Assembly (NCBI GenBank): GCA_947589685.1
Contig: CANQCN010000010.1
Coordinates: forward strand, 1 to 38,796
DNA length: 38,796 nucleotides
Origin: an uncultured Clostridia bacterium
GTDB lineage: Bacteria; Bacillota; Clostridia; Christensenellales; CAG-314
Direction: 5' to 3'
Shown here: in pieces, positions 1 through 38,796 of the stretch
Numbering within the stretch: the first letter of the stretch is position 1
Layout of the letters: each line of letters starts with the position of its first letter
The notes under the pieces: model-generated
The model's input: only the letters and a program-made list of their open reading frames with translations
The model's database searches: none
What the model was told of the DNA's origin: nothing
Program-made: the position numbers and the translations under genes

Positions 1-71
1 AGTCAAACGGCTTGAGTGTTTTGAATAAATACTTGCAAATATGCAGAAGGGCCGCCGCTTAACGCGACAGC

Positions 72-121
72 CCCTTTTTTGTCGACTTTATTTATTTTGT
101 TTCGTTGCACCCGTCGCTTGC
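72..121 (+). repeat. Copy 1 of a 50-bp direct duplication (copy 2 at 336-385)
   Basis: CCCTTTTTTGTCGACTTTATTTATTTTGTTTCGTTGCACCCGTCGCTTGC aligns with 336-385 at 49/50 positions (G99 vs C363), offset 264. Confidence 0.95.
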
Positions 122-122
122 T

Positions 123-304
123 GTGGGTCATCAAGCGACTGTTGTATGTGCTTGTGAACCTTCAAGACCGGTACTACCAAAGACACCGATATAATAAAGG
201 TGGAAATTTGCAACAAATGCCACCCTTACTTTACGGGTAAGCAAAAGCTGGTAGACGCAGGCGGAAGAGTGGACAAGTTCAAGAAAAAATACGGTCTGCA
301 ATAA
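123..304 (+). pseudogene. rpmE: Ribosomal protein L31 (rpmE) remnant: normal start missing, one frameshift
   Basis: One frame reads ..[10 protein letters not shown] (to ~158); after a -1 (or -4) nt lesion the next frame reads [48 protein letters not shown] (stop 302-304), the characteristic L31 C-terminus. No ATG-initiated N-terminus upstream. Confidence 0.85.
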
Positions 305-316
305 TGATACTTCAAG

Positions 317-344
317 GGGAACAACGTCGGTTGTTCCCTTTTTT
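317..344 (+). terminator. Rho-independent terminator downstream of the L31 remnant
   Basis: GGGAACAAC-GTCG-GTTGTTCCC followed by TTTTTT; perfect 9-bp stem. Confidence 0.9.
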
Positions 345-385
345 GTCGACTTTATTTATTTTCTTTCGTTGCACCCGTCGCTTGC
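336..385 (+). repeat. Copy 2 of the 50-bp direct duplication
   Basis: 49/50 identity to 72-121. Confidence 0.95.
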
Positions 386-415
386 CGCGCAAAGAGAATG
401 CGCGGCAATGTTTTT
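382..415 (+). terminator. Second hairpin plus T-tract, terminator-like
   Basis: TTGCCGCGC-AAAGAGAAT-GCGCGGCAA then TGTTTTT. Confidence 0.75.
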
Positions 416-427
416 GAGCGCATAGTG

Positions 428-456
428 TTGCAAAAAATCCGCGCAATCGGTATAAT
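428..456 (+). promoter_or_regulatory. Sigma70-type promoter for the ABC pair
   Basis: TTGCAA-N17-TATAAT, followed by AGGGAGG SD upstream of the ATG at 487. Confidence 0.8.
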
Positions 457-486
457 GATAGTTGAACTATTTACAGGGAGGCAGAT

Positions 487-1395
487 ATGACCACTGTCAT
501 CAAAACCGTCGGGCTCACCAAGGAGTACGGCGGAGTGAAAGCCGTGGACGACGTTACGCTCGATGTGAAACAGGGCGCGATCGTCGGACTCGTAGGCAAA
601 AACGGCGCGGGCAAGACCACGCTGATACGACTGCTGACGGGACTTGTACGTCCCACGAGCGGAAGCTTCGAGCTTATGCCGCAAAGCGGGCGCACAAGCA
701 CCGACGTCGCCGCGATCGTGGAAACGCCGTCGTTGTACAACGATATGACGGCTATGGAAAACTTGCAAATACAATGCAAGATCCTGGGTATCAAGCAGGA
801 CGAACAATATCTTGCGCAGACGTTGATCGTGGTAGGGTTGGATCCCAACCTCAAACGCAAGGCAAAATTCTTTTCGCTCGGTATGCGTCAACGCCTTGCC
901 ATTGCAATGGCTTTGGTAGGCAAGCCGAAGCTGCTCATCCTCGACGAGCCCACCAACGGACTCGATCCCGAAGGCATACGGCAAATACGCGAAATACTCG
1001 TGCATATCAACCGCGAAAACGACGTAACGGTGCTTATTTCCAGCCATATTTTGTCCGAGCTGGGCAAGCTGGCGACGGAATTTTACATAATGAACAAAGG
1101 CAAGCTGATAAAGCACGTCACCGCGGCGGAGTTGGAGGGCGAAACCGCTCAAAAATACCGCCTGACCGTAGACAAAACGGGCGCGGGCAAGGACGCGCTT
1201 GCCGAGCTGGGAACGGCGCAGATAGTAAGCGCGTCGCAAATCGAATTGTACACCGACGCGAGCATTTCGCTGATATTGCACAAGCTGGCGGAAGCCGACG
1301 TGCAAGTCACCTCCGTTACCCAAACGGGCGACGCGTTGGAGGAATTTTACTTGCAGGCGCTGCGCGAAAGCGAAGCCGAAGGGGGCGCGCAATGA
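487..1395 (+). CDS. ABC transporter ATP-binding protein (BcrA-like)
   Basis: Walker [10 protein letters not shown], signature-like [15 protein letters not shown], Walker [15 protein letters not shown]-loop ISSHILSE. Confidence 0.93.
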
Positions 1396-2216
1396 CAAAC
1401 ATTCTGTCGGTGGAGTTTTTCCGCCTCAAAAAGAGCAAATTGTTTTGGATACTTTTTGGCGTGGCTGCCGTTTTTCCGCTGCTGCTTTCGCTTTTGCTTG
1501 TGGGCTTGGCGGGATTTTTGTCAATGTTCGAGCAGGATGTGACCATAGATATGCAAGATCTGCTGCGCAGTCTCAATCTCGCGTCGGCTATGCTTTCCGA
1601 ATACGCCTCGGTATCGCACATTTCTTCCCTTTTGGCAGTGATCTGCTCGGCGATATTCCTCAGCAAGGAGTTTTCCTTCGGCACGTTTCGCAACATAATG
1701 TTGGCAAACCGCAGCAGAGGCGAATTGTATGCCTCGCACCTGATAATGGCGCTTACCATCGGCGCAAGCTATATGGGAGCGTCGATGATCTCGTCGCTCG
1801 TGTTCGGCGGGGCGTTTTTCGGCTTTTACGAAATGGCCGCCAAGGAGATATTTATCGCGATAATAACGGCTTTTTCAATGGGGCTGGTTGCCGTGATGTT
1901 CGTACAAAGCATGTCCTGTATGTTTTTGTTCGGTACGCGCAAGCTGGCTGTGGCGCTGTCCTGCACCATCGTCATTTGCCTTGTGGCGCCCTCTACGCTT
2001 TCTTCGATAGTAAGCGTAGTGCAGCTTTTGCAAGGCGTGACAACGGGCGCGCTCGATTCGGATATGTCCTGGGTACCCTTGTACAACGCCTCGCTGTTGG
2101 ACGTGTCGGCGATCGACGGCAAGCTTTTGGGCAAAATACTGCTTTATATGCTGCCGCTTACGGCGATGTTCGTGTCCGTGGGTTGGGTCACTTTCCGCAA
2201 AGCCGACCTGAAATAA
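1392..2216 (+). CDS. ABC-2-type permease subunit
   Basis: [23 protein letters not shown]..; several TM segments; ATG overlaps the ATPase stop (ATGA). Confidence 0.85.
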
Positions 2217-2281
2217 TTTGGCAATGAGCCCACCGACCACAAATCGCTCGTGCGGTCGCGCTCAAAAAGGGAGTCGCATCG

Positions 2282-2353
2282 GGTATTCGGTGCAAAACGG
2301 CTTCGCTTCGCGCACTGCGTGCGCTCGTTGCAGATTGTTTTGCACCGAACACC
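2282..2353 (+). repeat. Folded repeat family 1, copy A1 (reverse orientation relative to B3)
   Basis: Outer stem GGTATTCGGTGCAAAAC / GTTTTGCACCGAACACC; inner hairpin GCGCAC-TGC-GTGCGC; conserved internal segments GGCTTCGCTTC and TCGTTGCAGATT. Confidence 0.9.
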
Positions 2354-2406
2354 ATCGCTCATAGTGAAACAAGGACGGACTTTATATAAAATTGCTTCAC
2401 TGCGTG

Positions 2407-2447
2407 TGCCACACCATTTAGCGACATTGTCGAGACTCGGTGTGGCA
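2407..2447 (+). repeat. Folded repeat family 2, copy A2
   Basis: TGCCACACC-ATTTAG-[CGAC ATT GTCG]-AGACTC-GGTGTGGCA. Confidence 0.88.
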
Positions 2448-2531
2448 TATTTGTTGCAAATTATTTTGCATGGAAACATACTCTCTCGTGGTAGAACAAG
2501 GACGAACATATTTTAATATTATTACATATCA

Positions 2532-2573
2532 CGCCGCACAATTTAGTGATGACAAGAGCCACTTTGTGCGGCG
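2532..2573 (+). repeat. Folded repeat family 2, divergent copy A3
   Basis: CGCCGCACAA-TTTAG-TGATGACA-AGAGCCACT-TTGTGCGGCG: 10-bp perfect outer stem of different sequence with TTTAG...AGA internal segments retained. Confidence 0.7.
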
Positions 2574-2660
2574 GTCGATTGCTTGCTGCTGCGCAACGGG
2601 GCAAAACAAGGTAGATTCGCCGCAAAAACGAATTGTTTGCCGCATTTGAGAAAATTGCTC

Positions 2661-2689
2661 TTCAAATTCGGTCGAATAGGTGATATAAT
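2661..2689 (+). promoter_or_regulatory. Promoter upstream of the 2714 CDS
   Basis: TTCAAA-N17-TATAAT; SD-like CGGAG follows. Confidence 0.65.
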
Positions 2690-2713
2690 AAAGAAAAATA
2701 TCGGAGCAAAATC

Positions 2714-3337
2714 ATGACCAAACAAGAAGTTTTCAAAAAACGCATGGCTTCGTTGAAAAACGACCTGCACGGAAAATACTCCAACAAACGTTTCGTGGAA
2801 CAACGGCTGCAAGCGGACAACACCGTAAAGATAGACGTAAACCTGCCTGAGGATACGGACATCTTCGACCCGTTGGCTCCCGCCGAGTACGGTCAGCTCA
2901 ACCCCGAAATATTCCGTTACATAGACGAACAAGCCTATTTTGTGCCGACGGAATACGATCTGACGGTAAATTTCGTGGGCAGAACGCTGACGGCAAAGCA
3001 ACAAAAACAGCTGGAAACCGCCCTGCACGACCACTATAATATGCAGGTCTACGACAAGCTGGACGACATCCGCAGCAACCGTAGGCTGGGGATATTTTTG
3101 CTGATATTCGGCGTGATCGCACTTGCGGCGTATTTCTTCATCACGTTGTTTGCGGAAAACCTTATTTTCCACGAGGTGATAAGCATCGTCGGCACGTTCT
3201 CCATTTGGGAGGCCGTGGACTGCTGGCTGATAAACGGACATCAAACCAAAACGGAACTGCACAACGCGCTGCAAATGGCGCTGTTGAAGGTTACGTTTGC
3301 CGAAAACAAAAGCCAAAAGCAAAGCGCCGCAGATTGA
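2714..3337 (+). CDS. Hypothetical protein with C-terminal membrane helices
   Basis: 207 aa, promoter and terminator on either side, TM stretch GIFLLIFGVIALAAYFFITLFAENLIF; no family recognised. Confidence 0.75.
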   Translation: MTKQEVFKKRMASLKNDLHGKYSNKRFVEQRLQADNTVKIDVNLPEDTDIFDPLAPAEYGQLNPEIFRYIDEQAYFVPTEYDLTVNFVGRTLTAKQQKQLETALHDHYNMQVYDKLDDIRSNRRLGIFLLIFGVIALAAYFFITLFAENLIFHEVISIVGTFSIWEAVDCWLINGHQTKTELHNALQMALLKVTFAENKSQKQSAAD

Positions 3338-3352
3338 TATTGCATTGCGCCC

Positions 3353-3395
3353 CTCCGAAGTCGTTGCGTTTAACGTTCGACCTCGGAGTTTTTTT
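3353..3395 (+). terminator. Rho-independent terminator of the 2714 CDS
   Basis: CTCCGAaGTCG..CGACcTCGGAG followed by T7. Confidence 0.8.
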
Positions 3396-3443
3396 CGACG
3401 GGCAACGCCGCTTTCATAAAAAACGACCGAACTTTGGCGCAAT

Positions 3444-3477
3444 ACGCAAAAAAAGTCCCTCGCAAAGGGACTTTTGT
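3444..3477 (-). terminator. Terminator on the lepB side (bidirectional potential)
   Basis: AAAAGTCCCT-CGCAA-AGGGACTTTT; minus strand ends in a T-rich tract. Confidence 0.75.
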
Positions 3478-3578
3478 ACAACATAATATACTCGGTCGCA
3501 GACTTGCAGAATGTTGCCGCGCGAAATTTGCTGTCAACTACCTGCTCGGACGACCTTTGAGCGACCGCAAAAATCTCG

Positions 3579-4433
3579 TCACATCACTACGCCGTAAATG
3601 TTGGAATAAGGAACGTCGCCGAGATCGCTGCGAGAATCGTCGGAATTGTCGCGATTGTCGCCCATCGCAAAGAAACATCCTTCCTTTACCACATAAGGAT
3701 TGTCTTCGGTAGCACCCGTCAAACGACCCAAACGCGTAAAAAGCAAAAATGCGTCGGCATTTAATTTTGTGCTGTTTTTAACATAATAGTCCTCCGTAAG
3801 CACATCTCCTTCCGTAGTTTGTATTATCAATCTGTATTTATCTCCGCAAGGTTCCAACCACAGCTTGTCCCCGCCGAGCGCCACAATGCGTTTGATCAGC
3901 TTTTTGTAGGTTTCGTCGTCGCTGCTTGCAAAAATCGCCTTGAATTTGTTTACGGAGTTTTTGTAAAACACTACTACGTCGCCCCTATCGGGCGTAGCCG
4001 TTTTGTTGACGTAAACTATATCGTCCTCGTAAAACGTAAGGGAGGCAAGCGGCCCGTCTCTGTAATAGGGCGACGTCATTGAGTCGCCTACGATGGTTAT
4101 ACGCCCGAAAACAAAAAAGCGCAGGATCACGACAACGGCAAGCACCGCCACCAAGATCCACAACGCGATATCCAACGCGCGACTTTTTTTGTCGCGAGCG
4201 TCGGCGATATTCCGCGAACTTTGTGCCATATCGTCAAAAGAGGCTTGTTCGGACGGCGATTGTCGCTCGTCCGCGCTTTCTCGTCCGTCGGCTGCCGTTT
4301 GTTGTTGCGCGTCGTCGAGCTGTTCGCGCTCTGCCGTGACGGGAGCTTGCTCCTCTACACAGAAAGCCTCCTCCCGTTCGGAGTCAGCTTCCGTAAATTC
4401 GCCGTTAAGTTTTGTTTCGTCATTTAGTTGCAA
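3579..4433 (-). CDS. lepB: Signal peptidase I
   Basis: VGDSMTSP, RGDVVVF, KKLIKRIVALGGD, FAMGDNRDNSDDSR motifs. The ORF extends to 4478; a TTG at 4431-4433 after AGGTGG is the likelier start. Confidence 0.85.
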   Translation of the reverse strand: MQLNDETKLNGEFTEADSEREEAFCVEEQAPVTAEREQLDDAQQQTAADGRESADERQSPSEQASFDDMAQSSRNIADARDKKSRALDIALWILVAVLAVVVILRFFVFGRITIVGDSMTSPYYRDGPLASLTFYEDDIVYVNKTATPDRGDVVVFYKNSVNKFKAIFASSDDETYKKLIKRIVALGGDKLWLEPCGDKYRLIIQTTEGDVLTEDYYVKNSTKLNADAFLLFTRLGRLTGATEDNPYVVKEGCFFAMGDNRDNSDDSRSDLGDVPYSNIYGVVM

Positions 4434-4599
4434 TTTGCGCCACCTTGTGAAATTTGTCGCTGTCGAGCATGACGACATGACCGCATTTGAGACATTTCAG
4501 CTTGAAATCCGCGCCCACGCGCACCACCGTCCACTTGTCGCAGCCGCATGCGTGAGGCTTGCGCGTCGTTACAGTGTCGCCAACATTTACCGTCGTCAT
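4420..4599 (-). CDS. DUF951-family small protein, not in the supplied ORF track
   Basis: MTTVNVGDTVTTRKPHACGCDKWTVVRVGADFKLKCLKCGHVVMLDSDKFHKVAQIATK*; KPHxCG..W.V.RVGADF+LKC..CGH pattern. ATGA overlap with the upstream CDS. Confidence 0.88.
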   Translation of the reverse strand: MTTVNVGDTVTTRKPHACGCDKWTVVRVGADFKLKCLKCGHVVMLDSDKFHKVAQIATK

Positions 4600-6236
4600 A
4601 CCAAGAAAATGTTGTTTACCAAAATTTCCTCGTCGGCAAGAATGACGAGCATTTCCACCTTTTCCGCATCGGGCAGCTGTTTGCCGTCGTCCACGCGGTG
4701 GAAGTTGATCTTGTCAAAAATGACATGCTCCCACTTGCCGTTGCCTACGAGCTGCGTATATTGACTGTACCGTGAATTTTTGTTTCCGAACTTTGTCACC
4801 GCCACCAATTCCAACCGCTGCCGCACGTTGCTGCACACATCGAACACCACCGTGAATGATTGATTGATACGGATACTTTTGTCGTTTATCGCAAAAGTGG
4901 CAAGCGCCTTGCCCTTTGCGCCCAAAATGTTGAGATAGCCCTTGTCCATTTGCGGTTCGAGTCCGACGTTCCACCAAGAGCCGTCAGTGACCAACGGCAC
5001 CAAGGTTTGCTTGCCCGTGCCGCTGAAAATGATGTTGAGGGCTTTTGTGACGTTGACGGCAGCCACCTTTTCGGTGAGCAACAGCGTAGACGTGGACACG
5101 TCGTCGTCAAACGTGGCAAAACAAGCGACGTTACATTCCTTTTCGTAAAGGTTGAGCTTGGCGACGTAACAGTTGTCGCCTTGCGTAAGGGTGGCTTTGG
5201 TCCAATGCTTTGCGCGCGAATCGGCGTCGGTGCAGTACCACAGCGAGGTTTTGTTGAGAGGTCTGTCCGCATTGACGGAGACGCAGTAGTCGCCCGTCTG
5301 ATTTCGGAACGACTTGATCTCCGACCGAGGTTTCGCCTTGCAGCCGGAAAGCCAAGTAAGCACGCCGTTGGTGTAGCGCTTGGGCAAATAGTCCAGACTT
5401 GTCGGCAAAATGAGCAATCGACTGCCCGCGTTTAAGCGCATCATCGTTTTGTTTGTCTGCACGATGTCCACAAACGGGCTGTTGGCGGAGTTGATGACGT
5501 AGACGGGCACCTTGATCTGCTGCGCGTAGGTCTGCGGAGCAAGCCCCAACGTCCACTGCTGACGACGCGTGTCGTAAGCGATATGGCGTTCCAACTCGTC
5601 CTTGCCCGCGTCCAGCACGTTTTCGTCCCTGCTTAGCACGGGGAAATTGCGATACAAATTGCCAAACAGTATAGCGCCGTTTTTGACGCGATTTTCCACG
5701 CCCAAAACGATTATTCCCACATAAGCGCCTCTGCCCTCGGTAAGCACGGACACTTGCGACACGTGTTCCTCGTTGAGCAGATACGTGATAGCCCTGCGAC
5801 AGCTGACCGTGTACTCGTAAAGCTTGGTTTCGCGCGCGGTTTCGGTAATTTCGAACATATTGCGCGCAAACTCGTTGTTGCAGTAAAGCAGCTCTTCGGG
5901 GTAGATGGTGTGCAATCCCTTGGGACGGCGCCCCGCAAGATCGACGGACATCGCGACAAAACCGCGCGAGGCAATATCCGCAAGAACGCTCATCTCGATA
6001 GGCAGCGAATAGTTGCTTATCACCAGCACGGCGGGTTTGTTTTCGGCGGTTTTTTTGAAACAAACAGTGCCGAACACGCGCGTTTTTGCGCCGCTCGGCA
6101 ACGTTCTGCCCGTAAAGTACAGAGTTTTGGTGACGAGACCGCCTCGCTCCGTCTGCTTGATTGGGTCGATGTCAAGTTGTTCCGCCGCGGGATCGAAGTT
6201 TTCCCACAACGTTCGTGATGTCAGTACGCTTTCCAT
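4596..6236 (-). CDS. Alpha/beta-hydrolase-like protein with C-terminal beta-rich region
   Basis: VFGTVCFKK..KPAVLVISNYS, SRGFVAMSVDLAGR, Y..SCRRAITYLL, KVPVYVINS.NSPFVD resemble an acetyl-xylan-esterase-type hydrolase; start at MESVLTSR. Confidence 0.6.
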   Translation of the reverse strand: MESVLTSRTLWENFDPAAEQLDIDPIKQTERGGLVTKTLYFTGRTLPSGAKTRVFGTVCFKKTAENKPAVLVISNYSLPIEMSVLADIASRGFVAMSVDLAGRRPKGLHTIYPEELLYCNNEFARNMFEITETARETKLYEYTVSCRRAITYLLNEEHVSQVSVLTEGRGAYVGIIVLGVENRVKNGAILFGNLYRNFPVLSRDENVLDAGKDELERHIAYDTRRQQWTLGLAPQTYAQQIKVPVYVINSANSPFVDIVQTNKTMMRLNAGSRLLILPTSLDYLPKRYTNGVLTWLSGCKAKPRSEIKSFRNQTGDYCVSVNADRPLNKTSLWYCTDADSRAKHWTKATLTQGDNCYVAKLNLYEKECNVACFATFDDDVSTSTLLLTEKVAAVNVTKALNIIFSGTGKQTLVPLVTDGSWWNVGLEPQMDKGYLNILGAKGKALATFAINDKSIRINQSFTVVFDVCSNVRQRLELVAVTKFGNKNSRYSQYTQLVGNGKWEHVIFDKINFHRVDDGKQLPDAEKVEMLVILADEEILVNNIFLV

Positions 6237-6251
6237 AGTTTCACCGTGTTT

Positions 6252-6279
6252 ATTGTAGCACAAATATTTATTTTGTCAA
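6252..6279 (-). promoter_or_regulatory. Strong sigma70-type promoter for the 6236 CDS
   Basis: Minus strand TTGACA-N16-TACAAT. Confidence 0.8.
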
Positions 6280-6750
6280 TTACTTGTGGTAGGCAACGTT
6301 GTTTTCGATACAGCAAGCGCGGTACAGCTGCTCGGCAAGCACCACGCGAAACAGTTGGTGCGGCAACGTTATCCTGCCGAAAGACAGACGAACGTCGGCG
6401 CGCGCCTTGACGGCGTCCGACAAACCGTTGCTGCCGCCTATCACAAACGTGAATACCGAGCCGCGTTGTTTTTGCTCGGAAATAAGCCGCGAAAGCTGTT
6501 CGCTGTCCACAAGAGCGCCGTTTGGGTCCATTGCCACGACATACCCTTCCGTTTTGGCAAGAATGGCTTCGCCCTCGGCGTTTTTGACGCGTTCCAACTC
6601 GCCCGCAGATTGCGAGCCGCGGCTGAGGCACTCGTCCACCTCGACGATCTCCACCTTGGCAAATCGCCCCATACGCTTGACGTACTCCGCGACTGCCTGT
6701 CGCAGATAGTCCTCTTTGATTTTTCCCACAGCAACGATACGAATTTTCAT
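6280..6750 (-). CDS. rlmH: 23S rRNA (pseudouridine-1915-N3)-methyltransferase RlmH
   Basis: MKIRIVAVGKIKEDYLRQAVAEYVKRM.., FVIGGSNGLSDAV, LSFGRITLPHQLFRVVLAEQLYRA. Confidence 0.96.
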   Translation of the reverse strand: MKIRIVAVGKIKEDYLRQAVAEYVKRMGRFAKVEIVEVDECLSRGSQSAGELERVKNAEGEAILAKTEGYVVAMDPNGALVDSEQLSRLISEQKQRGSVFTFVIGGSNGLSDAVKARADVRLSFGRITLPHQLFRVVLAEQLYRACCIENNVAYHK

Positions 6751-7634
6751 AAAAACAACGCGCTAACCCAAAAAACGACGCAAACTACTACCGAGGCGAG
6801 CAACACTATCCGGGACGCAGTCGGGGACGCGCCCTCGTCCTCGCTCGGTTTCCAAACGCTTTCGGTGGTTTTGAGATAGCCGAAAACGCACAACGCAAAG
6901 CCGACAATGCCGGCGAACATTATGCCCAACACCGTTCCCGTATTGGCGGTAACGCTCCAAAATTCATCCGCGCCCAGCGGAGTGTAGTTGAGCGCCACGA
7001 CCAACGCGTTGTTGAACAGATGAACAGCCACGCTCGTCCAAATGCTGCCGCTCCTCAAAACCAACAGCGTAAGCAACGCTCCCAACACAAATTGGTGTAC
7101 CGTCTGCGCGGGATTGGCATGGAAAAGAGCAAAAAGCCCTCCCGAAACGGCAAGCGCAGCGAGCTTGTTTTTCATTGCGCCCGCAGACCGAGCGACCGCG
7201 CCGCGAAAGACCAACTCCTCGCAAAACGCGGGCAACAAGGCGGCGACGATCAACAGTCCCGCAAGATCGTCGGGTATATCGACGGACGGACGTTTGAGCC
7301 CGACAGCCTCGATCGCGTCCAAAAACATCGAATTGACGGGCATCATTGCAAAAATCAAGCACACCGTCGCCAAAAATCCCCACCCCATATGAGCAAAACG
7401 CGGTTTGACGTTGAGACGGGAGGCGGCAACGGGGTTTATCCTGGCGACAGCGTCGTAGATAAAAACCGATGCGCCTATACACAGCGTATAGAGCGCTTGC
7501 ATAAGCCAAAAACGCCAACCGTCGGCGGCGGAACCGAAAATGAGCGACAGCGCGAGGCTCGCCGTCACCATCGCGGCAACGGCTGTTCCGAAGGCAAAGC
7601 CGAGATCTTTTTTTTGATAGTTCAGTCTAAGCAA
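6747..7634 (-). CDS. CPBP (CAAX/ABI-type) intramembrane metalloprotease
   Basis: EELVFRG, FALFHANPAQTVHQFVLG, VHLFNN motifs; multiple TMs; TTG start at 7632-7634 after GAGGTG inferred. Confidence 0.87.
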   Translation of the reverse strand: MLRLNYQKKDLGFAFGTAVAAMVTASLALSLIFGSAADGWRFWLMQALYTLCIGASVFIYDAVARINPVAASRLNVKPRFAHMGWGFLATVCLIFAMMPVNSMFLDAIEAVGLKRPSVDIPDDLAGLLIVAALLPAFCEELVFRGAVARSAGAMKNKLAALAVSGGLFALFHANPAQTVHQFVLGALLTLLVLRSGSIWTSVAVHLFNNALVVALNYTPLGADEFWSVTANTGTVLGIMFAGIVGFALCVFGYLKTTESVWKPSEDEGASPTASRIVLLASVVVCVVFWVSALFL

Positions 7635-8401
7635 ACGGTCACCTCGTTTTTGTATTGATCGGCGACATAGATCACCACGTCCCTGCCCTCGACCGCGCCG
7701 CAAGAAGCGCACGCTTCCACCGCCGCGTTGAAGGCAAGCTCTTTGTTGTTATTATTTTCCGAAAGGTGCGCAAGAATTATCTGTCTTACCGACGAACCGC
7801 TTAGCTTGCGCAGCGTCTCCGCCGCCTGCGCGTTGGACAAATGTCCGTAGGGGGACAAAATGCGCTGTTTGAGATTGTAGCTGTATTCGCCGCGGCGCAG
7901 CATATCCTCGTCGTGGTTGCTTTCCAGCATAATTGCCTGAGCGTCCCGCAAAAAATTCAATATTTCTTCCGTAACGTGCCCCGTGTCGGTGACGCAAGCA
8001 AAGCGATCGGCTCCGCAAACAAACTTGTAACCGAAGCAACATTCCGCGTCGTGAAAACATTCGCAGTGGCTGACGGTCACATCCCCCACTTCGAAATCGC
8101 CCTCGATACCGTTGACGTCGGAAAAATACACGCGTTGGGCGATGATGTCGGCAATGCGTTCGGGCGCATAGACGGGCGTGGGCGTTTGCTTTGTCCACAT
8201 TGGCAGCGCGCCGATGTGGTCGGTGTGTTCGTGACTGACGACGATGGCGTCGATATCCTTGGGCGCGAGACCGCGCTCCGCAAGCGCTCCGACGATAGCG
8301 CGATAGCCGAAACCCGCGTCCAACAAAATGTTGACCTTCGCGGATCGAATAAGTGTGCAGTTGCCTTTGCTTCCGCTGAACAGCGGGCTTATTTTGAGCA
8401 T
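7622..8401 (-). CDS. MBL-fold metallo-hydrolase, WalJ/YycJ-like
   Basis: SGSKGNCTLI, VVSHEHTDHIGAL, DTGHVTEEI, LESNHDEDML, LAHLSENNN. Confidence 0.92.
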   Translation of the reverse strand: MLKISPLFSGSKGNCTLIRSAKVNILLDAGFGYRAIVGALAERGLAPKDIDAIVVSHEHTDHIGALPMWTKQTPTPVYAPERIADIIAQRVYFSDVNGIEGDFEVGDVTVSHCECFHDAECCFGYKFVCGADRFACVTDTGHVTEEILNFLRDAQAIMLESNHDEDMLRRGEYSYNLKQRILSPYGHLSNAQAAETLRKLSGSSVRQIILAHLSENNNNKELAFNAAVEACASCGAVEGRDVVIYVADQYKNEVTVCLD

Positions 8402-8428
8402 TGTCGTATCCTTTGTGTAGATATTATC

Positions 8429-8457
8429 ATTATACCACAAGGCGACGGTTTAGACAA
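8429..8457 (-). promoter_or_regulatory. Promoter of the MBL hydrolase
   Basis: Minus strand TTGTCT-N17-TATAAT. Confidence 0.75.
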
Positions 8458-8488
8458 CCGCAATTGTCCAAGTACCCGTATATACAAA

Positions 8489-8514
8489 GAGACGCCGATC
8501 TCGGTCGGCGTCTC
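8489..8514 (-). terminator. Hairpin 3' of the GPH transporter gene
   Basis: GAGACGCCGA-TCTCGG-TCGGCGTCTC; weak T-tract on the minus strand. Confidence 0.6.
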
Positions 8515-8529
8515 CGTTTGGTTTCGATA

Positions 8530-10353
8530 TCAATCCTTGCTCTCGTCACTCGAAGTATCCGTACTCGAAGCTACGGCATTCTCGTCCGTTTGATTGGTCG
8601 CTTGCAATTCGCCCTCCGCTTGCACGGACTCCGCCAAAGACTCTTCCTGCCATTCGACGGAGATCACGGGCAACTTGTCCGTTTTTTCACCGAGCGCGGC
8701 AAGCAGCTTCTCGCGTTCCGCCTGCCACTCCTCGCTGCCCTTGTCCGAGCGACGGTTGAGCGCCACTATCTGCGCTTGAAGCTTGTTGGTGAGTTGATAG
8801 CGGGAGGAAATGAATATTCCCAAGCCGACGATGATTATCGGCAAAAGAATGAACGTCAGTTTGATGGCTACCTGCGCCGCTTCGGGCTGCTGTAACGGCA
8901 TAAGCTGTACAATGCCCGTCTTTCCGACAGTATATTGCCATTTCAGTCCGTTGTATTCAAAAATATCAACCGCGCCCTCGGTGAGTAACGAACTTTGCAA
9001 GCCGTATTGAGCCAACTTGTCAGCTTGCGTTCCCAAAGAAACATAGTCCGTCTCGACATAACCGGCGAGTCCGATAACAAGCGGCGGAATGGCAAGCCCT
9101 ATCGCCTGCGCGGTGGTATTGAGAAAGTTGTTGAGCCCGGAGAAATTGCCCTCGGTACGTTCGCCGAAGTACAGCTCGCCCACGTCGCACACGTCGCCGA
9201 ACGCGCTGTGCGGCACAAACACCGTACCGCCGATACCCAAACCCAACAGCAGACCGAAACAGATAAGCAGCCAATCGGGGGCACCTTCCTTTGTTACAAC
9301 GCTTCCTTTTACAATTTCAACGGCGCCTTCCGCGGGGAGGAATACCATAAACGCAGCCACGACTATCCACACGATAGCGCCCGTGATGTAGGCAAACCGT
9401 TTGGATCTCTTTTTAATGATCCGGAGATATATCGGCAAGGCTATCACCTGCGCCAAAAACATTGCCGCGGCGGCAACCGTCGCAATGGGAAAACGACCGA
9501 GTTCCGTTTCCAACGAAACGCTCACCGTGAGAGAGGAATTGCGTCTCAACACGAAGTCGCACAGCGTAAAGAAGAAGCTGCTCATCACCGCCATGCCGAA
9601 GCTAGCGCACATCTGCATGCCGAGGTGACGGCGATAGGTCGCCATTTTGAGCGGACGAACAAAGTCTTTGATGTCGAACTTGGACTTGACGGCGGGGCTG
9701 ACCACCTGCTCGCGGCTGAACAATGCCGCAACAAGCACCGATAACATGAATATGCCGCCGAAAGTCGCCGCCATGATAATGTAGGACGCGGATCCTTTTT
9801 GCGGGCTTGCGATCATTCCCGGCACAGCCACGCAGATAAGGCTGGACATTATCGAAAAGCCCAGACGCACCGCATTTGTACGGTTGCGCTCGTTGAAGTC
9901 GTCCGTCATCTCGCTGGCGTGCGAGTAGTAGGGAATAAGCACAAAGCTCTGCGCCGTGGCGTACAGCATATACACCAACACCACAAGCAGACACTTAACC
10001 CAATCCTGCGTTGTCACCAAATTCCACGGGAAAAACAGCAAAATAAATCCCACAAGCACCAGCGGCGCAAATATCAGCATAAAGAAACGTCGCTTGCCGA
10101 ACTTGCCCGGACGCTTTGCGTCGGTGATCTTGCCGATAAAGGGGTCGATGATACCGTCCCACACCTTTGTAAGCAGCAAAATGGGCGTAAGATACATCAT
10201 AGGTATGCCCACCACCAACGTGAGGAAGGGCGTAAACAAAAAGTTTATGATGTTGAAGCTGCCGCCGCCGAAAATATCTCCGCAAGCAAATGCGATCTTG
10301 TTGCCGAGACTCACCTTGCCGGGCGCAAGAGGCTTTTTGGTTTTTGCGCTCAT
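8530..10353 (-). CDS. GPH-type (MelB-like) MFS sugar/cation symporter
   Basis: MSAKTKK..GNKIAFACGDIFGGG, TKVWDGIIDPFIGKITDAKRPGKFGKRR; AAGGAGGT SD. Confidence 0.88.
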   Translation of the reverse strand: MSAKTKKPLAPGKVSLGNKIAFACGDIFGGGSFNIINFLFTPFLTLVVGIPMMYLTPILLLTKVWDGIIDPFIGKITDAKRPGKFGKRRFFMLIFAPLVLVGFILLFFPWNLVTTQDWVKCLLVVLVYMLYATAQSFVLIPYYSHASEMTDDFNERNRTNAVRLGFSIMSSLICVAVPGMIASPQKGSASYIIMAATFGGIFMLSVLVAALFSREQVVSPAVKSKFDIKDFVRPLKMATYRRHLGMQMCASFGMAVMSSFFFTLCDFVLRRNSSLTVSVSLETELGRFPIATVAAAAMFLAQVIALPIYLRIIKKRSKRFAYITGAIVWIVVAAFMVFLPAEGAVEIVKGSVVTKEGAPDWLLICFGLLLGLGIGGTVFVPHSAFGDVCDVGELYFGERTEGNFSGLNNFLNTTAQAIGLAIPPLVIGLAGYVETDYVSLGTQADKLAQYGLQSSLLTEGAVDIFEYNGLKWQYTVGKTGIVQLMPLQQPEAAQVAIKLTFILLPIIIVGLGIFISSRYQLTNKLQAQIVALNRRSDKGSEEWQAEREKLLAALGEKTDKLPVISVEWQEESLAESVQAEGELQATNQTDENAVASSTDTSSDESKD

Positions 10354-10407
10354 ATTTACCTCCTTGTCGCACAACGCTAAATTTGCCGCGCCGTGCAAAT
10401 AATATAA

Positions 10408-10452
10408 CAAAAATTGCCGTCAATCGCGCAATATGCTTTGACTGCGGCAATT
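10408..10452 (-). terminator. ychF terminator-like hairpin overlapping the transporter upstream region
   Basis: AAATTGCCGC..GGCAATTT inverted repeat followed on the minus strand by a T-rich tract. Confidence 0.6.
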
Positions 10453-10456
10453 TGCG

Positions 10457-11548
10457 TCAAACATTGAAACGGAACAGCACCACGTCGCCGTCCTTCATTA
10501 CGTAATCCTTGCCCTCGCTGCGCACCTTGCCGTGTTCCTTGGCTTGGTTGTAACCGCCCATTTCCAGCATAGTCTCGTAAGGAACTACTTCGGCGCGAAT
10601 AAAGCCCTTTTCGAAATCGCTGTGTATCTTGCCCGCGGCTTGCGGAGCTTTGGTGCCCTCGGTGATGGTCCAGGCGCGCGTTTCCTTTTCGCCCGCGGTG
10701 AGAAAGCTTATCAAATGCAGCAGCTTGTAGCACTTTTTTACAAGCCGATTGAGACCGCTTTCGCTTATGCCGTAGCTTTCGAGAAACATTTGCTTTTCCT
10801 CGGCGTCCAGCTTGGACAGCTCCTCCTCCACCTTGGCGCAGATGACAAGCGTTTCGGCTTGCTCCTTTGCCGCCTGCCGCTCCACCGCCTCGACAAGCGG
10901 ATTGCCGTCGCTGCCGAGATCCTCTTCGGAAATGTTGGCGGCATATATGACGGGCTTGCTTGTAAGCAAAAACATTTCGTCCACAGCCGCTTGCTCGTCC
11001 TCGTCGAATTGCATAGTGCGCACGGGCTGTTCGCTTTCGAGTCGGGCAAGTATGCGTTTGAGCAGCTCCGCCTCCGTTTTGTACTTTTTTTCGCCCGTTT
11101 TTTGCATAGATACGGCTTTGTTAAGTCGGGCGGTGACAGTCTCGATGTCGGCAAAGATAAGTTCGAGATTGACCGTCTGCATATCGGCGACGGGATCCAC
11201 CTTGTCGGAAACGTGCGTTACGTTGCTGTCCTTAAAACAGCGCACCACATGCACTATCGCGTCCACTTCGCGAATGTGCGAGAGAAATTTGTTGCCCAAG
11301 CCCTCGCCCTTGGACGCGCCCTTTACCAAACCCGCAATATCCACAAAACGCAGATACGTGGGGGTGATCTTTTTGCTGTCGTACAGCGCAGCAAGCTTGT
11401 CGAGCCGTTCGTCGGGAACAGCCACGACGCCCACGTTTGGTTCTATCGTGCAAAAAGGATAATTGGCGATCTCCGCGCCCGCCTGCGTTATCGCGTTGAA
11501 AAGCGTGCTTTTTCCCACATTGGGGAGTCCTACAACTCCAAGTTTCAT
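10457..11548 (-). CDS. ychF: Redox-regulated ATPase / Obg-like GTPase YchF
   Basis: MKLGVVGLPNVGKSTLFNAITQAGAEIANYPFCTIEPNVGVV, FVDIAGLVKGASKGEGLGNKFL; C-terminal TGS domain. Confidence 0.97.
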   Translation of the reverse strand: MKLGVVGLPNVGKSTLFNAITQAGAEIANYPFCTIEPNVGVVAVPDERLDKLAALYDSKKITPTYLRFVDIAGLVKGASKGEGLGNKFLSHIREVDAIVHVVRCFKDSNVTHVSDKVDPVADMQTVNLELIFADIETVTARLNKAVSMQKTGEKKYKTEAELLKRILARLESEQPVRTMQFDEDEQAAVDEMFLLTSKPVIYAANISEEDLGSDGNPLVEAVERQAAKEQAETLVICAKVEEELSKLDAEEKQMFLESYGISESGLNRLVKKCYKLLHLISFLTAGEKETRAWTITEGTKAPQAAGKIHSDFEKGFIRAEVVPYETMLEMGGYNQAKEHGKVRSEGKDYVMKDGDVVLFRFNV

Positions 11549-11675
11549 AATGCCCTCAGTCTAAAATGCGCAAATTTTGCGTAAACTTGTAATGCGCATA
11601 CTTCGACGTAAAAATTCAATCGTGAATTTAATTTTAGCATACTATTTACCAAAAGTAAATAGAAAAAGGACGTGT

Positions 11676-12434
11676 ATGACAGTTTTGCAAAGTATATTTT
11701 TGGGGCTTTTGCAGGGGTTTACGGAGTTTTTGCCCGTATCCAGCAGCGGTCATCTGATGTTGGCGGAACGGCTCTTCGACCTCGAAGCGGGACTGTTTTT
11801 CGACGTTATGCTGCACCTCGGAACGCTGCTTGCCGTGATGATCGCAATGCGCCATTCCCTGTGGCAGACGGTGCGGCATCCGCTTGCCGACAAAAAGCTG
11901 CTGTATCTGACGGTGGCAAGCGTGCCCACCTTTGCGATAGCGTTACTCGTCAAGCTGTTTGTGCCTGAAAAAGTGATGTTTTACGCGCTGCCGGCAGGTT
12001 TTGCGCTGACTGCGGTGCTTATCGTGCTGTCCGACAAGCTTTCAAAGCCTCGGCTGCGTTTGCAGGAGGCGGGCTGGACGAGCGTTATCGTTACGGGTGT
12101 GACGCAGGGCATCGCCGTGTTTCCCGGTCTGTCGCGCAGCGGCAGCACCATTTCCGCGATGAAGCTGTTCGGCATAAACGGCAGCGACGCGGCGGAATTT
12201 TCCTTTTTGCTGTCCATTCCCGTGATACTCGCAAGCGCGGCGGCGGAAGGATGGGAAGCGTTGCACGTTGCCGTCACCGCTCCGTGGTATTGCATTGTTG
12301 TAGGGATAGTCGCCGCGTTTCTTTCGGGGCTTGTGTCCGTTTATATGGTGATGCGCGCAATAAAGACAAAAAGCTGGATATGGTTTGCGGTGTATTTGAT
12401 CGTGCCCTTTACGCTGTCGCTGATAGTGCTGTAA
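11676..12434 (+). CDS. uppP: Undecaprenyl-diphosphatase
   Basis: MTVLQSIFLGLLQGFTEFLPVSSSGHL; FPGLSRSGSTISAMKLFGI. Confidence 0.96.
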   Translation: MTVLQSIFLGLLQGFTEFLPVSSSGHLMLAERLFDLEAGLFFDVMLHLGTLLAVMIAMRHSLWQTVRHPLADKKLLYLTVASVPTFAIALLVKLFVPEKVMFYALPAGFALTAVLIVLSDKLSKPRLRLQEAGWTSVIVTGVTQGIAVFPGLSRSGSTISAMKLFGINGSDAAEFSFLLSIPVILASAAAEGWEALHVAVTAPWYCIVVGIVAAFLSGLVSVYMVMRAIKTKSWIWFAVYLIVPFTLSLIVL

Positions 12435-12483
12435 TTTCCGTCAAGCCCTCAAACAATTGGATTTTTCGCACCCATATGCCGAA

Positions 12484-12517
12484 AACGCACCCCGCAAAGG
12501 GGTGCGTTCAATATTTT
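12484..12517 (+). terminator. uppP terminator
   Basis: AACGCACCCC-GCAAA-GGGGTGCGTT followed by CAATATTTTT. Confidence 0.85.
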
Positions 12518-12602
12518 TGAGAGTTTGACCGCATACAAGCAACTGCCGCGCGACATCAGGATAAACAAAGGCGAACAAGTAAAAATATTGCCGATTAGCA
12601 AT

Positions 12603-12858
12603 GTATTGCGAAGCGTTGTTTCTCGCCTCGCCGCCGAAGAAGCGAGCAAGACGAGGCAAACGAGGCTTGGCGGACGGGAGCGTACAACGATGTACGTGAC
12701 CGACGGCAAACGCAGTTTAACAAAGTATTGCGAAGCGTTGTTTCTCGCCTCGCCGCCGAAGAAGCGAGCAAGACGAGGCAAACGAGGCTTGGCGGACGGG
12801 AGCGTACAAAGATGTACGTGACCGACGACAAACGCAGTTTAACAAAGTATTGCGAAGC
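12603..12858. repeat. 122-bp tandem direct repeat (2 full units plus 12-bp start of a third)
   Basis: GTATTGCGAAGC.. begins at 12603, 12725 and 12847 (exact period 122); two substitutions noted between units. Confidence 0.95.
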
Positions 12859-13740
12859 TTATTCGGCGGCGAGGGGGATGGGACGACGGTCGGCGACAAA
12901 TATAACCCCGATAGTCCCCGGTCCGCAATGCGCTCCTATGACGGGACCGACCGTTTGTTGAACGATCTTTGCGTCGGGGCGTCCTTCGCGTATCATTTGG
13001 GCAAAAAACTCGCTTTCTTCGGGGCAATCGGCGTTCATAATGTAAACGTTGAATTCCGCCCCCGTCAACTCGGAAATGACCCTGTCTGCCATTTTGCGCA
13101 GGGCTTTCTTTTTGCCGGTGATCTTTTCGTACACTTTCAGGCTGCCCTTTTCGTCAATGGTGAGCATGGGTTTCAAGTTGAGCAACGTGCCCGCAAAGGC
13201 GGCAATGCCGGAGAGACGTCCGCCGCGTTTGAGGTGCATAAGGTCGTCCACCACAAAATACACCGCCACGCGGTCGCGAAACGCGGTAAGCTTTTCAATG
13301 ATCTCCTCGTCGCTTGCGCCGCTGTTTTTCAACATTGCGGCGTATTCCATTTGTATGCCCGCGCCCATACAGATAGACTTGGTGTCAAACACCGTACATT
13401 TGCGTTCGGGATACTTGGCGCGCAGTTCCGCAAGCGCAGCTTCGAGGTGGTCGAAGGTGCCGCTCATTGCGTGCGAAAAGCTGACGTAAAGCACGTCCTC
13501 GCCCTTGGCAAAATACGGTTCCAATATCCGTATGTATTCGTCGGGGTTGAGCGCCATGGTTTTGGGTATTTCGCCGCCTCTGACCGCATCGTAAAAGGCG
13601 CGGAAATCGGTGTTTTTGCCCAGATCGTAGTAGTAAACCTTGTCGCCGTAGCTGTACGGCATCGCAATGGAATACAAGCCCAATTCTTCGGCACGCGTGT
13701 ACCACAATTCGCCGTCCGCGTCGCATATCAATACGCTCAT
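12859..13740 (-). CDS. DegV family fatty-acid-binding-like protein
   Basis: YVSFSHAMSGTFDHLEAA, VFDTKSICMGAGIQ, LKRGGRLSGIAAFAGTLLNLKPMLTID. Confidence 0.93.
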   Translation of the reverse strand: MSVLICDADGELWYTRAEELGLYSIAMPYSYGDKVYYYDLGKNTDFRAFYDAVRGGEIPKTMALNPDEYIRILEPYFAKGEDVLYVSFSHAMSGTFDHLEAALAELRAKYPERKCTVFDTKSICMGAGIQMEYAAMLKNSGASDEEIIEKLTAFRDRVAVYFVVDDLMHLKRGGRLSGIAAFAGTLLNLKPMLTIDEKGSLKVYEKITGKKKALRKMADRVISELTGAEFNVYIMNADCPEESEFFAQMIREGRPDAKIVQQTVGPVIGAHCGPGTIGVIFVADRRPIPLAAE

Positions 13741-13818
13741 AATGTTTCTCCTTTACTGTTTTCCGATCGCGTTTGTATCGGAAAATTTTGCACAATGTTG
13801 TTTGATTGGCTTGAAATG

Positions 13819-14412
13819 TTACTGTTTTTTGTCCGACAAGCGTTCGTCGGCGACGTCAGCCACAACAGACACGTCCTCCGTCGAACCGTCGGGAGCGGGC
13901 TCTTGCGCGGCATTTTGCCGTGCTTGTTCTTTTTTTGCCAAATCGTTTGTGTCGACCTTGCCGCGAAACACCACAAACTGCTGCCACAAAAATTCCAAAA
14001 CAAAATTGATGATCATCACGGTGCCCTGCGCGATCGCAAACGCCCCAAAGCCTATGCCCGCAAGCGAGAGTCTCCCTTCCACCGCCGCGATGTACCAGGT
14101 CTGAAACGGATAGAAGGGCACGTAGAACAAAAACGCCAAAAACATTGCCAACGGCACGTTGTTTGCCGCCTTGAAGGTAAATTTGCGGTTGAACGTAAAG
14201 TTCCAGATGACGGACAGCGCCAAGCCGACGGTTTCCGCTATGAAGGAGCTGACGGCTATCTCGTTGATGAAGGTCATTTTTTGTTCGTCGCCCATTACCT
14301 TGACCAGGATCGCTTTAAGCACAAACGAGCTTACTATCTGTATCACTCCCGCCGAAATGGCGAAAAGCGTGTATTTTACTGCCCTGAGCAGCTCTTTTTT
14401 GTTGATTTTCAT
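13819..14412 (-). CDS. GtrA-like family membrane protein
   Basis: FAISAGVIQIVSSFVL.., SVIWNFTFNRKFTF, FVLEFLWQQFVVFR. Confidence 0.88.
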   Translation of the reverse strand: MKINKKELLRAVKYTLFAISAGVIQIVSSFVLKAILVKVMGDEQKMTFINEIAVSSFIAETVGLALSVIWNFTFNRKFTFKAANNVPLAMFLAFLFYVPFYPFQTWYIAAVEGRLSLAGIGFGAFAIAQGTVMIINFVLEFLWQQFVVFRGKVDTNDLAKKEQARQNAAQEPAPDGSTEDVSVVADVADERLSDKKQ

Positions 14413-14424
14413 ACCCGTACCCGC

Positions 14425-15858
14425 TCAGTTCAACCTTGCGATAGACTGTTCGAGACGGCGAAGCGTCTCCTCGCGTCCAAGCAATTCGGCGATCTCGCTG
14501 GCGCCGCCCGGCGTTGCGGCGAGTCCCGTCAGCGCGATACGCGCGGGCCACAGCACCTTGCCGTTTTTTACGCCCAGCTGCTGCGCAAGCTCTATCAGCG
14601 CGCCGTACAGATCGTCATTGTTCCAATGCTCCACGCGGGCGAATTTTTCCTTTACCAAAGGCAACACTTCGCGCGCGGTATCCGCATTTGTTTTTTGCTT
14701 TTGATTGTCGTAAAGAGCGGCGTCGAACGGTCCGAACTCCGTCAGAAAGCGCAGCTTGTCCTCTATCTCCGCAAAGGTTTCGATACGACCTTGTATAAGC
14801 TTGCACACAAGCGCCTTGTCGAAGTTTTTGAGATAGCACTTGTCTATCCAAGGCGAAGCGTAGTCGGCAAAAGCTTCGGGCGACATCTCCTTGATGTAAA
14901 GTGAATTGAGCCAGGCAAGCTTCATCGGGTCGAATATCGACGGGCTTTTGTTTATGCCGCCGATGTCGAACTTGGCAAGCAACTCGTCGAAGCTCATCTT
15001 TTCGCTGTCGTCCTTGGGCGACCAGCCGAGCAACGCTATGTAGTTGATGATCGCCTCTTTTACAAACCCCTTTGCGATGAGATCCTCGTAGCTTGCGTCA
15101 CCGTTGCGTTTGCTCAGCTTGTGCTGCGCGTCTTTCATTATCGGGGGCATGTGAATGTACATTGGGCGTTCCCAACCGAACGCGTCGTAAAGAAGATTGT
15201 ACTTGGGCGTACTGCTGAGATACTCTATGCCGCGCATAACGCAGTTGATAGCCATAAGGTGGTCGTCTATCACGTTGGCGAAATTGTAGGTGGGCATACC
15301 GTCGGACTTGATGAGGATCTGATCCTCCAACTCGCTGTTTTCTATGGTAATGTCGCCGTAAACCGCGTCGTGATACGTTGTGCTGCCCGTTTGGGGCATA
15401 TTTTGACGAATGACAAATTTGTCTCCGCGCGCCAAACGCATGGCTACTTCCTCTTTGGACAAATGCAGACAATGCTTGTCGTAGCGGCGCGCGCCGTTGA
15501 CCGCGGGCAAGCTTTCGAGGCGTTCCTCGCTGCAAAAGCAGTAGTAAGCGTGACCGCTCTCCACCAATTGAAGGGCGTATTTCATATATTCGTCAGCGCG
15601 TTGACTTTGAATATACGGACCGTAATCGCCGCCCACGTCGGGTCCTTCGTCGTAGTCGAGCCCCGTTTCGTGAAGCGTACGGTAAATTATCTCCACCGCC
15701 CCGTCGACATACCGTCCCTGGTCGGTGTCCTCGATGCGCAAAATAAACTTGCCGTTGTTTTTCTTTGCATAAAGGTAGGAGTACAGCGCGGTGCGCAGTC
15801 CGCCTATGTGCAGATAGCCCGTGGGGCTGGGTGCGAATCTTGTGCGTAATTGCGTCAT
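14425..15858 (-). CDS. gltX: Glutamyl-tRNA synthetase
   Basis: RFAPSPTGYLHIGGLRTAL, LRIEDTDQGR, KLSKRNGD (KMSKS-like). Confidence 0.97.
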   Translation of the reverse strand: MTQLRTRFAPSPTGYLHIGGLRTALYSYLYAKKNNGKFILRIEDTDQGRYVDGAVEIIYRTLHETGLDYDEGPDVGGDYGPYIQSQRADEYMKYALQLVESGHAYYCFCSEERLESLPAVNGARRYDKHCLHLSKEEVAMRLARGDKFVIRQNMPQTGSTTYHDAVYGDITIENSELEDQILIKSDGMPTYNFANVIDDHLMAINCVMRGIEYLSSTPKYNLLYDAFGWERPMYIHMPPIMKDAQHKLSKRNGDASYEDLIAKGFVKEAIINYIALLGWSPKDDSEKMSFDELLAKFDIGGINKSPSIFDPMKLAWLNSLYIKEMSPEAFADYASPWIDKCYLKNFDKALVCKLIQGRIETFAEIEDKLRFLTEFGPFDAALYDNQKQKTNADTAREVLPLVKEKFARVEHWNNDDLYGALIELAQQLGVKNGKVLWPARIALTGLAATPGGASEIAELLGREETLRRLEQSIARLN

Positions 15859-15868
15859 AATGACCTCG

Positions 15869-16579
15869 TTATCCGTGTAATTTTTTGTAATTTTGCTGCA
15901 TTGCGGCTATGTCGCCATGCACGTAAAAGCTGTAATAATCGTTGTCGTTGTTGAAAATTATATGTTCCAACAACACCACGTTTATGCTGGCAAGCGCAAA
16001 GTTGAGCTGTTCGGTAAAGCTTATGTCGCTTTCGCTGGGACGACACGCGCCCTTGACGTGACAGTGAAACAACATCACGCCCGCCGCGCCTACGCGTACC
16101 GCCGTGGATACGATCTGCTTTACCTCGACGGGAACATGCTCGTTGCTGACGGAATCGAACACCTCGCGATACATATACTTGGTGGCGTGGTCCAGATACA
16201 CCGCGACTACCCTTTCGTTGTAGCTTTCGGACACAAGCCCGTTTGCATACCGCACGATAGACCGCAGCCCGTCCAAGGACATTCGATTGATCTCGCTGCT
16301 TTTGTAACGGCGCCAAACCTCTTTGAGCATAGCAAGGTTACATGCGGTGACCTCGCTTACGCCGTCTACCGTCATCAATTGCTGCGGCGAAGCGTCCAAC
16401 ACGCCAGCAAGACATCCGAATGCGTCCAGCAGCTTGTGCGCCAGCTTGTTGGTGTCCTTTCGGGGTTGATACTGAAACAACAGCAACTCCAACACCTCGT
16501 GATCCTGAAAGGCAGCCAAGCCTTCTTTCATCATTCTTTCGCGAAGTCGCGCGCGATGTCCGTCGTTTTCGTGAGCCAT
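15869..16579 (-). CDS. radC: RadC/JAB-domain protein
   Basis: HENDGHRARLRERM..; JAMM motif HCHVKGACRPSESD. Confidence 0.92.
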   Translation of the reverse strand: MAHENDGHRARLRERMMKEGLAAFQDHEVLELLLFQYQPRKDTNKLAHKLLDAFGCLAGVLDASPQQLMTVDGVSEVTACNLAMLKEVWRRYKSSEINRMSLDGLRSIVRYANGLVSESYNERVVAVYLDHATKYMYREVFDSVSNEHVPVEVKQIVSTAVRVGAAGVMLFHCHVKGACRPSESDISFTEQLNFALASINVVLLEHIIFNNDNDYYSFYVHGDIAAMQQNYKKLHG

Positions 16580-16741
16580 AGTTTTTTCCTTGAAGTATAG
16601 TGAACGCGACAAAATTTTTGCCGCAAGCCTTTTATATGATAGCACATTATTGTGAATTTGTGTATAATATAAGAAACAAAATTTACGTAAAAACGACTTT
16701 ACCCGCGGCATAGTACGGAAAAGTCGCTTTGAGGAGCAAAA

Positions 16742-18145
16742 ATGACAAAAAAATCATATTCCGTCGGATCGGAAACGGCAACGGGATCGGACGCGCTTGT
16801 GCAAGCGAACGCGTTGTTGGACGAGATGTTTGCGCCCTCCGCCGAAAATTGTTTTGCGGTGGAGGTTTTGAGCAAGGTTTTGCAATTTAACACGGAGAAA
16901 TCCCTACCCGCGCCCGACGCGCCCTTCGGCGAAAACGTAAAAGCGTGCCTGGACTACGTGCTGCAACTTGCGTCGTCCTTCGGCTTGACAGTATACGACT
17001 GCGACGGCTACGCGGGACACGCCGAACTTGTCGGAACGGGCGACGAGGCGTTGGGTATTCTCGGTCACCTTGACGTGGTGCCCGCAAAAGCGGAAGAATG
17101 GATATATCCGCCCTACTCCGCCACGGTAACGGGCGACAAGCTGTATGCGCGCGGCGTTATGGACGACAAAGGTCCAATGATCGCATGTTTGCTTGCGGTA
17201 AAAGCCTTGAAGGACGCGGGCTTTGCGCCCTCCAAAACGGTGCGTTTGATATTCGGCTGCGACGAGGAAAGCGGAATGCAATGCGTGGAACACTACTTTT
17301 CCAAAATGCCCTATCCCACGGTATCCTTTTCTCCCGACGGGGATTTTCCCGTTATCAACCGCGAAAAAGGCATTTATCAATTTGACGTAATATGCGGAAA
17401 ATTGCCAAATGGGGTGCAAATTTCCGCAGGCGAACGCGCAAACGTCGTGCCGTCGCTCTGCGTAGTCACGACGGCGAAACCGCTGGCCGATTGCGGAAAA
17501 CAAACGGTATGCGTCAAAACGTCCGAGGGTTTTACCTACACGTCTACGGGCAAAGCCGCGCACGGCAGCACTCCCGACGAGGGCGTAAACGCAACGCATA
17601 TTTTGCTTAAAGCGCTTGCAAATGCCTATCCCGACAACGAAACCTTGCGCTTTTTGTCCGAAAAAGCGACGGACACAAGCGGAAAGGCGTGGGGGATCGC
17701 GCTGTCCGACAAGGAAAGCGGACGTCTCACATGCAATCTCGGCGTGTTGCGCACCGCGTCGGACGGAACGCTGACGGCGACCGTGGATATTCGCTTCCCC
17801 GTAACCTACGATTGCGCGCAAATGTGCGATCTTCTGCGAGCCAACACCCCCGAAGCGTTCGACATTGTCCCCGCACACATCAGCGAACCGCTGCACGTTC
17901 CCTCCGACAGCGCGTTGGTAACAACTCTTATGGACATATACAATCGCCGTATGGGCGTCAAAATGCAGCCCATTGCAATAGGCGGCGGAACTTACAGCAG
18001 ATGTTTGCCCAATTGCGTGGCTTTCGGTCCGCTGTTTCCCGGCGAAGAACAAACGATACATATGCCTAACGAGTGCGTTTCTTTGAACAACCTGCGCACT
18101 ATGACGGAATTGTATCTCGAAGCCATTTACCGCCTGTCTCGGTGA
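16742..18145 (+). CDS. M20 family dipeptidase, PepV/Sapep-like
   Basis: LGHLDVVPA, YARGVMDDKGP, FGCDEESGM, GGTYSR; GAGGAG SD. Confidence 0.93.
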   Translation: MTKKSYSVGSETATGSDALVQANALLDEMFAPSAENCFAVEVLSKVLQFNTEKSLPAPDAPFGENVKACLDYVLQLASSFGLTVYDCDGYAGHAELVGTGDEALGILGHLDVVPAKAEEWIYPPYSATVTGDKLYARGVMDDKGPMIACLLAVKALKDAGFAPSKTVRLIFGCDEESGMQCVEHYFSKMPYPTVSFSPDGDFPVINREKGIYQFDVICGKLPNGVQISAGERANVVPSLCVVTTAKPLADCGKQTVCVKTSEGFTYTSTGKAAHGSTPDEGVNATHILLKALANAYPDNETLRFLSEKATDTSGKAWGIALSDKESGRLTCNLGVLRTASDGTLTATVDIRFPVTYDCAQMCDLLRANTPEAFDIVPAHISEPLHVPSDSALVTTLMDIYNRRMGVKMQPIAIGGGTYSRCLPNCVAFGPLFPGEEQTIHMPNECVSLNNLRTMTELYLEAIYRLSR

Positions 18146-18263
18146 GGGGCAAAAAAGCAACGGTGAGCCGACAAATAAACAAGTTGCAACAAACGGGCGC
18201 AGTCCAACATATATTCGGACAAAGACGATCGATGAAATACAGTCAAGAACAAGACGATAAAAC

Positions 18264-18299
18264 AAAAGACCGAAGAGCGACAAGCTTTTCGGTCTTTTT
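18264..18299 (+). terminator. Terminator of the PepV-like gene
   Basis: AAAAGACCGAA..TTCGGTCTTTTT. Confidence 0.85.
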
Positions 18300-18325
18300 G
18301 CATAGTATAGGCGCGCTGCGCTGTT

Positions 18326-18554
18326 GCAGATGGGGAGGGTTGTTAGGTGAAGTTTCGCGCGTTACGCGAAGTGAAGTACGCGCAAGCGCGTGTGAAGTAT
18401 TTCGACATTCGTCGAAATGTGAAGTTTTGCGGCTACGCCGCAAAGTTGAGGTCGGGACATCAGTTAAACGAGCGGGCTTGTTACCATTCGGACTGTGATT
18501 GGTGATAAAATAGGTAGATTGAATTAAGATTTGCTTTTTTATCCCTCTTCCACC
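18326..18554 (+). repeat. Hairpin-array element, copy 1
   Basis: GTGAAGT-spaced palindromes TTCGCGCGTTACGCGAA, ACGCGCAAGCGCGT, ATTTCGACATTCGTCGAAAT, TTTGCGGCTACGCCGCAAA, then GTTGAGGTCGGGACATC...CCCTCTTCCACC shared with 38440-38660. Confidence 0.92.
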
Positions 18555-18572
18555 GCTTACGCGGTCCCCCTT

Positions 18573-18605
18573 CCCCGTAAATCTCGTTGCACTCGATTGA
18601 CGGGG
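18573..18605. repeat. Isolated stem-loop
   Basis: CCCCGT-aAATCtcgttgcactcGATTg-ACGGGG. Confidence 0.6.
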
Positions 18606-18723
18606 ACGGTTAAATGTTAATGTTATGAACTTTGTCTCCGCGAATGGGGGTGGGCGGCGGGGGCGTGGATACGGTGGGTCTACCGGGAGCGAGTATGTCC
18701 CCATGCAAAATAATCTGCAACAA

Positions 18724-18770
18724 GTGTGCCACACCAAGTCTCGACTATGTCGCTAAACGGTGTGGCACAC
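18724..18770 (+). repeat. Folded repeat family 2, copy B1
   Basis: GTGTGCCACACC-AAGTCT-[CGAC TAT GTCG]-CTAAAC-GGTGTGGCACAC. Confidence 0.88.
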
Positions 18771-18821
18771 GCAGTAAAGCAATTTTATATAAAGTCCGTC
18801 CTTATTTCACTAGGAGCGAGT

Positions 18822-18890
18822 GCGTCGCGACTCAAAATAATCTGCAACGAGGGCGTAGCCCGAAGCGAAGCCTTTTTGAGCGCGACCGCA
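18822..18890 (+). repeat. Folded repeat family 1, copy B2
   Basis: GCGTCGCGACTCAAAA / TTTTTGAGCGCGACCGC outer stem; AATCTGCAACGA and GAAGCGAAGCC conserved; inner GGGC-GTA-GCCC. Confidence 0.87.
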
Positions 18891-18970
18891 CAAGCGACTC
18901 CCTTTTTGCAGGGAATATGCGAGCGACTTAGTTTCAAACAATGCCACGTCCTTGTTCTACCGGGAGCGAG

Positions 18971-19042
18971 GGTGTTCGGTGCAAAACAATCTGCAACGAG
19001 CGCACGCAGTGCGCGAAGCGAAGCCGTTTTGCACCGAATACC
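18971..19042 (+). repeat. Folded repeat family 1, copy B3
   Basis: GGTGTTCGGTGCAAAAC / GTTTTGCACCGAATACC outer stem; inner GCGCAC-GCA-GTGCGC; same internal segments as B2. Confidence 0.9.
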
Positions 19043-19053
19043 CGATGCGACTT

Positions 19054-19302
19054 TTAGTGCAGCCACAAATATATGATGACTGCGGTAAGCGCGAAAGCAA
19101 GTATCGTCACCAGCACGAAGGGCAATATGGCGCGGTATCCGCCGAAGATCATCGCCAAACGCTCGCGAAAACGAGGACGATCGGGATCGTTCTTCTTTTT
19201 GCGGTCGGTACGGTTGGGGTTATACCAGGGCATACCCTCGACGTTCATATTCACTATCGTGCGGCCGTCGTCGTAAATATCTTGCTTTTTTTCTTTTTTC
19301 AC
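19054..19302 (-). CDS. Small single-TM protein at the 3' end of the opp cluster
   Basis: GTG start after AAAGGAA: (M)KKEKKQDIYDDGRTIVNMNVEGMPWYNPNRTDRKKKNDPDRPRFRERLAMIFGGYRAILPFVLVTILAFALTAVIIYLWLH*. Confidence 0.72.
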   Translation of the reverse strand: MKKEKKQDIYDDGRTIVNMNVEGMPWYNPNRTDRKKKNDPDRPRFRERLAMIFGGYRAILPFVLVTILAFALTAVIIYLWLH

Positions 19303-19306
19303 TATG

Positions 19307-20404
19307 TTATTCCTTTGATTCGGGGGTCGTTGCTGTATCCGCCGCGTCTGCCGAACGGTCATCGGCGACGTCGAGGCTTTCGACCGTTGCGGTTGCGCAG
19401 GGGTCGTTGTAAAGGTGACAAGCCACGCAGTGTCCGCCGCCCACATCGCGCAGCTCAGGCGTGACCTGCGAGCAAATGTCCATACACTGCTTGCAGCGCG
19501 TGTGAAACTTGCAGCCCTTGGGCGGGTTGACGGGGCTGGGAATGTCCCCTTCGAGAATGATGCGCTTGACGTGATAGCGCGGGTCGGGCACGGGCACGGC
19601 GGAAAGCAGCGCCTTGGTGTAGGGGTGAAGAGGATCGCCGAAAAGATCTTCCTTGGAGGCGTACTCCATCATGCTGCCCAGATACATAACGCCGACGTGA
19701 GTGGAGATATGCTCCACCACCGACAGGTCGTGCGAAATAAACATATAGGTGAGTTCGTCCTGCATTTGCAACGTTTTGAGCAAATTGACTATCTGCGCCT
19801 GAATGGACACGTCCAACGCCGAAACAGGCTCGTCGCAAACGATAAACTTCGGCTTGACGGCAAGCGCACGCGCAATACAGATACGCTGCCGCTGACCGCC
19901 GCTGAATTCGTGCGGATAACGTTCGTAGTAAAAGTCCTGCAAACCGCATTTGCGCATTATCTCGATGACGTAATCTTTAAGCTCCGTTTTCGGCACGATG
20001 TTGTGTACCTTGACAGCCTCGCCGATAATGTCGCCTACGGGCGCGCGCGGGGGCAAGCTGGAATAGGGGTCCTGAAAGATGATCTGCATTTGCGGGCGCA
20101 TAGGGCGCAGCCGAGACTTGCTCATTGCGGATATTTCCAGCCCGTCGAATATCACCCGCCCGTCCGTTGCGGGTTGAAGCTGCAACACGGTGCGTCCGAG
20201 GGTGGTTTTGCCACAGCCGGACTCGCCCACTATGCCGAGCGTGCTGCCGCGCGGAACGGTAAAGGACACGTCGTCCACCGCTTTGAGCCAGGCGTTGGTT
20301 TTGCCGAAAAAGTTGCGACCCGCGGGGAAATATTTTTTAAGGTTACGCACCTCCAACACATTGTTCGGGTCGAAGTCGGCAACGGTAAAATCTTTTTTAC
20401 TCAT
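19307..20404 (-). CDS. oppF: Oligopeptide ABC transporter ATP-binding protein OppF
   Basis: GESGCGKTTLGRTVLQL, FQDPYSSLPPRAPVGDII, SGGQRQRICIARALAV, CDEPVSALDVSIQAQ; Cys-rich C-terminus. Confidence 0.95.
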   Translation of the reverse strand: MSKKDFTVADFDPNNVLEVRNLKKYFPAGRNFFGKTNAWLKAVDDVSFTVPRGSTLGIVGESGCGKTTLGRTVLQLQPATDGRVIFDGLEISAMSKSRLRPMRPQMQIIFQDPYSSLPPRAPVGDIIGEAVKVHNIVPKTELKDYVIEIMRKCGLQDFYYERYPHEFSGGQRQRICIARALAVKPKFIVCDEPVSALDVSIQAQIVNLLKTLQMQDELTYMFISHDLSVVEHISTHVGVMYLGSMMEYASKEDLFGDPLHPYTKALLSAVPVPDPRYHVKRIILEGDIPSPVNPPKGCKFHTRCKQCMDICSQVTPELRDVGGGHCVACHLYNDPCATATVESLDVADDRSADAADTATTPESKE

Positions 20405-21812
20405 CTTTTCCCTCCTTTTGCTCGGACAAAGCGCGGTAGCATGCCACAAAATGGGTGTCCGACACCTGCACGAGCGGCGGATAATCGCCGTTGCAAGCGT
20501 CGATACAGCTTTGACAGCGGTCCTTGAAATAGCAGTAATCGGGCATATCTATCGGGTTGGGGACCTGCCCCGGAATGCTGTAAAGCCAATCCGTCTTTTG
20601 GTTTACGACGGGCTTGCTCTTTTGCAAGCCGACGGTGTAGGGGTGCATTGGACGGTAGAAAATATCCTCGACGGTGCCCTTTTCCACGATACGTCCCGCA
20701 TACATAACGACGACGTAATCCGCCATGCCGGCAATAACGCCCAAGTCGTGCGTGATGAGCATGATACTGCCGTGGATCTTTTCCTTGACGTTCTTCAACA
20801 GCTCCAATATCTGCGCCTGAATGGTCACGTCCAAAGCCGTCGTCGGTTCGTCGGCGATTATCAGCCGCGGATTGCAGGACAACGCCATGGCTATCATCAC
20901 CCTTTGGCGCATGCCGCCGGAAAGCTCGTGAGGATATTTTTTGTACACCATCTCTCCCTCGGCGATGCCGACAAGTCGCAACATCTCGATACTGCGCGCC
21001 TTGGCGCTTTCGCGAGTGGCTCCCGGAACGTGCAAAAGCACGACCTCGTCCATTTGATTGCCCACCGTAAACACGGGATTGAGGCTGGTCATAGGCTCTT
21101 GAAAGATCATTGCGATCTCTTTGCCGCGGATCTTGCGCATTTGCGAGGTGGGCATTTTGGCTACGTCGTAGGTCTTTGGCTCGCGCTCGAACGCGGGAAA
21201 TCCGTTTTCGTCGACCGCTTGCACCTTTTCCATAACGGGTTCGCCGTTTTTGTCCTTTTTGACGTTGCCCTTTTTGTCGGTGACGGGACGGGTCAGCACG
21301 ACGGGCTCGCCCTTTTCGTCCGTAAGAGTGTTGCCGTTCTCATCCTTGGCGTATTCGTATATGGGTATCGGTTTGCCGTCCTCGCCGTAGACGAAATCGC
21401 TTGTTTGAAAACGTATCGAGCCTTCCACGATCTGTCCTTGGGGAGCTTGCACAAGCTGCATCAACGACAGGCTCGTGACGCTTTTTCCGCAGCCGGACTC
21501 GCCGACAACGCCCACCACGGAGCCTTGCGGTATCTCGAACGATACCCCGTCCACGGATTTGACAACGCCGCTGTCGGTAAAAAAGTAGGTGTGCAGATTG
21601 TCAAATTCCACGATATTGTTTGGATCGCGCATTTCGGTCGTGTATTCCGATTCGTCCGCTTTGCGCTTTTTGTTCTTTTCCAAACGGGAAATTATACGGC
21701 TGTTGGTACGCGAAATGATACGACCTTCCTTTGCGGAAATGTAGTGCGAATCCTTTCTGCCGACGCCTTGATAGCCTTCCTCGATTTGCTGTAAAATAGT
21801 TTTGTCGCTCAT
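20397..21812 (-). CDS. oppD: Oligopeptide ABC transporter ATP-binding protein OppD with insertion
   Basis: [71 protein letters not shown] before MSDK. Confidence 0.95.
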
Positions 21813-21819
21813 AGTCACC

Positions 21820-22986
21820 TCACCGTTTCATCTTGGGATCCAACGCGTCGCGCAAGCCGTCGCCGAGGAAGTTGAAGCCCAACACCGCCAACACGATACA
21901 AATACCAGCGGGTACCCAAATGAAAGGATAATTTTTGAGTACTTCGTTGTTGGTGGCGCTGTTGACCATACGTCCCCAGGACGCAACATCCAACGGGAAG
22001 CCCAGACCGAGGTAGCCGAGAGTGGCTTCGTAAAGTACCATATTGCCCAAGCCGAGCGTCATTACCACTATCAACTGCGGAATTATGTTGGGAACAAGGT
22101 GCTTGAATATCTTGCGCGGAGCGGACAGTCCCAAAGCGTCCGCAGCCACCATATACTCCTGCTCGCGCAAAAACAGTATCTGACCTCTTACAAGACGCGC
22201 AATGCCCGTCCAATCGATGAGCGTAAGTAATCCCATCAAATAGTAGATACGCTGCTCCTGCGCGATCTCCATACTCTCCAAAAGCGCGGAAAGTATCAGC
22301 ATGATGGGCAAGCTCGGCACGCAGTTGATAACGTCCACGATACGCATAATGATCTGATCCGCCCACTTGCCCACATATCCGGCAATGGAGCCCATCACTA
22401 TGCCCAACGAAACATACAATATCACGGTGAAAAAGCTGAGCGAAATGGATTTCTGCCCGCCGTACATAAGACGCGTAAACACGTCTCGTCCGTTTTCGTC
22501 GGTGCCGAGCAAATGCAGTCTGTTGCCGTGTTCCTCGTCGCTGCGAGTGAATGGATAGGCGTTTTTGTTGACATTTCCGACAAAGGTCGTCATTTCGTAG
22601 ACGGTGTATTCGTTGCCGTCCGCGTCTTTGACGGAGATCTCGCGATAGTTGTAGGAGGTGACCTGCGTGTAGTCTATCTCCGACTCGCCCCAAGGCGTAA
22701 ACAGCGGTCCGACAAAGATGAACAGCAGCAACGCCGCGATCATGCCAAGTCCCACCAAGGACAGCTTGGAGCGGAAAAAGCGGCGCAACACCAAACGCGT
22801 GGGCGAAAGCACGCGCACGCTGTCGGCGAGGCTGACGTTTTCGGAGCTTGTCGCCGCTGCCTTTTGAGGACGTTTGGCGCGCAATACAAGGTACACCGTC
22901 ACGCCTATCGCGACGGCGACGATCACAACGGAGAGGACAACGAGCGTCGCCACCGCGGCTTTACTCAATGCAAGCAAACTCGTCAT
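21820..22986 (-). CDS. oppC: Oligopeptide ABC transporter permease OppC
   Basis: LLGTDENGRDVFTRLMYGGQKSIS, EYMVAADALGLSAPRKIFKHLVPNIIPQLIV. Confidence 0.94.
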   Translation of the reverse strand: MTSLLALSKAAVATLVVLSVVIVAVAIGVTVYLVLRAKRPQKAAATSSENVSLADSVRVLSPTRLVLRRFFRSKLSLVGLGMIAALLLFIFVGPLFTPWGESEIDYTQVTSYNYREISVKDADGNEYTVYEMTTFVGNVNKNAYPFTRSDEEHGNRLHLLGTDENGRDVFTRLMYGGQKSISLSFFTVILYVSLGIVMGSIAGYVGKWADQIIMRIVDVINCVPSLPIMLILSALLESMEIAQEQRIYYLMGLLTLIDWTGIARLVRGQILFLREQEYMVAADALGLSAPRKIFKHLVPNIIPQLIVVMTLGLGNMVLYEATLGYLGLGFPLDVASWGRMVNSATNNEVLKNYPFIWVPAGICIVLAVLGFNFLGDGLRDALDPKMKR

Positions 22987-23032
22987 AGCGTTCCCTCCGA
23001 CAATATCTTTCTATCCGATAAGTACATCATAG

Positions 23033-24025
23033 CTATTTCCCCAACTTGATACGCGGATCGACCAGCACGTAAGCTATATCGGACAGCAAGGTGCCTATGA
23101 CCGTCAATATTGCCAAAAACATTTCGTAGCCCATAATGAACGGAATGTCGCCCACCACCAATGCGTCGTAGGCAAGCTTGCCTATGCCGGGCAGAGAAAA
23201 AACGTTTTCCAATATCATGGCGCCGCCGAAAAGGCTGGGCAAAACGCCCGCCATCATCGTCACCATAGGGATCATTGTGTTGCGGAATACGTGTTTGTAC
23301 ACTACCGTCTTTTCGGACAGACCTTTGGCTCGCGCCGTGCGAATGTAGTCGGCGTTGAGTACTTCCAGCGTGTTTGTGCGCGTGTGACGCATCGTGCCGC
23401 CTACGGACAGTATCACCAGCGTTGCCATAGGCAAAATGCAGTGATACACCTGGTCGAGAAAACGCGAAAATCCCTCGTTGAGGGTAGTTGCGTCTTCAAG
23501 TCCCTGTTGGGGAAACCAACCGAGGTCCACTGCGAATATCTTGATAAGCGCCGTTGCCAAAAAGAAGCCCGGCAAGGATATGCCTATCATTGTAAAAGTA
23601 GTTACGCTGTAATCCAACACGCTGTACTGCTTGACTGCCGATTTGATACCGAGCGGTATCGCGATAAGATACACCAAAATGTACGCCAACACCGCTATGA
23701 TGAAAGATACCCACATCGACCTGCCGATAACCTTTGCCACCGGCTCGCTGTACTTGAAGGAAATGCCGAGGTCTCCCTTCAACGCATTTCCCAGCCAGCC
23801 GAAATACCCCTTGACAATGCCGCCGAAAGAATTGTCGGCAATGCCGTAGAGCTCCTTCATACGCTGAATGTCATCTTCGCTGACCGTGCCTTGATTGAGC
23901 ATTGGCAGCAATTTGTTTTCGACGTAGTCGTTGGGCAAAAGTCTCACCAGACCGTAGATCAGCATGGATACAAGCAACAGAACGAGTATCGAATACAGTA
24001 TTCTCTTGATTATGTACTTTGCCAT
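23033..24025 (-). CDS. oppB: Oligopeptide ABC transporter permease OppB
   Basis: MAKYIIKRILYSILVLLLVSMLIYGLVRLLP; DYIRTARAKGLSEKTVVYKHVFRNTMIP; YVLVDPRIKLGK. Confidence 0.95.
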   Translation of the reverse strand: MAKYIIKRILYSILVLLLVSMLIYGLVRLLPNDYVENKLLPMLNQGTVSEDDIQRMKELYGIADNSFGGIVKGYFGWLGNALKGDLGISFKYSEPVAKVIGRSMWVSFIIAVLAYILVYLIAIPLGIKSAVKQYSVLDYSVTTFTMIGISLPGFFLATALIKIFAVDLGWFPQQGLEDATTLNEGFSRFLDQVYHCILPMATLVILSVGGTMRHTRTNTLEVLNADYIRTARAKGLSEKTVVYKHVFRNTMIPMVTMMAGVLPSLFGGAMILENVFSLPGIGKLAYDALVVGDIPFIMGYEMFLAILTVIGTLLSDIAYVLVDPRIKLGK

Positions 24026-24070
24026 AGTGCTTTGTCAGTTACTCCGAAAAAATTAGTTGAATTTGCTGCG

Positions 24071-24100
24071 TCGCTCCGCCCCGTTTTCGGGACGGAGCGA
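24071..24100 (-). promoter_or_regulatory. Intercistronic stem-loop between oppA and oppB
   Basis: TCGCTCCGCCCCG-TTTT-CGGGACGGAGCGA (12 of 13 pairs), no T-tract. Confidence 0.8.
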
Positions 24101-24116
24101 CAAGGTTTGAAATTGA

Positions 24117-26750
24117 TTACTTGGCTCCCACAAAGTTGACGTCCCAAATCTGAGAAATGGGGCTTTGATACATAGTTGCCTCGCACAGCGTGTTGACGTC
24201 GACGATCTCGCTGTTGACAAGATACATATCCTTGCGTTGATAGGTGGGAAGCTCCACGGCAAGATCCATTACCAAATCGAGCGCTACGGCGTAATAGGGC
24301 TGACGTTCTTTCTGCGTGGCGAATTTACGTCCTAATTCGATTTGTTCAGCAAGCCTGTCGAGAATGTCCAGCTCTTCATGCGTGCCTTCTCTCAGCAGAT
24401 AGGGATAACCCCAATTCTTTACGCTGCTGGCAGTGCTGTCCTTGTGGTAGACCTGATACATATCGGGGTCGGAAGCGCTGCTCCAAGCCGCCGCCCATAT
24501 CTCCAAGCCGCCGCTCGCAAGCTTGCTGAGCGCCTGAGTGTCCTTGGTGACGGTGATGTCCATACCCAGCTTGTTGAGTATTTCAGCCGCTTTTGCCATG
24601 GTCTGGTAAGCGGGGTGGTCTTCCGTTTCGCCCGCAACGGTAAACGTAAACTTCAATCTGTTGCCCTCGGAATCTCTCAACACGCCGTCGGAGCCGGGCT
24701 CGCAGCCGGCAATATCAAGATATTCCTTGGATCTCGCGCCCGTTTCGTCATAGGGATAGTATTGTTCCGTCAAGCCTTCGGGGTACGCCCAACTGTTCTT
24801 GGACATAGAGCGGTAAATAAGGCTGACGTAGCTGTCTCCGCCGTAGTAGCTGCGGCAAAGAGAAATATCCATTGCGCTCATTATGGCCCTGCGCACGTTG
24901 ATGTCGTGGACCTTGTCGGCGTTTATTCCGATGTAACCGTAACCCATATAGTCCACTTCGATAGACTTTACGCCGGTGAGCTTGCTTACGCTTGCCGCAA
25001 TATCCGCCGTAGGCGCGGTCATAGACACATGCACTTCGGGATTTTGACCCGTGACCGCGTCCACCATCGCGTTGGTCGCCACTACCTTGTAGCGCAGGAA
25101 CTTGATGTAGGCGTTGTGACTGTCGTGCATAACGGTATCGAAGTAATTGTTGCGTTCGTAGTTGACGATGTTGTTGTTGTAAAATTGCGTTCTGCTGACG
25201 TTTTCCGCGTCGCCGACGCCCTTTTCCGTGCCGTTGCTTGCGCGGTACGGACCGGCTCCGCGAGGCACGAGGTTGGTGTTGATGACGTTCATAAAGTCGG
25301 GATCGGCATATTCTACGCCGAAGCCCTCGTAGTTCTTTTGCGTGTACTCGACGCCTTCCACCGTGATCTTGCTGTCCGCAAGCTCCTTAAATGCGGCTAT
25401 GGCTTCGGATGTGGAATAGTAATTCATTGGAGCGATACTGAAACTGAAACTCAATATCGCCTTGGGATCCAAGCCGTTGATACGGATCTTCAAAACTGTA
25501 CGGTTGCCGTCGAAAGTCGTGTCTCCGCCCTTGCTTGACGCGCCCGTCGTCGGGATCTTGTCCGCTTCGTACACGGCGATACCGCTGATGCTCTTGAACT
25601 GCATTTCGCCGTTGTGCAGCAGCTTGCCCTTTTCGTCGTTGACGGCATATTCGAAAAACTTGTTGCTCGTGGCGTAAATGGTGATGACCTGCGACAGCTT
25701 GGTCTTGAACTGCGCGCTGTTTTCGTTGGAGGGGAAGAAGTCGCTGAACACTCTGTTCACCATGGCTTCCTGACTGTGGTCGTATGTATCTGCCTGGTTG
25801 TACTCGAAGGTGTACTTGCGTATGCCCGTCTCACGCGAATCGCTGAGCTGCGTGGTCGTTTGCGTGATGAGACCGTACATCATTGCAAAAACTTCCCATT
25901 GTTCGCTGATATGCTTGTTGGTGTTGCCCTCTTGCGTGTACGTTTTCCACGCGGCGCCGGTAGTGATGGCGTCCGTCGCGTCGCTTCTTTGATAATACTT
26001 TTCGTATTCCTCGATGTTGGTCGCCGCAGCCACCCAGTCCTCGTTGAGTTCTTCGCGGAACTGCTCCTTTATCTTGGCGATGTCCTTTTTCGCTTCTTCG
26101 AGTTCGTCGCCGCTGAAAAGTTGATCGAGCGGAGTGTCGTTATCCAAACCGCACCAAGCTCTCAGCCTTTCCAGACGTTGCTGCGCTCTGGTCGTAGCAA
26201 GTTGATTGGTGTTGTTCTGCGCGTCGTCGGCGGCGGACTGCGTGCGGTAAGCGGACAAACCCTGAATGTCGATACTGTACATAGTGGACGAACCCGTGTA
26301 TACGGGGTCGAGATACACGTACATATTGAACAACACGTCCTTGATAGTGAGCGGAGTGCCGTCGCTGAACTTTACGCCGTCCTTGATGGCGAAATAGTAA
26401 TCGGTGTAGTAATTGCTGTAATCGCCGTCGCGATCGTAATCCGATTCGTCGCCGACGGTAATGACGGAAAAGCCCTCCGCTACCGAAGGTTGGTCCCAGC
26501 CCGCCACAACGTTGCCTTGCTCGTCCATAGACAACAAGCCTATTTGCGTTTGTCCCACCACGCTGCCGTCGGCGCCCGACGTGTAGGAGAAGGGATTGAA
26601 AACGCCGTCCAAAGGATCGGTACTAAGCACCAAAGGCGTTTTTTCGGTGTCGATCGCTTTGTCCTTGCAAGCTGCAAGCAATGCCGCCGCCTGTACGGCG
26701 AGCAGCAAGCACAGCACGATGCAAATGCTCTTTGTAAATTTGGATTTCAT
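24117..26750 (-). CDS. oppA: Oligopeptide-binding lipoprotein OppA (SBP family 5), unusually long (877 aa)
   Basis: Lipobox LLAAC; GVKFSDGTPLTIKDVLFN; RRAIMSAMDISLCR; family-5 C-terminus. Confidence 0.92.
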   Translation of the reverse strand: MKSKFTKSICIVLCLLLAVQAAALLAACKDKAIDTEKTPLVLSTDPLDGVFNPFSYTSGADGSVVGQTQIGLLSMDEQGNVVAGWDQPSVAEGFSVITVGDESDYDRDGDYSNYYTDYYFAIKDGVKFSDGTPLTIKDVLFNMYVYLDPVYTGSSTMYSIDIQGLSAYRTQSAADDAQNNTNQLATTRAQQRLERLRAWCGLDNDTPLDQLFSGDELEEAKKDIAKIKEQFREELNEDWVAAATNIEEYEKYYQRSDATDAITTGAAWKTYTQEGNTNKHISEQWEVFAMMYGLITQTTTQLSDSRETGIRKYTFEYNQADTYDHSQEAMVNRVFSDFFPSNENSAQFKTKLSQVITIYATSNKFFEYAVNDEKGKLLHNGEMQFKSISGIAVYEADKIPTTGASSKGGDTTFDGNRTVLKIRINGLDPKAILSFSFSIAPMNYYSTSEAIAAFKELADSKITVEGVEYTQKNYEGFGVEYADPDFMNVINTNLVPRGAGPYRASNGTEKGVGDAENVSRTQFYNNNIVNYERNNYFDTVMHDSHNAYIKFLRYKVVATNAMVDAVTGQNPEVHVSMTAPTADIAASVSKLTGVKSIEVDYMGYGYIGINADKVHDINVRRAIMSAMDISLCRSYYGGDSYVSLIYRSMSKNSWAYPEGLTEQYYPYDETGARSKEYLDIAGCEPGSDGVLRDSEGNRLKFTFTVAGETEDHPAYQTMAKAAEILNKLGMDITVTKDTQALSKLASGGLEIWAAAWSSASDPDMYQVYHKDSTASSVKNWGYPYLLREGTHEELDILDRLAEQIELGRKFATQKERQPYYAVALDLVMDLAVELPTYQRKDMYLVNSEIVDVNTLCEATMYQSPISQIWDVNFVGAK

Positions 26751-26777
26751 TTTTCTTTCCTCCGTTAAGAAGATTTT

Positions 26778-27911
26778 TTATTTGATCGTGGGCAAATAAG
26801 CGTTGCCCTCCGCCACAAAAGTTCCCTCGACGATCTTGTCTTTTTCCTTTTCGACATCGAATGAGGAACCGAACAGCATTTCTTTCAATACGCAGTTGTC
26901 CAATACGATATTTTCGAATACGCAGTCTCCGTGCGCCTCGCCCGCCATGAACGCGTAAAAGTAATTTTGCGGAAGATTGTTGACTATGCGGCCTTGTACC
27001 GAGCAATCCTTGAAGGTGACGTTGCGTATCGTGGCTCCGTTAAGCTGCGAAAACAATCCGATATACATGCTTGCGGCGCCGGTACCGAGCGCGTTTTGGC
27101 GCAGATAGTTGAGGTTGGATATTACGTGACCGTTGCCCTCTATCACGCCGTTGAACACGTTAGGCGCGGTCATCTTGGTGTAGCCGTCCTCGTCCGCAAG
27201 GGAGGACATATCTATGTCGTTCATCAGGTACAGTCTCGCTCCCGCGGAAACGGAACGCAGATCCGACGCTTGCCTTATCAAAGTCCAACTGCCGGAGATA
27301 AATTGCGCGTACAGCTCGCAAACGGGCTCTTGCTGAGTGCAGCCGTGCGCAAAAGGCTTGTCGGCGGAAACCTCGAATGGTTCGGTGCATTGTTCGTCGG
27401 AAAACAGTTGTACAAACGTGTTTCCCGTCCAACTCGGTACGGAAACAAAGGTGATCTCGGCGGCGTTGTCGCCGATGTTGAAGTAGCTGTCCTCTTCGGA
27501 GAGCGTTCCGTCCAACAAATAGTTGAAATGTATGCGATATTGCACTTCCCACTTGCCGTAAAGCGTTATATCCTCGTAGACCTTGTCGGAAAAATCCCAT
27601 TTTTTGCCGTAGCTTACGGTGCCGTCGTCGTTCAACGTGCCTTCGTAGTAACCCGCAAACACAAATCCCATCGCGATCGGAGCGGTCGTATCTTTGGTCA
27701 CGCCCGGTTCGGGAATGGGAGAACCGGGTTTAAGACGGTAGTCCAACACGCCCGATTTCAAGCTGTCCAACACCGCTTTGACCGTGTTGCCCTGCTCTTG
27801 TACGAATTGATTGGGATCTTCGCTCCGCTTGCATGCGGCAAGCAACGCAACGCTTGTTGCAAACAGCGTCGCGCACAGCGCAAGAAGCAATATTTTCGTA
27901 AATTTTTTCAT
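26778..27911 (-). CDS. Surface lipoprotein with InlB-like and GLUG-like segments
   Basis: Lipobox LLAAC; ITLYGKWEVQYRIHFNY; FNGVIEGNGHVISNLNY..YIGLFSQLNGATIRNVTFKDC. Confidence 0.78.
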   Translation of the reverse strand: MKKFTKILLLALCATLFATSVALLAACKRSEDPNQFVQEQGNTVKAVLDSLKSGVLDYRLKPGSPIPEPGVTKDTTAPIAMGFVFAGYYEGTLNDDGTVSYGKKWDFSDKVYEDITLYGKWEVQYRIHFNYLLDGTLSEEDSYFNIGDNAAEITFVSVPSWTGNTFVQLFSDEQCTEPFEVSADKPFAHGCTQQEPVCELYAQFISGSWTLIRQASDLRSVSAGARLYLMNDIDMSSLADEDGYTKMTAPNVFNGVIEGNGHVISNLNYLRQNALGTGAASMYIGLFSQLNGATIRNVTFKDCSVQGRIVNNLPQNYFYAFMAGEAHGDCVFENIVLDNCVLKEMLFGSSFDVEKEKDKIVEGTFVAEGNAYLPTIK

Positions 27912-30900
27912 TAGTCCTCCTCAATGGGCAAAATGTAATCCGCCAATCTGTTGAGACCTGAGTTCCAAGCCGCTTTGTACGCTTCCACGCTGTCGGCGGG
28001 AACATATATTTGCGCGCTGGTCAGACTGAACACGCCTATTCCGTTGGGATAAGCGTCGTTGCGATAGGAGTCGAACAAAATGCCGCTGCCGGGGTGCAAC
28101 ACGGGCACGTCGGCGGCGCTTGAAGCGTGCTTGTAGACGGTGAAGCTTCTGAGACGCGGATTTTCCGCAAAGGAGCCGCCCGTGATCGTTTGCAGCGCGA
28201 CCGCCTCGTGTTGCGGCGAGCCTATCGTGACCTCGGACAGATATTCGCAGCCCGCAAAGGCAATGAGTCCTATCTCTCTGACGGAGGCGGGCAACGCAAG
28301 CTTGGTGATAGCGCTTATGCCGAAGGCGCTTGTGCCGATCTTTTTGAGACGGCTGTTCGCCGCGTCGAACGTCAACTCGATAAAGTTGTATTGAATATCG
28401 TCGTCGCCGTCGGCTGCCAAAGTGCCGTTTACTCCGACGTAAGTGAATGCGCTTTGTCCTATTTCAACGATATTGTCGCTGAGTACCAACCGAGAAACTT
28501 TGGAGCCGAGAGTTTGATTGCCCGTTGAAGAGTCGGTACTCGACTCCGCAAGGAACGCCGCGCTCCCTATCGTAAGGTCGTTGCTGCCGCCCTTGAATAC
28601 GATGCTTTCCAAATCGGCGATCACCGCAAAAGCCAGATCTCCTATCGAAGTGACGCCGCTGCCGATGACAACGGACTTGATGTTGTCGCTGTCGTAGTAG
28701 GCGTAGTTGCCTATCGTTTTGACGGTGTCGGGGATTATCGCTTCCGTGAGCGACGTGTTGAAAAACGCCGCCGATCCCACGCTTGTGTAATCGTTGCCAA
28801 CGTCGAACTCCGACACGCTGGTGCAGTAAGCAAAGGCGTTGCGGGGTATCTCGGTCAAGCCGCCGCTGACGACGATGCGTTTCAGCAACGGCGGACATTT
28901 TTCCGCGGAGACGTTGATGTTGTCGTTGGCTCCCGACGTCACCGTCGCGCCGAATACGTAAAGCATATAGTTGTTGCTCGTACGGCTGCCGCCGACAAAG
29001 GGCACGGTCAGCTCGGTGAGCTTGCTCATACCCTCGAAAGCGCCGAACTCTATCCTCGAAACGCTGTTGGGCACGGTGAGGACGGAAACGGAGCTTTTGT
29101 ACAACGCTCCCGACTTGATGGAAGAAACGGTCGGAGCAAAATTCAGGTCCGTCTTGGCGGAAGGAACAAACACCAATTCCGTTTGCGACTTGTTGTACAA
29201 CGCGCCGTCATAGACCGAATACGCCGAGTTGCTCGGCGCAACGGAAAATTCGGCGAGATCGGCTGCCCCGTGGAAAGCGGCGCTGTCGACCGAGGTCACT
29301 CTGCCGCCCAATTCGAAAGAGGTAAACGCCGTGTAGCCGAAGGCGTATTTGCCAATGGATGCCACGTTGTCCAATCCCGAAACGGATTTCAAGCCGTTGC
29401 AGCCGTAAAAGGCGTAGTCGGCAACGCGAGAGAGCGAATAGTTTGTAAAGACGATCCGTTGCAACGTCGCGGGCACGTACAATCCCGTAGACGTGTTGCG
29501 TTCGGGAGAGCCTGCGCCGAACCAATAAGCCACAAACGGATAAGAATTGTCGATGTCGCTGACGGTAAGCTCGGTCAACGCTTTCATTCCTTCAAGCGCG
29601 GACGCGGCGATATTTTTGCCCGAAAGATCGAGGTTCTTGATGACCGTATCTCCCCAAAACGCGTAAGATTCGATAGATGAGATACGTCCCGACGGCGTGT
29701 AACTGTCCTCGTTTTTGTTGACCTCAGTCTTGAAGTGCAGCACCAGCTTGTTGCCGTCGGTGAGAGTGCCGTTGTCGCCGTCCACGGCGTAATTGGCGTT
29801 GCCGCCCGTCATTTCCGAAATATTCGTGCAGCCCTTGAATACCGCTTTGCCCAACGTGTTGAGCGCGGCGGGAATATGGACCTTTTTTACGCCGCTGTTT
29901 GCAAACGCGTAAGGATAGATCGTGGTCACGCCGTCGGGAATATCGACTTCCGTCAAAGACGAACAGTTGACGAAAGCGTCAGAGCCTATTTCCGTCAATT
30001 GACTGCCGAATTGCACGCTGTCGAGCTGTTGACAGTTGGCAAACGCTCCTTCGGGGACGGTAGCAAGGAGAGAAATATCCGCGTTGCCGTCCAGCCTCTC
30101 GCAACCGCCGAAAGCAAATTTGCCGAGAACGGAAACGTTTGAAAGGTCTATCGCGGAAAGATGACTGCATTTGTAAAAGGCATAGCTGCCTATCGAAGCG
30201 ACGCTTTGCGGCAAAAACACTTGTTCCAACTCCGCGCCCTCGAATACGCCGTCGCCTATCGCAACGATAGTTGTTCCGCCGTGCTTGGACGGGACGAATA
30301 TCTGTTTGCCATCGCCCGTGTAGTCTATCACCGAGCCGCCTCCGTACACGAGCCCGACGCTTTCGCGAATGCCGTACAGAGTAACGTCGCTATCGACAAC
30401 GCTGTCGAAATCGAAAGGAACGGTCGTTTGCTCATTGATGTACCAGGTGCAACTTATATCCTCGCCGACAAACGGTTCGGCAACTTTTTCTCCCGCGGGA
30501 ACGGGGATCTCCGTCGCGTCGTCGAGAACGAATTTCACATAGTTGTAGCCGTTGCTTTTGCCCCACCTTGCATAAAGAGTAAGCACGCCGGACGCAAACG
30601 GTCCCGATACATACGGCTGACCGTCCTCGGTGTACCAGCCCTCGAAAGAATAGCCCTCTTTTTCGGGGACGGGCAACATATCCTGTCGCACGGTATCGCC
30701 GACGGTTCCCACCAGCTCGCTCTCCGCGCTGCCGCCGTTGCTGTCGAAAACTATCTTGCCGCTTTCGGCGGGCAGCCAACCGGCATAGACGGTCACGTCG
30801 GAGTTGGGCATACGGCGGAAGTCGAAGGGCGTGGTGAGCGCCTCGTCGGCGTACCAATTGTCAAAGGTAAAGTACTGTTTTGTCGTGACGGGAGGCTCGA

Positions 30901-31054
30901 TCTTGCCGCCGCCTCTGAAAACGACGGGGTCCACCTCCGTGCCTCCCTTGGTATCGAAGATCGCGGTGTGTTTTCCTCCGCATGCGCCGAGCGTAAACAA
31001 TGCCGCGAGAAGCAAAACAACCAGTATCGCAACAAATTTGCTATTTGTTTTCAT
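27911..31054 (-). CDS. BspA-like leucine-rich-repeat lipoprotein with N-terminal InlB B-type repeats
   Basis: Lipobox TLGAC; IVFDSNGG..EGYSFEGWYTEDG..LTLYARW; repeated SIGSYAFYKCSHLSAIDL-type LRR_5 units. Confidence 0.9.
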   Translation of the reverse strand: MKTNSKFVAILVVLLLAALFTLGACGGKHTAIFDTKGGTEVDPVVFRGGGKIEPPVTTKQYFTFDNWYADEALTTPFDFRRMPNSDVTVYAGWLPAESGKIVFDSNGGSAESELVGTVGDTVRQDMLPVPEKEGYSFEGWYTEDGQPYVSGPFASGVLTLYARWGKSNGYNYVKFVLDDATEIPVPAGEKVAEPFVGEDISCTWYINEQTTVPFDFDSVVDSDVTLYGIRESVGLVYGGGSVIDYTGDGKQIFVPSKHGGTTIVAIGDGVFEGAELEQVFLPQSVASIGSYAFYKCSHLSAIDLSNVSVLGKFAFGGCERLDGNADISLLATVPEGAFANCQQLDSVQFGSQLTEIGSDAFVNCSSLTEVDIPDGVTTIYPYAFANSGVKKVHIPAALNTLGKAVFKGCTNISEMTGGNANYAVDGDNGTLTDGNKLVLHFKTEVNKNEDSYTPSGRISSIESYAFWGDTVIKNLDLSGKNIAASALEGMKALTELTVSDIDNSYPFVAYWFGAGSPERNTSTGLYVPATLQRIVFTNYSLSRVADYAFYGCNGLKSVSGLDNVASIGKYAFGYTAFTSFELGGRVTSVDSAAFHGAADLAEFSVAPSNSAYSVYDGALYNKSQTELVFVPSAKTDLNFAPTVSSIKSGALYKSSVSVLTVPNSVSRIEFGAFEGMSKLTELTVPFVGGSRTSNNYMLYVFGATVTSGANDNINVSAEKCPPLLKRIVVSGGLTEIPRNAFAYCTSVSEFDVGNDYTSVGSAAFFNTSLTEAIIPDTVKTIGNYAYYDSDNIKSVVIGSGVTSIGDLAFAVIADLESIVFKGGSNDLTIGSAAFLAESSTDSSTGNQTLGSKVSRLVLSDNIVEIGQSAFTYVGVNGTLAADGDDDIQYNFIELTFDAANSRLKKIGTSAFGISAITKLALPASVREIGLIAFAGCEYLSEVTIGSPQHEAVALQTITGGSFAENPRLRSFTVYKHASSAADVPVLHPGSGILFDSYRNDAYPNGIGVFSLTSAQIYVPADSVEAYKAAWNSGLNRLADYILPIEED

Positions 31055-34000
31055 CGTCTGCCTCCTTTGCGTCGTCCGCGGCGACGGCTTTGCGTTTTTT
31101 AAGCACCAGCACCGTCGTTACTATCGCCGCAGCGACTATTATCGCCGCCCCTATCGAAAGGAACGTGGGCAGCATCCAACCGTCGGACGGTTTTTGCGGT
31201 TCGGGCGGTTGGTTGGGATCTACGGAAACGCTCAATTGTTCTTCCGCCTTGGCAAGCTTGTCGATATTCGCTACGCTTGCGACGATCTCGCCGCTTGCAC
31301 GATCGAGCGCGTTGCGCAATGCGTAAACCTCGTTGCGGTCGGCTTCGGTAACAATTTCGGGCAACGCCGCGATGCGGTCGTCTATCACCTTGGCGAGCTG
31401 TTTTTCCAATTGCGGCAGCTTGTCGGCAACGTCTTTCAAAAACGCCTTTTGCGTTTCGTCCAGCGAATTGTAGATACGTCTCAACAATACCAACTCGGAC
31501 AGGTCGTCGATGGTGAGCGTTTCGACGTTCATCGCTTTGAGAGAGTCCTCCATATCCATAGTGGTCTGCGTGCGCACCACCGTATCCGACGATGTGAGGT
31601 TGTTAGCCATATACTGCTGCCAATTGTAAGCGTCGTAGCCGCTGCCGTTTTTGGGATAAATCACCGTGACGGCGGAGCTTGCGCCCGTTTCAAAAGTGTT
31701 GTAACCGTGGCTGTCAATGCCCGCCTCGCTGTCGTAGAACGTCTCCAACACGGGCGCCGCGGCGCAGTTGAGAGTTATGTTTTGCAGCGCGGTGCAGTGA
31801 TAGAACGCTCCCTCGCCCAACGCCTGCAATCTGTCGGGGAGAGTGATGTCCGTAAGATGAACGTTGTTTGCAAAGGCGTAAGCCTCCACGCGCACCGTCC
31901 TTGCGTCGGCTGTATACTCCGTCTTGAAGTTGCCCTCTTCGTCGGCGTTGGCAACGGGATAGTACACCAACATCACCAAGCCGTTGGGCAGATTTTTGTA
32001 CAACACGCCCTCGTCGTCCACAAAGTAAAGTGCGTTGTCTGCGGATACCGTAACTTTTTCCAAACGGCTCGCTCCGTAGAATGCTTGTCTGTCTGCCGTT
32101 TCGAAGTCGGCGGGCAAGTCAAGCTGTCTGACTGCGGTACTGCCGAAAGCGGACGTGCCGATACTGCGCAATTTGCCGAAGCTTACGTTTGCAAGCTTGG
32201 TCGCGCCCACGAAAGCCTCTCTGCCCACGGACTGCGCTTCGGGCATGTCGAGAGATGTAAGGGACGAACAGTTGTAAAACGCGCGGTCTTGGATATTTAC
32301 CGCTTTGGGTATCTCAACCGTGACGAGCTTGGTGCAGGATTGGAACGCCAATTCGCCTATCGTTTTTGCTTCTTCCAAAATGACCGTTTCCAACGAGGTG
32401 CAGCCGCCGAACGCGTTGGCGCCCACTTCGATGAGGTTCGGCGCCCACACGGAGGTTATCGAGCTGCGCACAAACGCTTCCGTACCGACGCTTTCGACAT
32501 ATCTGAGGTCGATATTCTGCAAAGGACTTTGATCGTAACCCGTGAGGTCGGCGTTGTACTTTGCAAACGCGCCTCCGCCGATACTCTTTACCGAACTCGG
32601 CAGGTCGACGGATCTGAGTTGGTTGCAGTTGAGGAACATAAAGTCCGCTATTGCGGTGAGATTTTGCGAAAGCTTGACGCTGCTCAACGACGTGCAGTAG
32701 CCGAAAGCTCCGTAGCCAACGCTCGTGATACTGTCGGGCATATTGATCGTCGTAAGCATCGGACAGTAAGCGAAAGCAAATTCGCCGATACTCTCCAAGC
32801 CGTCATTGAAGGTGACGCTTGCCAGATTGGCGCTTTGAGCGAACACGTTGTTGCCCAAATTTTTGAGATTTCTGCCCAATCTGACCCTCGTGAGCTTTGT
32901 GTTGAAGAACGCGCTGTCGCCGAGATGAACGAGAGTGTCCGGCAATACCAGCTCTCCGCTCAATCCGAATGTGGTAAGCACGGTGTTGCTTGTGGGGATG
33001 AAGAACGCGCTGTCGCCGATGTACTCGACGCTGTTGAAGCACGTCTGCCATGCGCGGAGATTGCTTGCGCCGTAAAATGCGGCTGTGCCGATGTATGTGA
33101 CGTTGCCGAGATTGAGCGAATCCAACGCCGACGCGGAATAGAACGCGTAATCGTCTATCACGGTCACGTTTGCGCCCGTAACGGACTGTACGCGCGTCGC
33201 CGCAAATGCGTTTGCGCCTATTTCCGTCACCGTTGAGGGCAAAACGACGTCCGACTGCACGTGTCCGTAGGGGAACAACAGCACCTTGCGCATGGCTTTG
33301 TCGAACAAAATACCGTTGTTGGCGGTAAGGTAGGGGTTGCCCTCCTCCACCGTGAAAGCGCTCAATCTTCTGCACCCGTTAAATGCGCCGGGATCTATCG
33401 CGGTAAGCTTTGCCCCGTCCGAAATTATCACTTCGGCAAGGCTGCTGTAACTTGCCAGCATATCGTTGTCGTAACCGTAGGCTTGCGTGCCGAGATATTC
33501 CACGCCGTCGGGTATCGTGACGGAAACGAGGCTCAGGCAGTCGGCAAAGGCAAAGCTTTCTATCACGCGCACTTCGCTGCGGTAATTTACTTCGGAAAGC
33601 GCCTGACAGTCGTAAAACGCCGCCATACCTATGGTGTCAACGGCATTGTTGACGGTCACGGAGCCGAGCGACGAACACTCGGCAAAGGCAAATTCGCCTA
33701 TGGCGGGACCGTTGAGGGTCACCTCGGTAAGTCCCACGCAGCCGTAAAAGCCGTAGTCTCCTATCGGCGTGAAGGGACCCGTGATTATCTGCGTTACGCG
33801 AGAACACAACGCAAACGCCATTTGTCCCATCGATTTGATGTTTGTTATATCCAGCACGTTGAGAGACTCGCAATACATAAAGGAGCGAGGTCCCACCGAG
33901 AACACGTGATCGAAGCTGATGTCGTCCAGCGCGCCGTCCATAATAAACGCCATTTCGCCTATCGTGCTTACGCCGCCGAGGTCCACTTTTTTAAGAGAGG

Positions 34001-37000
34001 GGTTCCAAGCCAAAGCCCACTTGTCCAGAGTTTTGCAGCTTTCGGGCAAAACGACCTCTTCCAGCTTGTCGCAGCCGTAGATAGCCGCTTCCATTATCTC
34101 CGTCACGCCGTCCGGCACGATTATCTTGGTGATGTACGGATTGTCCATAAAGGCGTACATATAAATAATGGTGATGCCGAGATCGTCGGGTATCTCCACG
34201 ACGCCGTTTTCGTCGCCGCGACCCGTGTAACTGCGCAGATAAACGCCCTCCACCTCGTACTCGCTCTTGACGGAAATGGAGCAGCTGTTGCTTACGCGCG
34301 ACGTGGAGTTGCTGTCGATGACGTTTACCGTTGCCGAGCCGCTGCGCAGCAACCTTACCGTCACTTCGCGCGAACCTCTCACCGTGTCGGTAAGCACCTC
34401 GTTGCCCTGCTCGTCGTGGGTGACGAACACGGAAATGCCTGCCGAAGTAGTCCACACAAGGTTTACGTCGGCAAATTTGTCCGCCCCCGCAACGTCCGCA
34501 AACAGATCGTTGGGGACAAGAGCCTCCGCTTTCAAAGTGATCTCCTCGCCGCGTTCGACGGTGGCGGAGGTTTTGTTGAGCTGTATCTGAGCAAGATTTA
34601 TTTTGTCCGTGCGCGCTTCGCGTACGGTGACGGGCAGCGAGGCTTCGGCGCTGCCGTCAAGATTGCTTACGTGCAATGTGGCTGTGCCTTCCGCAAGACC
34701 CAGCACAACGCCGTCCTTGACGACGGCTACGGGAGTATCCGTTGCGTTGCCTTGGGCGTCCTTGCAGTCGTCTATCCACCACTGCATATCCTTAACCCAC
34801 AGATTGTTGGGGACAGTGGTGACTTGATCTTTAAGGTCCGTCGTCTCGTTGACGCGCGTGTTGACGGCGCGCATTGTGCTGCGGAAGCCGATCTGTTCGG
34901 CGTTGGACGAGGGCAGTTGCAGTTGGAAAGAGGAACGGTTCTTGGCGTAGTCGATAAGCTCGACGAAAATGTTGCCTCCGTTCGCCTGAATATCCGTCCA
35001 ATATTCGGTGATGTCGTAGCTGATACGGTTTACGCTGTTGCGTTTGTTGCCGTCGGACATAGGAATGATGTTGTTGTGGAACGCCACGCTGTTGGCGAGG
35101 GTCCCGTCGGCGTTGATAGAGCCGAACGTTCCCAGACGGTAGCCCTGAATGTAGTGATTGTCGTAGACGTAAACGTCCAAAATGTAACGTTTGTTGACTC
35201 CGCTGCCCTCAACGCGCACCTGCGTTTGATCGCCCACCACTACGGGCGCTTCGTTGTCGATGTAAAAGTCGAAGCTGAACGTGTTTTTGAGGTTGCCCTC
35301 GGTGGTAGCCCAATCCAGCTCGCACTCCATAGTAAAGGTAAACTTGCCGTTGTTGGGAAGGTCGCGTTCGTTGATATAAAAGTCTACCAACGCCATGCCG
35401 GGACGTCTTCCGCCGGAATAGGAGGATTTGCGGCAGTTGTAGTCCTCGCCCTCCCATATCAGCTCGCCCGTAACGGCGTTGTTGATACGCATATTTACTT
35501 TTTTGGCGTTGCGCAAAAAGCCCGCGGCGATCATTTTGAGAGAGTAGCTGCCGTCCATATTGGCGGTAAGCGAGGCTTTGTCCTCGATGATCGCGGGTTC
35601 GGTGTAGCCGTCGGCGAGACGGTAGCCGAATTGTCCCATACCGTAGTAGGATTCCTCGTACTCCGTGGCGGAAATCAGATAGCGGAAGCCGCCCATAGGC
35701 AATGTGGCGTAAATGTCCGCTTTAAGCTTGTCCTCGTCGAGGATACCGCTGTCCTCTTGTTCCGCGCCCACCTCGTAGGCGGTCACGTCCAACATAGGAG
35801 CGACAGCCCAATCGCCGTAAAAGCCGAGGAAACCGATGTGCAGATCCACGTCCTTGTTGAGGGAGAGCAATTGAATGAAGCCCTCCACGTACATACCGTT
35901 GGAAAATGTTTTGTCAAGGTAGCTTTTTGCCGCGTCGGAAAGGGTCAGCGTCACGGTAACGGTCGCCGTGGCGTAGCCGCCGAGAATGATCGAGCCTTTG
36001 CCGCCGAGCACCACGCCGTTGCCTTCCGCCTTTACCGAAAAGTCGGTATCGCCCAGCATATACGCCTTTTGCGCCACGGTTTTGTTGTCCGATGAAAGCG
36101 ATTCCGTCATCACGATGGGGTTGACGGCATAGCTTTGCGCCAAAGCGGAAAGGTTGCGCACCTTGAAGGTCATTGTGTAAACGCCCTTGCGTTCGGGGTC
36201 GTCGCCGAGGGTCAGCTTGGGTTTGTTTGCGCCCTCAACGTAGATGTAGGAGCTTGACGTAGTGGATTTGGCAATATCCGCCAAGCCCGCGCCTTGCTTG
36301 CGGGGCGAATAGGGGTTGCCCTCTTCGTTGTAGGCTATGGTCGCGGTACTCATTATTAGCTGATAGGTCAATTCCGTCACTTCGTAAGGCGTAAGATCGG
36401 GGAAGCGTTCCTTTACGTATTGGCGGACGAGTATCGTTGCTCCCGCCATATTGGGAGCCGCCATCGAGGTGCCGCTGAAATAGTCGTAGCCGCCGCGCAC
36501 CGCCGAATAGATGTCGCCGCCGTGCGCCGTTATGTCGGGCTTAAATTCCAGATTGGGAAGCGGACCCCAGGAGGAAAATTCGGACATAAAAGGTCCCGCG
36601 ACGTACTGTTCGTCTATCACCAGCTTGCCCGTCGTGTGTTCCTCGAAGTACTTGCCGAAGTCCATAGAAATGGAGCAAGCGGGTATAGCTGCCTTGCCGA
36701 CGCTCATGCTTATCACGCCGGACACGTTGTTGTACACTATCGCGCCCACAGCGCCGTGGTTTTGCGCGTTGATTATCTTTTCCTCGAAGTTAAGGCTGCC
36801 GCGCTTGATGACGGCTATCTTGCCGTTTACGTCGATGTCGTAGTAGTTGCTTTCGCTGCCGAGACCGGGGATCACCACATAATCAAGCTCCTTGCGGGTC
36901 TCGCCGTTCAGCATTTCCTTGGCGAAGTCTCTGCGTTTGGAGCCGGTGTTGCCCGCCTCGGTAAAGTAGATCTCTTGTTCGCCGTTTACCAAAAGGTACT

Positions 37001-38261
37001 TGGTCTTTACGCCGGAAATACTCGCGACGGACATAGCTGCCTCGTAAGAGCTGGGGCTGCCCACCGTGCCGTAGTCGGGGTTGGTGGCGAGAGCCGTGTC
37101 GCCGTTTTCCGATTGATAAGCGGAAGAGTACTCGTTGCCGGCGGCGCAGATGAGGCAAATTCCCGCCTCGCGAATGGCGTCGTAAATTTCGTTGACCGCC
37201 TCGTCGTCCGCCTCGCGGGAGAATCCGCACGAAGAGCCGAGAGACATATTTATCGCGTCCACGCCCAACACGACGCAGTCGTTCAGCGCGGCGAGAATAC
37301 CCTCGGTGCTTGCGCCGCTTTCGTCCACGTTGGGAAACACCTTCATTATCGCAAGCTGCGCGTTGGTGGCAATGCCCGTGATGGTGTCGTCGTGTCCCGC
37401 GATGATGCCCGCCACGTGAGTGCCGTGGTCCTCGGTGGGATACACGTCCGCGTCGACGTCGGCGTAGTCAAAGGCAAAGGGCACCTTGTCGGATATATGC
37501 AGCTCGTCCGCCGTCAGCTCCACGCCCGCAGCCGCCGACATAGACGTAGCGGTAAAGCTGCTCAGCAACGAACGAATGTCGTCCATTTCTACTGCGAGAT
37601 TGCCCGTAGGCTGTTCGGCAAAGGCGGTGTGAGTGTAGTCCAAGCCCGTATCCAGCACGGCTACCACAGTACCCGTCCCGTCGTAGCCCACGTCGCCGGG
37701 GTCGTAAATGCCCGTCGAATAGACGTTTACTTCGTTTTGCGTCACCGCTTGCGGGGCAAGGTAGCGTTCGCACACGATAACGTCGTTTACGCGTTCGTCG
37801 CGTTGCAAAGCGCCTATGTCGCCGAAACGCACCTGCATAGCCATACCGTTGAACAGCGTGTTGTAACGGAAGCTGGTGTCGCGTATCACGGAGGCGTACT
37901 TGTCCGCAAAGCCGTCCTGCGCCTTGGCGATCTCCGCGGCTTGCGCAACGGCTTGTTCGCTGTTGATGTAGCCGTAAATATCATCGGGATCGCGCATTGC
38001 GCGGTCGAGAATGCTTTCGTCCTTGAAACGCACCACTACCCAAACCAACTCGTCCGCGTCGTAGCCGTCATAGCTCACGTCGGAGGTAAGCGCAAACTCA
38101 TCCGTAAGAGAGCGTACTCTGTCGGTTATGTCGGTAACCGCAACGGTTCCCGCAGCGTTCTGCTTCGTTTGCGACGAAAAACAACCGCAAGCGCTGCTGA
38201 CGATAAACACCATCAACAACGCGAGCGTAGCTAATCTGATCTTTTTTGTGTAAGCTTTCAT
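31041..38261 (-). CDS. Giant S8 subtilase with PA insert, BspA-like LRR region and C-terminal TM anchor
   Basis: AVLDTGLDYTH (D204), DHGTHVAGIIAGH (H282), AAGNE (N376), FSGTSMAAPNMAG (S599); PA-like GKIAVIKRGSLNFEEKIINAQNHGAVGAIVYNN; many AFxxCxxLxxVxIP repeats; C-terminal TM then KKRK. Confidence 0.94.
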   Translation of the reverse strand: MKAYTKKIRLATLALLMVFIVSSACGCFSSQTKQNAAGTVAVTDITDRVRSLTDEFALTSDVSYDGYDADELVWVVVRFKDESILDRAMRDPDDIYGYINSEQAVAQAAEIAKAQDGFADKYASVIRDTSFRYNTLFNGMAMQVRFGDIGALQRDERVNDVIVCERYLAPQAVTQNEVNVYSTGIYDPGDVGYDGTGTVVAVLDTGLDYTHTAFAEQPTGNLAVEMDDIRSLLSSFTATSMSAAAGVELTADELHISDKVPFAFDYADVDADVYPTEDHGTHVAGIIAGHDDTITGIATNAQLAIMKVFPNVDESGASTEGILAALNDCVVLGVDAINMSLGSSCGFSREADDEAVNEIYDAIREAGICLICAAGNEYSSAYQSENGDTALATNPDYGTVGSPSSYEAAMSVASISGVKTKYLLVNGEQEIYFTEAGNTGSKRRDFAKEMLNGETRKELDYVVIPGLGSESNYYDIDVNGKIAVIKRGSLNFEEKIINAQNHGAVGAIVYNNVSGVISMSVGKAAIPACSISMDFGKYFEEHTTGKLVIDEQYVAGPFMSEFSSWGPLPNLEFKPDITAHGGDIYSAVRGGYDYFSGTSMAAPNMAGATILVRQYVKERFPDLTPYEVTELTYQLIMSTATIAYNEEGNPYSPRKQGAGLADIAKSTTSSSYIYVEGANKPKLTLGDDPERKGVYTMTFKVRNLSALAQSYAVNPIVMTESLSSDNKTVAQKAYMLGDTDFSVKAEGNGVVLGGKGSIILGGYATATVTVTLTLSDAAKSYLDKTFSNGMYVEGFIQLLSLNKDVDLHIGFLGFYGDWAVAPMLDVTAYEVGAEQEDSGILDEDKLKADIYATLPMGGFRYLISATEYEESYYGMGQFGYRLADGYTEPAIIEDKASLTANMDGSYSLKMIAAGFLRNAKKVNMRINNAVTGELIWEGEDYNCRKSSYSGGRRPGMALVDFYINERDLPNNGKFTFTMECELDWATTEGNLKNTFSFDFYIDNEAPVVVGDQTQVRVEGSGVNKRYILDVYVYDNHYIQGYRLGTFGSINADGTLANSVAFHNNIIPMSDGNKRNSVNRISYDITEYWTDIQANGGNIFVELIDYAKNRSSFQLQLPSSNAEQIGFRSTMRAVNTRVNETTDLKDQVTTVPNNLWVKDMQWWIDDCKDAQGNATDTPVAVVKDGVVLGLAEGTATLHVSNLDGSAEASLPVTVREARTDKINLAQIQLNKTSATVERGEEITLKAEALVPNDLFADVAGADKFADVNLVWTTSAGISVFVTHDEQGNEVLTDTVRGSREVTVRLLRSGSATVNVIDSNSTSRVSNSCSISVKSEYEVEGVYLRSYTGRGDENGVVEIPDDLGITIIYMYAFMDNPYITKIIVPDGVTEIMEAAIYGCDKLEEVVLPESCKTLDKWALAWNPSLKKVDLGGVSTIGEMAFIMDGALDDISFDHVFSVGPRSFMYCESLNVLDITNIKSMGQMAFALCSRVTQIITGPFTPIGDYGFYGCVGLTEVTLNGPAIGEFAFAECSSLGSVTVNNAVDTIGMAAFYDCQALSEVNYRSEVRVIESFAFADCLSLVSVTIPDGVEYLGTQAYGYDNDMLASYSSLAEVIISDGAKLTAIDPGAFNGCRRLSAFTVEEGNPYLTANNGILFDKAMRKVLLFPYGHVQSDVVLPSTVTEIGANAFAATRVQSVTGANVTVIDDYAFYSASALDSLNLGNVTYIGTAAFYGASNLRAWQTCFNSVEYIGDSAFFIPTSNTVLTTFGLSGELVLPDTLVHLGDSAFFNTKLTRVRLGRNLKNLGNNVFAQSANLASVTFNDGLESIGEFAFAYCPMLTTINMPDSITSVGYGAFGYCTSLSSVKLSQNLTAIADFMFLNCNQLRSVDLPSSVKSIGGGAFAKYNADLTGYDQSPLQNIDLRYVESVGTEAFVRSSITSVWAPNLIEVGANAFGGCTSLETVILEEAKTIGELAFQSCTKLVTVEIPKAVNIQDRAFYNCSSLTSLDMPEAQSVGREAFVGATKLANVSFGKLRSIGTSAFGSTAVRQLDLPADFETADRQAFYGASRLEKVTVSADNALYFVDDEGVLYKNLPNGLVMLVYYPVANADEEGNFKTEYTADARTVRVEAYAFANNVHLTDITLPDRLQALGEGAFYHCTALQNITLNCAAAPVLETFYDSEAGIDSHGYNTFETGASSAVTVIYPKNGSGYDAYNWQQYMANNLTSSDTVVRTQTTMDMEDSLKAMNVETLTIDDLSELVLLRRIYNSLDETQKAFLKDVADKLPQLEKQLAKVIDDRIAALPEIVTEADRNEVYALRNALDRASGEIVASVANIDKLAKAEEQLSVSVDPNQPPEPQKPSDGWMLPTFLSIGAAIIVAAAIVTTVLVLKKRKAVAADDAKEADDENK

Positions 38262-38294
38262 TTTTGTTGCTCCGAAATTTGTGCGTTATAAATA

Positions 38295-38323
38295 ATTATA
38301 CAGCTAAAAATAATATACGGCAA
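38295..38323 (-). promoter_or_regulatory. Promoter at the head of the subtilase-opp cluster
   Basis: Minus strand TTGCCG-N17-TATAAT; CGGAG SD before ATG. Confidence 0.8.
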
Positions 38324-38404
38324 TCGTTTGAGGGGTATTTGAACCCAAAAAATCCGCGAATATTACAAATTTTTCTATAAAAATTTTTTAAGACGAGTTT
38401 TGGT

Positions 38405-38439
38405 GAATTGAAGTTTGTTTTTTATTTCCCTCTTCCACC
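38405..38439 (+). repeat. Tail fragment of the hairpin-array element
   Basis: GAATTGAAGTTTGTTTTTTATTTCCCTCTTCCACC resembles both full-element tails. Confidence 0.8.
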
Positions 38440-38660
38440 GCAAATGGGTAGGAGAAGTTTGACGCTGCGCGTCAAGTGAAGTTTCGGCTGTCGCCGAAGT
38501 GAAGTATTTGCCTTGCGGCAAATGTGAAGTTTTGCGGCTACGCCGCAAAGTTGAGGTCGGGACATCGGTTATACGAGCAAGCTTGTTACCATTCGGACTG
38601 TGTTGGTGATAAAAACAGAGAAATTGAATTAAGATTTGCTTTTTATATCCCTCTTCCACC
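38440..38660 (+). repeat. Hairpin-array element, copy 2
   Basis: Palindromes TTGACGCTGCGCGTCAA, TTCGGCTGTCGCCGAA, ATTTGCCTTGCGGCAAAT, TTTGCGGCTACGCCGCAAA spaced by GTGAAGT, then the GTTGAGGTCGGGACATC...CCCTCTTCCACC tail. Confidence 0.92.
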
Positions 38661-38796
38661 TCGTCCTCCCACGCCTTGGTCAGCACCAACCGCATACAAT
38701 GCGGTCGGTACCGCTGACAGGGTGAATTATACTTTCAAGTGCAACACCCGAAGAAAAAAAAAGAAGTTCATATAAATCTCTGGTATAATGGTAGTT

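Follow-up and report, generated by a model that had tools for sequence, protein, structure and literature searches.

The window analyzed here is a 38,796-nucleotide stretch of DNA from an uncultured Clostridia bacterium, and it contains two heptamer-hairpin arrays on the plus strand, each made of four GTGAAGT-hairpin units followed by GTTGAGG. The repeated hairpin arrays reported in an initial annotation of this DNA are real. Copy 1 is a complete array at positions 18347 to 18451. Its four GTGAAGT heptamers (18347-18353, 18371-18377, 18392-18398 and 18419-18425) are each followed by a hairpin, TTCGCGCGTTACGCGAA at 18354-18370 (slot-1 allele TTCGCGC), ACGCGCAAGCGCGT at 18378-18391 (slot-2 allele ACGCGC), ATTTCGACATTCGTCGAAAT at 18399-18418 and TTTGCGGCTACGCCGCAAA at 18426-18444, and it ends in the terminal heptamer variant GTTGAGG at 18445-18451. 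Hairpin 4, which is nearly invariant across the genome, has the loop GTA on the bottom strand with a C-G closing pair. Copy 2 (38452 to 38556) reads GAGAAGT-TTGACGCTGCGCGTCAA-GTGAAGT-TTCGGCTGTCGCCGAA-GTGAAGT-ATTTGCCTTGCGGCAAAT-GTGAAGT-TTTGCGGCTACGCCGCAAA-GTTGAGG, with GAGAAGT at 38452 and GTGAAGT at 38476, 38499 and 38524. The spacer, previously described as invariant, is GTGAAGT at seven of the eight positions, the one mismatch being the GAGAAGT that opens copy 2. The array had been placed at 18326-18554 and does lie within that interval, but it starts at 18347; positions 18326-18346 form the tail of a different repeat module. Each of the eight hairpins is a perfect palindrome; hairpins 1 to 3 are wholly different between the copies, hairpin 4 is identical, and the spacers recur at 24, 21, 27 and 26 nucleotides in copy 1 and at 24, 23, 25 and 26 in copy 2, as had been claimed.

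Each array is followed by a 3' module, TCGGGACATC...CCCTCTTCCACC, at 18452-18554 and 38557-38660 on the same strand; GTTGAGGTCGGGACATC begins at 18445 in copy 1 and at 38550 in copy 2. This module comes after most arrays of the window's genome, but because another module (e.g. CGAGTTTAGAATGTCAAACCCC) can occupy the 3' position, it is a separate unit of a mosaic. We observed that the intergenic DNA at 18326-18346, 18543-18640 and 38660-38720, and at two other loci (L022 and L255), is likewise a mosaic of more palindromic modules, including CCCTCTTCCACC-hairpin-GGTCCCCCTTCCCCGT-hairpin-ACGGGGACGG, TCGTCCTCCCACGCC...GGTGCTGACC and AAGTCGCTCG..., some of them nested within the hairpin of another and with inner stems that are also freely variable. 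The region from 27911 to 38261 has two ORFs next to each other on the same strand, one for a BspA-type leucine-rich-repeat protein of 1047 aa that contains Flg_new repeats and one of 2406 aa that perhaps encodes a large surface protein of similar kind.

Genomic copies were collected, as the initial annotation had proposed. In the 1.475-Mb genome of the window (79 contigs), the pattern GTGAAGT-N(8-30)-GTGAAGT occurs 52 times, compared with 0 occurrences of a reversed-pattern control, so these heptamer pairs do not arise by chance. The genome holds at least 18 arrays, a minimum since many contigs end near an array, as happens when repeats interrupt an assembly. Within one genome, each hairpin slot has two to four alleles; the main ones in the window's genome are TTGACGC, TGC and TTCGCGC in slot 1, TTCGGC and ACGCGC in slot 2, and ATTTCGAC, ATTTGCC and TTGCAC in slot 3, and the slot-4 stem TTTGCGGC is nearly fixed. 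In two congeners (G002 and G012) the four slots are retained and the stems in them are mostly different, and several arrays of different species lie at apparently orthologous intergenic sites. A slot stem is common to 37-89% of array pairs within a genome but to only 1-10% between genomes, indicating that hairpins are homogenized or exchanged inside a genome. In three copies, the sequence after the first, second or fourth heptamer is that of another element (AAGTCGCTCG...), and these junctions suggest that heptamers may serve as exchange joints. At the right end of a tandem array on contig C17 of the window's genome (L011), we also noted a minimal unit, GTGAAGT-TTGACGCTATGCGTCAA-ACTTCAC, in which inverted heptamers flank a single hairpin and which is a possible fold-back product.

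The arrays are patchy across Clostridia. A triple-heptamer pattern was found in 24/396 genomes of the order and 14/391 of the class, spanning many families, although a few of these positives are single, possibly chance, matches; the reversed control gave almost no matches in either set. The heptamer is conserved in many families while the hairpins turn over. Named contigs with true arrays come mostly from gut or rumen Clostridia and Oscillospiraceae metagenome assemblies, and many of them hold two arrays facing one another; in such double-array forms the arrays are inverted, an arrangement that the window's single arrays lack. The chromosomal strand of the arrays, assigned by GC skew, is without clear bias (32 versus 21), so a dependence on the lagging strand is unsupported. 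A BLAST search with the array against phages and plasmids returned no match.

In a set of 617 array-neighboring ORFs, PF05635 (23S rRNA-intervening-sequence protein, IVP) is the family found repeatedly directly beside arrays, and IVP genes lie near GTGAAGT arrays in five genomes. In a relative (G251), the IVP gene has a GTGAAGT array on one side and inverted arrays (ACTTCAC) on the other, and in the terminal unit GTTGAGG-AATA-ATG (GTTGAGGAATAATG) the GTTGAGG is the ribosome-binding site of the IVP gene. The terminal GTTGAGG of the window arrays matches this ribosome-binding heptamer, and the window arrays share the terminal architecture of heptamers, hairpins and GTTGAGG that stands beside the ORF in IVP-bearing units. 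Other heptamers with hairpins (GTTATAT, GTGATAT, GTGATGT, ATGAAGC and GCTAAAT) adjoin further IVP genes, and loci with heptamers other than GTGAAGT include L385, L388, L398, L402 and L406. Plain tandem heptamers, typically inverted on the opposite side, accompany IVP genes at 27/51 loci and at 0/21 control loci, all from one gene family (M20 peptidase), and are present at 9/9 named plasmid IVP loci inspected from Bacteroidota, Spirochaetota, Bacillota, Cyanobacteriota and Chloroflexota. A histogram of palindrome-to-palindrome linkers at IVP loci had a slight excess at 7 that was swamped by coding-region palindromes, and it was replaced by the array scan. We found no report of the inverted heptamer arrangement around IVP genes in the open-access literature. 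At three loci (L378, L380 and L414), the IVP-associated heptamers are G-rich and in about four units (GGGATTA x4, GGGAAAA x4 and TAATGGG), and could form G-quadruplexes in place of hairpins.

In the set of 396 genomes, PF05635 is present in 15/24 with arrays and in 90/372 of the others, a co-occurrence with p = 1.4e-4. PF05635 is nevertheless absent from the window's genome (G000) and from its close relatives G002, G012 and G014, and for this reason we regard the window arrays as probable non-autonomous derivatives and not as autonomous IVP elements. A link between arrays and reverse transcriptase was rejected, as PF00078 is absent from G000, G002 and G012. Two congeners do carry a reverse transcriptase beside a weak, Avd-like PF05635 match (G020:C23:29970-31452 and G024:C40:2871-4228), and these loci are probably DGRs. 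We know of no nuclease activity or established function for IVP. An AlphaFold2 model of an array-adjacent IVP (pLDDT 91) matches 2gsc and the S23-family structure 2rld (TM 0.90/0.96), with a more distant resemblance to the DGR protein Avd (4dwl; TM 0.78/0.86); kinship of the IVP fold with Avd has been noted earlier (PMC10053308).

A survey of 500 heptamer-to-heptamer slots gave 483 hairpins, of which 318 are distinct; 213 of the distinct ones are perfect over their full length, so that pairing is kept despite the turnover of stems between genomes described above. Loop composition is asymmetric when read on the ACTTCAC strand: triloops are GNA in 78/173 (mirror type in 5), tetraloops are GNNA in 68/112 (mirror type in 1), and 267/285 are closed by a C-G pair, compared with about 28% C-G closing and few GNA- or GNNA-type loops among control palindromes outside arrays. 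Internal mismatches, often tandem, are G.A on the ACTTCAC strand in 37 cases versus 2 on the other strand (p = 3e-9). GNA and GNNA loops form extraordinarily stable DNA minihairpins (PMC4686876). The cGNAg and cGNNAg loops, the C-G closing pairs and the tandem G.A, all confined to the ACTTCAC strand, suggest that this strand folds as single-stranded DNA. As DNA, copy 1 folds far better than its shuffled versions on both strands (z of -5.9 and -4.8), and in its top-strand fold the heptamers are unpaired direct linkers.

The initial annotation had attributed this sequence-independent pairing either to strong selection or to a mechanism that regenerates stems, an interpretation that our data support in part. 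Pairing is indeed kept, but within one genome the hairpins are shuffled alleles as opposed to stems regenerated freely. In addition, 14 distinct hairpins have tandem TC/CT mismatches that recur and are retained instead of being corrected, which points to selection for one-strand folding more than to purely mechanical regeneration. These mismatches also bear on the proposal that the arrays need no dedicated machinery, being products of template switching during replication (quasi-palindrome correction) and gene conversion, with an incidental link to IVP. This proposal gains from the array-rich genomes that lack both IVP and reverse transcriptase, from the single-hairpin GTGAAGT-hairpin-ACTTCAC form, and from the slot alleles and module swaps after the first, second and fourth heptamers, which resemble exchange or template switching. 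Correction, however, would neither retain the tandem mismatches nor give one strand its GNA/GNNA loops, and it leaves unexplained both the conservation of a 7-mer across families and the inverted heptamers around IVP genes. We consider this explanation rather improbable.

The covarying stems, conserved linkers and stable hairpins are also consistent with a structured RNA, either a cis-regulatory element or a small RNA, in which GUGAAGU linkers would join four hairpins. An RNA would be expected to favor GNRA tetraloops and to contain many G.U pairs. In contrast, G.U pairs on the GTGAAGT strand are under about 1% and, on either strand, hardly above A.C (on the ACTTCAC strand, G.T and A.C mismatches number 32 and 19; p = 0.09), and the tetraloops of the ACTTCAC strand are GNRA in 30 cases and GNYA in 38, which is no GNRA preference. 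Orientation to neighboring genes is not fixed either (++ 29, +- 25, -- 20, -+ 9, by rough gene calls), and an Rfam check, as the initial annotation had recommended, found no covariance-model match to a known RNA family at the gathering score in the window. We judge a structured RNA to be an unlikely account of the arrays.

Dispersed intergenic hairpins adjoining a short constant word, apparently recognized as single-stranded DNA, recall REP/BIME-like elements and their mobilization by a Y1 transposase of the IS200/RAYT type, and a Y1_Tnp gene is present in G000 and G012. Yet Y1_Tnp also occurs in the array-less congeners G004, G005 and G008, in array-rich G002 the gene is reduced to a broken fragment and G014 lacks it, and we discarded the Y1 link for want of any correlation with arrays within the genus. 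Array stems are also not conserved between genomes, unlike those of REPs, and movement by a Y1 transposase is, in our assessment, very unlikely. Chance and a degenerate protein repeat can be dismissed, given the pattern control and a spacing that, as the initial annotation had argued, is no multiple of three.

The window arrays are, in our view, probably end-pieces that are IVP-less and non-autonomous; they would derive from a family of small mobile elements in which heptamers bound a PF05635 ORF. Mobility is seen on plasmid pC052_A of Nostoc sp. C052, where an IVP gene between four TTCGTAA and four TTACGAA replaces 197 bp of a sister plasmid; the right flanks are 99.85% identical, and no target-site duplication is seen in this one clean case. 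A pattern scan of viral contigs gave matches that were mostly coding or chance by their spacing, and one informative contig from the gut, with two 211-bp double arrays, both IVP-less, one between tail-tube and tail-chaperone genes and the other after the portal gene. These arrays are absent from 79/80 tail-tube relatives and 32/33 portal relatives, the exception in each case being the viral contig itself, demonstrating a lineage-specific gain; target duplication was not seen at the double arrays, and entry by replacement of target DNA is suggested. At one of them (L572, 1677-1887), the first heptamer provides the stop codon of the tail-tube gene (CAG TGA AGT). At the left neighbor of the window array, an M20 peptidase gene, the array is absent in 22 relatives, a comparison that is uninformative since downstream gene order is not conserved. 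Counting against the mobile-element reading, the array-rich genomes G000, G002 and G012 have neither PF05635 nor PF00078, and the spreading factor is not visible there.

In the mechanism that we propose, a full element would consist of heptamers with or without hairpins, a PF05635 four-helix-bundle ORF (IVP/S23p, Avd fold), and inverted heptamers with or without hairpins; in the class of the window's genome, the heptamer is GTGAAGT, with a hairpin between heptamers. The heptamer may be a conserved recognition word read by IVP, and hairpins would be retained because of a need for the ACTTCAC strand to fold while it is single-stranded DNA. Elements would enter intergenic DNA by replacing a short target stretch, as in Nostoc once and as suggested by the phage contig, with an IVP-coated single-stranded intermediate annealed at a replication fork by host enzymes as a likely route. 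Hairpin cassettes would be swapped between the copies of a genome, probably at heptamers, and the window arrays would be non-autonomous relics or passengers.

These elements resemble IVS/S23p elements such as the Coxiella burnetii IVS, a small selfish element with a PF05635-type gene and tandem heptamers, (GACAGAT)3, directly upstream of the S23p ORF (PMC4990558). In the present elements, however, heptamers lie on both sides and inverted, the location is intergenic or operonic instead of inside rRNA, Clostridia heptamers are often separated by hairpins, and the window copies have lost the gene. DGRs, whose Avd has the IVP fold, offer a close functional parallel, as the retrohoming target needs a DNA hairpin with an arbitrary GC-rich stem and a 5'GRNA loop, a requirement of structure and not of sequence (PMC3240598), and stem sequence is free in both. 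The array-rich genomes, in contrast, are without reverse transcriptase, no template or variable repeat was seen, and the GNA/GNNA loops follow no second-base rule and are often 3 nt, compared with the 4-nt GRNA loop. The heptameric G-rich repeats of Xanthomonas and Nostoc are 7-bp, intergenic and in some cases inverted, with four units most often in Xanthomonas, and were described without a partner and as generally not tied to mobile elements (PMC4692102). Those repeats are without hairpins between units, whereas the heptamers described here bracket IVP genes, including on Nostoc plasmids. REP/BIME elements with RAYT share dispersed, mosaic intergenic palindromes with near-perfect stems, but in the arrays stem sequence is free, the heptamer is fixed and Y1 is not linked. 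With respect to MITEs, inverted arrays are seen in the double-array forms, the window's arrays being single, and the Nostoc element is without target-site duplication in its one clean case. Integron attC sites also fold as bottom-strand single-stranded DNA of variable sequence with 7-bp core sites, but these (RYYYAAC/GTTRRRY) are paired inverted repeats, whereas array heptamers are direct linkers, unpaired in the top-strand fold.

More tentatively, IVP/S23p elements could be a widespread, unrecognized class of mobile DNA that encodes neither nuclease nor polymerase, in which an Avd-fold pentamer would bind inverted heptamers on single-stranded DNA and insert by target replacement at replication forks; GTGAAGT arrays would be their hairpin-armored non-autonomous form, and orphan bacterial heptamer repeats their footprints. 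PF05635 proteins, annotated as 'ribosomal S23' or 'four helix bundle', would gain a specific and directly testable DNA partner, orphan heptamer repeats of bacteria would gain a possible origin, and the arrays would represent natural collections of unrelated DNA hairpins, hundreds in number, that are apparently selected for one fold. We also observed IVP genes with heptamers inside defense operons whose neighboring genes are unbroken (L559, L561, L564 and L565), between type I restriction subunits in Monoglobus, adjoining DISARM drmD in Planktothrix, and between helicase and methylase genes in Chlorohelix.
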